Positions 1 to 56,778 of a stretch of DNA of 56,778 nt are shown piece by piece. The notes beneath the pieces are model-generated. The model had not been told where the DNA came from. It saw only the letters and a program-made list of their open reading frames with translations, and did no database searches. Within the stretch, counting starts at the first letter, position 1. Each line of letters starts with the position of its first letter. Where the stretch lies: positions 1-56,778 of the forward strand of contig CANDAG010000025.1 of the NCBI GenBank assembly GCA_947382625.1, read 5' to 3'. The translations under genes and the position numbers were made by a program. Origin of the DNA: an uncultured Lachnospiraceae bacterium (GTDB taxonomy: Bacteria; Bacillota; Clostridia; Lachnospirales; Lachnospiraceae).

Positions 1-50
1 GTCATATTTCTTCTGGAAGGTGTATATGGGTTATATGTCTTAATTCCCAT
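1..50 (-). CDS. rplB: 50S ribosomal protein L2 (5' end only)
   Basis: Partial gene running off the left edge. Read on the minus strand from the ATG at 48-50, the first codons give MGIKTYNPYTPSRRNMT, the usual start of bacterial L2, a large-subunit protein needed for peptidyl-transferase centre assembly. An AAAGGAG ribosome binding site lies 8 nt upstream. Gene order rpsJ-rplC-rplD-rplW-rplB is the standard S10 operon. The gap to rplW (167 nt) is unusually long for this operon and holds a strong palindrome. Only about 16 codons are visible, so nothing can be said about the rest. Confidence 0.93.
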   Translation of the reverse strand, partial: MGIKTYNPYTPSRRNM

Positions 51-217
51 GACTTTATCTCCTTTCAAGTCTCATTTCTTATCGCACTTATGTGTGCATA
101 TTCTTTTCACTGCCAATTTGTCGTACAGGTCTGACGTGCAAACCTGCAAAGCCGTCTCTGCCACCACCCCGCAAGTTCGCTCCGCGAACTTGCAAAGCTG
201 GCTGCGCCAGTCTTTTT
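51..217. repeat. rplW-rplB intergenic gap with palindromes
   Basis: No gene fits this 167-nt gap. It contains a perfect inverted repeat with 10-bp arms (GCAAGTTCGC at 171-180 and its complement at 184-193, loop TCC), and beside it CTGGC/GCCAG arms at about 198-210 followed on the plus strand by seven T. Such structure inside the S10 operon is unexpected. It may be an inserted REP-like element or an attenuator or processing site between L23 and L2. Confidence 0.6.
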
Positions 218-517
218 TTACAGGCCAGTGAATATCTCAATATCCTTGCTGTCTTCGGTCAGCCATACGATCGCCTTTTTAGTCCTGGCTGTTTTTCCCA
301 CCGTCATCCCGCGTCTTTTGCTTTTGCCGGGGATATTCATGGTGTTTACTTTGGCAACCTTTGTTCCTTCGAACATTTTTTCAACAGCTTCTTTGATCAT
401 GGTCTTATTTGCTTCGGGATGAACCAGAAAGGTATATTTCTTTTCACCCATGCCGGCCATACTTTTCTCAGTGATAACCGGTTTAAGGATTACGTCATAA
501 TATAAAACTGCTGCCAT
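218..517 (-). CDS. rplW: 50S ribosomal protein L23
   Basis: 99 residues, normal length for bacterial L23. It binds 23S rRNA at the polypeptide exit tunnel, where trigger factor and SRP dock. The sequence has the family start ([14 protein letters not shown]), the basic loop [12 protein letters not shown], and the C-terminal strand [16 protein letters not shown]. Its start overlaps the rplD stop (both use position 517), so translation is probably coupled. It belongs to the S10 operon. Downstream spacing to rplB is unusually long. Confidence 0.97.
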
Positions 518-1137
518 TATGCATACACCTCCTCAATCTTGGCTACTGCATCCTTTGTAAGGACCAGTGTATCTCCCTTTAAGATATCATAAACATTGAT
601 CGTTTCTACCTGAGTAGTCTTGACAGCAGGAATGTTCCTTGCAGAAAGGATCACCTTTTCATCATTGTCTGCCAGGACAACCAGTGCCTTACTTACTTTT
701 AAGTTATCCATTACAGCCTTAAACTTCTTTGTCTTGATCTCATCGAACTTAAGCTCATCTACAACGATCAGCTTGCCGTCCTCTACTCTGCTGGTGAGAA
801 CGGATTTAAGAGCTGCTCTCTTTTCTTTCTTATTTAATTTGAAGGAATAATCCCTGGGCACGGGAGCGAACACTACGCCGCCGCCCTTCCACTGAGGAGC
901 TCTGATGGAACCCTGTCTTGCATGACCGGTTCCTTTCTGCCTCCAGGGCTTTCTTCCGCCGCCGGAAACCTCAGAGCGTGTCTTTGCTTTCTGTGTTCCC
1001 TGACGCATATTGGCAAGATGCTGTACAACGCTCATGTGTACAAGGTGCTCATTTACAGGAGCGCCAAATACCGCATCGTTTAATTCAATCGTACCAACTT
1101 CTTTGCCTTCCATATTATAAACAGATACGTTTGCCAT
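517..1137 (-). CDS. rplD: 50S ribosomal protein L4
   Basis: 206 residues, typical for L4, which lines the exit tunnel and in some bacteria represses its own operon by binding the leader. Family signatures include [23 protein letters not shown] in the extended loop (about 48-70) and the [20 protein letters not shown] segment after it. The gene lies 28 nt downstream of rplC with an AGGAGG-type site (AAAGGAGGACC) and abuts rplW. L4 is the natural candidate to regulate the structured leader upstream of rpsJ, but this is inference. Confidence 0.97.
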
Positions 1138-1165
1138 CTGAATGGTCCTCCTTTCATCTATCGCC

Positions 1166-1849
1166 TTAATTCTGGGCCTTTACAGTTTCTTTTACTGTGA
1201 TCAGCGCTTTCTTCGGGCCCGGTACGGAGCCTTTAACAAGCAGCAGATTCTTCTCTGCATCCACTCTTACCACTTCAAGATTCTGTACGGTAACCTTTAC
1301 GCAGCCCATATGGCCAGGCATTCCTTTTCCTTTGAACACGCGGCTCGGTGAGGAACAGGCGCCGTTGGAACCCTGATGGCGATGGAACTTGGAACCATGA
1401 GCCATGGGACCTCTGTGCTGTCCGTGTCTCTTGATCGCGCCCTGGAATCCTTTTCCTTTGGAAATGGCAGATGCGTCGATCTTGTCTCCGGCTTCAAACA
1501 TATCAGCCTTGATCTCGCTCCCAATCGTGTATTCGCTCACATTGTCAAACTTGAACTCTCTCACATATCTCTTGCAGGATACGCCTGCCTTGTCAAAATG
1601 TCCCTTGAGAGCCTTGCCGACGCCATGTCTGTGGATCACTTCTTTCTTTCCGTTTTTGTCCTTGTTGGTGATCCTTTCCTTCTTGTCAACGAAACCTACC
1701 TGGACTGCCTCATAGCCGTCATTTTCCATGGTTTTGATCTGTGTTACCACACAAGGGCCAGCCTGAAGTACGGTTACAGGAACCAGGCTTCCATCCTCTT
1801 TGAAGATTTGAGTCATTCCGACTTTGGTAGCTAAAATAGCTTTTTTCAT
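1166..1849 (-). CDS. rplC: 50S ribosomal protein L3
   Basis: 227 residues, a little longer than the common 205-215. L3 is one of the first proteins to bind 23S rRNA and its long loop reaches the peptidyl-transferase centre. Recognisable parts are the start [16 protein letters not shown], the central [20 protein letters not shown] motif, and the [20 protein letters not shown] loop. It starts with ATG behind TGGAGGTAAAAA. The 108-nt gap to rpsJ contains small GC-rich palindromes (for example ACAGGC/GCCTG near 1919-1932) but no gene. Confidence 0.97.
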
Positions 1850-1957
1850 TTTTTACCTCCATTTTTTCTACAGCGGGCCTCTGTCGGGCCATTCTAGTGC
1901 TGGGGTGAATTATTTGAAACAGGCTTTGCCTGCCGCAAATTACTTATTTGGCAAATA

Positions 1958-2275
1958 CTATTTGCTTTTCATCTTGATATCAATATACACGCCTGCAGGC
2001 ATTTCCAGCCTCTGAAGAGCGTCTACCGTCTTGGGGGTAGGAGAAATGATATCGATCAGTCTCTTGTGAGTCCTCTGTTCGAACTGCTCTCTGGAATCTT
2101 TGTACTTGTGAACCGCCCTTAAGATGGTAACAACCTCTTTCTTGGTGGGAAGGGGTACCGGTCCGCTTACCTGTGATCCATTCTTTTTAACTGTTTCGAT
2201 GATTTTCTTGGCAGATGCATCCACCAGCTGATGATCATATGCCTTGAGTGTGATTCTCATTACTTGACTTGCCAT
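1958..2275 (-). CDS. rpsJ: 30S ribosomal protein S10 / NusE
   Basis: 105 residues, full length. S10 sits in the 30S head and, as NusE, joins NusB and NusG in antitermination. The protein contains the conserved [19 protein letters not shown] start and [21 protein letters not shown] end. The ATG follows AGGAGGCGGCTTTTTTT, a good ribosome binding site with a T-rich spacer. It is the first gene of the S10 operon here, after a leader of about 300 nt that starts from two candidate promoters. Confidence 0.98.
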
Positions 2276-2280
2276 AAAAA

Positions 2281-2583
2281 AAGCCGCCTCCTTTTCGCAC
2301 TTTAAGATGTTTTAAGTACGACAAGCGGTGACTGTACACTCCTCCGTGCGTGTCCTGCCTGCCTATAAAATAATGTGCGGTCTCCCACACTCATATGCAG
2401 ACATGCTTAACGCCCGTGTTTCTGCTCTCGGCAGACTATGTGTTTGTACAGTGACTTGCCGTCAGGTTCTTAGGCTCAATCTGTTCTTATACCGATCAGC
2501 CTCTTGACATTCGCTCCACGGAAAACCTGCCCTGCCTCTCAGCATTGCAGCAACCTCACGCTTCATCGCTATCATGCCACAGC
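2281..2583 (-). ncRNA. Structured S10-operon leader (candidate)
   Basis: Untranslated region between the nearer promoter and rpsJ, with several folds on the minus strand. A long-range closing stem pairs 2322-2338 with 2445-2458 (shared ACTGTACA core, then an asymmetric bulge, then CAAG/CTTG). Inside it are a hairpin at 2375-2390 with a GAGA tetraloop and a 5-bp hairpin at 2421-2435. This layout suits an autoregulatory ribosomal-protein leader. I cannot assign it to a named Rfam family, and short ORFs in the region have no support. Confidence 0.5.
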
Positions 2584-2590
2584 ACTTTGT

Positions 2591-2619
2591 AGTATACATG
2601 ATGTTTTTGGAAGATGCAA
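2591..2619 (-). promoter_or_regulatory. S10 operon promoter P2 (nearer)
   Basis: On the minus strand TTGCAT (2614-2619) and TATACT (2591-2596) are separated by exactly 17 bp. This is a good sigma-A promoter and would start a leader of about 300 nt before rpsJ. Confidence 0.75.
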
Positions 2620-2663
2620 GTACTTTTTTGAAAATTTCCCAGGGATTTTTTGTTGAGATATCC

Positions 2664-2693
2664 ACTATACCATGCTATGCTATTTTCAGTCAA
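2664..2693 (-). promoter_or_regulatory. S10 operon promoter P1 (distal)
   Basis: TTGACT (2688-2693) and TATAGT (2664-2669), spacer 18 bp, about 70 bp upstream of P2. Tandem promoters fit a highly expressed ribosomal operon. The rest of 2694-2820 shows nothing I can name. Confidence 0.6.
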
Positions 2694-2821
2694 CGTTTTT
2701 GATTTTGAGCATGAAAGGATGACTCGCCAATATAGCTTTGATGAGAGCATTCCGGTGTGTATTTATGAGGGTTTGAATATCTGTATTTCTGATTTACTAT
2801 AGCCGGATCTGCCATAACCTT

Positions 2822-2853
2822 AAACAGGGAACCGACTTAACGGTTCCCTGTTT
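2822..2853 (-). terminator. Flagellin terminator
   Basis: Perfect 13-bp stem (AAACAGGGAACCG and its complement) with a 6-nt loop, 24 nt beyond the flagellin stop. The stem ends in TTT on the minus strand. It would also stop plus-strand transcripts. Confidence 0.75.
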
Positions 2854-2877
2854 CTGTACATACACAGCATTTTTTTA

Positions 2878-4500
2878 TTAACCAAGAAGGGAAAGTACGC
2901 CCTGGTTGGACTGATTAGCCTGTGCAAGCATTGCCTGGCCTGCCTGTGCAAGGATATTGTTGTTGGAATATCTGACCATCTCTGTCGCCATATCGGTATC
3001 ACGGATCTGGCTTTCTGCCGAGGTTGTGTTCTCAACTACGTTATCCAGGTTGTTGATGGTGTGCTCTAAGCGGTTCTGGATCGCTCCAAGAGCAGAACGC
3101 TGGGTAGAAACAATCTGTAATGCCGCTTTAATGGTTTCGATAGAATCCCTTGCATTTGTATCAGAATCACCATTTACCTTAAGACCGTCAATTCCAAGTC
3201 CGGCTGCGCTCATTGCCTGGATCTTCATGGAAATCTGGTTGTTCTCTGTTGCGTCCGCGCCAACATGAAGGTCAAGATCAAGGGCTGCTGTCTTGGTCTG
3301 GGCAGATGCCACATAGGTAGCAATGTCAGCCTCTTTCAGCTCCGTACCATTTTCATCCACATACAGCTTCTTATCCTCTTTAATGCTAAGCGTGCCATCC
3401 TCTGCGATATCAAAGTAGCTGTCAAGGCCATTTTCGGCAATCTTGTTTCCATTTACATCGTAGAGCTGAGGCTTTCCGGCGGGTGTGTATGTGTAATCGG
3501 TGCCTTTTACGGCTACTACTTCAGGAGTATTCGTTGGAGCTTTGGTATATACCTTTTTATTAGCTTCCAGTGCCGCTACAATCCCTGCTCCATCTAATTT
3601 TTTACCGTCTTCATCAAAAACTTCTTTTCCGGCCGTAACTGTCGCTGTTGCAGGCACTACACTTAAAGCGCCCAGGGCACCGCCATACTTGTTTGAGTTA
3701 ACCTGGCCATTTGTGGCAGAATCATTATACAGCTCCTTATTCGCTTTTATTGCCGCGATCAGATCAGCTCCTGTTAATGCCGTATCCGAGCCCTTCTCAT
3801 AAGCCGTAGTAACTGCACCGGCGCCAGCTTCCGTTGCCGATGCTGCTGTATAAGTATAATCTGTTCCATTGGCAGTTGCCTCTGTTCCGTCTGGTCCAAC
3901 CACCTTTTTTGTTTTAATAACCTTCGCCGCAGGATCAGCATCTAAATATTCCTTTAAAGCATCTGCATCCGCAATTGCATCTCCATTTGCTTTAAACAAG
4001 CCTGTAACGCCAGCTCCAAAAGCTGCAGAGCTGGGCATATCCGTAGCAGAATAAGCCGCCGTATATTCCTTATCCGCCGTAGTATCCCCTTTAAGCAGAT
4101 AGGTCTCATTAAACTTGGTTGTCTCCGCCACACGGTCAATCTCTTCCACAAGCTGATCGATCTCATTCTGGATATACTCTCTGTCATCCACAGAGTTTGT
4201 TCCGTTTGCTGCCTTAACCGCCAGCTCATTCATTCTCTGAAGCATATCGTGGACTTCAGTGAGCGCGCCTTCTGCAGTCTGCACTGCGCTGATACCGTCC
4301 TGTGCATTTAAGGAAGCCTGCGTAAGTCCGCGAACCTGCTTCCTCATCTTCTCAGAAATTGCCAGCCCTGCCGCGTCATCGGCCGCACGGTTGATCTTAT
4401 AACCGCTGGATAACTTCTCCGTTGACTTCGCCTGTGTCTTGGTTGTAAGTCCTAACATTCTGTTAGAATTCATTGCTGTAAGATTGTGTTGTACTACCAT
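2878..4500 (-). CDS. hag: Flagellin
   Basis: 540 residues. This is the filament subunit, exported through the flagellar type III apparatus without a signal peptide. The N-terminal D0/D1 region (about 1-140) is conserved, with [24 protein letters not shown] and the TLR5-contact region [15 protein letters not shown]. The C-terminal D1/D0 region (about 440-540) ends [11 protein letters not shown]. The middle (about 150-430) is a hypervariable Ala/Asp/Lys-rich surface domain with loose internal repeats (GTDYTYT occurs twice). The gene follows csrA. Its leader carries a hairpin with GGA in the loop and an ACAAGGAGGT ribosome binding site, the layout known for CsrA control of hag in Bacillus. No fliW or other flagellar gene is in the window. 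Confidence 0.95.
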
Positions 4501-4506
4501 AATTTA

Positions 4507-4544
4507 CCTCCTTGTTATGTGACCGGATACATCCGTTTATCCGG
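4507..4544 (-). promoter_or_regulatory. Flagellin leader: two CsrA-type GGA sites
   Basis: In the mRNA, CCGGATA (4538-4544) pairs with TATCCGG (4523-4529), presenting loop AACGGATG. Downstream, ACAAGGAGG is the Shine-Dalgarno (AAGGAGG at 4507-4513), 6 nt from the ATG. GGA in a hairpin loop plus a second GGA in the ribosome binding site is the classical two-site CsrA arrangement. The csrA-like gene lies immediately upstream. Binding itself is inferred. Confidence 0.65.
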
Positions 4545-4570
4545 TTTATTTAATAGATTTTTATCTTTAA

Positions 4571-4594
4571 CCGGCGCCCCCAGGATAGCGCCGG
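4571..4594 (-). terminator. Hairpin between csrA and flagellin
   Basis: A 7-bp GC stem (CCGGCGC/GCGCCGG) with a 10-nt loop sits just after the csrA stop. No T-run follows on the minus strand, so it may be a partial terminator or an mRNA 3'-end stabiliser rather than a full stop. I see no clear sigma-A or sigma-28 promoter between it and flagellin. Confidence 0.4.
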
Positions 4595-4602
4595 ATCAAG
4601 AC

Positions 4603-4878
4603 CTATCGGTCATTTGTAACAATGGAAATGTTTTTCTTCGGGAATGTTTTTCCTTTATACTTCTCCGGATGCTCTTCTTCCTTATAAAATTTAGGAACCT
4701 TAGCCAGCAGCTCCGGATCCTTGATCCGCTTTTCCATTGCCTTACTTCTGACGATGGGAATCTCTTTGGGAGCGTCAACCATGATTCTGATATGGTTCCC
4801 CGTTCCCCCGAGAAAGACAATCCTAATGTCATCCCCGATCATCAAAAACTCCTCTGTTGAAACCGACATCCTTAACAT
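4603..4878 (-). CDS. csrA: CsrA-family RNA-binding regulator (divergent)
   Basis: 91 residues. CsrA dimers bind GGA motifs in leaders and block translation. Residues 1-50 follow the CsrA fold: MLRM start, the IGDDIRIVFLG strand turn, IRIMVDAPKEIPIVR with the RNA-contact arginine near position 44. It departs from the family in the first strand (SVSTEEF instead of the usual SRKxGE) and carries an extra 40 charged residues (EKRIKDPELLAK and onward) where CsrA normally ends near 60-75. The start follows AAAGGAGGAG. It sits directly before flagellin, as csrA does in other Firmicutes, which supports a motility role. Some RNA-binding properties may differ given the altered N-terminus. Confidence 0.75.
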   Translation of the reverse strand: MLRMSVSTEEFLMIGDDIRIVFLGGTGNHIRIMVDAPKEIPIVRSKAMEKRIKDPELLAKVPKFYKEEEHPEKYKGKTFPKKNISIVTNDR

Positions 4879-4950
4879 TTCATTCTCCTCCTTTGAATCT
4901 TCCTGCCGCCTTGCACCTTGTAAGTTGAAATATGTGCACAGTCCAGGGTA

Positions 4951-4958
4951 AATCGGCT
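4951..4958 (-). promoter_or_regulatory. Possible sigma-28-like -10 upstream of csrA
   Basis: The minus strand reads GCCGATTT here, close to the flagellar sigma factor -10 (GCCGATAA or CCGATAT). The upstream -35-like GTAA is 13-14 nt away and weak. It lies between the left inverted repeat and csrA, so it would be unaffected by inversion. Confidence 0.3.
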
Positions 4959-4979
4959 TCCTGCCTGAATGTTACCCTT

Positions 4980-4998
4980 TGCATAATTTGTTACATTT
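4980..4998 (-). repeat. Left 19-bp inverted repeat (recombination site?)
   Basis: Read on the minus strand this is AAATGTAACAAATTATGCA, identical to 5773-5791 on the plus strand. The two copies are in inverted orientation and bracket the tyrosine recombinase. Weaker similarity extends on the inner/outer side (a GTnACATT arm follows in both copies), giving each copy a dyad shape like a recombinase core site. Confidence 0.8.
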
Positions 4999-5131
4999 AC
5001 GTGTTCTCACGAACCTTGCGCCAAGTGCAAAGTCAAGACGAGCTTTACAGGAGCTGCACACATACAGATAAAATCTGTTTTCCACAGCACAAAATAGGAG
5101 TATAGTTTTTGGTCTGAAAAGGAGGAACCCT

Positions 5132-5710
5132 ATGAGCACAACACAACCGATTAAAAACAAAGACTGTCTCGATATGATGAAGGACTATTACAGAATTGTA
5201 AAAGAAAATCCACGCAACTATCTTTTGGTGGTGATGGGAGTCAACACTGCCCTACGCATCGGCGATATTCTGGCTTTAAAATGGGAGGATGTATACTCCA
5301 CCGCCCATTGCCGATATCACACCCATATTACGCTCAGAGAGCATAAGACGGGAAAGCAAAACATCCTTATTCTGAACCGATCCGTGATCGAAGCGCTGGA
5401 TTTTTATTCTGATGGAAAAGAAATGGCTCCATGCCAGTATTTGTTTCAGAGCCAGAAGGGAGCAAACCTGCCCATCACCCGCCAACAGGCATTCCGCATT
5501 ATCAAAGAAGCTGCCGCTTATGCCGGCCTTACGGAGCATATCAGCTGCCATTCCCTGCGCAAGACCTTTGGCTACTACGCCTGGAAGCAGGGTGCTTCCC
5601 CTGTTCTTTTGATGAAGATCTACAATCATTCTTCCTTTCAGATCACCCAGCGGTATCTTGGAATCGATCAGGAAGAAAAGGACAATGTGTATATGAATAT
5701 CAATTTGTAA
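5132..5710 (+). CDS. Small tyrosine recombinase (catalytic domain only)
   Basis: 192 residues. This is a site-specific recombinase of the tyrosine/phage-integrase family lacking the usual arm-binding and core-binding N-terminal domains. All catalytic residues are visible: Arg42 (ALRIGD), Lys72 (HKTGK), His140-x-x-Arg143 (HSLRK), His166 and nucleophile Tyr175 (RYLGI). The ATG follows GGAGGAACCCT. No phage or transposon genes adjoin it. It is enclosed by a perfect 19-bp inverted repeat at 4980-4998 and 5773-5791, and lies between csrA-flagellin and a DUF1015 gene. Small stand-alone recombinases of this kind often invert a neighbouring segment to switch surface structures. That role here is inference. 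Confidence 0.88.
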   Translation: MSTTQPIKNKDCLDMMKDYYRIVKENPRNYLLVVMGVNTALRIGDILALKWEDVYSTAHCRYHTHITLREHKTGKQNILILNRSVIEALDFYSDGKEMAPCQYLFQSQKGANLPITRQQAFRIIKEAAAYAGLTEHISCHSLRKTFGYYAWKQGASPVLLMKIYNHSSFQITQRYLGIDQEEKDNVYMNINL

Positions 5711-5771
5711 AAATTTATTAAAAAGGGGTTAAAGTTTTTTAGATGTCTGTCGATATATGTATTGGTAAGAG

Positions 5772-5811
5772 GAAATGTAACAAATTATGCAGATTGTTAC
5801 ATTTCTTTTTT
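5772..5811 (+). terminator. Recombinase terminator overlapping right repeat
   Basis: GAAATGTAACAA (5772-5783) pairs perfectly with TTGTTACATTTC (5794-5805), 10-nt loop, then TTTTTT. It is an AT-rich but complete intrinsic terminator. Its 5' arm lies within the 19-bp inverted repeat and its 3' arm outside, so inversion between the repeats would split it. Confidence 0.7.
5773..5791 (+). repeat. Right 19-bp inverted repeat (recombination site?)
   Basis: AAATGTAACAAATTATGCA, the exact inverted partner of 4980-4998, 774 bp apart. It is followed by GATTGTTACATTT, which makes a dyad of two AAATGTAAC/GTTACATTT arms around a short spacer, the usual geometry of tyrosine-recombinase core sites. Confidence 0.8.
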
Positions 5812-5857
5812 ATTATAACCAAATGGCGGACAATTCACTCCTTTCATCTGCCCTTTG

Positions 5858-5966
5858 ATCAAACGCCGGCTTACTTCACGAATCGCCTTATTGATCAAAC
5901 GTTGTCACATTCCGCGAGTCAGCTTATTATCAAACGCTGTCACGCTTCGCGAGTCAGCTTATTAAT
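5858..5966 (+). repeat. Three tandem copies of palindromic repeat family 1
   Basis: Three units of about 36 bp (starting 5858, 5894, 5929). Each begins ATCAAACG, ends GTCAGCTTATTGAT or close to it, and has a variable TTCGCGA-like centre. ATCAA and TTGAT ends pair, so each unit can fold. Related single units occur at 14537, 36912 and 39285, with a half unit near 8204. Confidence 0.8.
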
Positions 5967-5977
5967 AAAAAAAGCGA

Positions 5978-6006
5978 TTGACTCCCCAAAGCCAATGCGC
6001 TATTCT
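5978..6006 (+). promoter_or_regulatory. Promoter of the DUF1015 gene
   Basis: TTGACT (5978-5983) and TATTCT (6001-6006) with a 17-bp spacer, directly after the tandem repeats and about 40 bp before the ribosome binding site. Confidence 0.6.
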
Positions 6007-6053
6007 TTAAAAAATATCACAAAATCTTAGAATGAATTCCAGGAGGAATCACT

Positions 6054-7319
6054 ATGCCAAAGGTCACTCCCTTTTATGGCGTCAGGCCAACGCCTGAATC
6101 GGCAGCTCATGTAGCAGCCCTGCCTTATGATGTATATAATCGCAAAGAAGCACTTGCGGAGGTCAAAAGAGAACCTCTTTCCTTTTTGAGAATTGATCGG
6201 GCGGAAACTCAGTTTCCTGACGAAGTGGATACCTATGACCCAAGGGTCTATGCCAAAGCCAAAGAGCTTCTTGATGCTATGATTGCAGACGGCACCTTTA
6301 TAATAGAAGAAACTCCTTGCTATTATATCTATGAGCTTACCATGAACAACCGTTCCCAGACAGGAATTGTAGCCTGTTCTTCGGTAGATGATTATCAGAA
6401 CCAGATCATCAAAAAACACGAAAATACCCGGGAAGATAAAGAATTAGACCGAATCCGCCATGTGGATGTTACAAACGCTCACACCGGCCCTATTTTTCTG
6501 GTATACCGCTCCAAGGCAGAACTTAATAAACTGGTTTCAGATGCTAAAAAACAGACTCCTTTGTATGATTTCGCTTCTCCAGATGGTATCATCCACCGGG
6601 TATGGCGAATTTCAGATAAGGAAACACTTGCAAATATAGAGGCATGCTTTGCCAGCCTTTCCTGCACCTACATAGCGGATGGACACCATCGCTGCGCTTC
6701 TGCCGTAAAGGTTGGCCTGCAGAGAAGAGAGGCTAATCCTGACTACACTGGAGAGGAAGAATGGAATCGCTTTCTCTCGGTACTTTTTCCTGATGATCAG
6801 CTTTTTATCATGCCTTACAACCGGGTGGTTAAGGATTTGAACGGGCTTACCCCAAAGAGCTTTTTGAACGCAATAGAAAAAGCTGGATTTTCTATAGAAT
6901 ACAAAGGAAAGGAACCGGTATCTCCTACACAAAAAGGGGACTTCGGCATGTATCTCCCGGATGGCTGGTACCTGCTTACCGCCCGGAAAAAGCTGCATTC
7001 TGATGATCCGGTCAAAGGACTTGACGTCTCCATCTTGCAGGATAACCTTCTTGCCCCCATTTTAGGCATCAAGGACCCCAGAACGGACCATCGCATCGAC
7101 TTTGTGGGAGGCATCAGAGGCCTTGGGGAATTAGAGCGCCGGGTTGCCGATGATATGACGGTGGCATTTTCCATGTACGCCACTTCCATCTCTGAACTGC
7201 TTTCCGTTGCTGATGCCGGACTGCTTATGCCGCCCAAGTCCACCTGGTTTGAGCCAAAGCTAAGGAGCGGACTGTTTATTCACGCACTCTCCCTGTTGAC
7301 TGCTGCGAAGGCGCCCTGA
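6054..7319 (+). CDS. DUF1015 family protein
   Basis: 421 residues, the normal size for DUF1015 proteins, soluble with no signal or membrane segment. Family hallmarks are the N-terminal PFYGVRPTPESAAHVAALPYD, the central DVTNAHTGPIFLVYR region and the motif YIADGHHRCASAVK (about 205-218), which resembles the DGHHR motif of ParB/Srx-fold free-serine kinases. In Clostridia these genes often neighbour serine biosynthesis genes. None are present here, so a serine-kinase-like role is only a suggestion. It starts with ATG behind AGGAGGAATCACT. Converges with proB. Confidence 0.85.
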   Translation: MPKVTPFYGVRPTPESAAHVAALPYDVYNRKEALAEVKREPLSFLRIDRAETQFPDEVDTYDPRVYAKAKELLDAMIADGTFIIEETPCYYIYELTMNNRSQTGIVACSSVDDYQNQIIKKHENTREDKELDRIRHVDVTNAHTGPIFLVYRSKAELNKLVSDAKKQTPLYDFASPDGIIHRVWRISDKETLANIEACFASLSCTYIADGHHRCASAVKVGLQRREANPDYTGEEEWNRFLSVLFPDDQLFIMPYNRVVKDLNGLTPKSFLNAIEKAGFSIEYKGKEPVSPTQKGDFGMYLPDGWYLLTARKKLHSDDPVKGLDVSILQDNLLAPILGIKDPRTDHRIDFVGGIRGLGELERRVADDMTVAFSMYATSISELLSVADAGLLMPPKSTWFEPKLRSGLFIHALSLLTAAKAP

Positions 7320-7363
7320 GCCCCTCGCACTGCTCCATTCTATTTGCAGGAGAACCGCCATCC

Positions 7364-8164
7364 TTATGCCTTAAATAAGGTCCCAACCTCTTTTCCCTCC
7401 AAAATACGGCTGATGTTTACCACATCATCCCCATTGGCAATGACCATATCAACTCCTGCGGCGCCTGCGATCTGCGCCGCAGCAATCTTTGTAGCCATTC
7501 CCCCTGTCCCGAAATCACTGTCGGCTCCTTTCGCACAGGCGGTCAGCCGTTCATCAATCTTCTCCACACAGCTGATAAATTCAGCCGCCGCATTATTTCT
7601 GGGATCATCCGTATAAAGGCCGTCGATGTCAGACAAAAGGATCAGCATATCCGCCCCTACCATCTGGGCAACGGTAGCTGAAAGGGTATCATTGTCCCCG
7701 AAATTCCCATCCTGAATCTGGTCTGTGGAAACCGTATCATTTTCATTTACGATAGGGATCACTCCCATGCGCAGCAGCTCCCGGAAGGTGTTCTCCGCAT
7801 TGTGTCTGCTGATCTCATTGGTCATGGTCCGTTTGGTGATCAGGATCTGGGCAATGGTCTGGTTATACTCTGCAAACAGCTTCTGATAGATCATCATCAG
7901 CCTTGCCTGCCCTACTGCCGCACAGGCCTGCTTTTCCGCAAGACTTGCAGGTCTCCCTTTGATTCCCAGGGCTTTGCGCCCTGCACCGATGGCTCCGGAG
8001 GAAACGATGACGATTTCCTTATTCTGGTTCCGGATATCCGTCAGCACCCTGGCCAGCTTTTCCATCTTAATCAGATTTAAATGTCCTGTATCTACATGGG
8101 TAATGGTGGTGGTCCCGATCTTCACTACAATCCTTTTTTTCTCCTTCAAAAAACCTCTGTCCAT
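7364..8164 (-). CDS. proB: Glutamate 5-kinase
   Basis: 266 residues. Catalyses ATP-dependent phosphorylation of glutamate, first step of proline synthesis. It is an amino-acid kinase fold: VVKIGTTTITH near the start, VSSGAIGAGRKALG, NENDTVSTDQI, FGDNDTLSATVA, LLSDIDGLYTDDPR, FGTGGMATKIAAA. The C-terminal PUA domain present in the roughly 370-residue form is absent, as in many Firmicutes short forms. The ATG at 8162-8164 has GAAGGA 6 nt upstream. A longer reading from GTG at 8197 would put the start on top of AAGGAG and is unlikely. proA is not adjacent in the window. Confidence 0.93.
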   Translation of the reverse strand: MDRGFLKEKKRIVVKIGTTTITHVDTGHLNLIKMEKLARVLTDIRNQNKEIVIVSSGAIGAGRKALGIKGRPASLAEKQACAAVGQARLMMIYQKLFAEYNQTIAQILITKRTMTNEISRHNAENTFRELLRMGVIPIVNENDTVSTDQIQDGNFGDNDTLSATVAQMVGADMLILLSDIDGLYTDDPRNNAAAEFISCVEKIDERLTACAKGADSDFGTGGMATKIAAAQIAGAAGVDMVIANGDDVVNISRILEGKEVGTLFKA

Positions 8165-8218
8165 CTTCTGTCCTTCTTTCCTATTTATAACAAACACCTC
8201 CTTACTTCGTAAGTCGGC

Positions 8219-9733
8219 TTATTGCAGCAAACCCCTTCCGGGTCCTAAATTCATATGGGCAAGGAACAATTCCTCAAACCCTTCCTCCTCCGCCAGCTCC
8301 ACATGGATAAAAGCCCTGCTTTCATCTTCCATTTCTTTGAGGGTACCGGGGGAAAGCAATGCCATAGCCGCTCCGGTTCCTGCCAGATTTCCCGCCTGGA
8401 TCAGCTTTTCCCCCGGCACATCGGGAAAAAGCCCTATGGCTGTTCCGCTTTCTGTATCTATATAAGAGCCGAATGCCCCTGCCAGATAGATCAGGTCCAG
8501 CTCTTCCACCTTCATACCGGCCTTTTTCAGCAGGATTTCCATGCCGGAGCGGAGTGCGCTGACTGAGAGCTGTAGCTGGCGCACGTCCTCCGCTTTTATA
8601 TAAACCGGATTTTTTTCATCTGTCAATAGAAACTTTGAGCCGTTCCCGTCCTCTCTGATCCGCCTGCAAAGCCGCTCCGGCACACGATCCGCCTTTGCCT
8701 CCGGGAGACTTTTCATGTACCCTGAAGCGTCCACCACGTTCTCCCGGCGCAGAACAGCCAGCGCGTCCACCAGCCCGGAACCACAGATCCCGACAGGCCT
8801 TTCCCCTCCGATCACCCGGCATAGGATATCCTGCATAGGAAATCTTCCGTTCACAGATACCTTATCGATGGCCCCCTTTGCGGCCCGCATCCCCTGGGCA
8901 ATGGCTCCGCCTTCCAGAGCCGGTCCTGCCGCCGCCGAACAGGCATAGCGCCCGTTCGCCGTCTGCAGCAGGATTTCTCCATTCGTTCCAATATCCACTG
9001 CCAGGATCTTTCGTCCCTTTTCCTGCCTGCTTATATACCCTGCCACTGCCAGAGCGTCTGCTCCCACAAAACCGCCTATGGGGGGCAAAACCAGGATCTC
9101 AGCTTCCCTTAAGAACGCAAAGCCCAGTTCCTCCCCCTTTTTTATGACAGTTCTGTCATAATCCGGAGTAAAGGGCGCGCAAAGGAGTCCTGCCGGCCTT
9201 ACGCCAAGCAAAATCTCACACATGGCAGTATTACCTGCGATGGTAACCCTCCTGATCCCATGCCCCGCTTCCTGACCTGTTCCCTCTTCCATAACGGTCC
9301 GCTTTTCCTTCGATTCCTCACGCAGGCGTTTTATCATGCGCAGGGCCATCTCATCCAATTCCCGGACCAACAGTCTTTGCATCTCTTTTCGTTTCCCCTG
9401 ATCCTCTGCCGCCTGGATCCGGCTGACCACATCTGCCCCAAACACGGCCTGAGGATTCGATGCTGACTCTGCCTCCAAAAAACCTCCGTCCCGCAGATCC
9501 CACAGCATCCCTGCAAGGGTGGTGGTTCCCGCATCCACAGAAAGCCCCAGCCCTTCTCCCGGCTCCACCTCAAAGTCCTGAGGGAAACGGAGCTTTGCCT
9601 GCTTATTGGTATTTATTTTAGGAGGCTGCAGTTCTCCGCCATCTGCTGTTCCCTGACCGGATTTCTGAAAAATCCCGCATCCGTCACAGCCTGGACGTTT
9701 ACAGCCCGGACATCGATTTCTTATTTCTGCCAT
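8219..9733 (-). CDS. ASKHA/RACo-like corrinoid-activation protein
   Basis: 504 residues. It matches the ASKHA ATPase core of RACo-type proteins, which use ATP to drive reductive reactivation of corrinoid methyl-transfer proteins. Motifs are VDAGTTTLAGML (phosphate 1), AVDIGTNGEI, GPALEGGAIAQGM, GICGSGLVDALA and LAGAFGSYID. RACo normally carries an N-terminal 2Fe-2S ferredoxin domain. Here that is replaced by a short cluster, Cys8, Cys11, Cys16, Cys19 (CPGC-x4-CDGC), that could bind a metal or iron-sulfur centre. The ATG at 9733 follows GAAGGAGAAAAA. No corrinoid methyltransferase is nearby, so its partner is unknown. The stop codon lies in a partial copy of repeat family 1. Confidence 0.8.
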   Translation of the reverse strand: MAEIRNRCPGCKRPGCDGCGIFQKSGQGTADGGELQPPKINTNKQAKLRFPQDFEVEPGEGLGLSVDAGTTTLAGMLWDLRDGGFLEAESASNPQAVFGADVVSRIQAAEDQGKRKEMQRLLVRELDEMALRMIKRLREESKEKRTVMEEGTGQEAGHGIRRVTIAGNTAMCEILLGVRPAGLLCAPFTPDYDRTVIKKGEELGFAFLREAEILVLPPIGGFVGADALAVAGYISRQEKGRKILAVDIGTNGEILLQTANGRYACSAAAGPALEGGAIAQGMRAAKGAIDKVSVNGRFPMQDILCRVIGGERPVGICGSGLVDALAVLRRENVVDASGYMKSLPEAKADRVPERLCRRIREDGNGSKFLLTDEKNPVYIKAEDVRQLQLSVSALRSGMEILLKKAGMKVEELDLIYLAGAFGSYIDTESGTAIGLFPDVPGEKLIQAGNLAGTGAAMALLSPGTLKEMEDESRAFIHVELAEEEGFEELFLAHMNLGPGRGLLQ

Positions 9734-9917
9734 TTTTTCTCCTTCATTCTTGAACAACTCGTAACTGATATCCATTCTCTATAGAATACCACAAACCTCT
9801 TGCTTTTTTCATCATAATTCTCTATCATAAACAGCATACCAGAATGATGCAGCCTTTGGCTTTGTCGTTATAGAATTGTTGCCTGTATTTCATTCATGCA
9901 GAAAGGAAACCTCTTTT

Positions 9918-10778
9918 ATGTGGACAGCCGATCATTGGAAAGATTACGAAGTGATAGATACCTCATGTGGGGAAAAGTTAGAACGTTGGGGCAAGTATAC
10001 ACTGCTACGCCCGGATCCTCAGGTCATATGGAATACGCCCAAAAAGGCCAAGGAATGGCATCGTCCAAACGGTCATTACCACCGCAGTTCCAAAGGTGGC
10101 GGCGAATGGGAATTTTTTGGTCTTCCGAAGGAATGGAGTATCCGCTATGGCTCCCTTACCTTCCGCCTCAAGCCATTCAGTTTTAAACATACCGGCCTTT
10201 TCCCTGAGCAAGCGGTTAACTGGGACTGGTTTTCAGAAATCATAAAAAAAGCCCGGCGTCCTGTTAAAATCCTGAATTTATTTGCCTACACCGGAGGTGC
10301 AACCTTAGCAGCGGCATCAGCCGGTGCAAGTGTTACCCATGTGGACGCCTCAAAGGGCATGGTCACCTGGGCCAGAGAAAATGCAGAGGCCTCCGGGCTT
10401 GCCGAGGCTCCCATCCGCTGGCTGGTGGATGACTGTGTCAAATTTGTGGAACGGGAAATCCGCCGTGGCAATACCTACGATGGTATTATCATGGATCCCC
10501 CCTCTTACGGAAGAGGGCCTAAGGGAGAAATCTGGAAAATCGAAGAAAGCATTTATCCCTTTTTGGAGCTGGTTGCCCAGCTTCTCTCCAAAGACGCCCT
10601 TTTTTTCCTGCTCAATTCCTACACCACCGGCCTGCAGCCAGCGGTGCTCACCTATATGCTGAGCACTACCGTGGTGAAAAAGATGGGCGGAACCGCGGTT
10701 TCCTCAGAAATTGGGCTTCCAGTCACAGAGAGCGGACTGATCCTCCCCTGCGGTGCTTCTGGAAGGTGGTGCCGATGA
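9918..10778 (+). CDS. Class I SAM-dependent methyltransferase (RlmI/RlmK-like)
   Basis: 286 residues. N-terminal region (1-110) rich in Trp/His with GHYHRSSKGGGEWEFFGLP. C-terminal Rossmann methyltransferase domain: ILNLFAYTGGATLAAASAGA (SAM-binding motif I), THVDASKGMVTWARENAEASGL (motif II), and IIMDPPSYGRGP (catalytic DPPSY). This layout matches the 23S rRNA m5C/m7G methyltransferase group and related SAM-dependent enzymes, but it lacks a recognisable PUA domain, so the exact target is open. The ATG at 9918 has AAAGGA upstream. An upstream in-frame ATG at 9876 has no ribosome binding site. Confidence 0.82.
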   Translation: MWTADHWKDYEVIDTSCGEKLERWGKYTLLRPDPQVIWNTPKKAKEWHRPNGHYHRSSKGGGEWEFFGLPKEWSIRYGSLTFRLKPFSFKHTGLFPEQAVNWDWFSEIIKKARRPVKILNLFAYTGGATLAAASAGASVTHVDASKGMVTWARENAEASGLAEAPIRWLVDDCVKFVEREIRRGNTYDGIIMDPPSYGRGPKGEIWKIEESIYPFLELVAQLLSKDALFFLLNSYTTGLQPAVLTYMLSTTVVKKMGGTAVSSEIGLPVTESGLILPCGASGRWCR

Positions 10779-10813
10779 GGGGGAAGCCGGCGATGCCAAC
10801 CGGAAGCAGAAAA

Positions 10814-10838
10814 AGGCGGCTGCGTTCCTCAGCCGCCT
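10814..10838. terminator. Bidirectional terminator
   Basis: AGGCGGCTG and its complement form a 9-bp stem around a 7-nt loop. On the minus strand it is followed by TTTTTCTG. It separates the convergent methyltransferase and 61-residue genes. Confidence 0.8.
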
Positions 10839-10859
10839 AACCTTGTTATATTCGATTAT

Positions 10860-11045
10860 TTATCCCTTGATTTTGTCAAGCTCTGTAATATTAATGCCTG
10901 AGGCTGTCAAAATTACTTTCAACTCAATATAACGGTCTTTCATCTCTGCATAGGCTGCCGAATCCTTATTTTCAGTTAATATCATATATTTTTGTACTCT
11001 TGAAAACTCTTCCACAGATATTTTTAACATTTCCTTTTCTGTCAT
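10860..11045 (-). CDS. Small conserved-looking protein, unknown function
   Basis: 61 residues, acidic/basic mixed and mostly helical by composition (EMLKISVEEFSRVQKYMILTE), no signal or membrane segment. The ATG at 11043-11045 follows GGAAAGCAGGTGATT, a moderate ribosome binding site. A longer in-frame reading to 11180 would run into the DUF2752 gene and lacks a site. Terminator directly downstream. I do not recognise the family. Confidence 0.6.
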   Translation of the reverse strand: MTEKEMLKISVEEFSRVQKYMILTENKDSAAYAEMKDRYIELKVILTASGINITELDKIKG

Positions 11046-11119
11046 ATAATCACCTGCTTTCCTATTGTGGCTTGCCTTGCTACAATAGAAGTATACCATA
11101 ACAGGGTTATAAAGTCTAT

Positions 11120-11629
11120 TTAAACAGAAGCCCAATGCCTGCGCCAGGCCCCGATCTCTCCCATGATCTGTCCCATCCACTCCTTATAACCGGGCATCCA
11201 TACGGCCAAAAGGTTATCACTTTGATATACATAGGGTGCCTGTCCAGGGAAATGCAGATACATGCGAACGACATAAATGCCCAGCATACCGGTCACCAGG
11301 ATTCCGATAGCCACCCTTACTCCCCTGACCGGAGTTCCTTTGATATACCGAAAGTAAGCGCAGTACAATCCAAAGGCAAGGATCAGGAAAATAGAAGGAT
11401 TACTGTATGCCGCTCTGTCTATCCGGCCTCTTAGCAGATAAAGCCCTGCTCTGGTAAGACCGCAGCCCGGGCAGGGCAGTCCCGTCAGGATCAAAAAAGG
11501 ACAAAAAGAATCAAAAAACCAGTGTATGATCAGATAGCAGATCAGAAATGCCGCCGCCACAGCAGCTGCTCCTTTGATATCCCTTCCTATTCTTTTTAAA
11601 ATTTCCTTTCCTCTTTTTTCTATTGCCAT
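11120..11629 (-). CDS. DUF2752 membrane protein
   Basis: 169 residues with about four hydrophobic segments (roughly 20-40, 75-95, 105-120). It carries the family motif CPGCGLTRAG at about 52-61, inside or next to the second hydrophobic stretch. DUF2752 proteins are small membrane proteins of unknown function. The paired cysteines suggest metal or thiol chemistry, but this is not shown. It probably shares a transcript with the downstream 61-residue gene (74 nt gap). Diverges from trpS. Confidence 0.85.
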   Translation of the reverse strand: MAIEKRGKEILKRIGRDIKGAAAVAAAFLICYLIIHWFFDSFCPFLILTGLPCPGCGLTRAGLYLLRGRIDRAAYSNPSIFLILAFGLYCAYFRYIKGTPVRGVRVAIGILVTGMLGIYVVRMYLHFPGQAPYVYQSDNLLAVWMPGYKEWMGQIMGEIGAWRRHWASV

Positions 11630-11724
11630 AGGTATTTTCTCCCTGTTACTGTCCAGGCATTATCTTATCACTCCCGCCCTTTTTGTTCAATGCCTACTAC
11701 AATTACAATTTCTCAAAATTCAGA

Positions 11725-11752
11725 TTGCTTATCCCGCTTAATTCTGTATAAT
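11725..11752 (+). promoter_or_regulatory. trpS promoter
   Basis: TTGCTT (11725-11730) and perfect TATAAT (11747-11752), spacer 16 bp. The leader is about 45 nt, too short for a T-box, and I see no T-box sequence, so trpS is not under tryptophan T-box control here. Confidence 0.75.
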
Positions 11753-11801
11753 AGATACAGATGATTATTTTTACAAAAGTATCGAAAAGGAGTAATAAGC
11801 T

Positions 11802-12893
11802 ATGCCTAAAATCATTTTAACCGGTGACAGGCCCACCGGACCTCTTCACGTAGGCCATTATGTGGGTTCTCTGAAAGGCAGAGTGGAACTGCAGAATTCC
11901 GGTGTATACGATAAAGTTTTTATCATGATCGCTGATGCCCAGGCGCTTACGGACAATGCGGAGCATCCCGAGAAGGTGCGCCAGAATATCATCGAGGTGG
12001 CTCTGGATTATTTATCCTGCGGACTCGACCCTTCCAGAACCACGCTCCTGATCCAGTCCCAGATCCCTGAGCTGTGCGAGCTTTCTTTTTATTATATGAA
12101 TCTGGTGACGGTGTCCCGGCTGCAGCGCAATCCTACTGTGAAATCTGAGATCCAGATGCGTAATTTTGAGGCCAGCATCCCTGTGGGCTTTTTTACCTAT
12201 CCCATCAGTCAGGCGGCAGATATCACAGCCTTTGGGGCCACCACCGTTCCGGTAGGGGAAGACCAGCTTCCCATGGTGGAGCAGACCAGGGAGATCGTCC
12301 GCAAGTTTAATTCCGTCTATGGGGACACTCTGACAGAGCCTGAGGCGCTTCTTCCGGGCAACAAGGCATGCCTGCGGCTTCCCGGCATCGACGGCAAAGA
12401 AAAAATGAGCAAATCCTTAAATAACTGTATTTATCTTTCTGATACGGCAGAAGATGTCCGCAAGAAGGTAATGTCCATGTTTACCGACCCCAACCATCTC
12501 CAGGTATCTGACCCGGGCAAGGTGGAGGGTAATCCGGTATTTACTTATCTGGATGCATTCTGCAGGGATGAAATGTTTGCCGAATATCTTCCCGAGTACG
12601 CAAACCTGGAGGAATTAAAGGCTCATTACACCCGGGGCGGTCTGGGAGATGTGAAGGTGAAGAAATTCTTAAACCGAGTTTTGGAAGAAACCCTTACGCC
12701 TGTCCGTGCCAGAAGAAAGGAATGGGAACAGGATATCCCTGCTGTCTATGAGATCCTCAAAAAGGGAAGCGAAGCTGCAAGGGAAACCGCGGCCCAAACA
12801 CTTGATAATGTCAAGGCTGCCATGAAGATCAATTATTTTGAGGATCATGCTCTGATCGCAGAGCAGGCGAAAAAATATCGCCCGGCGGAATAG
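11802..12893 (+). CDS. trpS: Tryptophan--tRNA ligase
   Basis: 363 residues, slightly longer than the common 325-340. Class I synthetase that charges tRNA-Trp. The HIGH-type motif is PLHVGHY (14-20) and the KMSKS loop is EKMSKSLNN (200-208). Between them [19 protein letters not shown] is typical of TrpRS. It starts with ATG behind AAAAGGAGTAATAAGCT. A DUF5721-like gene follows 23 nt downstream and is probably cotranscribed. Confidence 0.96.
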
Positions 12894-12916
12894 TACCGCC
12901 AGTAAGGAGTATTTCT

Positions 12917-13420
12917 ATGAAAGCCTTCCGGCTCACAGACGTAAAAAAATTTATGGGACGGCTCTTAGGGACAGATACCTTCTCACCCTTTTTGCTGGCA
13001 GAAGCAACCATTACCACCTACAATACCTTCGTGATCGACGGTCATGTGGTAAAGGAATTCTTCAGTGGGGATATCAACGATGAGGGCATACTGCCTCCCT
13101 ATGAATTTTCCGAATGGGTCAATATGCGCAGTCTGTGCTTTGACCTGATCAAGGGGAAGCGTACCCCCGTGAATTTCAAGCTGGTCCTTCACTTAAAGCC
13201 GGAGCTTACAGGACAGATCCTGGAAGAAGGGAATGCCCAGGTCACTTTATCTGATATCAAGGCCTTTGTGCTGAATATAAAATACGATGGCAGTGTGCTT
13301 ACCTGCACCACTGCCACCGCCTTTTATGCATTCCTTCCCGACAAAACCCCCGACAGGCTCTGGGATGAATATGCCTCCCGTTTTCTTGCGGAAAAGGAAC
13401 TTGATTTTGAAGAAATCTAA
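12917..13420 (+). CDS. DUF5721-like protein
   Basis: 167 residues, soluble, no motifs of known enzymes. The start MKAFRLTDVKKFMGRLLGTDTFSPFLLAEA and the end FLAEKELDFEEI are what I associate with DUF5721, found in Clostridia beside trpS-like genes. That family name is from memory and should be treated as likely rather than certain. Start ATG has AAGGAG upstream (GTAAGGAGTATTTCT). Only 5 nt separate its stop from the convergent coiled-coil gene. Function unknown. Confidence 0.65.
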   Translation: MKAFRLTDVKKFMGRLLGTDTFSPFLLAEATITTYNTFVIDGHVVKEFFSGDINDEGILPPYEFSEWVNMRSLCFDLIKGKRTPVNFKLVLHLKPELTGQILEEGNAQVTLSDIKAFVLNIKYDGSVLTCTTATAFYAFLPDKTPDRLWDEYASRFLAEKELDFEEI

Positions 13421-13425
13421 CCGGT

Positions 13426-14385
13426 CTACATAGTAGAATCCACTGCGGCGCCCTTAAGATCCTCCTCAAGGAGCTTCATCTCATCCATGATCTTTTTGAT
13501 CTGCCGCTGAACATCCTCCATAGCGCTGTCCGCCTCTGTCATAAGCTGAGCAGAATCCGTTACCTGTTCTGTGAACTCCTCCTGCTCGTCCTTATCCTCT
13601 TTGATCTTCTCGATCCGCTCTTCCTCTTCCTTTTCCTTCTCGGCCTTCTCCAAAGCCTCTTCCTTCTTCTCTTCCATCTCCTGGTCGATATGATCCTTGG
13701 CCTCGTCTACCAGCATCCCCACAATTTCCTTGCTGGCAGATTCCATGATCTGCTCCGCAGTATCCTGGGCCTTTAACATGGTCTGGGTTTTATTCATGGC
13801 CTCCTTGACGGCGGACGCCGTTTCGTTTGCCGCCTTCAGTTCCCTTTGGGCGTCGCTCCGCTGTTTTTTGTAATAATCCTCGCCTTCAAAAAACTCCATG
13901 GAACGTTGCTGATATTCTGTCAGTCCCTCTTTATGGATCTGTGCAAGGCGCTCCCTTTCTTCCTCCGAAAGAGATACACCTCCGAAGGTTCTGGCCGTAT
14001 GCTCTTTTTCCAAAAGCTTCAGATCCTGCTCCTCCTGAGAATCCTCCGCAATACCATAGGATTCCCTTAGCGCCGCTCTCTCCTCCTCGGCCCACCGGAT
14101 CTCGCCGTTGGCCTCTCCTATGGACTTTTTGCCTGCTTCCATTCTGGCTCTGGCATTTGAGAGCTCCTCCGCGATACTCTGATCGCTGGCCCAGGCATCC
14201 CCCACGATCTTCATCACCTTTTTCTGGGCGATCTGGCGTTTCTGGGCAACGGGATCAAAATTCCTGCTTAAGTCACCGGCAAAAACACTGCTGCGTCCCT
14301 CCTCCTGAGCATTGCCGGACAGTCTTTCCCCACGGCTGCCGCTCAGAATATCTCCCATAAAAATTGTTGTGTTCTGTACATTCAT
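13426..14385 (-). CDS. Glu/Lys-rich coiled-coil protein, unknown function
   Basis: 319 residues. An N-terminal segment (1-50) with GDILSGSRGERLSGN and VFAGDLSRNFDP is followed by long charged helices. From about 70 to 319 the sequence is heptad-like coiled coil, with a very acidic/basic stretch (EMEEKKEEALEKAEKEKEEEERIEK, about 235-259, broken here only to show composition). There is no signal peptide or transmembrane segment. The family is one I have seen only as hypothetical in Lachnospiraceae. A structural or scaffold role is possible, not shown. ATG follows AGGAGGTAGATGGAGCT. Confidence 0.7.
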   Translation of the reverse strand: MNVQNTTIFMGDILSGSRGERLSGNAQEEGRSSVFAGDLSRNFDPVAQKRQIAQKKVMKIVGDAWASDQSIAEELSNARARMEAGKKSIGEANGEIRWAEEERAALRESYGIAEDSQEEQDLKLLEKEHTARTFGGVSLSEEERERLAQIHKEGLTEYQQRSMEFFEGEDYYKKQRSDAQRELKAANETASAVKEAMNKTQTMLKAQDTAEQIMESASKEIVGMLVDEAKDHIDQEMEEKKEEALEKAEKEKEEEERIEKIKEDKDEQEEFTEQVTDSAQLMTEADSAMEDVQRQIKKIMDEMKLLEEDLKGAAVDSTM

Positions 14386-14536
14386 AGCTCCATCTACCTC
14401 CTGTCTGCGGGATACTCCTTTATCCCTGTGTCACAGGCATGTGTTTCATGCAAAAACACAGCCTCATTTCTATTATCGTCATTTGGCTGAAGATTGCTTA
14501 GCTTTTGATAATGAATGCATCCAAATATGTAATAAA

Positions 14537-14574
14537 ATCAAACGCTGCCTCGCAGAGCGAGGCAGCTTATTGAT
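14537..14574 (+). repeat. Palindromic repeat family 1, single copy
   Basis: Begins ATCAAAC and ends TTATTGAT around a near-perfect stem, GCTGCCTCGC with complement GCGAGGCAGC. The ends (ATCAA/TTGAT) also pair. It lies in the 514-nt gap 14386-14899, which has no gene. Confidence 0.8.
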
Positions 14575-14664
14575 AAAAAAGCTGTTGCAGGGTACGCATC
14601 AGATGTGATATACTGAAATTCCTTTCGCCCCTTTGACACCGGGGCCAAAGGCAGCCAACTTCAT

Positions 14665-14719
14665 ACTTGTGCCCATATCTTCTTCAGGCACAAATGTTCA
14701 TGAAAAAGCGGGCACAAGT
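14665..14719 (+). repeat. Inverted repeat in ABC-operon leader
   Basis: ACTTGTGCCC (14665-14674) and its exact complement GGGCACAAGT (14710-14719). It is followed by several short CG-rich palindromes up to about 14785 (for example TGCTGCGCAGCA). This lies upstream of the exporter operon and could be an operator or a folded leader. Confidence 0.5.
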
Positions 14720-14899
14720 ACCTGATGCACACATGCTGCTGCGCAGCATGGCGCGTGCACGCTCCGCGCAGCAAGTGCGCAGAGCTGTTTCAAGACGTTT
14801 TTTCATACTTACCTGCGGTAAAGCTCCGGCAATATCCCGGGGCTGGCAGACCGACTTGGCAAGTTATACCCACTATAAAACTACCAGGAGGAAGCAAAC

Positions 14900-15688
14900 A
14901 TGATCACTATGCAAAATGTGTGCAAGACCTACAAGGTCTCTAAACGCGACGCCGGATTTTCTTCGGCTCTTAAAGCTCTGCTTCACAGAGAATATGAGCT
15001 GATCCACGCTCTCGACGGCGTTTCTTTCACCATATCTGAAGGTGAAATGGTGGGCTACATAGGCCCTAACGGCGCCGGCAAAAGTTCTACCATCAAAATC
15101 TTAAGCGGTATCCTTACCCCCGAGGAAGGTACCTGTCAGATCAACGGATTGACCCCATGGAAAAACAGGATCGAACATGTCAGGAACATCGGTGTAGTCT
15201 TCGGACAGCGCACCCAGCTCTGGTGGGATGTGCCGGTAATAGATTCCTTTGAACTGCTGAAGGAAATCTACCGGATCAGTGATCACACCTACCGCCGCAA
15301 TTTGGAGCAGCTAAGCGAAATGCTGGGACTTTCGGAGCTCCTTAAGACCCCTGCCAGGCAGCTCTCTCTGGGACAGAGGATGCGCTGTGAAATTGCCGCC
15401 TCTCTTCTTCATGACCCCAAAATTCTTTTTCTGGACGAGCCCACCATCGGTCTGGACGCCGTATCCAAGCTGGCAGTCAGGGATTTTATCCTGAAGCTGA
15501 ACGAGGAAAAGAAGACCACTGTCATCCTGACCACCCACGATATGCAGGATATTGAAGCTCTCACCAACCGGATCATTCTGATCGGTAAAGGGAGGATCCT
15601 GCTGGACGGAACCATCTCGGATATCAGCAGCGGCTTTAACAGCACAGAGGAAGGGCTTGCTGCCTTCTACAAAAGCCACAATATATAA
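14900..15688 (+). CDS. ABC exporter ATP-binding protein
   Basis: 262 residues. Walker A GPNGAGKSST (about 53-62), Q-loop region FGQRTQLWWDVP, signature LSLGQRMRCE, Walker B ILFLDEPTIGLD, H-loop TTHDMQDIE. The QRTQLWWDVP segment is typical of the ATPase that pairs with two DUF990/ABC-2 permeases, and both follow it immediately. The substrate of these exporters is unknown. ATG follows CAGGAGGAAGCAAAC. Three-gene operon with 15-30 nt gaps. Confidence 0.92.
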   Translation: MITMQNVCKTYKVSKRDAGFSSALKALLHREYELIHALDGVSFTISEGEMVGYIGPNGAGKSSTIKILSGILTPEEGTCQINGLTPWKNRIEHVRNIGVVFGQRTQLWWDVPVIDSFELLKEIYRISDHTYRRNLEQLSEMLGLSELLKTPARQLSLGQRMRCEIAASLLHDPKILFLDEPTIGLDAVSKLAVRDFILKLNEEKKTTVILTTHDMQDIEALTNRIILIGKGRILLDGTISDISSGFNSTEEGLAAFYKSHNI

Positions 15689-15703
15689 AGGGGGAATTCG
15701 TCT

Positions 15704-16507
15704 ATGAAAAAATATCTTGCATTTTTCAGGCTCCGTTTCAGCATGGGGCTTCAATATCGTGCCGCCGCACTGGCCGGAATGGCCACGCAATTCTTCTGGG
15801 GCACTATGGAGATTTTAATGTTCCGCGCCTTTTACCGGGCAGACCCGGCAGCTTTTCCCATGACCCTTGAAGCCACCTGTGCCTATGTATGGCTGCAGCA
15901 GGCCTTTCTTACACTTTTTGCCGCATGGCTTATGGAAGGTGAAATCTTTGATTCCATCATAAACGGAAATATTGCCTATGAGCTTTGCCGTCCTGTCAAT
16001 ATCTATAATATGTGGTTTTCCAGAAGTATTGCCGCCCGTTTTTCCAGAGCGATGCTGCGCTGTATGCCTGTTCTGCTTCTGGCAGTGGTTTTGCCTGCTC
16101 CTTATGGGCTCATGGCTCCTGCTGATGGGGCTGCATTCTTCTTATTTATTCTTTCCATGCTCTTAGGTGCGGGGGTGGCCGTCTCCTTCTGTATGCTGGT
16201 CTATATGACCTGCTTTTTTACCATCTCCTCTATGGGACTGCGCATAGTCATGACATCCCTGGTAGAATTTTTTTCGGGCGGTATCATCCCTCTGCCCTTT
16301 TTGCCGGATGGCATCCGGAAGGTTTTTGAAGCCCTTCCCTTTGCTTCCATGCAAAATGTCCCCCTTCGGATCTACAGCGGAAATCTGCAGGGAGACGAAA
16401 TGCTTAAGGCGTTGTCCCTCCAGGTTTTCTGGCTTTGTATCCTGATCCTTATCGGGAAGCTTCTGGACGCCCTTGCCATGAAAAAGATTACCGTACAGGG
16501 CGGATGA
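15704..16507 (+). CDS. ABC-2/DUF990-type permease 1
   Basis: 267 residues, about six hydrophobic segments. The start MKKYLAFFRLRFSMGLQYRAAALAG and motif VEFFSGGIIPLPFLPD (about 189-204) mark the COG4587-like member of the paired permeases. It is an inner-membrane component of the three-gene exporter, 15 nt after the ATPase. ATG has AAGGGGGAATTCGTCT upstream. Substrate unknown. Confidence 0.85.
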   Translation: MKKYLAFFRLRFSMGLQYRAAALAGMATQFFWGTMEILMFRAFYRADPAAFPMTLEATCAYVWLQQAFLTLFAAWLMEGEIFDSIINGNIAYELCRPVNIYNMWFSRSIAARFSRAMLRCMPVLLLAVVLPAPYGLMAPADGAAFFLFILSMLLGAGVAVSFCMLVYMTCFFTISSMGLRIVMTSLVEFFSGGIIPLPFLPDGIRKVFEALPFASMQNVPLRIYSGNLQGDEMLKALSLQVFWLCILILIGKLLDALAMKKITVQGG

Positions 16508-16535
16508 GAGATTTTGAAAGGAGAATAGACCGGCT

Positions 16536-17309
16536 ATGAAATTATATGGAAAATATTTTATGATACATCTAAAGAGCATTATGGAGTACAAAACCTCCTT
16601 TTTGTTCTCCTGCATGGGACAATTTCTGGTGTCCTTCAACGTATTTCTGGGAATCTATTTTATGTTCCGCCGTTTTTCTCATGTGGAGGGATTTACTTAC
16701 AGTGAAGTCCTTCTGTGCTATGGCATTACTCTGCTTGAGTTTTCACTGGCAGAGGCCTTTGCAAGGGGGTTCGATACGTTCAGCTCCATCGTAAGCCAGG
16801 GAGAATTTGACCGGATCCTGGTGCGTCCAAGAAATGAGATCTTTCAGGTACTTGCCAGCCGCATCGAATTAAGCCGCATGGGCCGCATGCTGCAGGCAGT
16901 GGTCCTGTTTGTCTACGGTATCCGAAAAAGCGGTATCCACTGGACTTATCCAAAAGCAGCCGCCGTAGTGCTGATGCTGTTTGGCGGTGCCATGGTGTTT
17001 AGCGGCTTTTTCGTAATCTATGCCTCTATCTGCTTTTTCACCATCGAGGGGTTGGAATTTATGAATATTTTCACGGACGGAGCCCGGGAATATGGAAAGT
17101 ATCCTGTGAACATTTATGGAAAAAGGGTACTGCAGCTCTGCACCTTTGTGGTGCCTTATGCCCTGATCCAGTATTATCCGCTCCTTTATCTGTTGGGCAG
17201 GGGCAAGCCTTATTACGCCCTGCTGCCCCTGGCGGCCTGCCTGTTCCTGATCCCCTGTCTTATGCTGTGGAAGATCGGAGTGAGGCATTACGTTTCGGCA
17301 GGATCGTGA
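16536..17309 (+). CDS. ABC-2/DUF990-type permease 2
   Basis: 257 residues, about six hydrophobic segments. It is the COG3694-like partner: IVSQGEFDRILVRPRNEIFQVLASRIELSRMGR in the first cytoplasmic loop (shown here only as landmark, about 89-121) and FTDGAREYGKYPVNIYG near 178-194. ATG follows AAAGGAGAATAGACCGGCT. Last gene of the exporter operon. A terminator-like stem and repeat family 2 follow before the convergent pepT. Confidence 0.85.
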   Translation: MKLYGKYFMIHLKSIMEYKTSFLFSCMGQFLVSFNVFLGIYFMFRRFSHVEGFTYSEVLLCYGITLLEFSLAEAFARGFDTFSSIVSQGEFDRILVRPRNEIFQVLASRIELSRMGRMLQAVVLFVYGIRKSGIHWTYPKAAAVVLMLFGGAMVFSGFFVIYASICFFTIEGLEFMNIFTDGAREYGKYPVNIYGKRVLQLCTFVVPYALIQYYPLLYLLGRGKPYYALLPLAACLFLIPCLMLWKIGVRHYVSAGS

Positions 17310-17320
17310 AGCAATGTTTA

Positions 17321-17390
17321 TGACATGCTCTGCGAGTTATCCTTATGTTAACAACGGACAGCACGCTTTGCGAACTGTCCTTATGTCAAA
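17321..17390 (+). repeat. Palindromic repeat family 2, one and a half units
   Basis: A half unit ends TATCCTTATGTT at 17349. A full unit follows, starting AACAACGGACAG and ending CTGTCCTTATGTC (17350-17388), whose GGACAG/CTGTCC ends pair. The full unit is nearly identical to 36840-36878. Confidence 0.75.
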
Positions 17391-17417
17391 AAAGAATCCT
17401 GCGTGGCAGGATTCTTT
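17391..17417. terminator. Bidirectional terminator
   Basis: AAAGAATCCTGC and its exact complement, loop GTG. Symmetric A/T ends let it work on both strands, between the convergent exporter operon and pepT. Confidence 0.8.
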
Positions 17418-17474
17418 GCCTGCGGCGGATCATGTCAGCGACATGATTCCATTCCGCCGCAGTGCGAACTTATA

Positions 17475-18713
17475 TCAGGCATATTTTTCCACGATCTTCA
17501 CCAGAAGCTCCGTGATCTTTTCCATATCATCCGCGCAGGCGTATTCATACTTTCCATGGAAATTCATCCCTCCTGTGCAGAGATTCGGGCAGGGAAGACC
17601 CATAAAAGAAAGCCTTGCGCCGTCTGTACCGCCCCGGATCGGCACCACCACCGGCTCGATCCCCAGCTCTTCCATGGCTTCCTTGGCCCGGTCGATCAGA
17701 TGGATGTGCTTTTCAATGACTTCCTTCATATTATAGTAGGAATCCTTCATGGTGATCACAAAGGTTCCATCCCCATACTTCCGGTTCAGGAATTCCCCTA
17801 CCTGTAAAAACAGAGCCTTTTTCTTTTCGAACTTTTCCTTGTCATGATCCCTGATAATATAGTCCGCCAACGCCTCCTCCACCGTGCCGTTTAAGGCGTC
17901 CAGATGGTAAAAGCCTTCATATCCACAGGTGTACATGGGATTTTCCGCTACAGGAAGCATTGCCTGAAACTCCTGTGCCAGCAATAGCGCGTTGCGCATT
18001 TTGTCCTTTGCCTCCCCCGGATGTACGCTCCTGCCATGGATAGCCACCTTAGCGCCTGCGGCATTGAAATTTTCATATTCCAGTTCCCCAAGCCTTCCGC
18101 CGTCTACCGTATAGGCATAGTCCGCTCCAAAGAGCTCTACGTTGAAATGATCCGCACCGGCTCCTACCTCTTCATCGGGGGTAAAGCCAACCCGCACCTT
18201 TCCATGAGGAATTTCCGGATGGGTCAGCAGATATTCGGCCATGGTCATGATCTCTGCCACCCCTGCCTTGTCATCTGCACCAAGAAGAGTGGTTCCGTCG
18301 GTTACGATCAGCCTTTTTCCCTGAAAGTCTGCAAGCTCCGGGAAATCCACGGTCTTCATGACAACCGGAGCCGCGCCATCCTTTCCCTCATTCAGCATAA
18401 TATCCCCGCCATCATAATTTTCAATCATTCTGGGCTTCACTCCCGCCCCTGTCACGGCCGGAGACGTATCCATATGTGCGATAAACCCCAGAACCGGAGC
18501 ATTCTCGCATCCCTTTGACGCCGGAACACTTGCATAAACATAGCAGTGCTCCCTGTCATAGGCAATTTCCTCTGCTCCCATCTCCTTAAGCTGCTCAGCC
18601 AGAACCCTGGCCAGGTCGTGCTGCTTTAAGGTAGAGGGCATGGTTTCGCTTCCCTCCCGGGATTCTGTATCAATTGCCACATACTCAAGAAATTTTTTGA
18701 TCACATTGCTCAT
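17475..18713 (-). CDS. pepT: Peptidase T (tripeptide aminopeptidase)
   Basis: 412 residues, the normal size for PepT, a cytoplasmic M20-family zinc enzyme that removes N-terminal residues from tripeptides. Metal-site motifs visible are [15 protein letters not shown] (about 76-90), [15 protein letters not shown] (about 138-152), [15 protein letters not shown] and, near the end, [19 protein letters not shown]. The ATG at 18711-18713 follows GAGAGGGAAACGAAG. A longer frame into mutS2 has no site. It lies 46 nt downstream of the mutS2-like gene and is probably in the same transcript. Confidence 0.95.
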
Positions 18714-18759
18714 CTTCGTTTCCCTCTCTTTTATTTCACTATAACCAATCATATCATAT

Positions 18760-20754
18760 CTACTCTTCACATACCACCATTTCCTCCACATACTTTCTTT
18801 CCATGGCATGCCTTGCCTTTCTGGTTTCCACCGAATCGAAAATAATGGAAAAATCATAGTCCTCCGGATAAAGCTTTTCGGCCGCCACATGAAGCTTCAC
18901 CCTTTTGTGGTTAATATAGATCTTTTTATCCGGCAGCTGTACCCTGAGCACTCCCTTCTCGTTCACCGGTTCACATACGATCCCGATCTTCCTGTCAGGA
19001 TAGATCATCACACTGTCTCCCCTCCTGAATTTTTCGGATAGTCCGGTATCCTTGTGATACGCTTTTTGCTTTCGGATATGAGGAACCTTTTCCTGCCCGT
19101 GCTCCGCCCTGCTGTTTTCCGGAGCATCCTCTCCTTCTGTCCTCTTCCACTCCTGCACCATATCTTCCGGTTTCTCCCCTTCTTTTCTATCCACCGATGA
19201 GTCTGCCCTCTCCTGCCCGTAAGCTGCCGCGGCGGCGTCCTGCAGCATGGAAAGAGGCATTCCCAGCTTCCTTGCAATATAGAAGGCACAGCTCTCCCCG
19301 GCCTCCCCGATCACAAGCTGGTACAAGGGCTTTAAACTTTCCTTGTCAAAGGTCATCCTGGCGTTGATCACGCCTGCCTCCTGCTCCGCATAGGTTTTCA
19401 CCTCCGGATAGTGGGTTGTGACCAGATACAGGGCGCCGCTTTTCTTCAAGGCCTTCAGAATCGCAATGGCGATCCCCATCCCCTCTGCCGGATCTGTCCC
19501 GGAGCCTAATTCATCCAGGATCACAAGGCTCTCCTCATCTGCCTTCTGCAAAATAGAAAGTACATTGGTAATATGGGCCGAAAAGGTAGAAAGATTTTCG
19601 GCCAGATTCTGTCCGTCTCCAATGTCGCAGAGGATCATGTTACTCATACAGATTTCTGCCTTCTCCGCGGCCACGTGCAGCCCGCACTGGGCCATCATGC
19701 AATTTAAGGCAACAGTCTTGATCGCAACCGTCTTCCCTCCTGTATTGGGTCCTGTAATGATCACCCCATTGATCCCTTCCCCGATCTCGAAATCCAATGG
19801 CACGTTAATCCTTTTATCCATAAGCGGATGCCGGCCTTTAACCAGATGAATACGGCGCTGTGTGTTGATCTCCGGCTCGATTCCCTCACAGGCAAGGCTC
19901 AGCTTTCCTTTTGCAAAAATAAAATCCAGCTTCTCTATGGTGCGGGTGTTCTGGTTTATCACATCTGCCTTGTCTGAAAGCATGGCGGTAAGCTCGTAAA
20001 GAATCCGTCTTTCCTCATTTTCCGCATCGATCTTAAGCTCCTGCAGCTCCTCATAAAGCTTTGCAACTGCAAGGGGTTCCATAAACAGGGTGCTTCCGGT
20101 GGAGGACTTATCGATCACACTGCCCCCGATCCTGAACTTATACTCCTTTTTTACCGGAATGCAGATGCGGCCGTTCCGGATGGTGCTGAAATGATCCGAC
20201 ATACATTCCTTATTGGCGCGGATCACCGCATCTGCCTTTTCCCGCATTCTGGCCTCCGTCCGGTCAATCCCCTCCCGCAGGGATTTCAGGAGCTTAGAGG
20301 CATAATCGTCCACCCGCCCGCTTCTGATCTTTTGGCTTAATTCCGTGCGGGCCTCTTCTAAGGGATCTAAGTTTTCTTCATAATAGGGCAGGCTGATCTC
20401 GCAGGCCTTCCCCCTGACCAGATAATCCTTCAGTCTCTTTACGGCAGTCAGGGTAACCGCTATTTTTTCCAGCTCCGGTGCGCTTAGGCAGCTTTCCTTT
20501 TCCGCCCTTTCTATTAACTCAGCCACGCCCTCTAAGGCTGTGATCGGCGGGTCTCCATACCGGTCCAGCAAGATCCTGGCCTCTGAGGTTTCCTTAAGCC
20601 GGGCGCGCACCTCGGTTTCCTCAAGGAGCGGCTCTAAGCTTCTGATCTTTTCCTTTGCTCTCAGCGTACAGGCATTTTCGGAAAGCTTCTCTATGATCTG
20701 GTCAAATTCCAGCATTCTGGGGGATGCTGTTTCATAAAAATAATGTTTCTCCAT
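18760..20754 (-). CDS. MutS2-like ATPase lacking the Smr domain
   Basis: 664 residues. Helical core domain 1-290, then the MutS ATPase: Walker [14 protein letters not shown] (about 335-347), the STFSAHI switch (about 388), Walker [14 protein letters not shown] (about 409-421), and TTHYPEVK. MutS2 (about 790 residues) suppresses recombination or rescues collided ribosomes, using a C-terminal KOW-Smr module. This protein has a charged linker (about 525-590) and a basic small domain, and ends near where Smr would begin. No Smr signature is seen. It is better called a MutS2 paralogue than MutS2 itself. Confidence 0.85.
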
Positions 20755-20793
20755 TTTTGATCCTTTCTTTTAAAAGCAGTATTAGATTCAAAA

Positions 20794-20917
20794 AGGCCGC
20801 AGAAATATCTGCCCTGCCATAAGCACCTCTTACACATGCTTCCCGTTTGGGCATACCATAGTGAACAACAAAAAAATTTGACATAATATTGTGTTATCCA
20901 CTATTCTTCTGCGGCCT
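20794..20917 (-). ncRNA. Candidate structured RNA upstream of mutS2-like gene
   Basis: On the minus strand the ends AGGCCGCAGAA (20907-20917) and TTCTGCGGCCT (20794-20804) pair perfectly over 11 bp, and the second arm is followed by TTTTTG. Inside, ATAGTGGATAAC pairs with GTTGTTCACTAT (12 bp with G-U pairs), and ATGCCC-AAAC-GGG-AA-GCAT forms a second hairpin. The result is a closed multi-branch fold of about 124 nt. It fits none of the riboswitch consensus sequences, 6S or SRP RNA that I know. It could be a riboswitch/attenuator for the mutS2-pepT unit or an independent small RNA. Confidence 0.5.
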
Positions 20918-20936
20918 GTAAAAAATATTTTTGCAC

Positions 20937-20961
20937 AAAAAAACATGTCCGTACGGACATG
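20937..20961 (-). terminator. Terminator hairpin with perfect palindrome
   Basis: CATGTCCGTACGGACATG (20944-20961) is an 18-bp perfect palindrome, followed on the minus strand by seven T. It separates the response-regulator transcript from the structured-RNA region. The gap 20962-21193 shows no gene, only an imperfect stem near 21113-21155. Confidence 0.7.
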
Positions 20962-21193
20962 CTTATTTTTATTCAAAGTGTATGATAAGCATTTCGTAAG
21001 GCAGATAAAAGGGCACGACAAAAAAGCATAGAATGCCTGATGTCATTCCCTGCAACTGTTCAGTTGTCTGTAGTTTCCTTCACTTCCACACTTAACATAC
21101 ATTTCCTCTCTTTCCGAAAGAAGGTTCCTTTGGATCAACCCGGAAACCTTTCTTCAATGATGGAGTAATTATAATCCACGAAGGGGGGAGGTG

Positions 21194-21967
21194 TCAATGC
21201 TTATTCCGGTACTCGTTTGCTGATACTCCCTCCATTTTCTTGAAAACTCTGGAAAAGTGCGCCAGATCCTGAAATCCCACCATATCCGCCACATCGCAGA
21301 TACGAAGTGACGGATTTTTTAACAATTCCTTTGACTTATCGATCCTGGCGCCGTTTAGAATATCTGAAAATGTCTTGCCCGTATGTTTCCCAATTAATTT
21401 AGATAAATGCCATTGGCTGACATAAACCTGATCGGCCACATCCGCCAGCCTGAGCCGCTCCTGTGAATGCTCCCGTATATAGTCTAAAGCGTTGTTCACA
21501 ATAAAACTGTTTGCCTCATGATTCTCCGGTTCCGCCTGATCACTTATTCCCCGCATATCATCTGCCTCCTCTGCCTCGTGGGTGACTCCGATCTGCTCTA
21601 ACCTTTTTGCAGCGGTGTCAACTGCCTCTTCCAGTTCATTCATTTTGGATGGCTTCAGCAAAAACCGCAAAACCCCCAACTCGATCGCACGTCTGGCATA
21701 TTCAAATTCCCTGTATCCGGTCAATATAATGATCTGCATATCCGGAAATTCGGATTTCAGCCCTGCGATCATTTTCAGTCCATCCATTTCCGGCATATGA
21801 ATATCCGAGATAATGATATCCGGCTTTTCCCTGAAAATCACTTCCATACCCCTTTTTCCGTCATAAGCGGTACCCACCACCCTGCAATTCCATTTATCCC
21901 ATGTCATCGTCCGGGACAATCCTTCCACGATCAATGGCTCATCATCAATAATTACCACTCTGTACAT
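21194..21967 (-). CDS. YesN-type response regulator (cluster A)
   Basis: 257 residues: receiver domain 1-120 with acidic pocket DDEP, phospho-acceptor in IIISDIHMPEMDG, and LLKPSK lysine; then a linker; then a C-terminal AraC-type double helix-turn-helix (LADVADQVYVSQWHLSKLIGK and ICDVADMVGFQDLAHFSRVFKK). It is expected to activate the adjacent sugar-transporter genes when phosphorylated by the YesM-type sensor. It is the last gene of cluster A, after the two permeases, whereas the sensor is first. ATG at 21967 follows GGGAGATACA. Another in-frame GTG four codons upstream overlaps the site. Confidence 0.9.
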   Translation of the reverse strand: MYRVVIIDDEPLIVEGLSRTMTWDKWNCRVVGTAYDGKRGMEVIFREKPDIIISDIHMPEMDGLKMIAGLKSEFPDMQIIILTGYREFEYARRAIELGVLRFLLKPSKMNELEEAVDTAAKRLEQIGVTHEAEEADDMRGISDQAEPENHEANSFIVNNALDYIREHSQERLRLADVADQVYVSQWHLSKLIGKHTGKTFSDILNGARIDKSKELLKNPSLRICDVADMVGFQDLAHFSRVFKKMEGVSANEYRNKH

Positions 21968-22005
21968 TGTATCTCCCACACCTTACCTTAAAATCAATCT
22001 GTATT

Positions 22006-22866
22006 TTATCCCTTCACCGCGCCGGCAATCATTCCTTTGATAATATATTTCTGCAGGAAGCAATAAACTATGATCACAGGTACGACCACCAGTGTTACTG
22101 CAGAGGCCGTCAAGCCATAGTTCGTCCCCTCCTTGGCTGTCAACTGGTTTAACAGCATGGTAATCCCATACATGTCCGGTCTTCTCATAAAAAACGACTG
22201 GGTAAACAGATCATTATAGCTCCACAGAAAAGAAAAAATAGCTACTGTAGCAAAGGATGGTTTCGTAAGAGGGAGCACTACCTTAAAATAAATCTGGTAG
22301 GCATTACACCCTTCCATATAGGCCGCTTCCTCCAGCTCAACCGGCAACCCCTTTATGTAACCCATCAGCACCACCATGGCAAAAGAAAGATTTCCTGCTG
22401 TCTGAGGAAGGATTACCGATAACATCGTCAAAAACCAACTCCCCGTATTGGCGATGCCCCAGGAAAACTCCATGGAAAATACCGGTATGATCGTTGCGAA
22501 GGCCGGAAACATCATACCTGCGATGACCAGCGAGTTTAACAGCTCGGAGCCTTTAAACTTGTATCTGGAAAGTGCATAAGCTCCCATCCCGGCCAAAAGG
22601 ACTACCAGAAGCGCCACCGTCATAGATATAAAAATACTGTTTTTATAGGAATTCAAAATATTCAGGTTATTGAATGCCTTTCTGTAATTCGCCATAGTAA
22701 ACAGTTCCCCGAAGGGAAGTGCAAAGGAGTTTGCCAGAATTTTGTCTTTTGCCTTAAAGGAATTCTGTACTACCCATATAATAGGATAAATTGTGGTCAA
22801 AGACCAGCAGATCAATATCAGGTAGACCACCATTGATCCAATGGGATTTTTTTTCGTTTTCGTCAT
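22006..22866 (-). CDS. Sugar ABC permease, MalG/AraQ type (cluster A)
   Basis: 286 residues, six membrane helices. The cytoplasmic EAA loop reads ELEEAAYMEGCNAYQIYFKVVLPL (about 180), the coupling site for the ATPase. It is the second permease of a CUT1-family carbohydrate importer. ATG follows TAGGAGGGATGGAGT. No ATPase gene is in the cluster, so an MsmX-type shared ATPase encoded elsewhere is presumed. Substrate not deducible. Confidence 0.93.
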   Translation of the reverse strand: MTKTKKNPIGSMVVYLILICWSLTTIYPIIWVVQNSFKAKDKILANSFALPFGELFTMANYRKAFNNLNILNSYKNSIFISMTVALLVVLLAGMGAYALSRYKFKGSELLNSLVIAGMMFPAFATIIPVFSMEFSWGIANTGSWFLTMLSVILPQTAGNLSFAMVVLMGYIKGLPVELEEAAYMEGCNAYQIYFKVVLPLTKPSFATVAIFSFLWSYNDLFTQSFFMRRPDMYGITMLLNQLTAKEGTNYGLTASAVTLVVVPVIIVYCFLQKYIIKGMIAGAVKG

Positions 22867-22878
22867 ACTCCATCCCTC

Positions 22879-23766
22879 CTAATAGTCCTTTTCCCTGAAA
22901 ATCATATTCACTGCCTTTGACAGAATTATGCCCAATATTACGATCATTACCGCCAGAGCCGAAGCATAATCCACATTCTTTGTCTCCATCGTATGATAAT
23001 ACATATAGGTACCTGTCAGGAACGTTGACTTCAGGGGCATTCCCTTAGGGAACATCGTCCATGGAAGATCGAACACCTTCAGAGCGCCTGTCACAGCCAG
23101 CACACTACAGGTACAAATAACATTATGCAGAAGCGGAAGTGAAATATAGCGTACCTTTTGCAGCGTGGTGGCGCCGTCGATTTTGGCCGATTCATACAGC
23201 TCATCGGAAATACTGTTTAATCCCGTTATAAGGATCACAAAATAAAAGCCCACATACTGCCACATGACCGGAAGCATCATTGTAAAAAGGGCTGTCCCCT
23301 CCGCTTTCCAGTCAATAAGGGTCTCTCTTCCCAAAGCCTCTAAGATCTGATTGACCATCCCCTTGTCATACAAAAAAAGCAGATTAAACAAAAGCCCCAG
23401 CGCTGTTGCCGAAATGACAATAGGAAAAAAAAATACTGTCTTAAAAAACTGCTTTCCCCTCCTCACATTATCCACCATCAATGCCAGAACGATCGCGATC
23501 CCTACCTGTCCTATCAGTGTGACAAGCATCATCAGCAACGTATTTTTAACGGAAACCCATACACTTTCATCCCGGACCATCTCCTGATAATTGTGGTACC
23601 ACGGCGTATTGAAACCGCTCCCTGAGCTTCCAAGCTGTTTGATTTCCATAAAACTGTTTATGAAGTTTTTAAAAAAAGGATAATAGAGATATACCGCCAT
23701 AAACAGAAATGCGGGAAACAGAAACAGGAATGCGGGCTTTTTATTTCGATAGATATTTGCTCCCAT
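22879..23766 (-). CDS. Sugar ABC permease, MalF/UgpA type (cluster A)
   Basis: 295 residues, six membrane helices. The start MGANIYRNKKPAFLFLFPAFLF and EAA loop DELYESAKIDGATTLQKVRYISLPLL (about 195-220) are typical of the first permease in CUT1 importers. It pairs with the MalG-type gene 12 nt downstream and the binding protein upstream. ATG follows GAGGAGGTGACCT. Confidence 0.93.
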   Translation of the reverse strand: MGANIYRNKKPAFLFLFPAFLFMAVYLYYPFFKNFINSFMEIKQLGSSGSGFNTPWYHNYQEMVRDESVWVSVKNTLLMMLVTLIGQVGIAIVLALMVDNVRRGKQFFKTVFFFPIVISATALGLLFNLLFLYDKGMVNQILEALGRETLIDWKAEGTALFTMMLPVMWQYVGFYFVILITGLNSISDELYESAKIDGATTLQKVRYISLPLLHNVICTCSVLAVTGALKVFDLPWTMFPKGMPLKSTFLTGTYMYYHTMETKNVDYASALAVMIVILGIILSKAVNMIFREKDY

Positions 23767-23851
23767 AGGTCACCTCCTCAATCATACTCTGTATATTCTT
23801 CCAAAAAGGGGCCAGGTAATCCCCCGCCCCTTCTTGCAGCTTCTGTCTGTT

Positions 23852-25183
23852 TTATTGGTTATGATATACTTCAAGCCCTTCTGCTACTGCATCCTCTGCC
23901 GATACTTTTCCGGTCACGATCTCCGGCATCCCGTCAAAGGTAGATACTCTGCACTCACCCTGGAACAGATCCTGCGCAGCGCCCGTGAGAGAAGTGGCTC
24001 CTGCCATCATGCGCATTGCCTTAACCTGTAAGATATTGAACTCTGATTCGTCAACTTCCGGTGCATTCTTAAGCGCGGAGGCTGCATGCTGTGCAAATGC
24101 AGGAATTACGCTGTCAGAAGTCATATACTCTACAAAGCTTACCGCTGCCGCTCTCTTATCTGCGTCCTCCCATGCCTTCTTAGTAATATAATATCCCATG
24201 GAAATACCGCCTACCAGATCGCTTGCCTTTCTGTCCCCACTACCGGGTACATAAGTCACATCAAACTTGTCCAACTTCTCTTCATCAAGGGTGGAAGGAT
24301 CCTCCGGATCAGACTGGCATGCCCCTACAATACCGCCTACTTTCCATGAACCGTCGATCAGAAATGCCGCCTTGCCATCCGTAAACATTGCAAATGTCTC
24401 ATCATCCGTTGCAGAAAGTGTATTTTCAGGGAAATATCCCAATTCATACAATTCCTTGATATCATTCATACCTGCAACCCAGGCCTGTCCGTTTGCATCA
24501 TCAACGCCTGCTGGAATCTCAAGATGGGTCTTTGGCGATTGATGATTAAAGATTGCAAATTCCCACCAGTAATGAGGAATATTTCCTAACGCCGCAGCAA
24601 TCGGTGCATAACCTGCCGCTTTAATCTTCTCACAGTCTGCCTTAAACTGCTCCATGGTATAATTTCCATCCGGCATAGACACGCCTGCCGCATCTAAAAC
24701 TTCCATATTGACAAACATTGCTTCCCAAAAACCATTGACAGGCACTGCATATTTCTTACCATCCACCAGAGACGGCGCGATCAGATCGTCATTCATGTTA
24801 CCTGCGTATTCCGGATATTCTGCGCGGATGTCATCAATGGAAACAACCTTTCCCGCCTCAATAAAGCTGTTTGCATCCGCACCGTTAAAGAAGAACAATA
24901 CGTCCGGTTCGGAGCCTGTCTCAAAGTCTGTTGTGATCCTTGCTTTAAAGGTTTCATCGGAAGTTGCGGAAGTATCTACTACGGTGTTCCCTGTTTCCTT
25001 CTCCCATGCCGTATATGCATCCTTATAGTTTTGCGCGTTGGTGTCTTCACCGGCAAAGGTAGTTGTCACAGCCAGCTCCACCGATTTAGCCGTATCTCCC
25101 GACTTGCCTGAACTATTTCCACATGCAGCCATGGACAATATCATTACACCTGCAAGCATTAGTGACACAATTCTTTTTTTCAT
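23852..25183 (-). CDS. Sugar-binding lipoprotein (cluster A)
   Basis: 443 residues, family 1 extracellular solute-binding protein. A lipoprotein signal ends at MILSMAACG (Cys about 21), then a Ser/Gly-rich tether. The mature part has the usual FEAITADFE-like hinge and domain pattern (for example DVLFFFNGADANSFIEAG and AAFLIDGSWKVGGIVG). It delivers a sugar to the two adjacent permeases. ATG at 25183 follows GGGAGGGAAACAGT. A weak promoter (TTACCT-17-TATGAT) lies in the 101-nt gap upstream, the type that needs an activator. Confidence 0.93.
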   Translation of the reverse strand: MKKRIVSLMLAGVMILSMAACGNSSGKSGDTAKSVELAVTTTFAGEDTNAQNYKDAYTAWEKETGNTVVDTSATSDETFKARITTDFETGSEPDVLFFFNGADANSFIEAGKVVSIDDIRAEYPEYAGNMNDDLIAPSLVDGKKYAVPVNGFWEAMFVNMEVLDAAGVSMPDGNYTMEQFKADCEKIKAAGYAPIAAALGNIPHYWWEFAIFNHQSPKTHLEIPAGVDDANGQAWVAGMNDIKELYELGYFPENTLSATDDETFAMFTDGKAAFLIDGSWKVGGIVGACQSDPEDPSTLDEEKLDKFDVTYVPGSGDRKASDLVGGISMGYYITKKAWEDADKRAAAVSFVEYMTSDSVIPAFAQHAASALKNAPEVDESEFNILQVKAMRMMAGATSLTGAAQDLFQGECRVSTFDGMPEIVTGKVSAEDAVAEGLEVYHNQ

Positions 25184-25284
25184 ACTGTTTCCCTCCCTTT
25201 CCATCCGAGGTGTGAATTTCGTTTATGTACTTATCATACTCTCCAGGACGGATAAAGGTAATTGTTGTCATTGTGCTTTTTTGT

Positions 25285-27060
25285 CTATTTTTGCTCTGTT
25301 GTTATGCTTGTCTTGATCAATATTGTGCTTATTGTATTATTTTGTTTGCCATCGCTTATAAATAAGCCACAATCATCACCATATATCATCTTTATTCTTT
25401 GGTTAACATTTCGAATCCCAAGGCTTACCCGCTTTTCTCCCGCAGACTCCGCTTTCTGTGACAAAAGCCTCTCTATCTTTTCTTTATCTTCCTTTTTTAA
25501 ACATCCGTTGTTCTCCACTTCGATACATAAATATCCATCTTCTCTCTGAAAAAGCCTGATCTCCAGGCGTGAGCGTTCTGCAACATCCGCCCCATGCTCC
25601 ACTGCATTCTCCACAATGGGCTGGATGATCAGCCGCGGAACCTGCACTGTCAGCAGGCTTTCATCGATCTGCTTCGTACACTGGAACTTGGATCCAAAGC
25701 GTTGGGATATGATGTAAAGGTAGGCGTCCGCATAGGCCATTTCCTCCGCCACGGAATGAAATTGCTCTTCTTTCCGGTTCATAGTTTCACCCAGCATGGT
25801 GGAAAGCGCCTCTATCATACCGCTTACCTTATAGTCTCCGTTCAGCCTGGCCTCCCAGTTAATGATCTCCAGCGTATTATTTAAAAAGTGAGGATTGATC
25901 TGAGACTGCAGCGCCATGATCCTGGCGTCCCGCAACGCTACCTCCTCCAGATAGATCTTGTCAAACTGTGCCTTAAGCTGTGAAGACATATGGTTAAAAG
26001 AGTCCTTCATATGGTAAAACTCCTCGTTATCTTCTTTGTTCTCTACCTCAATTCCCAGATTTCCTTCCCTGACCATATTTGCGGCAGTCATCAGCTCACG
26101 CAAGGGCACTGTTACTTTTTTGTTAAAAAAATTGATCGTCTGTATGATAAGCGGCACCATGAATACCAATAAAAAAAGAAAGGCAAAATACATTGTCAGC
26201 ATCCCTGCCTGGGTCACCTTATTATCAATGCCCACTGCCACCGTCAGCCTTCCTCCATACATTTTTCTTTCATTATAAATGCTGGACATTTTGACACCAT
26301 ATACATATGCCTCTTCCTCATCCTCCAGATGCTCCGAAATTTTCTGCGGCAAATGCTCTGCCACCTCATCTCCGCTCTCCATCAGCAGTTCACCATTCCA
26401 ATATAAAGCCGCGTTTTTATACCCCCATATACCGGAATAGCTTTTCATGAGAGAATTTTTGTCTATTTCCATACAGAGCACTGCATAAGGTTTAAATTTG
26501 GGATCTACCAGATTTCTTACCATATAGACCTTGCCCTTTACCGCCACTAGGGTGGTTCCTGTGTCAAGTCCCTCGGCTACATCCAGTATTTTTTCCCTAG
26601 CATGCGTTTTAAAAAACGTAATATCCTGATAGGTACCGTCGTTACTATTATTCAGTGCATAATAAACGGATTCTGTATCATCTGTAAACATCATCTCCGC
26701 TGTTTTACAATTATCGTCATACTTATACTGCTGCCGCAAAAAGTTTTCCACGCTGCTTTTAAGGTTGCCATGATTACCATCCTGGCAGAATTTCAGGTAG
26801 CTTTCCCTGATCACCTCCATGTAAGACGCATTTTTAGAGGCAACCTCGCATGCCTTAAGCTGCATCTCCATGATATCCGATGCTTTTTCCAGAGATGACA
26901 GAAGCGTATTTTTCACCTGCTTATAGTTATAGTCAGCCACCAGAAATACCATGATAAGGATCAACACCAACAAAGGAAAAAACCACCCAAACAAAAGCAT
27001 TCTTACCATGCTCCATCTGAGTGATTTTTTAGTGTTACATTTTTGTTCTGATTTCTTCAT
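25285..27060 (-). CDS. YesM-type sensor histidine kinase (cluster A)
   Basis: 591 residues. TM1 about 21-43, extracellular sensor (dCache-like) about 45-275, TM2 about 285-305, HAMP, then His_kinase domain with phospho-acceptor in LQSQINPHFLNNTLE and an ATPase end (IIQPIVENAVEHG, LGIRNVNQRIKMIYGD). It should phosphorylate the YesN-type regulator at 21194-21967. The ATG at 27060 lies 5 nt after the stop of the preceding gene; a longer frame from 27132 has no ribosome binding site. Confidence 0.92.
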   Translation of the reverse strand: MKKSEQKCNTKKSLRWSMVRMLLFGWFFPLLVLILIMVFLVADYNYKQVKNTLLSSLEKASDIMEMQLKACEVASKNASYMEVIRESYLKFCQDGNHGNLKSSVENFLRQQYKYDDNCKTAEMMFTDDTESVYYALNNSNDGTYQDITFFKTHAREKILDVAEGLDTGTTLVAVKGKVYMVRNLVDPKFKPYAVLCMEIDKNSLMKSYSGIWGYKNAALYWNGELLMESGDEVAEHLPQKISEHLEDEEEAYVYGVKMSSIYNERKMYGGRLTVAVGIDNKVTQAGMLTMYFAFLFLLVFMVPLIIQTINFFNKKVTVPLRELMTAANMVREGNLGIEVENKEDNEEFYHMKDSFNHMSSQLKAQFDKIYLEEVALRDARIMALQSQINPHFLNNTLEIINWEARLNGDYKVSGMIEALSTMLGETMNRKEEQFHSVAEEMAYADAYLYIISQRFGSKFQCTKQIDESLLTVQVPRLIIQPIVENAVEHGADVAERSRLEIRLFQREDGYLCIEVENNGCLKKEDKEKIERLLSQKAESAGEKRVSLGIRNVNQRIKMIYGDDCGLFISDGKQNNTISTILIKTSITTEQK

Positions 27061-27065
27061 AGTTT

Positions 27066-27584
27066 TTATCCACGGATCCGGGCCATCAGCAGGATGCTGA
27101 AGATGGCGATACAAAGGAGATAGAAAAGGCATTTCAGCAGGACGCTAACGCCAAGAGAGCTATCCCTGACAGCGTATTTCCAGGGGCACGCTGCATTATA
27201 ACGTATCATAACCTGCGAGCCATTTGTCCATTTTCTGGCATAAGGATAATGGGCCCTCCAGGTATTTTCTTTCGTCTCCCATTCTAAAACAGGAAAAGCA
27301 TCTTTCTTTTTATACATCCAATAAGCGGGAGAAAGGACATAGGGATAATTCGAATTTCGATCCTGTGTCTCACCAACCGGTGAATATCCTCTTCGGTTTT
27401 CATTCTGCTCCACCAGTCTTTTAGAGCGGGAAACAGAAAACGGTTCTTTCGTCACAACACTGGCTGTGGAATTCCCTTTGTAGAAAAAGAACCTGAACGC
27501 GTCCATTGCCTCTGTTGCACATTCTACAAACAGCAGGAGCACCGCCAATGCAATGAAGAGAAATAATAAAATTTCTATTGTCAT
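27066..27584 (-). CDS. DUF3592-like membrane protein
   Basis: 172 residues, one membrane helix at 2-22 and a second at about 148-168. The extracellular middle has aromatic strands (YPYVLSPAYWMY, HYPYARKWTNGSQVMIRYNAACPWKYAV) that look like the DUF3592 pattern of Y-x-Y-x-G...V-x-YNP-x-NP. Function unknown. The ATG at 27584 follows GGAAAGGAGATTTT. It is the first gene of the cluster A regulatory transcript and directly precedes the sensor kinase, which makes an accessory role in sensing conceivable. Confidence 0.6.
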   Translation of the reverse strand: MTIEILLFLFIALAVLLLFVECATEAMDAFRFFFYKGNSTASVVTKEPFSVSRSKRLVEQNENRRGYSPVGETQDRNSNYPYVLSPAYWMYKKKDAFPVLEWETKENTWRAHYPYARKWTNGSQVMIRYNAACPWKYAVRDSSLGVSVLLKCLFYLLCIAIFSILLMARIRG

Positions 27585-27661
27585 AAAATCTCCTTTCCGG
27601 CAATCGGCCAAATGTCATATTTGTAAAATATAATTTAAGATTGTAAGTGCCTGTTAGAATT

Positions 27662-27690
27662 ATTTTACAGCAAAGCAATGAACAGGTCAA
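27662..27690 (-). promoter_or_regulatory. Promoter of cluster A regulatory genes
   Basis: TTGACC (27685-27690) and TAAAAT (27662-27667), spacer 17 bp, about 80 bp before the DUF3592-like gene. Confidence 0.6.
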
Positions 27691-27797
27691 TAGAAAGGGT
27701 GCAAATTGAACATGTTTCGAGGTGGACGCAATTAATGGAATTGTCTATTATTCCCATTATGCTTCCCCTCCATATTTTACCCAAAATTGACCGCTAC

Positions 27798-28592
27798 TTA
27801 AATATTATCTTCATTCTTATCCCGTTCCTCATCAAGCCATTCTTTTAATTTTAGTTGTAATATTTTTTTATCCGGCAGGTATAATTTGTATTCTTTTGCG
27901 TAAATATTGGCATCTTTTGGCAAAGTCAAATCTACCAATGCTTCATCGCTCTTTTTACAAAGTAAAATTCCTATTGTCGGGTTTTCTCCTTCAACTCTTT
28001 CATAACGGTCAAAATAATTTACATACATCTGCATCTGCCCTAAATCTTGATGAGTTAGTTCATCTGCCTTAAAATCAATAAGTACATAACAGCGCAGCAA
28101 ACGGTTGTACAGAATCAAATCAACATAAAAATTTTTGTCATTGAACGTAAAACGTTTCTGGCGTTGTTCAAATAAAAATCCTTTTCCTAATTCTAGCAAA
28201 AATTTCTGCATTTTATCAATAACTGCAGATTCCAAATCGCTTTCATGGTAAGATGCCTTATCCTCCAATCCAGCAAATTCGAGAACATATGGCGTATGTA
28301 AAATATCCTCCGGCCTTTGTGGTACTGCACCCTCATTTGCCAATCGTAGTACACTATCTTTATCCCTGCTTAAAGCAAGCCTTTCATAGAGACTGGAATG
28401 ATACTGTCTTTTCAAGGTAGATACATTCCAACCGGAACGCATCGCTTCCTTTTCATAAAAATCCCTCTCGTCTTTATCTTCAATACGCATAAGTATCTGA
28501 TAATGTGTCCAACTCAATTTAAATGGAAGTTGGGAATATGCTATGCCTAATTGTCCAATTTGCGATTGGATAATTTCATTTTCTTCACAAGC
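27798..28592 (-). pseudogene. YhcG/DUF1016 PDDEXK nuclease, 5'-truncated
   Basis: Only the C-terminal part of a YhcG-type protein remains. From 28592 the frame is open and reads EENEIIQSQIGQLGIAYSQLP, then KLSWTHYQILMRIEDKDERDFYEKEA, and the nuclease region FYVDLILYNRLLRCYVLIDFKADE. An in-frame TAG at 28593-28595 stops any extension, and the N-terminal DUF1016 domain (about 100 residues) is missing. A short product from the internal ATG at 28515-28517 (239 residues) is possible but would lack DNA-targeting parts. Base composition is AT-rich relative to neighbours, suggesting a transferred and decayed gene. Confidence 0.75.
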
Positions 28593-28654
28593 CTACCTCC
28601 GATGGCAATATACAAAATAAAACTTATACATTATATCCTATTTTCGATAATATT

Positions 28655-29551
28655 CTAAAGAAACAATTTTGTCTTCCTGTATTTCCCTAAACCATGTAAC
28701 TGTTCAGTACCTTCACAGGATAACGTTATTTCCCTCCCTATCAAGATTGCCTTCGAATCCACGCCATGCCCGATCTCATCTGTCTTCACGATCGGCAGTG
28801 TTTCTCCTGCATAATGCTTCACCAGCTCAGTCATTGCGGGAGTACACTCTTCCCTTTCCATTTCGGTAAAGGTTCCGAGGATAATCCCCCGGATCTGTTC
28901 GAACACGCCGATCTGCTTCAGCTGGTTTAAGTAAGTCACCATCTGGGGAACCATTCCGCTCCTGCTTTCCAACAACAGAATCTTTTCTCTCATATCCGGC
29001 CAATAGGGGGTACCTGCCAGCTTCAGCAGGCATCGGATATTCCCGCCCACAACAATCCCTTTCATACTCTTCTTTTGTATAAATCGAAAGCCAAACCGGA
29101 ATAAATCCTCTTTTCCTCCCAAGACCGTCCCGAAAAAATCCGCCTGCTGCCGTTCGGAATCCTGATAAACAAGATTTTTTATCTGATATAAGACGGATAC
29201 TTTGCCGGTCTTTGCATAGATCGCATTGATCACAGTTGTTAAATCGCTGTAACCCCAAAAGCTCTTATCACTTCCGGCGATCAGTTCATAGTCCAGGAAA
29301 GGCAGGATTTCGTTGGCAATATCTCCTCCGGAAATATCAAATACGGCACTGATCCTGTGATCTGCGTAAAATTCATTCACGCATTCTGCGCGGGCCTTTC
29401 CCTCTGCCGAAAACGCCGGTCTCCGTTCATAGATAAAAGGACTAAATACCGGAACGATCCCCGCCTTTAGAAGCACCTGTTCCAAAGCGGTTATAATTTT
29501 TTCCTGCTTTTGGGACTGTCCATTCGAACAGCATACGATCCCTGCTCTCAT
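28655..29551 (-). CDS. S66 family LD-carboxypeptidase / MccF-like
   Basis: 298 residues. The S66 fold hydrolyses L,D-peptide bonds in murein or, in MccF members, detoxifies microcin C-like peptide-nucleotides. The catalytic triad is visible: Ser102 (WGYSDLTT), Glu195 (ILLLESRSG), His262 (DEIGHGVDSK). The position SFWGYSD is typical. No signal peptide, so it is cytoplasmic. Its ATG overlaps the stop of the upstream kinase gene by 4 bp (29548-29551), so the pair is translationally coupled. Muropeptide recycling versus self-immunity cannot be told apart from sequence. Confidence 0.88.
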   Translation of the reverse strand: MRAGIVCCSNGQSQKQEKIITALEQVLLKAGIVPVFSPFIYERRPAFSAEGKARAECVNEFYADHRISAVFDISGGDIANEILPFLDYELIAGSDKSFWGYSDLTTVINAIYAKTGKVSVLYQIKNLVYQDSERQQADFFGTVLGGKEDLFRFGFRFIQKKSMKGIVVGGNIRCLLKLAGTPYWPDMREKILLLESRSGMVPQMVTYLNQLKQIGVFEQIRGIILGTFTEMEREECTPAMTELVKHYAGETLPIVKTDEIGHGVDSKAILIGREITLSCEGTEQLHGLGKYRKTKLFL

Positions 29552-30441
29552 TGCTTCACTAATCTCCCCTCACAATCCTGTATAAACCGAAGCACATCAT
29601 ATGCATCCCTTGCATGCTTACTGTCTTTGATGCTGATAAAGTATGCCACAAACAAAATTTCTATACATTCCATAACCCATGGAATTGCTTCCCTTTCTTC
29701 TGCCAAAAGAATGGACACGCTTTCATAACCGCTGATCACCGCCTTTACGCTTGCAATCCATTCACTTACGGAAAAAGCATTCTCTGATTCCTCCGCCAGC
29801 AATCCTGCCAGAAAATAACAAAGATCAAATACTCTTATATTTCTCTGGCTTAAATCAAAATCAATATATCCCGACAGCTTACCCTCAAAGAATAAAAAAT
29901 TCCCCAAATGCACGTCTCGGTGGATCAGTTGTTTGGGCAGATGATCATATATCTGCTCCAACGAGCCGTATGCTTTTAAATATTCCTCCCGGCTTACCAT
30001 CTGCCACCCATCATTTTTCAGAGTCTCCTGTATCCATCCACTCATTTCTTCCAGCAGACTATTATCCCAAAATTCAATTTCTTCTTCACATTTGCGGAAT
30101 GCTCTATGCAGCTGCGCAATGGCACATCCCATCTTATAAGCCATTACATTGTCCTTACTATCCAAAATATTACTTCCCTGCAATTTTTTTGAAAGATGGA
30201 AATATCTGTTTTCATGCTCCACATATTCCTCACCGATCAGGGTGCAAACAGTCTCTGCAACCGGAACATTACAATCTGCCAATATTGCCGATATTCTTAT
30301 ATTTCTCTCCATCTGATCTCTGTTATCATACACCTTCATTACATAGGAACGGTTGATCTCCCATGCAGACGGATATATTTGCATTAAATGTTCCTCCGTA
30401 ATCCCCCATAAAGATAATATCTGTTCTATTGTTTCTTTCAT
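29548..30441 (-). CDS. APH-family kinase (aminoglycoside phosphotransferase-like)
   Basis: 297 residues. The kinase core motif is LIHRDVHLGNFLF (catalytic Asp), followed by SGYIDFDLSQRNIRVFDLCYF (metal-binding DFD). Family members phosphorylate aminoglycosides, choline, homoserine or sugars. Resistance is not implied by fold alone. The ATG at 30441 has GAGGATGAGG upstream with 9-nt spacing; a longer frame to 30516 places the start on its own site. It overlaps the S66 gene by 4 bp. Promoter TTTTCA-16-TATAAT lies at 30525-30552. Confidence 0.8.
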   Translation of the reverse strand: MKETIEQILSLWGITEEHLMQIYPSAWEINRSYVMKVYDNRDQMERNIRISAILADCNVPVAETVCTLIGEEYVEHENRYFHLSKKLQGSNILDSKDNVMAYKMGCAIAQLHRAFRKCEEEIEFWDNSLLEEMSGWIQETLKNDGWQMVSREEYLKAYGSLEQIYDHLPKQLIHRDVHLGNFLFFEGKLSGYIDFDLSQRNIRVFDLCYFLAGLLAEESENAFSVSEWIASVKAVISGYESVSILLAEEREAIPWVMECIEILFVAYFISIKDSKHARDAYDVLRFIQDCEGRLVKQ

Positions 30442-30524
30442 GCTCTGATACCTCATCCTCTCTTTCAAAATGATCCTTCTGATACTTGACTCCGATAAGT
30501 GATACAGGCGCTCCATTTGGTATA

Positions 30525-30552
30525 ATTATACAATTTTTTTAAAAATTGAAAA
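30525..30552 (-). promoter_or_regulatory. Promoter of the kinase/S66 pair
   Basis: TTTTCA (30547-30552) and TATAAT (30525-30530), spacer 16 bp. The -10 lies in a 12-bp palindrome GTATAATTATAC. Confidence 0.5.
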
Positions 30553-30708
30553 GCCAAAATTGAGGAAAACCCCCGAAACATACGTTTCTGATAGGAATCC
30601 GGAATCTCCGGTAGTAAAATGATCTGTAACAGGCAAAGGCTATATAGCAAGTGTAAAGTCCTGCCTGTTATAAAAATTTGCATATTGCAGAAAGGTATGG
30701 ATATCGGT

Positions 30709-31953
30709 ATGAAAAAATATTCTAAATTCATCACAAGCTTATTTTTAATTGCGGCAATCCTGGCAGGATGCATTTCCTCCCGCCCCATGGAAACCCTGGC
30801 GGCTGAACCCGACACGATGGAAGTGCATTTTCTGGATGTAGGGCAGGGAGACTCCACTCTCATCACCTGCGGCGATCACGCCATGCTGATCGATGCCGGC
30901 GATGACTCCAAAGGAACCACGATCCAAAATTATCTGAAGAAACAAAAGGTGGATAAGCTGGATTATCTGGTTCTGACTCATCCCGACGCGGATCATATCG
31001 GCGGTGCACCTGTCATTATTACCAAATTTAAGATCAACAAGGTTTTCGTATCCAATTACGAAAAAGACAATAAAACCTATCAGAAGCTCATTCAGTCTCT
31101 GGATGACAAGCGGCTGAAATATGTGACGCCTGATGTAGGAGCGCAGTACACCCTGGGCACAGCCACCATCACCTTTTTGGCTCCTAATGATGAATATGAT
31201 AATCCCAATGATTCTTCCATTGCCCTTCTCGTTCAAAACGGGGATAACCGGTTCCTTTTTACCGGTGACGCAGGCGAGGATGCGGAAGAAGATATCCTTG
31301 AAAACGGACTGGATATCTCAGCGGATGTTTACCACGCAGGACATCACGGAAGTAAGACCTCCACTTCCGAGGACTTTTTTGAGGCAGTGAATCCCTCCTG
31401 TGCCGTGATCAGCTGCGAGGAAGGCAATTCCTACGGCCACCCCCACGCACAGACTCTGAATACCTTCCGCACCAATAAGGTCAAGGTTTACCGGACGGAT
31501 GAAGACGGCACCATTATTGCCACATCAGACGGAAAGAAGATCACCTTCAATGTACCGCCTTCAGAAACCTGGAAGGCCGGAGAGCCTACGGGAAGCGCGG
31601 CTGCCTCACCCAAAACTTCTTCCGCCAAGGCCTCTTCCAAGCCAAAAGAACAAAGCGTTCCTTCTTCCACAAATGAGACAGTGCAGTCCTCAAAACAGGA
31701 AGAAGCAGTAGCAGCTCCCGAAACCCCAGCAGCTCCCGAACAGCCTAAGGAAGCCGCCCCTGCCAGTGAAGCCGTGCAGGAGCCCCAGGCCCAGGATACC
31801 CAGGGGCTCACCTATGTGCTGAATGTAAAAACCATGAAATTCCACAGGCCAACCTGCGGTTCTCTGCCTACCACCAACAGACAGGATTCCACCGACAGCA
31901 GAGATACCATTATTTCACAGGGATATGTGCCCTGTAAAAAATGTAAGCCTTAA
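30709..31953 (+). CDS. Lipoprotein with metallo-beta-lactamase (ComEC-like) fold
   Basis: 414 residues. The signal ends at the lipobox AILAGC (Cys21), so it is anchored outside the membrane. Residues about 36-275 form an MBL domain: FLDVGQGDSTLI, metal motif THPDADHIGG (90-99), FTGDAGEDAEE, YHAGHHGSK. This is the ComEC/Rec2-type nuclease-like lactamase fold. A Pro/Ala/Ser/Glu linker (about 285-360) leads to a C-terminal Cys motif (FHRPTCGSLPT ... GYVPCKKCKP) found on extracellular nucleases. An extracellular nuclease or nucleotide-degrading role is likely but unproven. ATG chosen for the lipoprotein signal; inverted repeat AACAGGCA/TGCCTGTT lies at 30628-30669 upstream. Confidence 0.82.
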   Translation: MKKYSKFITSLFLIAAILAGCISSRPMETLAAEPDTMEVHFLDVGQGDSTLITCGDHAMLIDAGDDSKGTTIQNYLKKQKVDKLDYLVLTHPDADHIGGAPVIITKFKINKVFVSNYEKDNKTYQKLIQSLDDKRLKYVTPDVGAQYTLGTATITFLAPNDEYDNPNDSSIALLVQNGDNRFLFTGDAGEDAEEDILENGLDISADVYHAGHHGSKTSTSEDFFEAVNPSCAVISCEEGNSYGHPHAQTLNTFRTNKVKVYRTDEDGTIIATSDGKKITFNVPPSETWKAGEPTGSAAASPKTSSAKASSKPKEQSVPSSTNETVQSSKQEEAVAAPETPAAPEQPKEAAPASEAVQEPQAQDTQGLTYVLNVKTMKFHRPTCGSLPTTNRQDSTDSRDTIISQGYVPCKKCKP

Positions 31954-32082
31954 ACGCCCCTCAGACCTTGACGGGATTGTTTAAATACTCTATATTTAAA
32001 ATATCAGATCAGGCACCAGACAGTCCGGCAGACATGTGAATCTTATGTTGATAGATCTGATTAAAAGATTGGAGGAAAGGGT

Positions 32083-32229
32083 ATGGTAAATTCTATGACA
32101 GATAAACAGTTTAAAACGATTCTGGAAATGGTTGATATGATTTTAGATGGCTGCAAGGATTTGGATGAAGCCAAAAAGAAAGTACAGAAATTAATCAATA
32201 ATCAAAGTAATAGTGAGAAATCCGAATAA
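32083..32229 (+). CDS. Very small protein, 48 residues
   Basis: 48 residues, starting MVNSMTDKQFKTILEM and ending NSEKSE, with an excellent ribosome binding site (GGAGGAAAGGGT, 8 nt before ATG) and a strong terminator 38 nt after the stop. It is helical and charged, no signal or membrane segment. It looks like a real, independent small gene that a length cut-off would miss. I do not recognise a family. Confidence 0.6.
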   Translation: MVNSMTDKQFKTILEMVDMILDGCKDLDEAKKKVQKLINNQSNSEKSE

Positions 32230-32266
32230 ACAAGGGATAATATTTTACCGTTTTCCCTTATGACGC

Positions 32267-32293
32267 CAGGCAGTCCGCGTTACGGACTGCCTG
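32267..32293. terminator. Bidirectional terminator
   Basis: CAGGCAGTCCG and its exact complement (11 bp) around a 5-nt loop, then TTCTTTATTT on the plus strand. It ends the 48-residue gene and lies next to the glgP stop. Confidence 0.85.
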
Positions 32294-32297
32294 TTCT

Positions 32298-34607
32298 TTA
32301 TTTCAGCTTCCAGATTTCCTTATTATACTCTCTGATCGTCCTGTCTGATGAGAAAAAGCCTGCCTTTGCAATATTTACCAGCATCATCTTTTTCCATTTC
32401 TGCCGGTCTTCATAATCTGCCAGTGCCTGATCCTTCACTGCAATATAATCCTCCAGATCCAGCAGAGTCATAAACCAGTCTTTCGTGAGCAGCTCCTGAT
32501 AGAGACGCTCCAGATTTTCCCTGTGTCCTGTCCGAAGGGCCTCCTCTCCCACGATAAAGTCCACAGCCTCTTTAATAACAGGACTCTTCTCATAATATTC
32601 CCGGGACACATAATCGGCATTCTCATAATGGGCGATCACCGACTCCGACTTTTCCCCGAAAATATAGATATTGTCATCTCCCACCAGCTCATGGATCTCC
32701 ACGTTTGCACCGTCCGAGGTTCCTAAGGTGATGGCACCGTTTAACATAAATTTCATATTTCCGGTGCCGGAAGCCTCCTTGGATGCCAGAGAAATCTGCT
32801 CGGAGATATCACAGGCCGGGATCAGCTTTTCCGCATAACTCACATTGTAATTCTCCACCATGAGCACCGTCATATACGGGCTTACCTCCGGATCATGATT
32901 TACGATCTCCTGAAGCACCAGAAGCAGATGGATGATATCCTGGGCGATCACATAAGCCGGAGCCGCCTTTGCTCCAAAGATAAAAGCAACCGGCCTCACC
33001 GGCTTCTTCCCCTTCTTGATCTCCAGGTACTTATGGATGATATAAAGAGCGTTCATCTGCTGCCTTTTATACTCGTGAAGCCGCTTGACCTGAATGTCAA
33101 ATACAGCCTCCGGATCCAGCCGGATCCCTTCCTTCTCCTCCACATATGCTGCCAGCTCCCGCTTGCGGTTTTGCTTGATCTGTGCCAGCTTATCAAGCAC
33201 ATCCTGACTGTCCTCATATTTCAGCAGCTTTTCAAGCTTATCCGCATCCTTCTTAAAACCGTCTCCGATAGTCCCTGACAAAAATGCCGCCAGCTCCCGG
33301 TTACAGCTAAGAAGCCATCTTCTGAAGGTGATACCGTTGGTTTTATTGTTAAACTTCTCAGGATAAATCTCATAAAAAGCATGGAGCTCAGAGCTTTTCA
33401 GGATCTCCGTATGGATCGCTGCCACGCCGTTTACGGAGAAGCCATAATGGATATCAATATGAGCCATGTGCACCCGGCCCTCTTCATCTATGATCCGCAC
33501 CCGGGGATCCGGATATTTCTCCGCTGCCCGCTCATCCAGCTCCCTGATATAAGGGATCAGCTGGGGAACCACCTGCTCTAAATAGGTAAGGGGCCACTTT
33601 TCCAGTGCCTCCGCCAGGATCGTGTGGTTTGTGTAGGCGCAGGTTTTGCTTACCACCCCAATGGCCTCATCCATGGTAAAAGCCTTTTCCTCCACCAGGA
33701 TCCTGACCAGCTCCGGTATGATCAGGGTAGGATGAGTATCGTTGATCTGGATCACCGCATGCTCATTCATTTTGCGCAGATCATATTTCCGTTCCTTCAG
33801 CTCCAGCAGGATCAGCTGAGCCGCATTGCTTACCATAAAGTACTGCTGATAAATTCGCAGTAAATGTCCCTTTTCGTCAGAATCATCCGGATATAAAAAG
33901 AGTGTCAGATTTTTCTCGATCAGCTCCTTATCAAAACGGATGCCTTCCTCCACAATAGCTTCATCCACCGACTCAATATCGAACAGACGCAGCTTATTGA
34001 CACCGCTGTTATATCCTGCCACATCAATGTCATACAAGCGGGAAGTCACCTTCCTGTCGCCGAAAAACACATCAAAGGACACATCCGTCCTGGTCAGCCA
34101 GGAATACTCCTCTATCCAGTCATTTTTTTCTGCTCTCTGAAGCCGGTCCTTAAACACCTGCTTAAAAAGACCGAAATGATAGTTAAGGCCAATCCCCTCC
34201 CCGGAAAGCCCCAGAGTTGCTATGGAATCCAGAAAGCATGCCGCCAGTCTCCCAAGTCCTCCGTTCCCAAGAGAAGGCTCCGGCTCCGCCTCCTCAATGG
34301 CCGACAGATCAAGGCCTTTTTCTTTCAGTATCTTATCCAATCTATCGTAAACTCCCAGATTGATCAGGTTATTGGACAAAAGCTTCCCGATCAGAAATTC
34401 TGCGGAAATATAGTATACTCTCTTCTTTCCTACATTTGTATTTGAAACTGTCATCAGTCTTTTGGTAAGGGTAAGCACCACATAGTAGGCCTCCTGAACA
34501 GAAAGCTCTTCTATCTTCTTCCCAAACATACCCTCTGCAATATCATAAAGCTGCTGTTCCATATTCAGGACTAATACATCCTTCTGCAAGTTTGTTTGTA
34601 TTGACAT
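32298..34607 (-). CDS. glgP: Glycogen/maltodextrin phosphorylase
   Basis: 769 residues. Phosphorolyses alpha-1,4-glucans to glucose-1-phosphate. GT35 family: [15 protein letters not shown] (near 120), [46 protein letters not shown], and the PLP site [10 protein letters not shown]. Start ATG at 34607 follows AAGGAGAGATGCTTTT. The gene follows a LacI-type regulator on the same strand, and its promoter contains a GAAAACGTTTTC palindrome in the spacer. Repression by that regulator is therefore likely. No other glycogen gene is in the window. Confidence 0.96.
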
Positions 34608-34647
34608 AAAAGCATCTCTCCTTTTTGAATTGCCCTTTTTACCATTG

Positions 34648-34676
34648 AGTGTATCACAGGAAAACGTTTTCTGCAA
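34648..34676 (-). promoter_or_regulatory. glgP promoter with LacI-type operator
   Basis: TTGCAG (34671-34676) and TACACT (34648-34653), spacer 17 bp. The 12-bp palindrome GAAAACGTTTTC (34660-34671), with the CG centre typical of LacI/GalR operators (compare MalR GCAAACGTTTGC), fills most of the spacer, so a bound repressor would block polymerase. Confidence 0.7.
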
Positions 34677-34720
34677 GTTGAAATAAATCTGCTGTATCGC
34701 AAAACAAACCATAACACCTT

Positions 34721-35710
34721 TCAGCAGATGATATCCGTATACTTCATTCTCACCAGAGAATAAGGAGTTCTTATATCCTCCCCTTCTTTTCCGCTCATCA
34801 GCCGCTGCAGCTCCTCCATGGCTGTGGCTGATATCCCGGCAAAATTCTGCCGGACAGTGTTCATCTGCTTCCCTACATATCCCATCAGTATGATCCCGTC
34901 AAATCCGCATACCGGCCTGAAAATATCCATCTCCGTCAGGGCCTTCATAGCGCCGATCGCCATAAGATCCGAGGCGCAGACCACCGCGTCAAAGCTCTCT
35001 CCATATTCCATCGTGATATTCCGGGCCTGCAGCTCCGAAAAATCACCGCATCTGGTCAGCATCTCCAGATTCATTTCCCCGACCAGCTTTTCCATACCCT
35101 TTAGCTGTTCCTCTGCCGCATAGCCGTCTTTCTTTCCGGATATATAAAGCACCCGGCTGCAATTATTATCCACGATCGTTCTCTTGGCCACATCATATTG
35201 GGCCTTAGCATGATCGATCCACACAGAGGACGTATTTTTACTGGCAAGCGGAGCGCCTACCACCACGCTTTTAAACTCGCTTCCTGCCACCAGCTCCTGC
35301 AGCATTTTGTCCTCCTTTGAAACCCCATAGATAATAATACCGCTGATGCTCTGAGATTTCAGATACCGGATCATCTGCTCTGGTGTCTTATCCTGAAACA
35401 TGGAAAAAAACAGTGTGATCACGTCCAGGTTCAGCTCCATGGCCTTGTTGATGGCTCCCTGGATATACTGCAGGCTGATCTCGTCAATGGCCTGAGTCTT
35501 TGAATTCAGATTCACCAGCAACGCTACCCGCCCTGCCTGCTTAGAGGAAAGCGCTGCCGCCACCGAATTGGGAAGAAAATTCAGTTCCTCCACTGCCTTA
35601 TTGACCCTTCCCCTTGTCTCGTCACTGACATTCGGGTAACTGTTTAAAACCTTAGAGACAGTGGAAATCGCAACTCCCGCATGTCTTGCTACATCTTTAA
35701 TTGATACCAT
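34721..35710 (-). CDS. LacI-family transcriptional regulator
   Basis: 329 residues. Helix-turn-helix at 3-48 ([30 protein letters not shown]), hinge [15 protein letters not shown], then a periplasmic-binding-like ligand domain. It lies just upstream of glgP and both read the same way. The hinge-type operator in the glgP promoter suggests it responds to maltose, glucose or a related sugar, but the inducer is not shown. ATG at 35710 follows GGGAGGAATTTA. Confidence 0.92.
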
Positions 35711-35789
35711 TAAATTCCTCCCGTGAAAATTGCTTTCCACGCACTCCTCTGCCTCTATACATTTTCATGGCAAACGTCAGATGACAAAT
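35711..35789 (-). promoter_or_regulatory. Palindromic gap upstream of lacI-type gene
   Basis: GGCAAACG and CGTTTGCC (about 35769-35805) flank an inner GACAAAT/ATTTGTC pair, just past the stop of the MshEN-like gene. It may be a terminator, and its GCAAACG halves resemble LacI/MalR half-sites, so autoregulation is possible. Confidence 0.35.
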
Positions 35790-36692
35790 TTATTTGTCGT
35801 TTGCCGTAATGATCTCTGCTTTGTTTCCCGGGGCTATGATAAAATCGATTTCCTCTCCCATCACCAGCAAAGGCAATATCAGCATCTGATCTGCCATAAT
35901 CTTTTTAGGCTGCACAAAACACTGGGTTGGCTGCTTTTTCAGGAAAACTCCGCTCTGCTCCAGATTTCTCCCGTAAATCTCTTCAATATTATCTAAAAGT
36001 GCCTCCAGAGACCTGAGAGCTTCTAAATTTATTTCTCTGACCCTTTTCCTTTCAAGTACGGATATTATCGGAAAAAAGGCTCTTCCCCGTCCCACAATGC
36101 CGCAGGTAATGCTCTGTTCTCCGTCCATATACTGGATCACTCCATGGTCTGCCTCAAAGCACTCCGTAAAGTAAGCAGTTTTCGGACAAAAATCACCGTC
36201 CGCAAAGCGGATCAGAGTCCTAAGTGCGGTACCTGCCATATGTAAATACTGGTTTCCACACACAGGAATACAGATTGGAAGGATTCTGTCCGCATCATTG
36301 CTCTTTAGATCCTCCATATCCGTAAGCGTCAGGTGATACTCATCCTGAAATTCCCTCATGCATTCCTCCAGCTGCTCCACATTCATCAGGCGTTGATTGG
36401 ACAGAGCCTGTGCGAAGGCAAGATATGCGTCTTCCTGCCTGTCCAAAAGAGACTCCACCTCCCACTCGGTAAGATATCCCTTTTCCACAGCAATTTCACC
36501 GAATTTCTTATCCACCACTGACTGATAGTCATATACCTGCTCCGCTTCTGCCTGGGTCATATATCCTTCCGCTACCGCGATGAGACCAAGCTTTACACGG
36601 ATCCTGTTCTTTTCAAGAAGCAGACTGTAAAGATGTTCGGAAGTAATAAGGCCCTTATGAAGCAGATAACGCCCTATAATACTTGAAATCAT
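35790..36692 (-). CDS. MshEN-like protein with CheX/CheC-like end (uncertain)
   Basis: 300 residues, no signal peptide or membrane segment. Residues 1-110 contain two or three MshEN-like repeats (GRYLLHKGLITSEHLYSLLLEK, GLIAVAEGYMTQAEAEQVYDYQ, GEIAVEKGYLTEWEVESLLDRQ), the motif that binds c-di-GMP in some type II/IV pilus ATPases. The rest (about 140-300) resembles CheC/CheX phosphatase-like folds only weakly (EEIYGRNLEQSG, VMGEEIDFIIAP). A c-di-GMP-linked or chemotaxis role is an inference. The gene stands alone. ATG follows AGGAGATGAAGAGGG. Confidence 0.45.
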   Translation of the reverse strand: MISSIIGRYLLHKGLITSEHLYSLLLEKNRIRVKLGLIAVAEGYMTQAEAEQVYDYQSVVDKKFGEIAVEKGYLTEWEVESLLDRQEDAYLAFAQALSNQRLMNVEQLEECMREFQDEYHLTLTDMEDLKSNDADRILPICIPVCGNQYLHMAGTALRTLIRFADGDFCPKTAYFTECFEADHGVIQYMDGEQSITCGIVGRGRAFFPIISVLERKRVREINLEALRSLEALLDNIEEIYGRNLEQSGVFLKKQPTQCFVQPKKIMADQMLILPLLVMGEEIDFIIAPGNKAEIITANDK

Positions 36693-36761
36693 CCCTCTTC
36701 ATCTCCTGTCAATATCATAAAATAAGAATAATACTTTTCTTATTTGCAGTCAATGCTTCCC

Positions 36762-36878
36762 AAACAACGGATGACAGGCTCCGCCAGACATCCTTATGTC
36801 AAACAACGGATGACAGGCTCCACCAGACATCCTTATGTTAACAACGGACAGCACGCTTCGCGAACTGTCCTTATGTCA
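36762..36878 (+). repeat. Three tandem copies of palindromic repeat family 2
   Basis: Three 39-bp units (36762, 36801, 36840). Each begins AAACAACGGAYR or AACAACGGAC, ends TCCTTATGTCA or TCCTTATGTTA, and its GGAYG/CATCC or GGACAG/CTGTCC ends pair. The third unit matches the one at 17350 with one or two changes. Together they fill most of the 36693-36950 gap, which has no gene. Confidence 0.8.
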
Positions 36879-36885
36879 AACAAAA

Positions 36886-36905
36886 GCCGGCTCCGGAGAG
36901 CCAGC
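36886..36905 (-). terminator. PPi-phosphofructokinase terminator
   Basis: GCTGGCTC pairs with GAGCCGGC around loop TCCG (8 bp with one G-U), then TTTTGTTT on the minus strand, about 45 nt past the stop. Confidence 0.75.
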
Positions 36906-36911
36906 CTTTTC

Positions 36912-36949
36912 ATCAATAAGCCGCATCGCGCAGCATGGCGGCGTTTGAT
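36912..36949 (-). repeat. Palindromic repeat family 1, single copy
   Basis: On the minus strand starts ATCAAACGCCGCC and ends GCGGCTTATTGAT around a short GCGC centre; adjacent to the phosphofructokinase stop codon. Confidence 0.75.
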
Positions 36950-36950
36950 T

Positions 36951-38180
36951 TTATTTTCTTACAAGGTGGAGCGGCAGACCGTTCACAAAAATCGGAAGCA
37001 GCTCGCCCATGATCAGAGGTCTTGCATATTTGATGTAGCCGTCGTTCAGTCCGCAGCCGTCCTCGGTGATCCATTCTGCGGGAACCGGTCTCTCTACATT
37101 GGCAATGGCATGGATATCATAAGCGCTGGTACCACACTGATAAGGATCATCTCCGTTTCTGTCTAAGGTGATCATCATACCTGTCTTGCCTTCTTCAGCA
37201 GCAACTACTGCGTCATGTCCTACCTGGAATGCCTCGTTGATGTCGGTAAGGGAAGCAAGGTGGGTAGCTGCACGCTGCAGAGTTGAGAACTCGATGGCTC
37301 TGGTCTTCAGGCCGGTTTCTGCTGCAACAAGCTGTGCAAGATAAGCGGCTGTACCGGACATCTGCTTGTGTCCGAAAGCGTCAACTGCCACATTCTCATT
37401 AGCCAGCTCGCATACATAGCGGCCGTCTGCGATGTGGATTCCTTCTGAAACTGCAATCACCACAGAGGACTTGGTGGCTGCTAATTCTTTCACCTTTGCC
37501 ATGAAGGCATCCATGTCGAAAACCTTCTCCGGTAAGTAGATGGCGTCTGCTCCGTTGCAGTCCGGTCCCTTTGCAAGGGCTGCTGCTGCGGTAAGCCAGC
37601 CTGCGTTACGTCCCATGATCTCAACGATACAGATGGTAGGCTTCTTTGCTCCGAAGGACTCGTTATCACGGATCACTTCCTTTAAGCTTGCTGCGATGTA
37701 CTTTGCAGCGCTTCCATAACCGGGGCAATGATCAGTTACAGGAAGATCGTTGTCAATAGTCTTGGGAACACCCATAAATCTCTGCTTCTTGCCATGTGCT
37801 GCGGCATAGTCGGAAAGCATCTTTACAGTATCCATGGAGTCATTGCCGCCTGCGTAGAACAGACATTCAATGTCGTGCTTCTCCATGATCTCAAACACCT
37901 TCTCATACACGTCCTCATGCCCTTCGATCTTAGGCATTTTGAAACGGCAGGAACCCAGAAATGCGGAAGGGGTTCTCTTAAGCAGCTCGATCCCGGTAGG
38001 CTCCTCCAGATAATCCTCCAGCTCGATGAGCTTGTCCTCCAAAAAGCCTTCAATACCGTGAACCATACCATAAACCTTCTTAACGCCCAGCTCTTTGGCT
38101 GCTGCATAAACACCAGCTACCGATGAATTGATTACAGCTGTAGGCCCGCCGGACTGTCCAACTACAATATTACCTTTCAT
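36951..38180 (-). CDS. pfp: 6-phosphofructokinase, PPi-type
   Basis: 409 residues. Phosphorylates fructose-6-phosphate; family PFK-A/PFP. VGQSGGPTAVINSS near the start, the phosphoryl-donor motif YAGGNDSMDTV (Asp in place of the Gly of ATP enzymes marks PPi use), and the substrate motif PKTIDNDLPVTDHCPGYGSAAKY. Length and these residues suit the Clostridia PPi-dependent enzyme. ATG at 38180 follows AAAGGAGAGATTAAA. Promoter at 38234-38262. Confidence 0.9.
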   Translation of the reverse strand: MKGNIVVGQSGGPTAVINSSVAGVYAAAKELGVKKVYGMVHGIEGFLEDKLIELEDYLEEPTGIELLKRTPSAFLGSCRFKMPKIEGHEDVYEKVFEIMEKHDIECLFYAGGNDSMDTVKMLSDYAAAHGKKQRFMGVPKTIDNDLPVTDHCPGYGSAAKYIAASLKEVIRDNESFGAKKPTICIVEIMGRNAGWLTAAAALAKGPDCNGADAIYLPEKVFDMDAFMAKVKELAATKSSVVIAVSEGIHIADGRYVCELANENVAVDAFGHKQMSGTAAYLAQLVAAETGLKTRAIEFSTLQRAATHLASLTDINEAFQVGHDAVVAAEEGKTGMMITLDRNGDDPYQCGTSAYDIHAIANVERPVPAEWITEDGCGLNDGYIKYARPLIMGELLPIFVNGLPLHLVRK

Positions 38181-38233
38181 TTTAATCTCTCCTTTGATCA
38201 TTCATTTCACTGTTTACAAGATATACCAGTAGA

Positions 38234-38262
38234 AGTATAGCAGATTCCCTTTTTGATGACAA
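38234..38262 (-). promoter_or_regulatory. Promoter of PPi-phosphofructokinase
   Basis: TTGTCA (38257-38262) and TATACT (38234-38239), spacer 17 bp. Confidence 0.75.
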
Positions 38263-38291
38263 GGGGAATCCTTCTTTTTAACAAAGCCTTT

Positions 38292-39230
38292 TTATAAGAA
38301 GGACACCACGCAATATGCCCCATAAATTCCCAGAAGCGCGACCCCCTGAAGCCGGGAGGCCTTTTTCCGGATCAGGATCGGCACCAGCAGAACGGCCATT
38401 ACCAGAAGTGCAAGAGGCATATCGATGGTAACGGTAGAGAGTTCCAGCGGAATCCCTGCAATGGCAGAGGGGATGCCTATCACCAAAAGCATATTCAATA
38501 TATTTGCCCCGATCACATTTCCCAGGCCTACGTTTCCATAACCCTTGATCAGGGACATGATAGAGGTTACCAGCTCCGGCAAAGATGTACCAAGGGCAAT
38601 GAAGGTTACCGCGATCACGCGCTCCGGCACGCCGATGGCCTCGGCAATAAAAATACCGTTATCTACCAGCAGATTTGCTCCTACGTAAAGAAGAGCGGCA
38701 CACACTGCAAGGATCAGGATCTGTTTCGGAAGGGAAACCTCTCCGGCCTCCTCCCCGGCCTCTTCCTCACCGCCCTCTGCAGAGGAGCGTTTGATGTTCA
38801 GATACGCATACAGCGCAAACAGTAAAAGCAGCACGATCCCCGCCGGGCGGTTAAAGGCTCCTGTTACATACCCAAACACATTCATACCGATAAGTGTCAC
38901 AAAGAAAAAGGCGCTTCTCCATGCGATAGATGCAAATTCCACCTTCTGCGAAGGCCGTATAGTCTGGGTCAGCCCGGCGATCAGCGCCGTGTTGCAGATG
39001 ATCGACCCGAAAGCATTCCCTGCCGCAATAGCCGCCGACCCGTCAAAGGCCGCTGTGGTGGAAACCAGAATCTCCGGCAGGGTGGTTCCTAAACTAACGA
39101 TGGTAGCTCCCACCACGATCTGGGGGATCCCCAGCTTCTTAGCGATCGCCACCGCCGCATCCACCAGCCTGTCTCCGCCGATGCAGATCAAAATAAGTCC
39201 AACTACAAATAAAATAACTGCCTGTACCAT
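38292..39230 (-). CDS. Calcium/sodium antiporter family (YrbG-type) cation exporter
   Basis: 312 residues, about ten membrane helices. The two alpha repeats carry GATIVSLGTTLPEILVST (about 43-60) and TFIALGTSLPELVTSIM (about 185-201), the cation-binding motifs of the CaCA superfamily. A yybP-ykoY riboswitch lies directly upstream, so expression is likely switched on by high Mn2+ and the protein may export manganese or calcium. ATG at 39230 follows GGAAAGAAAGGAAAGTAAAAAG. A family 1 repeat lies in the leader between riboswitch and gene. Confidence 0.88.
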   Translation of the reverse strand: MVQAVILFVVGLILICIGGDRLVDAAVAIAKKLGIPQIVVGATIVSLGTTLPEILVSTTAAFDGSAAIAAGNAFGSIICNTALIAGLTQTIRPSQKVEFASIAWRSAFFFVTLIGMNVFGYVTGAFNRPAGIVLLLLFALYAYLNIKRSSAEGGEEEAGEEAGEVSLPKQILILAVCAALLYVGANLLVDNGIFIAEAIGVPERVIAVTFIALGTSLPELVTSIMSLIKGYGNVGLGNVIGANILNMLLVIGIPSAIAGIPLELSTVTIDMPLALLVMAVLLVPILIRKKASRLQGVALLGIYGAYCVVSFL

Positions 39231-39284
39231 CTTTTTACTTTCCTTTCTTTCCTTAGTATTACATTTTCTTTTATTGCCATTCTC

Positions 39285-39322
39285 ATCAAACGCCGTCACC
39301 CTTCGCGAGTCGGCTTATTGAT
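39285..39322 (+). repeat. Palindromic repeat family 1, single copy
   Basis: Starts ATCAAACGCCGTCACCC and ends GTCGGCTTATTGAT; lies between the riboswitch and the antiporter start. Confidence 0.75.
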
Positions 39323-39449
39323 AAAAAAGAGACCTTTAACACATGATCCGTCATGTGCTAAAAGTCTCGTACTTCCTTATCTGTGGAAGGACTTAGCCAC
39401 GGCATTGCCGGAGATTGTTGACTAAGCCTCTCTTACTACTCCCTCTTAA
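39323..39449 (-). ncRNA. yybP-ykoY (Mn2+) riboswitch
   Basis: On the minus strand the aptamer reads GGGAGUAG near the 5' end, AGUCAACA, CCGGCAAUGCCG in the loop, and ACGAGAC at the 3' side, the conserved yybP-ykoY elements. P1 is UUAAGAG (39443-39449) with CUUUUAG (39358-39364). Downstream, 39329-39346 and 39351-39368 form an 18-bp terminator stem, then TTTTTT. The terminator stem shares CGAGACUUUU with P1, so Mn2+ binding would prevent termination and turn the antiporter on. Confidence 0.82.
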
Positions 39450-39458
39450 CTTACAAAG

Positions 39459-39487
39459 ACTCTACCAGAAAATGACTTTTCTGTCAA
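39459..39487 (-). promoter_or_regulatory. Promoter of the riboswitch-antiporter transcript
   Basis: TTGACA (39482-39487) and TAGAGT (39459-39464), spacer 17 bp, about 5-10 bp before the aptamer. Confidence 0.8.
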
Positions 39488-39529
39488 GTGGTAGGTTACC
39501 GTTTTTTATATTGCCTGTCCCCTGCTGAC

Positions 39530-40978
39530 TTAAGCAAGCCCCGTATACCGGAACTTCTGAAATTCTGCTGCCCCGGCTCCAACTGCAAAAATACCTGGGC
39601 GCAGACTTAAGAATCCATTATAGGCGTGAGTATTCTGGCTTGCGGCATTGATCACATAATTAAGCTTCTGGTAAGAGTTTCCGTCTACACTGTAATAAAA
39701 GCTTACATATTGATCTTCATTTTTCATTTTCAGCCAGCACTCGCTAAAATCTATTTTTTTCTCTGCCAGCTTTGCTCCCAGCCGGTAAACACTGAGCCTT
39801 TCCTCTTTCAGACTGACTGCGTTAAATATTTCTTCATTATACTGCAGCACAATACCGGCCTCACAGCCATTTTCCACTTTTAAATGTACACATACTTCAT
39901 AGCTGTGATCGCCTGTGATGATCGTTAGAGGATGCCCTTTTCCAATAGACTCATCAATCCCATGAATCCGAAGCCCTCCACGGGTTTTCTCATATCGGTT
40001 CCTGTCATGCTCTCCCCATGCACGCCATCCTCTGACCCTGCTGTCTGAGAAGTCATCGGAAAAGCAACTCCTGCTCTCTATTGCAACTCCTGCGGGCTTG
40101 CGCGTTGCCTGGTCTGCCGGTGCAATAACTTTAAACCATCCGTCCGGCGTAAATTCCACCGGGGACAAAAGAAGCTTACGCCCCAGTGCCTCATACCCGT
40201 TCTCATAGGAATGATAAATTACCCACCATTTGCCTTCGATATCCTCCACAAAATGACCATGACCTTTGGATATCCATTTTTCGTACCGATTCCATGTATG
40301 AATGATGGGATTATATGGCGAGAGCTCCCATGGCCCATGAATATCCCTCGCCCTGGCTGCCATGATCATATGGGACGTAGCCGGACCGGACGTCCCTCCG
40401 TCCGCATAAGTCAGATAATAATATCCGTCCTTTTTGAAAACATTAGGCGCTTCCGGAAAAGCCCCTTCAATATCCCACTCATCCGGTATTTGAGCCGCCT
40501 TTAATATTTGAACCATTTCTCCTGTTACGCTGAGCCCATCCTGGGAGAGCGGTACCATACAGTTATCAGAAAGAAACAAATATCTGTTCCCCTCTTCATC
40601 CGAAATATGTCCCGGGTCAATATGCCCGACCTTCAGATCTATGGCCCTGCTCCATCCATCCTCAATCTGTTCAGACCAGATTACCCAGTTTGTTCCCGAT
40701 GCACAGAAATAAATATAATATTTTCCTTCATATTTTAAAAAATCCGGTGCCCAGACAGAACCCTCAAAATCATGCAGGGGATGGCACAAAAGCTCCCAGT
40801 TTACCAGATCCCTGGAGTGATAAATTGCCAGCCCCGGCAGATATTCACCTGTGGAAGCCGTAAGATAATAATCCTCTCCCTCACGAAACACTGCCGGATC
40901 CGCATAATCTCCATCCAAAATGGGATTCATATAATATCCGTTTCCCAAGTCTGCTTTATGTACTGATTCCTGAAACAT
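39530..40978 (-). CDS. GH43-family glycosidase (xylosidase/arabinosidase-type)
   Basis: 482 residues. Five-bladed propeller domain 1-300: catalytic base Asp27 (GDYADPAVF), Asp121 (GHIDPGH), acid Glu176 (FPEAPNVF). A C-terminal beta-sandwich (about 305-482) is typical of GH43 xylosidase/arabinofuranosidase members. No signal peptide, so it acts on imported oligosaccharides in the cytoplasm, as expected at the end of a sugar-importer operon. ATG follows GAAGGAGGTAAGAGCAGT. It is last in cluster B. Confidence 0.9.
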   Translation of the reverse strand: MFQESVHKADLGNGYYMNPILDGDYADPAVFREGEDYYLTASTGEYLPGLAIYHSRDLVNWELLCHPLHDFEGSVWAPDFLKYEGKYYIYFCASGTNWVIWSEQIEDGWSRAIDLKVGHIDPGHISDEEGNRYLFLSDNCMVPLSQDGLSVTGEMVQILKAAQIPDEWDIEGAFPEAPNVFKKDGYYYLTYADGGTSGPATSHMIMAARARDIHGPWELSPYNPIIHTWNRYEKWISKGHGHFVEDIEGKWWVIYHSYENGYEALGRKLLLSPVEFTPDGWFKVIAPADQATRKPAGVAIESRSCFSDDFSDSRVRGWRAWGEHDRNRYEKTRGGLRIHGIDESIGKGHPLTIITGDHSYEVCVHLKVENGCEAGIVLQYNEEIFNAVSLKEERLSVYRLGAKLAEKKIDFSECWLKMKNEDQYVSFYYSVDGNSYQKLNYVINAASQNTHAYNGFLSLRPGIFAVGAGAAEFQKFRYTGLA

Positions 40979-40996
40979 ACTGCTCTTACCTCCTTC

Positions 40997-41848
40997 TCAT
41001 CCTTTCAGTCCGCTTGTCACTACACCCTGTACAAAATATTTCTGACATGTCAGATACAGAAAAAACGTGGGGATCACAGCCAGAAGCGCGCCTGCCATCA
41101 TAGGCCCCATATCCAGTGTAGCTCCCTGGGAAGCCTTCAGCATTACCAGTCCTACCGCCAATGTATATTTTTCCATATCGTTTAAATAGATCATTGGAGC
41201 AAAAAAATCATTCCATACGCCAACAAAGCAAAACAATGCAACAACAAACATAGATGTTTTGGAGTTGGGAAGAAGAATCCTCACCAAAACTCCCATATAA
41301 CTGCAACCGTCCAGTCTGGCCGCCTCATCAAGCTCCCTTGGAAAGGACATAAAAAACTGACGGAGTATAAACACGGAAAAAGCATTCGTTGCCAGAAAAG
41401 CCGGAAGCGTCAACGGCAATATAGTATTCACCCAGCCCAGCCGGGTATATAAGCTGAACTGTGGTATAAGCAGTGTAAAACCCGGTATCATCATCGTTGA
41501 TAAAAGGACTGTGAACCAGAAATTGTTTTCTCTGCAACGAAACCTGGCAAATCCATACGCCACCAGGCTGCAGCTCACCAGTGTTCCTAAAATATTCAGA
41601 GCAACGATCACAATACTGTTACGTATATAGGTAAGTATGGGGCTGATTGAAAAGACCTCTTTGAAAGCCCTGAGGGTAACCGGTCTTGGAATAAAAGTCG
41701 GCGGATAATCCACACACTGCGGAGCTGTCTTAAAAGCTGTTGAAAGCATCCATATAAAAGGAAGGACAAACAGGATTGAAAGTACCCCTACTACAACATA
41801 CCATACTACGCTTTCCATTACTTTTCGCATAGTTCTCTTTTTCTTCAT
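40997..41848 (-). CDS. Sugar ABC permease, MalG/AraQ type (cluster B)
   Basis: 283 residues, six membrane helices, EAA loop ELDEAARLDGCSYMGVLVRILLPN (about 176). CUT1 importer permease 2 of the GH43 cluster. ATG follows AAAGGAGGCGGTGTATA. The encoded sugar is presumably a xylo- or arabino-oligosaccharide by link to GH43, as inference. Confidence 0.93.
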   Translation of the reverse strand: MKKKRTMRKVMESVVWYVVVGVLSILFVLPFIWMLSTAFKTAPQCVDYPPTFIPRPVTLRAFKEVFSISPILTYIRNSIVIVALNILGTLVSCSLVAYGFARFRCRENNFWFTVLLSTMMIPGFTLLIPQFSLYTRLGWVNTILPLTLPAFLATNAFSVFILRQFFMSFPRELDEAARLDGCSYMGVLVRILLPNSKTSMFVVALFCFVGVWNDFFAPMIYLNDMEKYTLAVGLVMLKASQGATLDMGPMMAGALLAVIPTFFLYLTCQKYFVQGVVTSGLKG

Positions 41849-41863
41849 TATACACCGCCTCCT

Positions 41864-42775
41864 TTACAGCTCATATACCGTTTTACGGTTCATCAGCTTC
41901 ATTACCACCATACTGAGCGCCATCAAAAGAATGCACAAGATCCAGGACTGCGCTGCCGCTTCTCCAAACCGCAGGAAATAAAATGCCGTATCATAGATCA
42001 GCATTCCATACATATAGGTTGCTTTCATTGGACCACCGTTTGTCATGATAAAAGGCTGATTAAAGATCTGGAATGCCGAGATGATCCCCATGATCGTATT
42101 TAAAAGCACCACTGGAGAGATCATAGGAAGCGTTATATTCACAAATTTCTGCCATTCTGAAGCACCGTCTATCTCTGCCGCTTCATAATAGGTCATAGGT
42201 ACCTGCTTTAAACCTGCCAGAAAGATAAGCATGGCCTGCCCGCAAAAGGTCAGATTCATAATGATCAGCGAAGGCATTGCCCATTCCGCACTGGATAGCC
42301 ATCTGGGTCCTTCTATACCGATTAGGGACAACAGATAGTTAAAAACTCCGGTCTCTGCATTAAACAGCCAGATCCATACCATATATACCGCAGTTCCCGC
42401 TGCGACAGAAGGAAAGTAAAATAATGCCTGAAAGATTCCGGCACCTCTGTGCTTCTTGTTCAGCAAAAAGGCCAGGAACAGAGCAAATATCATACTGGTA
42501 GGCACAGAAAATACCGCATACACAAAGGTATTGATGAGCGCCCTCCTGAAATCCTGATTACTCCCGATGGTCCGCACATAATTATCCAGACCGATAAACT
42601 GCGGCGTGGACATTCCGTCCCAGTCGCATAATGCTCCGTAAAAAGAATAAAGCATGGGTCCTATGGTCAGCAGAAAAAAGCCTATCAGCCATGGTGAAAT
42701 AAACAGATAGAAATATCTTCTCTCCTTACGCATCAGGACGCCTTCCGCTCCTTTATTTTCTTTCTTACCTCTCAT
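41864..42775 (-). CDS. Sugar ABC permease, MalF/UgpA type (cluster B)
   Basis: 303 residues, six membrane helices, N-terminal extension, EAA loop TYYEAAEIDGASEWQKFVNITLPMI. Permease 1 of cluster B. ATG at 42775 follows GGAAGGAGAAAGAGAA; a TTG six codons upstream overlaps the site and is rejected. Confidence 0.93.
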   Translation of the reverse strand: MRGKKENKGAEGVLMRKERRYFYLFISPWLIGFFLLTIGPMLYSFYGALCDWDGMSTPQFIGLDNYVRTIGSNQDFRRALINTFVYAVFSVPTSMIFALFLAFLLNKKHRGAGIFQALFYFPSVAAGTAVYMVWIWLFNAETGVFNYLLSLIGIEGPRWLSSAEWAMPSLIIMNLTFCGQAMLIFLAGLKQVPMTYYEAAEIDGASEWQKFVNITLPMISPVVLLNTIMGIISAFQIFNQPFIMTNGGPMKATYMYGMLIYDTAFYFLRFGEAAAQSWILCILLMALSMVVMKLMNRKTVYEL

Positions 42776-42841
42776 TTCTCTTTCTCCTTCCAAAAAAGGA
42801 AGAGATGGAAAAGTCCATCTCTCCCCTCCTGTGCTAATCTG

Positions 42842-44236
42842 CTATTTCTCAGCGTCAAAGAGCTTCTGCCCCTCTGTCTGGATATTCTCAAGCACCGTAT
42901 CAAGGTCTGTAGATTCCGGCTTTAAGATCAGCCTCTCAACCTCGGTCTTGATCACATTATTGTTGATTTCGGCAACTACACCTGTATTTCTCCACGCCAC
43001 ACCGTTTGCAAGTGCATCCAGGGCAAGCCACTTATTATAATGCTTGGCTCCGTCTGCAAATTCTTCAAGGAAAACCGGATCCTCGGAAATATTTTTGTTA
43101 ACAGGCAGAGATACTGAACTGGTCTGGATGTCTCTGTTTTCAAGGGTCCACTTAATATATTCGAATGCGGCTTCCTTCTTATCGCTGTTTGCAGAAACAG
43201 AAAGCGCATTTGCAAATATCCGGGTTCTCCATTGCCCGTATTCGCTGTTTTCAGGAAGAGGTATCAGATCCCATTCAAAAGAATCCTGTACTACCTTGTG
43301 GATTTCTGCAATATCCCAGAACCCGATCAGCGCCATTCCGTATTTTCCGGTTTCAAATCCCCCGCCAATATCCTTGGTGCTAAGCACTGTAGGCGCAGCC
43401 TTTTCAGTCAGCATCAGGTCATTGATCCACAAATCCCATACATGCTTTACAGCCTCATTTCCTGTTGCGTTCATGGTTTTTGTATCCCAATCATAAATCT
43501 GATTTTCGCCATTTCCATAAAGGGCACGTGCCCAATCAACAACAGAATCTGCAAACATCACCCCATACTGCTTCTTCTCCGGATCTGTCATCTTGATCGC
43601 CGCCTCGCGGAACTCTTCTTCTGTCCATGAGTCTGTAGGGAATTCTACACCTGCTGCCTCAAAAAGCTCCTTATTTCCCACCATCAACTGAGCAGATGCC
43701 TGAAGCGGAACTGCGTAAATCTGTCCCTCGTAAGAAAGCCCCTCCCATAAATTGTCACTTACCAGCTCTTTTAACCCGGCTCCCTCTATCATCTCGTCAA
43801 GAGGTGCAAACATTCCTTTTTTGGTATATTCATCACCATAATCCACTGCCACCTGAACAATATCCGGCAATGTATTGGAGGATGCATAAGCACTCAGCTT
43901 CTGCAGATATACACTGGAATCCATTCCGATTCCCTTCACCTGGATATCCGTATGGGTAGCATTGAATGCGTCTATTGTTCCCATGATCGTATCAATTTCG
44001 CTCTGATTGCCCCAGAATGTATATTCTATGGTAGTCACTTCTCCATCTGTTTGCGACTCACTTTCTTCCTCCTGAGCCTCTGCAGTTTCATCCTGCCCGC
44101 TTTCATCTTCCCGGCTCTCATCCGTCTGCTCTTTTTCTGTTTCCTGACTGCTTCCTCCTGCGCTGTTCCCACAGCCTGCCAGAAGTGATGCTGTCATCAT
44201 ACCCGCCATCATTATGGCGATCCACTTTTTCTTCAT
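42842..44236 (-). CDS. Sugar-binding lipoprotein (cluster B)
   Basis: 464 residues. Lipobox ASLLAGC (Cys22), then an unusually acidic tether rich in Glu, Asp and Gln (about 27-70). Mature part is a family 1 solute-binding protein (YTFWGNQSEIDTIMGTIDAFN, MALIGFWDIAEIHKV). It supplies the two adjacent permeases. ATG follows CAGGAGGTGCAGAAAG. Confidence 0.93.
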   Translation of the reverse strand: MKKKWIAIMMAGMMTASLLAGCGNSAGGSSQETEKEQTDESREDESGQDETAEAQEEESESQTDGEVTTIEYTFWGNQSEIDTIMGTIDAFNATHTDIQVKGIGMDSSVYLQKLSAYASSNTLPDIVQVAVDYGDEYTKKGMFAPLDEMIEGAGLKELVSDNLWEGLSYEGQIYAVPLQASAQLMVGNKELFEAAGVEFPTDSWTEEEFREAAIKMTDPEKKQYGVMFADSVVDWARALYGNGENQIYDWDTKTMNATGNEAVKHVWDLWINDLMLTEKAAPTVLSTKDIGGGFETGKYGMALIGFWDIAEIHKVVQDSFEWDLIPLPENSEYGQWRTRIFANALSVSANSDKKEAAFEYIKWTLENRDIQTSSVSLPVNKNISEDPVFLEEFADGAKHYNKWLALDALANGVAWRNTGVVAEINNNVIKTEVERLILKPESTDLDTVLENIQTEGQKLFDAEK

Positions 44237-44366
44237 CTTTCTGCACCTCCTGTTTCTCTTTGAGTACTTACTTTGTTATCAAAGGATGGTTTTATTATAG
44301 AGAATCAGTTAAGGATACAGTATTTCTTTTTTCTACTGAAATTATATAAAAAATAAACTTTACACC

Positions 44367-46154
44367 TTATGATATGGATTTTTCATCAATTATCATGGAT
44401 TTTTTCTCAATGTATATGGTCATACAGGTTCCATATCCGGGACGGCTGTCGATCATCAAACCTGCCCCTTCTCCGTAAAACAGCTTCAAGCGACTTAAAA
44501 GATTTCCAATTGCAACCGAACCGGATCTCCTATCGTCTCCGCCCATAAGCTTATTTACCGTCTCTTCATCCATCCCCGCTCCATTGTCCTCCACCTGCAG
44601 GCAAAACCGTTCCTCATCCTCATAGATTCTGATGGCAATCTCTCCACCCTCACTCTTTTTCTCCAGTCCATGCTTCATTGCATTTTCCACCAGTGGCTGA
44701 AAAGAAAGACGCAGAACCGGATAAGACAGACAGTCATCATTCACTTCATATACAATCCTGTATTTATTTTCAAACCGAATCGTCTGGATGGTTATAAATT
44801 CTTTGATACACTCCAGTTCCTGCTCCACCTTTACGATATTTTCCTGCTTCAGACTGTATCTTAGAATACCTGAAAGGGCTGTCGAGAGTTCCTCTATCTC
44901 CTTCACGTCATAACAAATTGCTATATTTTTGATACATTCAAAGGTATTATAAAGAAAATGAGGATTCATCTGGCTCTGCAATGCCAACAGCATGGCATTG
45001 ACCTTCTCCGCTTCCTCCCTGTACAGCTTCGTAGACAGATTAATATTCCTCTCCATAAGAATGTTGATATGCCCCATCATGGTATTTAAGCCTTCCGCAA
45101 TCTGGAAAAATTCCTTCTTATTCTCCGGAACCATTTTGGCCTGCAGATCTCCTGCCCCAATCTTCTCCATATGCTCCACCATACTTCGCACAAAAAGGTT
45201 AAGACTGGAAAATACCGGATAGGAAAAAAGAAAAATACAGACTAAAAGCCCCGGCCAGATCAAAAACCAGCCAACTGCCCTAACATGATAAAAATCTCTA
45301 TGTCTTTTGGGTGCCGCAACCACCAGCCGCCAGCCACTGCCATTAATACGTTTTCCGTTTAGTGCATACCCTTCTGCCTGCGCGGTATCCATCCCCTCCT
45401 CTCCAATTTCCCATTCTCTGATTTCATCCATGATATCTTCGCTCAGCTTCTTCTGTCCTTCGGCCTCTAATATCACATTTCCTTTTCCGTTCAGAAGGTA
45501 TACTTTTTGTTTTTCTGATCCGATTTCTTCCAACCCTTCCTGCATAAAATCGGCTTTAACCGTAAAAATACTGGTTCCAATACGCTTATCTGCCATCAAG
45601 GGATAATCTGACCGTACATCCTCCTGCATCCAGATTGGCTCCGACAAGGCAAAACAGCGATAATTTCCCAACTCAAAGATATCTGACACACATCCCGCCT
45701 TCTCTTCACTGCTCTCATTCATGAACTGATACAGACTCTCCTCATTTCCATATCTGATATAAGAATACAGACTATTGTCCTCTCCCCTGACATAAGCATC
45801 CAAAAGAGAATCATCTAACTGTGTGTAATTGTAGATCAGCTTGATCATTCCCTGTTCAATATCATTAACCGGTGTCAAGATTTCATAAGGAGATTCTCCC
45901 ATTCCAGCCAAAAGTCTCTGCACATTTTCATTATATCCGCAGGCAAGCATAATGCTCTGTATCTTATATACCTTCTGCAGATAAGCACTTTCAAACCGCG
46001 CAAATCCCTCTGCGCACCATTCATCATATTCTGCCTGATTGGAACGTATCACCGCCCTGAGAGAATACCCTCCCGCCAGAGTAACACCGGCTACCACCAC
46101 CACAAGCAGCAACACTATCTGGAATTTCAATGAATGTATCTCAATTTTTTTCAC
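44367..46154 (-). CDS. YesM-type sensor histidine kinase (cluster B)
   Basis: 595 residues starting at GTG (46152-46154). That GTG overlaps the regulator stop TGA (GTGA), so the two are translationally coupled. TM1 about 10-35, extracellular sensor to about 270, TM2 about 282-302, HAMP, phospho-His in LQSQMNPHFLYNTFE, and ATPase motifs VENAMKHG and VEDNGAGMDEE. It pairs with the YesN-type regulator upstream. Confidence 0.92.
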   Translation of the reverse strand: MKKIEIHSLKFQIVLLLVVVVAGVTLAGGYSLRAVIRSNQAEYDEWCAEGFARFESAYLQKVYKIQSIMLACGYNENVQRLLAGMGESPYEILTPVNDIEQGMIKLIYNYTQLDDSLLDAYVRGEDNSLYSYIRYGNEESLYQFMNESSEEKAGCVSDIFELGNYRCFALSEPIWMQEDVRSDYPLMADKRIGTSIFTVKADFMQEGLEEIGSEKQKVYLLNGKGNVILEAEGQKKLSEDIMDEIREWEIGEEGMDTAQAEGYALNGKRINGSGWRLVVAAPKRHRDFYHVRAVGWFLIWPGLLVCIFLFSYPVFSSLNLFVRSMVEHMEKIGAGDLQAKMVPENKKEFFQIAEGLNTMMGHINILMERNINLSTKLYREEAEKVNAMLLALQSQMNPHFLYNTFECIKNIAICYDVKEIEELSTALSGILRYSLKQENIVKVEQELECIKEFITIQTIRFENKYRIVYEVNDDCLSYPVLRLSFQPLVENAMKHGLEKKSEGGEIAIRIYEDEERFCLQVEDNGAGMDEETVNKLMGGDDRRSGSVAIGNLLSRLKLFYGEGAGLMIDSRPGYGTCMTIYIEKKSMIIDEKSIS

Positions 46155-47602
46155 TTTGAAGCCTGTTCCTTTCCTCTCTCTTCCCTCCACTCAGAAGGTG
46201 TTACCCCTGTTATCCTCCTGAAAACCCTGGTAAAATAAAAATAATCGGGATATCCCGATGCTTCGGATATCTCATAAATTTTCAGTTCTGTGTTATCCAA
46301 CAGATACTTCGCCTTTTCCAACCGCTTCTGCGTCAGATAATCCTTCAGGTTTCCTCCGGTCTTTTTTTTGAATAATCTGCTGAGATAATTTAAATCCACA
46401 TGGAAATGTTGCGCGATATCGGCAACAAGTATCTTTTCCGTATAATGATTGTCCACATATCGGATGATTTCCTCCACGCTCACCGTCTCCAACTCATTTT
46501 CCGGACAACAATTTTTTATCACCCTTTTCAGATCGCTGATATAATCTTCCACATCCCGGTACCTTTCCAGAAATCCGGGAACGGATTCTATTCCCAGTTT
46601 CTGAAAAACATCGTCCTCCGGTTCTGTAAGGTTGATGCAAATATAATTTCCAACTCCGATTAAATCCTGTAATGTATAGTGGTTTTTCCTTATGAACTCT
46701 GAAAGTCCCTGAACGAGATGCAAAACCATATCCCATTTTCCGGAACCAAGAGCTTCCCGCAGAATATGATAAAAATTATCATTTTTGGAAAGGCGGCATT
46801 CCTCCCGGTAGCTACTCACCACATCAGTGTTCTCAACCAGAAACTGTAATGCCGCACAACGCGCCTGGCATATATAGGTGTACACCATCTCTTCCTCTTT
46901 CATCCTGCCTCCATCTCCCAAAAACAACATATTTTCAGAAGCCTCTTCCTTCAAAGCGTGCAGGATCGACTGTTCCCTTCCATCCGGAATGTTCCAGATA
47001 CAGTAAATAAACTGGGAATCCTCCAGAATGACCGTACTGCCCTCCAACGCTGTATTAAAAATTTTCGCCATTGTGTGCAGGTCAAAAAATTTCCGTGCCC
47101 CGCATAAAATCCTGAAATAGATCCCCTTCCTCTCCAGCCCCGCAACCGAAAACAGATTTGCCGCACTTATCTCTTCATGCTGATCCAGAATTTTCTTCTC
47201 AATATTGGTTCGCCATCCATCCTTTTTTGCCTCTAAAGTCTGCTTCAGCTTTTCAAGCACATAAATGACCTCCGATTTTTTTAATGGTTTGATCAGATAG
47301 TCAAAAGCCCCCAGCTTTAATGCTTTGTGGGCATAATCAAATTCTTCATAGGCGCTGATAAGGACAAATTCCGGCGTCTCTTCCTCCTGCGAGAAATGCT
47401 CCAGCAGATCGATCCCGCTGACAGAAGCCATTCTGATATCCGTAATCACAACATCCGGGTGGAGCAAAGCAATGTTTTCCTTGGCTTTTTCACTGTCTGT
47501 TGTATAATATACCACCTCAAATCCCATTTCCTTCCATGGTATCGTCTTGATCAATCCTCTTATTACCCATATTTCATCGTCTACAAGTATCACTTTATAC
47601 AT
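46151..47602 (-). CDS. YesN-type response regulator (cluster B)
   Basis: 483 residues: receiver 1-125 (VDDEIW, VITDIRMAS phospho-site, LIKPLKKSE), a central region about 130-370 without named domain, and an AraC-type DNA-binding end (VADIAQHFHVDLNYLSRLFKK, IYEISEASGYPDYFYFTRVFRR). First gene of cluster B, so it probably controls the cluster. Its ribosome binding site is a run of eight G, which is unusual (see findings). Promoter TTGACT-17-TATAAT at 47637-47665. Confidence 0.92.
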   Translation of the reverse strand: MYKVILVDDEIWVIRGLIKTIPWKEMGFEVVYYTTDSEKAKENIALLHPDVVITDIRMASVSGIDLLEHFSQEEETPEFVLISAYEEFDYAHKALKLGAFDYLIKPLKKSEVIYVLEKLKQTLEAKKDGWRTNIEKKILDQHEEISAANLFSVAGLERKGIYFRILCGARKFFDLHTMAKIFNTALEGSTVILEDSQFIYCIWNIPDGREQSILHALKEEASENMLFLGDGGRMKEEEMVYTYICQARCAALQFLVENTDVVSSYREECRLSKNDNFYHILREALGSGKWDMVLHLVQGLSEFIRKNHYTLQDLIGVGNYICINLTEPEDDVFQKLGIESVPGFLERYRDVEDYISDLKRVIKNCCPENELETVSVEEIIRYVDNHYTEKILVADIAQHFHVDLNYLSRLFKKKTGGNLKDYLTQKRLEKAKYLLDNTELKIYEISEASGYPDYFYFTRVFRRITGVTPSEWREERGKEQASK

Positions 47603-47606
47603 GTAA

Positions 47607-47614
47607 CCCCCCCC
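47607..47614 (-). promoter_or_regulatory. Poly-G ribosome binding site
   Basis: Eight consecutive G on the minus strand, 4 nt before the ATG of the cluster B regulator, act as the ribosome binding site. Such tracts can gain or lose bases by slippage. Confidence 0.5.
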
Positions 47615-47636
47615 TTTAAAAGCAGAAATTTTTCTA

Positions 47637-47665
47637 ATTATAGCAATCTATTTATTTCCAGTCAA
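47637..47665 (-). promoter_or_regulatory. Promoter of cluster B
   Basis: TTGACT (47660-47665) and TATAAT (47637-47642), spacer 17 bp. Confidence 0.8.
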
Positions 47666-47806
47666 AAGCACATGAAAACTTTGTTCATCTCCTCTGCCTG
47701 AACCCCGGTTAATTTTATTTCCAAATACTTAACTCCCGCTCAATTGTCCCTGTCCTCAAAACCTGTTATGCTTATACCATCAACACAATCCAGGGAGGAC
47801 TTAATC

Positions 47807-49003
47807 ATGCAGATCGGCGAAATCATCCGTCACTATCGAAAAAGCCAAAATATGACGCAGGAGGAAATGGCAAACCGCTTAGGCGTAACCACCCCGGCTG
47901 TAAACAAATGGGAAAACGGCGCTTCGATGCCGGACATTATGCTCCTTGCCCCTATCGCAAGGCTTCTCGGCATCACATTAGATACCCTGCTCTCCTTTCG
48001 GGAGGCTCTGACGCCGGAGGAAATAAACGGGATCATACGGGAGATGGACGCCATGTTTCAGACTAAACCCTATGACGAGGTGTTTGAATGGGCCCGGAAA
48101 AAGTTACAGGAATATCCCTCCTGCGAACAGCTCATCTGGCAGATTGCCGTGGTACTTGACGTCCGGCGCATGAGCGGAAATATTCTGGGCGAAGGAAAAG
48201 AAGAGACGGAAGAAGACTTCTTTTTACCCTTTACGTACTCTCCAAAGCCGCCTGCTGACGGAGCTACAGCGCCGGATCAACCATCGGCAGCAGCCGGCAA
48301 AATTGAGCCTGGCAAATCCGATTCCGACAAAGCAGAGCCTGGTAAATCCGATCCGGACAAATATGACCGGTATATCTGCTCTTTGTATGAACGAGTACTG
48401 AAAAGCCATGACGAAGCCTTAAGAACCAGCGGAGCCGACTCCCTGTTCGGATTTTATATGCGTAAAGAGGACTACGACAAAGCCGGAGAATGTCTGCAGT
48501 ATTTTTCCTCGCAGAACCCGGAACGGAAACGGAAGCAGGCGGAGCTCCACTCTGCTGCAGGCCGCACCCGGGAGGCCTTTAAAGCCTGGGAAGAACTTTT
48601 ATTTGCAATGTATGGAATGATAAACGCATGCTTAAACGGAATGTATATGGCTGCATTAAAAGCCAACGATATGGATAAGGCCCATCTACTTGTGGAAAAA
48701 AAAATTGAAATGGCCCAAAGCTTTGAAATGGGAAAATATTATGAAGCCGCCCCGAAGCTTGAGCTGGCAGCTATAGAAAAAGATACGGAGACTGTAATAA
48801 CCACGATGAAGGAAATGCTCACCGGTATGGAGCAGATCAGCAGCTTTTGCCGCTCCCGCCTTTATGAACACATGGATTTCCGGCCCCTTGACCCCGCATA
48901 TATTTCCAATGTAAAAAAGGGCCTGCTCAAGTGCTTTGGCAATGAGGAGACCTTTGGATTTTTGAAAGGAGATAAGCGCTGGCAGGAACTGGTAAGGAGA
49001 TGA
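47807..49003 (+). CDS. XRE-family HTH protein with TPR-like C-terminus
   Basis: 398 residues. Helix-turn-helix at 1-65 (IGEIIRHYRKSQNMTQEEMANRLGVTTPAVNKWE), a Gly/Pro/Ser/Lys linker at about 140-195 with repeated GKSDSDK/GKSDPDK units, and a helical C-terminus of TPR-like pattern (EALRTSGADSLFG, AELHSAAGRTREAFKAWEEL). ATG follows GGAGGACTTAATC. Transcriptional regulators of this layout often control a neighbouring operon; here the next genes are a membrane protein and remnants on the opposite strand, so the target is unknown. Confidence 0.85.
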   Translation: MQIGEIIRHYRKSQNMTQEEMANRLGVTTPAVNKWENGASMPDIMLLAPIARLLGITLDTLLSFREALTPEEINGIIREMDAMFQTKPYDEVFEWARKKLQEYPSCEQLIWQIAVVLDVRRMSGNILGEGKEETEEDFFLPFTYSPKPPADGATAPDQPSAAAGKIEPGKSDSDKAEPGKSDPDKYDRYICSLYERVLKSHDEALRTSGADSLFGFYMRKEDYDKAGECLQYFSSQNPERKRKQAELHSAAGRTREAFKAWEELLFAMYGMINACLNGMYMAALKANDMDKAHLLVEKKIEMAQSFEMGKYYEAAPKLELAAIEKDTETVITTMKEMLTGMEQISSFCRSRLYEHMDFRPLDPAYISNVKKGLLKCFGNEETFGFLKGDKRWQELVRR

Positions 49004-49010
49004 AGCAGAC

Positions 49011-49637
49011 CTATCTCCATTTTTTAAAAAGCTCCTCCTGTCTGTTCTTTGGAAGGAATGCTGCATGCAAAAAGGTTCCTGAAAGCCGGAGCTCCCAGCC
49101 CCATCTCTGCAATAGAGACATCCCCTTCACCTTCGGCTTTTTGTAAGCCCGATAAGCCTTTGTATAGGGCAAAAGCCACAGAATAATACCCGCTATGGTC
49201 AGAAAAAGATAAAAGTCCGGCAGGTCAAACACCCCATGGCCCTTTATGTGCAGATAATCCAGCACGTAAATCCCCCGCATTCTGGTAAAAAGCCTGAAAA
49301 GTGTAGCCGACATCCCGCAGACCACCAGCATCAGGGTTCTGCGGGAAATGGAAAAGAAGCTGCACATACCATCGATATAACGGAACAAAAATACCTCCGC
49401 CAAAAGCGCAAGAATATCCTCCAGGGCCAACAGGCCACGGACATAACCAATCCCCAGCCTTCCATGAAGCCAGCTCCCATTATCATTATAAACCGGGTAT
49501 ATCCGCAAAAAGTCGCAAAGCACCAGGGGATTTTTTTGAAGCTCTCCAAACCGGGATGCGGTAATCCCCTCTGCAAGAGCCGCTGCCAGGAACAAAATGC
49601 CCACTAAAATGATATATTTATTTTTGTACAGCTTCAT
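49011..49637 (-). CDS. Predicted membrane protein, unknown function
   Basis: 208 residues, about four hydrophobic segments (9-28, 63-83, 96-116, 138-158). The start MKLYKNKYIILVGILFLAAALAEGI is followed by a loop with DFLRIYPVYNDNGSWLHGRLG. No known motif. ATG at 49637 follows GAGAGGGTAAAC. Only 7 nt separate its stop from the convergent HTH gene. Confidence 0.65.
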   Translation of the reverse strand: MKLYKNKYIILVGILFLAAALAEGITASRFGELQKNPLVLCDFLRIYPVYNDNGSWLHGRLGIGYVRGLLALEDILALLAEVFLFRYIDGMCSFFSISRRTLMLVVCGMSATLFRLFTRMRGIYVLDYLHIKGHGVFDLPDFYLFLTIAGIILWLLPYTKAYRAYKKPKVKGMSLLQRWGWELRLSGTFLHAAFLPKNRQEELFKKWR

Positions 49638-49668
49638 GTTTACCCTCTCTATTCCTGCGCCAGCTTCT

Positions 49669-49979
49669 TTACCGCTTTGTTGGCGGAGCTGGAACAGTAT
49701 ACCCATGTTCCTCAAAATACCTGAAAAGCTTCTCCGGCTTGGCTTCCCGAATCACCGATACGGTAATGTCATCCACTTTGGTACAGTCTACCTACCGTTT
49801 CCCCTTTCATTTACTATCCGGACAGATGCCAGCTTCTTGATTATCAACAGATCGATTTCCAGAGGCTTTGCATTCAAATTACATTCTTTCTCAAATACCA
49901 GATCATTTCTGTTCTGGCTAAGCTCCAGATTCATAGCTGCCAAAAAACCCGGATGCCATTGTATTTTTGTCTCTTTCAT
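49669..49979 (-). pseudogene. Decayed gene of a nuclease-like Lachnospiraceae family
   Basis: An N-terminal piece of 63 residues (MKETKIQWHPGFLAAMNLEL ... IKKLASVRIVNERGNGR, ATG at 49977-49979 behind AAAGGAG) is followed, after a stop and apparent deletion, by a piece reading TKVDDITVSVIREAKPEKLF, YFEEHGYTVP and ending at TAA 49669-49671. I know full-length relatives of this pattern from Clostridia, where WHPGF...EIDLL...VIREAKP occur in one protein. So an internal segment has been lost. The family name is uncertain; Rpn/PD-(D/E)XK nuclease-like is my best guess. Confidence 0.55.
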
Positions 49980-50082
49980 GCAAAACTCCTTTGTGTTGGT
50001 TTGATTATAACACATTTCTATAGCATTACAAATGGCCTTTTTCAAGTTCCACTTCAAACACAATATAGCTAATTTTAAAAAA

Positions 50083-50122
50083 GAAAAAACCTTGAAAGAT
50101 TCTACTCCCAATCTTCCAAGGT
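50083..50122 (-). terminator. tRNA-Leu terminator
   Basis: Imperfect 13-bp stem (ACCTTGGAAGATT with AATCTTTCAAGGT), then TTTTTTC on the minus strand, just after the tRNA. Confidence 0.85.
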
Positions 50123-50130
50123 ATTCTCCC

Positions 50131-50210
50131 TGCGGATAACAGGACTCGAACCTGCACGGTCGCCCAATGGCACCTAAAACCATCGCGTCTGCCAATTCCG
50201 CCATATCCGC
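50131..50210 (-). tRNA. tRNA-Leu (UAG anticodon)
   Basis: 80 nt read on the minus strand: acceptor GCGGATA pairs with TATCCGC, D-arm GCGG...CGC, anticodon stem ATGGT/GCCAT with loop TTTAGGT (anticodon UAG, reads CUA), long variable arm TGGGCGACCGT, T-arm GCAGG TTCGAGT CCTGT. Discriminator A; CCA is not encoded. Promoter TTGACA-17-TAAGAT lies upstream. Confidence 0.95.
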
Positions 50211-50251
50211 TTTTATTTACTTCTTACAATGCTTCCTGCACTGCCTCATTT

Positions 50252-50280
50252 ATCTTAGCATTCCCCCGAAAAGCTGTCAA
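50252..50280 (-). promoter_or_regulatory. tRNA-Leu promoter
   Basis: TTGACA (50275-50280) and TAAGAT (50252-50257), spacer 17 bp. Confidence 0.7.
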
Positions 50281-50315
50281 CTTTTTTCTGGCAGAAGCAT
50301 ACCCCAAACCATACC

Positions 50316-51881
50316 TTAACTATAGATCCCCACCTCATACTTCAATACCGTGGGCATATCCGCCAGACGGCTTTGCTGGTAAAGACGGTCGCCATTCTGC
50401 TTTCTTCCCGGGATAAATCTGCCCTTTTCAAATCTGCCTTCCCACAAGCCTACCGGCTCTGCCTGCCAGCTGCTGCCCCGTCTCGGTTCCAGGGAAACAG
50501 CCGCATTACAGCCTGCAATATAAAAGCTGAACTCGTCAATGGGAAGCAGGAATCCTCCTGTCCCTGCTTTATGCTCTCCCTTTTCCGGATAGGTAAGGAT
50601 CACATCATATTTCCCCATAGGGATCACAGTCCCGCTCTCATGCTCAGACCGTCTGGCAAAACCTATAAATCTGTCCTTTTCTTTCACATACAGCTCCCAG
50701 ATCCCATCCACGATCCTGTAGGCACGTCTATGATACTCCGAATTTTCCGGCAGGCATCTGTCCCACTGCCAGTCAAATAAAAGACCGTCCAGCTCTTCCC
50801 TGCTCATTTGTGCGTACAGCGGTGCGCTGAGCAGATCATCGATCCCAAAGGGCGAAAATCCGATCATATTATGATACAATCCCAACGCTCCAAGCAAATG
50901 AGAAGCCGCCATTGGGCTTCTTCCGGTCTCCGGTATAAACAGCGGATTATCGTTCAGCGCATACTGGTCGCAAAATCCATAAAAATCCGAATGATATACA
51001 TCCGGTGAGATCATATCAATGGACCCGGCCACTGCCTTCCAGATTGGCAGTACCTTCGTGATCGCGCCGCCTGAAGGGTAAGTTCCCGGACGGAAAGGGA
51101 ACTGTTCCAGCCACACATTGGTAAACACAGGAAGCGGATATTCCTTTTTGCCCGCCGCTGCAATTTTTTCCATAGCTCCGGCTACATACCAGCTCATAAA
51201 ATACTCAGGTGCTTCATAATCAAAAGCCTGCTCCCAGGTTCCTTCTCTCTGGTACAGCTTTCTGACCACATCCGGAATCTGCTCGTGATATTTTGCTTCG
51301 GCAGCTTCCCCAAAGTCCCTCTCTGAGCCCAAAAATCCCACTTCATTTTCCAGCTGTATCATAATGACAGTATGCTCCTGCCCATCGTATTCCCGCAAAA
51401 AAGCCATAAATTTTGCGAAGGCTCCGGCATCCGCCTTCACTGCCTCCTCGCAAAAGGGCGATACCGTCTCAGACGCCATCCCTCCCTTATGACGCGCCCG
51501 GAAATAACGGCGGCTGTCCCGTTTCATCCAGGCCGGCACGTAATTGCTGGCTCCGTTTTTCCACAGACCAAACCACAGAAACACCAGACGTATTCCTGCC
51601 TTTCTGGCCCTGTCGATCACTTCCCCAGGAAGAGAAAAGTCAAAGCTTCCCTGCCTCTTCTCCACCTGCTCCCAGTGTACCGGAACCAGAAGAGTATTTA
51701 ACGGCAGCTCATCTAACTGGTTCCAGACAAATCTGTCCATGTATTCCATATCGGAAGGAACAGAATTATGGGTTTCACCTCCCAGGATAAAGAATTCCTT
51801 TCCGTCCACATAAAGGGCGGCATTTCCGTTCTCTCTGTACTCAATATGAGGCATAGGCTTCCTCATGCTTTGCTCTTCCAT
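50316..51881 (-). CDS. GH35-like beta-galactosidase (DUF5597 type)
   Basis: 521 residues. A TIM-barrel GH35-like core (1-350) with the acid/base pair in MIQLENEVGF (Glu178/Glu180) and a nucleophile candidate Glu318 (IPETGRSP), plus a beta-rich C-terminus of the DUF5597 kind. No signal peptide. Likely a beta-galactosidase acting on small oligosaccharides. ATG follows AGAAAGGAACAGAAAA. Promoter at 51952-51980. Confidence 0.85.
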   Translation of the reverse strand: MEEQSMRKPMPHIEYRENGNAALYVDGKEFFILGGETHNSVPSDMEYMDRFVWNQLDELPLNTLLVPVHWEQVEKRQGSFDFSLPGEVIDRARKAGIRLVFLWFGLWKNGASNYVPAWMKRDSRRYFRARHKGGMASETVSPFCEEAVKADAGAFAKFMAFLREYDGQEHTVIMIQLENEVGFLGSERDFGEAAEAKYHEQIPDVVRKLYQREGTWEQAFDYEAPEYFMSWYVAGAMEKIAAAGKKEYPLPVFTNVWLEQFPFRPGTYPSGGAITKVLPIWKAVAGSIDMISPDVYHSDFYGFCDQYALNDNPLFIPETGRSPMAASHLLGALGLYHNMIGFSPFGIDDLLSAPLYAQMSREELDGLLFDWQWDRCLPENSEYHRRAYRIVDGIWELYVKEKDRFIGFARRSEHESGTVIPMGKYDVILTYPEKGEHKAGTGGFLLPIDEFSFYIAGCNAAVSLEPRRGSSWQAEPVGLWEGRFEKGRFIPGRKQNGDRLYQQSRLADMPTVLKYEVGIYS

Positions 51882-51951
51882 TTTTCTGTTCCTTTCTGCG
51901 GTTTTGTCATGTGTTTTTCTTTTTTATCCTCTTTTTATCTTCTATACCCTT

Positions 51952-51980
51952 ATTATATCGTTGAGAATGCTAAAAGACAA
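51952..51980 (-). promoter_or_regulatory. Promoter of GH35-like gene
   Basis: TTGTCT (51975-51980) and perfect TATAAT (51952-51957), spacer 17 bp. Confidence 0.7.
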
Positions 51981-52060
51981 TGCTGACTGCGTCTTTTCTC
52001 TGAATTCAAGTCCACATATAAGACAAAAAATCCATTCCTTTATTCCCATTGACACATCTC

Positions 52061-52771
52061 CTATATCTTCCGCAAAAATTGTTTTAGCAAAGCCCAAATC
52101 CATACAAACAACAATGGAAAGGTTGGAAGCATATAAAACAGTGAATTCTCAAAAACCGCTTTTCCAATCCAAAACGAAGGCAGCGGAGATAATACGTATT
52201 GCACATTATCCTTTACGAAAAAGGGGATAGCCGCACCGAACATAATGAGTGTGGATAACTTTGTTACCGCCATGCCCTCAAGTTTATTTGACGAAAGCGT
52301 TAAAATTAACAATACAATAACAATCCCTTGTAACGTTCCGCCTGCTGCAAGCAACACAATATAAGAAAAAGGAAACGGTGACAGTTTAAAAACAGGCAAA
52401 AGAACAACTGTTACAAGCAATGCAAAGACAGAAGGAATGCCAAAACGAGCAATTAAATACCCATGTTTTGTAAGCGGCGTAATGAATAGATATTTCGCTG
52501 TTTTTTCATCATTTTCTTCTAATGTTACCATTACTGATACGAAGCCAAACATAGCGGGAGACAGCATAGCAAATAATATGTCGATCAAGCCATAATAAGG
52601 GGAAATAACTGTTGGTACATGAAACCAATCCGTCAAAGCGTCCTCAAAAAGAGGTATCACAAACCGAAATAAAAATCCCACTAAAATCGGAGCAAGGCAG
52701 GCAGCAAATAACATCATATCCCTCCGTAAGTATGTCACCATTCCCCAAAAACTTAACCGAATCGCTTTCAT
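52061..52771 (-). CDS. ABC exporter permease (fluoroquinolone/ABC-2 type)
   Basis: 236 residues, six hydrophobic segments. The start MKAIRLSFWGMVTYLRRDMMLFAACLAP and loop TLEENDEKTAKYLFITPLTKHGY are features of small ABC-2 permeases that export peptides or drugs. The ATG at 52769-52771 overlaps the stop of the next permease by 4 bp, so the two are coupled. GGGAGGTGTGAAGCT precedes it. More AT-rich than most of the window. Confidence 0.75.
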   Translation of the reverse strand: MKAIRLSFWGMVTYLRRDMMLFAACLAPILVGFLFRFVIPLFEDALTDWFHVPTVISPYYGLIDILFAMLSPAMFGFVSVMVTLEENDEKTAKYLFITPLTKHGYLIARFGIPSVFALLVTVVLLPVFKLSPFPFSYIVLLAAGGTLQGIVIVLLILTLSSNKLEGMAVTKLSTLIMFGAAIPFFVKDNVQYVLSPLPSFWIGKAVFENSLFYMLPTFPLLFVWIWALLKQFLRKI

Positions 52772-53448
52772 AGCTTCACACCTCCCATGCTTCTCCAAAT
52801 TTTTAAAACAGATTTTTTTGAAAAGACTAATAGAATAACTATCAATACTATTACCTCTAAAATCCCAGTTATGGGTGGAGCATAGCCTGAAACCATATCC
52901 ATGCAGACATTGATAGGATAATATCGCAGCCAGGTCGGAGTGATTTCGAATAAATGCAGCATAGCGGGAACAAAGCATACAATCTCTATCGGTATAGTCC
53001 ACAAAATGAACTGATTAAGGCTGGATATTTTCGTTGCTGTAATCATACTCAAAAGTGTAAATATCGTACTGGACAGTATCGTGCCAAGCAGCACAATATG
53101 TAAATTGTCCACATTGGCGATTAATGCCAATATAGCTGCGACAATAAAGGAAATAGCACACAATGAACCGGCTTTAGCAATGATGTATTCTGCCTCACGA
53201 ACAGGAGAAACCGCAAATGCACATGGCGTGTGCTGGCTTTTTTCTAATAAGATAATCGCTCCCATAAAGAATAGTCCCATCGCCGCAGGGTCAGAAAAAA
53301 TCAAAATAGCTGCGGTTTTTTCTTTCCAGCTTCCTGGAACGGCAAAAAGAATAAAAGCGTAAATTGCTGTTAAAACAGCATATAAAAAATAAAAACCATA
53401 TTTTCTTTGAAAACGAATATCCCATAAAAACAGACGGCTTAATCTCAC
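52768..53448 (-). CDS. ABC exporter permease 2
   Basis: 226 residues, about six hydrophobic segments. Starts with GTG (53446-53448) behind GGGGAGGACGTTATT; the GTG overlaps the stop of the ATPase (GTGA). FSDPAAMGLFFMGAIILLEKSQHTP and AVSPVREAEYIIAKAG are typical of ABC-2 permeases that act as paired subunits. Part of the TetR-regulated exporter. Confidence 0.75.
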   Translation of the reverse strand: MRLSRLFLWDIRFQRKYGFYFLYAVLTAIYAFILFAVPGSWKEKTAAILIFSDPAAMGLFFMGAIILLEKSQHTPCAFAVSPVREAEYIIAKAGSLCAISFIVAAILALIANVDNLHIVLLGTILSSTIFTLLSMITATKISSLNQFILWTIPIEIVCFVPAMLHLFEITPTWLRYYPINVCMDMVSGYAPPITGILEVIVLIVILLVFSKKSVLKIWRSMGGVKL

Positions 53449-54290
53449 AATAACGTCCTCCCCGTAAGATCCATAAAAATGTCATTCAAGGTTGGCTCGC
53501 TGCTGTGAATGGATTGCAGGCGATTTTCCGCAATCAATCTTTTTAACTGTTCATCGGCAGATAGACAATCAAGTGGACAGCTTGCGCTATGCTCCTCATT
53601 TTCCATCCATGTATAAGTTACGGTTGTCGCACCTTTTGACATGATCAGTTTATGCGGGCTGTCAAGAGCGCATATTTTACCACCCACAATAAACGCCACC
53701 CTGTCGCAAAGCTCGGCTGCGTCCTGCATATTATGTGTTGTCAAAAGAATGGTTTTCCCTTTTGCCTTTTCCTCTAAAATCATATCTTTCATTACGCGGC
53801 TATTTGTGGGGTCAAGTCCACTTGTCGGCTCGTCAAGGCAAAGCAGAAGCGGGTCATGCAATAATGCTTTTATAAAATTTAAACGTGCTTTCATGCCCTT
53901 TGAGTAATCAGATACACGCTTATCCGCATCATGTTCCAATCCTGCCTTTTCCAGAAGCTGCTCAATCGGACGTGACTTTTTTTCATACAGTGATGAAAAA
54001 AATCGCAGGTTTTCTTTCGCAGTCAGCTTCTCATACATGGTTGAAAATTCAAAATCCACTCCGATATTCTCATAAAAATTCTTTGTACGCTCCCTGCACT
54101 CAACGCCATTTACAATGGCAGAACCCTGATAAGTTGTCAGCATTCCTATCAGCACTTTTTGCAGTGTGCTTTTGCCTGCCCCAGACGGTCCTAAAAATCC
54201 AAAGATTTCCCCAGATGAAACAGAAAAGCTCATATCAGAAATAAAAGGCTGTTTCGTATAGCTGAACGAAAGATTTTTAACCTGTATCAT
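53445..54290 (-). CDS. ABC exporter ATP-binding protein
   Basis: 281 residues. Walker A GPSGAGKSTL (about 34-43), signature YSKGMKARLNF (about 147), Walker B LLLCLDEPTSGLD, H-loop TTHNMQDAAE. Together with the two overlapping permease genes it makes a classical three-gene exporter, and a TetR regulator is divergently related (same strand, upstream). Substrate not deducible; antibiotic or bacteriocin export is the usual guess and is unproven. Confidence 0.92.
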   Translation of the reverse strand: MIQVKNLSFSYTKQPFISDMSFSVSSGEIFGFLGPSGAGKSTLQKVLIGMLTTYQGSAIVNGVECRERTKNFYENIGVDFEFSTMYEKLTAKENLRFFSSLYEKKSRPIEQLLEKAGLEHDADKRVSDYSKGMKARLNFIKALLHDPLLLCLDEPTSGLDPTNSRVMKDMILEEKAKGKTILLTTHNMQDAAELCDRVAFIVGGKICALDSPHKLIMSKGATTVTYTWMENEEHSASCPLDCLSADEQLKRLIAENRLQSIHSSEPTLNDIFMDLTGRTLL

Positions 54291-54309
54291 ATACCCTCCT
54301 CATACCATA

Positions 54310-54334
54310 TGACTAAACTATATTTAATAGTCAA
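54310..54334 (-). promoter_or_regulatory. TetR operator and promoter of the exporter
   Basis: TGACTA (54328-54333) and TAGTCA (54310-54315) lie 12 bp apart. The same 6-12-6 layout occurs at 54980-55003. A -35 TTGACT (54329-54334) overlaps it, with a weak TCATAT -10. A TetR dimer here would block exporter transcription. Confidence 0.6.
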
Positions 54335-54349
54335 ATAATGGTTTGTTTT

Positions 54350-54371
54350 AAGTCCGACTTCTGTCGGACTT
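54350..54371 (-). terminator. Hairpin after the TetR gene
   Basis: AAGTCCGAC and its complement, loop of 4 nt, immediately after the TetR stop. No long T-run, so a weak terminator. Confidence 0.5.
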
Positions 54372-54372
54372 C

Positions 54373-54972
54373 TTAAATAATCTGTGTTATAACTCCATAA
54401 ATCAAAGTACGCAGTGCCCTGTCATAATGTTCTTCGCCAATCTCTGCTTTATGCAGTGTTGCAAAATAGATTGCATGAAACGCAGCACTAATCACATTGA
54501 TGTCCACTTCTTTTTTTACAGGGAACAGGGCAAGCATTTTTTCAATCGTGTCTGAATCGTCCTTAAAATGCTCCTCCACTACTTCCCGCGGCAGCTTACG
54601 CACAAGCAATTCCACTTCATTAAGGTCAAGCAATTTCAAAATCAGCATTTTCTCTGTCATTTTATAAAACTCAAAAACAATGTCAGTCAGTTTGTCTGCT
54701 GAAAATTCAGTATTGGCAATATTAGAAACAACCCGGTACAACTCACGGTTGACATTCTCCTGCTGTTCCTGGATAACGTCAAACAAAAGCAATTCCTTTG
54801 ACTTATAAAAGAGATAGAATGTTCCTTTCGGGATATTTACCCGCTTCACAATTTCATCAACCGTTGTACGGCGGACACCATACTGTGAGAGACATTTTGC
54901 AGCTTCCTCTTTCAGCCGTTTCTTTATGTATTCTTTTTCCTGTTCTGAATAACTCTTTGGCAACAGCTCCAC
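54373..54972 (-). CDS. TetR-family transcriptional regulator
   Basis: 199 residues. HTH at about 22-58 (AAKCLSQYGVRRTTVDEIVKRVNIPKGTFYLFYKSKELLL), the rest helical ligand/dimer domain. It likely represses the adjacent exporter and itself via the two matched operators. The start is not certain: GTG at 54972 sits very close to AAAAGAG, while TTG four codons in has GAGGTGGAG 3 nt upstream. A consensus promoter lies at 55003-55031. Confidence 0.9.
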   Translation of the reverse strand: MELLPKSYSEQEKEYIKKRLKEEAAKCLSQYGVRRTTVDEIVKRVNIPKGTFYLFYKSKELLLFDVIQEQQENVNRELYRVVSNIANTEFSADKLTDIVFEFYKMTEKMLILKLLDLNEVELLVRKLPREVVEEHFKDDSDTIEKMLALFPVKKEVDINVISAAFHAIYFATLHKAEIGEEHYDRALRTLIYGVITQII

Positions 54973-54979
54973 CTCTTTT

Positions 54980-55003
54980 TGACCAAAATTGATTGTATAG
55001 TCA
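54980..55003 (-). promoter_or_regulatory. TetR operator 2 (autoregulatory)
   Basis: TGACCA (54980-54985) and TAGTCA (54998-55003) 12 bp apart, directly against the -10 of the TetR promoter. It matches the exporter operator in arms and several spacer positions (TGACTAT at one end, TTTRGTCA at the other on the minus strand). Confidence 0.65.
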
Positions 55004-55031
55004 TTATAAGTAAACTCTATATGTTTGTCAA
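55003..55031 (-). promoter_or_regulatory. TetR gene promoter (perfect consensus)
   Basis: TTGACA (55026-55031) and TATAAT (55003-55008), spacer 17 bp, full consensus on both boxes. Confidence 0.85.
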
Positions 55032-55081
55032 GCAGCTACCTATTTCCTTTCATATTCACATATTTCAGCACACACCAAAAT

Positions 55082-55116
55082 CCCCGCAAAACCTTTAAAT
55101 CCAAGGCTTTGCGGGG
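55082..55116 (-). terminator. Terminator beside tRNA-Lys remnant
   Basis: CCCCGCAAAGCCTT with AAGGTTTTGCGGGG, then ATTTTGG on the minus strand. It would end the original tRNA-Lys transcript. Confidence 0.75.
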
Positions 55117-55128
55117 ATTCTTCATTCG

Positions 55129-55176
55129 TGAGCCACCGGGGACTCGAACCCCGGACAACTTGATTAAAAGTCAAAT
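55129..55176 (-). tRNA. tRNA-Lys (UUU) 3' half; prophage attachment site
   Basis: On the minus strand the anticodon arm TTGACTTTTAATCAA (UUU), T-arm CCGGGG TTCGAGT CCCCGG and acceptor TGGCTCA are intact, but there is no 5' acceptor strand or D-arm upstream. Prophages that integrate at the 3' end of a tRNA leave just such a fragment at one end. The genes that follow are phage lysis genes, so this is attL or attR. The complete tRNA-Lys should lie at the far end of the prophage. Confidence 0.85.
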
Positions 55177-55272
55177 AATAATTTGAGATTTTTCCTTTAT
55201 TTATGCGGCTTTATATGCCATCTGCTATAATAATGCTATAATTGACTTATCAACACGCTTGAGAAAAATCAT

Positions 55273-56061
55273 CTAAGTACAAATAACACTCCATGTCTTT
55301 GGTCCTACAATCCCATCTACTGCAAGGCCGTTGTCTGCCTGGAATGCCTTCACGGTCTCCAAGGTTTTGGCTCCAAAGATGCCATCGATGGCTCCGACTC
55401 CATAGCCTTTAGCTGTAAGGCATTGCTGCAGGTAGGTTACATCAGTTCCGCGGCTACCAGTTCTGACAGTGCTTCGCGGCCTGGTGTACCCTTGCAAGTT
55501 TCCATAGTAAATATTCATATCCACATCAGTAGATATGCCGGGTACTTTCCCTTTCGAAGAATGCTGCCACATAAACGGCTGGTACCCACCCATACCAGAG
55601 CTGTATCTTGCCAGCCATAAGGGATATTTGCTTAAATCTCCGAATTTATTCTCTATGTAATCAACATTGGAGTAAACTCCCACTTCATATCCCTTACTGG
55701 ACAGATAATCACAAAAAGCTCTGACAATGGCTGTCCGACTTTCTTTCGTTTGTGGGTTACGTTTGTCGGAATCATACTCCCAGTCAGCCCATACCCGCAT
55801 TGTAATGATCTCTCTGTACTTACTGATAATTTCCTCACATTTCTTTGCATTTGCAATCGCTTCAGTTACATCGTCAGCATAGATAAACCAGTAAATGCCC
55901 ACTTTAAGGCCGGCTGCGTCAGCTCCGCAGATGTTGTTGATAAACTGCCTGTCCATCTGCGATTTGCCATACCCGGCACGGATGATTGCAAAATCTGCTG
56001 ACTGCCTTACTTTATTCCAATCAATAGTACCGTTGTGGTATGATACATCAATTCCTTTCAT
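55273..56061 (-). CDS. Prophage endolysin, GH25 lysozyme with PG-binding domain
   Basis: 262 residues. GH25 domain 1-190 (IDVSYHNGTIDW with catalytic Asp, VWADWEYD with Asp/Glu, GVYSNVDYIENKF), then a PG_binding_1 domain (TYLQQCLTAKGYGVGAIDGIFGAKTLETV) at about 200-262. Cleaves the peptidoglycan glycan chain at lysis. No signal peptide, so it depends on a holin. Start behind AAAGGGATAAGGTGATTAA. Last gene of the prophage before its attachment site. Confidence 0.93.
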   Translation of the reverse strand: MKGIDVSYHNGTIDWNKVRQSADFAIIRAGYGKSQMDRQFINNICGADAAGLKVGIYWFIYADDVTEAIANAKKCEEIISKYREIITMRVWADWEYDSDKRNPQTKESRTAIVRAFCDYLSSKGYEVGVYSNVDYIENKFGDLSKYPLWLARYSSGMGGYQPFMWQHSSKGKVPGISTDVDMNIYYGNLQGYTRPRSTVRTGSRGTDVTYLQQCLTAKGYGVGAIDGIFGAKTLETVKAFQADNGLAVDGIVGPKTWSVICT

Positions 56062-56070
56062 TTAATCACC

Positions 56071-56310
56071 TTATCCCTTTAACTCCTGCAGATGTTCATC
56101 CGCTGTGATAGCTGCCTGTGTAAAGCTGTTGTTCTTCCACCACGCCCAGAGTGCCGCCCCTATAGTCAGCAGCATGGACACAGCCTGTCCAAAATCCTCA
56201 TCAGTAAAGGGCAACGGATTGTACCCACTGATCATCAGCACCTGATTGATAAGCGCAAATGTCAGCACTGCGGTTCTTACGATGGTTCCTTTTTCGATTT
56301 TCTTTTTCAT
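56071..56310 (-). CDS. Prophage holin
   Basis: 79 residues, two membrane segments (about 11-30 and 44-60) separated by a short acidic turn, charged C-terminus. Size, topology and place directly before the lysin fit an SPP1-type phage holin that forms holes for the lysin. ATG follows AGAGGAAAAGTAAT. Confidence 0.8.
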   Translation of the reverse strand: MKKKIEKGTIVRTAVLTFALINQVLMISGYNPLPFTDEDFGQAVSMLLTIGAALWAWWKNNSFTQAAITADEHLQELKG

Positions 56311-56311
56311 A

Positions 56312-56653
56312 TTACTTTTCCTCTCTTCCTTCCGGCTCTTCCGGCATCTTTAAAAGTGTATGATATAGCTGCGTTGCAACATCGTTGCCTCCTAATTCGT
56401 GGTATGCCTCATAGGCTTTCTTGATTGATTCTTTAGCGTATATGGGACAAAAATCTCGCTCTTGGTATTTATTATAGTTCGATACAATACTTTCCCTCAA
56501 AAGGCACTGTACTCCATCAGCAACTGCCTTATTTTTCTGTTGCTCTTCTTTTAGTTTTTTGGTTGTCTGTCGGTACAAATAGCCAAGGATAACCGTTGAC
56601 ACGGAAAAAATCCATTCTACCCAATGCGCCGATATGTAAGATATTATTTCCAT
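56312..56653 (-). CDS. Small prophage membrane protein
   Basis: 113 residues. One membrane helix near 12-28, then a charged coiled-coil-like tail (LYRQTTKKLKEEQQKNKAVADGVQCLLRES). Proteins of this type often sit just before the holin in Firmicutes phages; a role as a lysis accessory is likely but unproven. It ends next to the holin start. Confidence 0.65.
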   Translation of the reverse strand: MEIISYISAHWVEWIFSVSTVILGYLYRQTTKKLKEEQQKNKAVADGVQCLLRESIVSNYNKYQERDFCPIYAKESIKKAYEAYHELGGNDVATQLYHTLLKMPEEPEGREEK

Positions 56654-56672
56654 CTTTGCCAGCTCCTGTTAC

Positions 56673-56778
56673 TTAAACTCTTTCCCTGTAATCTCCTCAA
56701 ATTCCTCTTCTGTAATCCACTTGCCAACAGCTGCAGTCACCTTTGCAAGGTTCCACAATTTTCTGTCATAGTACTGTT
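56673..56778 (-). CDS. XkdX-family phage protein (3' end only)
   Basis: Partial gene leaving the right edge. The visible end reads QYYDRKLWNLAKVTAAVGKW, then TEEEFEEITGKEF and TAA at 56673-56675. This is the usual end of small XkdX proteins, encoded between tail-fibre and holin genes in Firmicutes phages. It shows that phage tail genes continue beyond the window. Confidence 0.7.

Follow-up and report, generated by a model that had tools for sequence, protein, structure and literature searches.

The recombinase segment beside csrA and flagellin

The window, by which we mean the whole 56.8-kb stretch of DNA that was analysed, contains a gene for a small, single-domain tyrosine recombinase of 192 aa (5132–5710, + strand; PF00589, E 5.3e-23). 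Next to it, on the opposite strand, are csrA (4603–4878, −; PF02599, E 1.7e-16), the first gene of the pair predicted to be controlled, and a gene for a 540 aa flagellin (2878–4500, −; PF00669/PF00700), the predicted switched target. The only Pfam domain found in the recombinase was PF00589, spanning residues 24–180 with a score of 82.1 bits against a curated cut-off of 27.1. Residues R42, K75, H140, R143, H166 and Y175, which correspond to the R-K-H-R-H-Y catalytic set, were conserved across 62 aligned relatives, each in 61 or all 62 of them. Of the NCBIfam models for the FimB/FimE DNA invertases, PRK09871 matched weakly at 50.9 bits and PRK09870 at 39.3 bits, both far short of their cut-offs of 222 and 221. 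CsrA is 91 aa long, and about 40 of its residues form a tail past the Pfam domain match (residues 1–50).

The perfect 19-bp inverted repeat claimed around the recombinase gene in a first-pass annotation of this DNA is exact, with AAATGTAACAAATTATGCA at 5773–5791 (+) and its inverted copy at 4980–4998 (−). Allowing up to 3 mismatches, these were the only two matches in the window, compared with an average of 0.02 in shuffled sequences, and allowing up to 2 mismatches they were the only two places in the 4.18-Mb assembly. The dyad pattern reported for each copy was also borne out, as both have dyad symmetry over about 28 bp and sit in a 31-nt inverted repeat at 87% identity. The gene calls and Pfam matches agree that a single recombinase gene lies between the copies, beside csrA and flagellin. 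The predicted left recombination site (4968–4998, −) and right recombination site (5773–5803, +) are thus inverted relative to one another, are identical over the inner 19 bp, and have their 6-bp centres at 4980–4985 and 5786–5791, respectively.

Between the stop codon of the recombinase gene and the right site is a predicted sigma-28 (flagellar) promoter (5730–5756, +), the best sigma-28 match in the whole window. It scored 12.4 out of a maximum of 13.4, using weights of our own that were built on the sigma-28 consensus, with 10.5 as the threshold for a match. The promoter faces right, away from csrA and flagellin, and is parked in front of a hairpin formed by the right site (17 pairs, −16.3 kcal/mol) that runs into a T-tract (5767–5815, +) and from its fold is likely to be a terminator. 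This hairpin was absent from the output of the terminator scan, which allows only loops of 3–8 nt. Between the left site and the start of the flagellin gene the best sigma-28 score was 9.7, below the threshold of 10.5. When the segment was inverted in a script, the promoter came to lie ahead of csrA with a 139-nt leader, and both sites were intact but for one edge base. The first-pass annotation had placed a promoter aimed at csrA and flagellin after a flip; there is a promoter inside the segment, but it is this separate sigma-28 promoter and not the recombinase's own. Neither the sigma-28 promoter nor the hairpin and T-tract facing it had been mentioned there.

Paired sites in relatives

Relatives of the recombinase were collected from GTDB genomes and further whole genomes, giving 90 non-redundant tblastn hits. 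As the first repeat search had selected on left-right identity, it was redone using the dyad arms alone, scoring each locus with a model built from the others; 86 of the 90 hits had usable flanks. The cut-off of 9.5 was picked after the scores were known (the 95% and 99% points of the null were 7.9 and 13.1, and some null stretches held real sites). Dyads were found on both sides at 55 of the 90 hits, 52 of them at the strict 99% null cut-off, counts that are not independent because the loci are related by descent. The first-pass annotation had held that repeats missing around the recombinase in relatives would speak against a switch, and these paired dyads leave its proposal standing. The remaining hits comprised 20 with a dyad on one side, 11 with none, 3 with short flanks and 1 that was the second piece of a split gene; a dyad pair within 500 bp was therefore missing in 31 of the 86 testable hits. 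At six of the one-sided loci (L038, L096, L113, L101, L117 and L141) the partner was farther off and, examined by eye, was inverted with a matching centre.

The segments at L038 (3873–4817), L101 (5283–6290) and L117 (7575–8711) are longer, with an inserted ORF beside the recombinase gene. In L101 this ORF is clearly PDDEXK_2, while those in L038 and L117 gave weak nuclease/transposase matches below the cut-off. In L274 (8057–14765), the recombinase gene is found among FapA, HD/response-regulator and PDDEXK_2 genes, with one site and a sigma-28 promoter facing flagellin. In L276 (9290–11486) an inverted pair of sites lies beside, not around, the recombinase gene; between the two sites is a group II intron reverse transcriptase.

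The paired loci fall into two styles. In 44, as in the window, the sigma-28 promoter is 3′ of the recombinase gene and the dyads have TGCAAC-type arms. In the other 11 the promoter is 5′ and divergent and the arms are of the GTAACAC type; the recombinases of this layout form one clade. Both layouts occur once in the genome that the window belongs to, one in the window itself and the other in contig C6, where the flagellin is 276 aa.

Promoters inside and outside the segments

All 55 paired segments contained an outward-facing sigma-28 promoter scoring 10.5 or more, compared with 12 of 1100 shuffled sequences, and in 50 of the 55 the end of the −10 element was 12–20 nt from the site. On the flagellin side, a sigma-28 match at this threshold was found at none of the 46 switch loci tested. 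In one genome subset, sigma-28 promoters were present at 8 of 8 flagellins of the same class located away from switches and at 0 of 16 located at switch loci. Counting the C16 flagellin of the window's own genome, which is of the same class, lies away from the switch and has a sigma-28 score of 12.0, a fixed sigma-28 promoter was found at 9 of 9 such flagellins elsewhere. No start was obtained for 3 of the 30 flagellin loci in this comparison, and a sigma-28 match was lacking at three flagellins belonging to another class (MK.N).

The flank faced by the parked promoter was richer in T than the flagellin side at 43 of 44 loci of the window layout and 10 of 11 of the other. The exceptions were L054, where no flagellin was found, and L056, with flagellins to both left and right. 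In L056 (2490–5946) a single segment lies between two divergent flagellin genes, encoding 459 and 597 aa, and a T-tract is absent from the flank ahead of the promoter; this is apparently the layout of an either/or toggle.

Proposed mechanism

The locus is very probably a self-inverting sigma-28 promoter switch for csrA and flagellin, that is, a flagellin phase switch resembling Hin in which the recombinase is of the tyrosine type. The sites, their centres, the promoter and a flagellin gene that lacks a promoter of its own are present in the window, and both orientations were found among the paralogous loci of one relative, described below. The recombinase encoded inside the stretch of about 804 bp would be the enzyme responsible and would bind both dyads. 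Strand exchange across the identical 6-bp centres would then flip the recombinase gene and the sigma-28 promoter together in living cells. In the OFF state, as sequenced, the promoter points right into the hairpin and T-tract, where transcription would putatively terminate. In the ON state the flipped promoter would point left and, via the 139-nt leader, csrA and the 540 aa flagellin would be transcribed and expressed.

Orientation of the segments

The state in the window assembly is OFF. Among the first 55 loci, 49 were OFF and none ON, one had flagellins on both sides, and five had no flagellin or csrA recognised within 1.5 kb. The six longer segments with distant partner sites also read OFF, L117 on a weak promoter match, as did two later loci (L231 and L235). 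In a single relative, G606, there are four loci, and a separate csrA and flagellin accompany each of them. In L270 the sigma-28 promoter faces csrA and flagellin (ON), while L271, L272 and L273 are OFF. The outer flanks of L270 keep their roles, with the T-rich flank on the far side, and the inner ends are swapped. This pattern is the nearest to direct evidence of inversion, though as a comparison of paralogous loci rather than of one locus in two states. Two recombinases at two of the G606 loci are 100% identical, suggesting that the switch unit was recently copied. In G662, sigma-28 also faces flagellin, and this locus, where one site was found, was left out of the ON count.

A contig end was found within 700 bp of the recombinase gene in 15 of the 48 whole-genome hits listed, which exclude weaker homologues, compared with 3.0 expected. 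Mixed orientations would break assemblies near the recombinase gene, and as repeated flagellin genes could do the same, the excess may be taken as a hint.

Near-universal OFF is not what an evenly reversible switch predicts. It may instead be that a once-active switch is now locked OFF in most species, leaving the flagellin as a silent reserve copy; all 49 of the first loci with a one-sided orientation are OFF, and at some (20 of 86) a single site is left. A lock should, however, bring decay, yet the centres, the dyads and a sigma-28 promoter facing nothing useful have been kept in 55 of 55 paired loci from many genera. The catalytic residues of the recombinase, which should likewise decay, are conserved, and L270 is ON. 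We therefore consider a locked switch unlikely.

If the promoter switch is active, it could form part of a wider scheme that we put forward tentatively, as something that may well prove wrong. Gut Lachnospiraceae and their relatives would show family-wide clonal variation of flagellin, in which each variable flagellin has a private recombinase, promoter and 6-bp crossover centre, so that several loci within a cell flip independently. They would be biased to OFF with brief pulses of ON, perhaps via an outside promoter that transcribes the recombinase gene mainly in the ON orientation. In 25 of the 44 loci with the promoter 3′ of the gene, no more than 60 nt separate the site from the start of the recombinase gene, and so short a gap would lend support to transcription of the recombinase from outside or from the site itself. 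An inward extended −10 element was present on the parked side in 14 of 42 loci, compared with 3.2 expected from simple shuffles. With a fuller model and dinucleotide-type shuffles, 4 of 42 loci exceeded the 95% null (2.1 expected), and in the other layout the fuller model placed 1 of 11 above it. An outside promoter transcribing the recombinase gene in the ON state is thus attractive as the cause of the OFF bias, but the tests disagree and it is offered as a guess.

Crossover centres

The 6-bp centre was the same on the left and right in 54 of the 55 paired loci (51 of 52 at the strict cut-off), and the sole mismatch was a one-base difference in length. There were 35 distinct centres, and 2000 random re-pairings of them gave a mean of 3.0 matching pairs and a maximum of 11. 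Centres that agree within a locus yet differ between loci are the mark of a crossover site, as recombination demands agreement and an operator does not. The window and 54 of its 55 paired relatives thus have the makings of DNA inversion, two inverted sites with an identical crossover centre, and an invertible switch acting on csrA and flagellin, as first proposed for this locus, is the best-supported reading.

In a second sample of 40 hits, matching pairs were found in only four (L231, L235, L244 and L263). Five others had weak pairs with differing centres (L237, L240, L251, L259 and L260), and the remainder were one-sided or had no dyad. The order-level homologues L236–L269 come from other families, and a genome often has several of them. 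Most have either a single dyad, upstream, or no dyad, and do not neighbour a flagellin gene.

The dyads adjoin promoters and their arms are conserved, as would be expected if the recombinase, or some other dimeric protein, used them as operators or for autoregulation and no recombination took place. Such sites would not require an identical free 6-bp centre left and right, whereas here the centres vary between loci and agree within them, and the flipped segment in L270 would be left unexplained, making this account very improbable. A small mobile element that excises or moves between attachment sites is hardly credible, even though the recombinase matches the phrog_216 integrase (E 1.2e-54) and the identical recombinases at two G606 loci indicate that copies spread, because attachment sites of an inserted element are direct repeats and the asymmetric centres here are inverted, the unit stays beside csrA and flagellin and keeps its outward sigma-28 promoter, and one scan of IMG/VR confirmed no relative.

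Comparison with known systems

The FimB/FimE fimbrial switches also combine a small single-domain tyrosine recombinase with promoter inversion. The Fim recombinase genes lie outside the invertible segment, whereas here the gene is inside. Invertible promoters of gut bacteria have reportedly been catalogued with PhaseFinder (by Jiang, in 2019), and promoter inversion in gut commensals would be the feature in common.

In the Salmonella Hin/fljBA system (PMC7241687, PMC11868660), the recombinase gene and a flagellin promoter are also carried on an invertible segment, one orientation of which drives flagellin. The layout in the window is of the Hin type, with the invertase gene and promoter inside the segment and flagellin outside, and L056, with a flagellin on each side, resembles the either/or form of it. 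Hin, however, is a serine invertase, and the enzyme here is a tyrosine recombinase in which PF00589 was the only domain found. The dyads with a variable 6-bp centre, the csrA-flagellin target and the parked promoter facing a likely terminator also differ from Hin, and a conserved FljA-like repressor gene was not seen at the switch loci.

Clostridioides difficile, likewise a Gram-positive gut bacterium, also phase-varies its flagella by means of a tyrosine recombinase, RecV (PMC5386303). According to that paper, the invertible segment there measures 154 bp, has 21-bp repeats and is located in the 5′ UTR of the early flgB operon. It acts after transcription initiation, and the recombinase that flips it is encoded at a distance and serves several switches. 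By comparison with that account, the loci described here are not of the RecV type: their segment is about 0.7–1.0 kb long and carries both the recombinase gene and a sigma-28 promoter that serves one flagellin only.

Flagellin phase variation by promoter inversion is a known kind of switch. The build, with a tyrosine recombinase gene inside its own segment, a sigma-28 promoter parked against a terminator, several flagellins and private centres, appears to be new to us, and no description of such a switch was found in the literature searched, which included few subscription papers. For recombination biology, the loci would offer a natural set of crossover centres, at least 35 of them distinct, on which related enzymes act.

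Flagellins of gut commensals

Antibodies to Lachnospiraceae flagellins are reported to be raised in Crohn's disease and ME/CFS (PMC11285207). Switching would let gut bacteria vary a protein that is under immune surveillance, and if a switch decided which flagellin such commensals produce, uneven exposure would have a cause that can be tested.

Promoters of Roseburia and Eubacterium flagellins are tabulated in PMC3720852, where several flagellins have none; a switch may explain some of these missing promoters. The flagellin at L062, from R. inulinivorans DSM 16841, is 389 aa, starts MVVQHNMQAM and fits ROSEINA2194_00549 by length and first residues. In that paper, ROSEINA2194_00549 has a sigma-43 promoter only, and a 43-kDa band from culture was assigned to its product. 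L062 is OFF in the assembly and would thus have been expressed in culture, which fits switching and also fits plain expression from the sigma-43 promoter. Eubacterium rectale EUR_14430, for which no promoter was found, and EUR_14450 have neighbouring tags in Table 1 of PMC3720852, and may represent a two-flagellin locus like L056.
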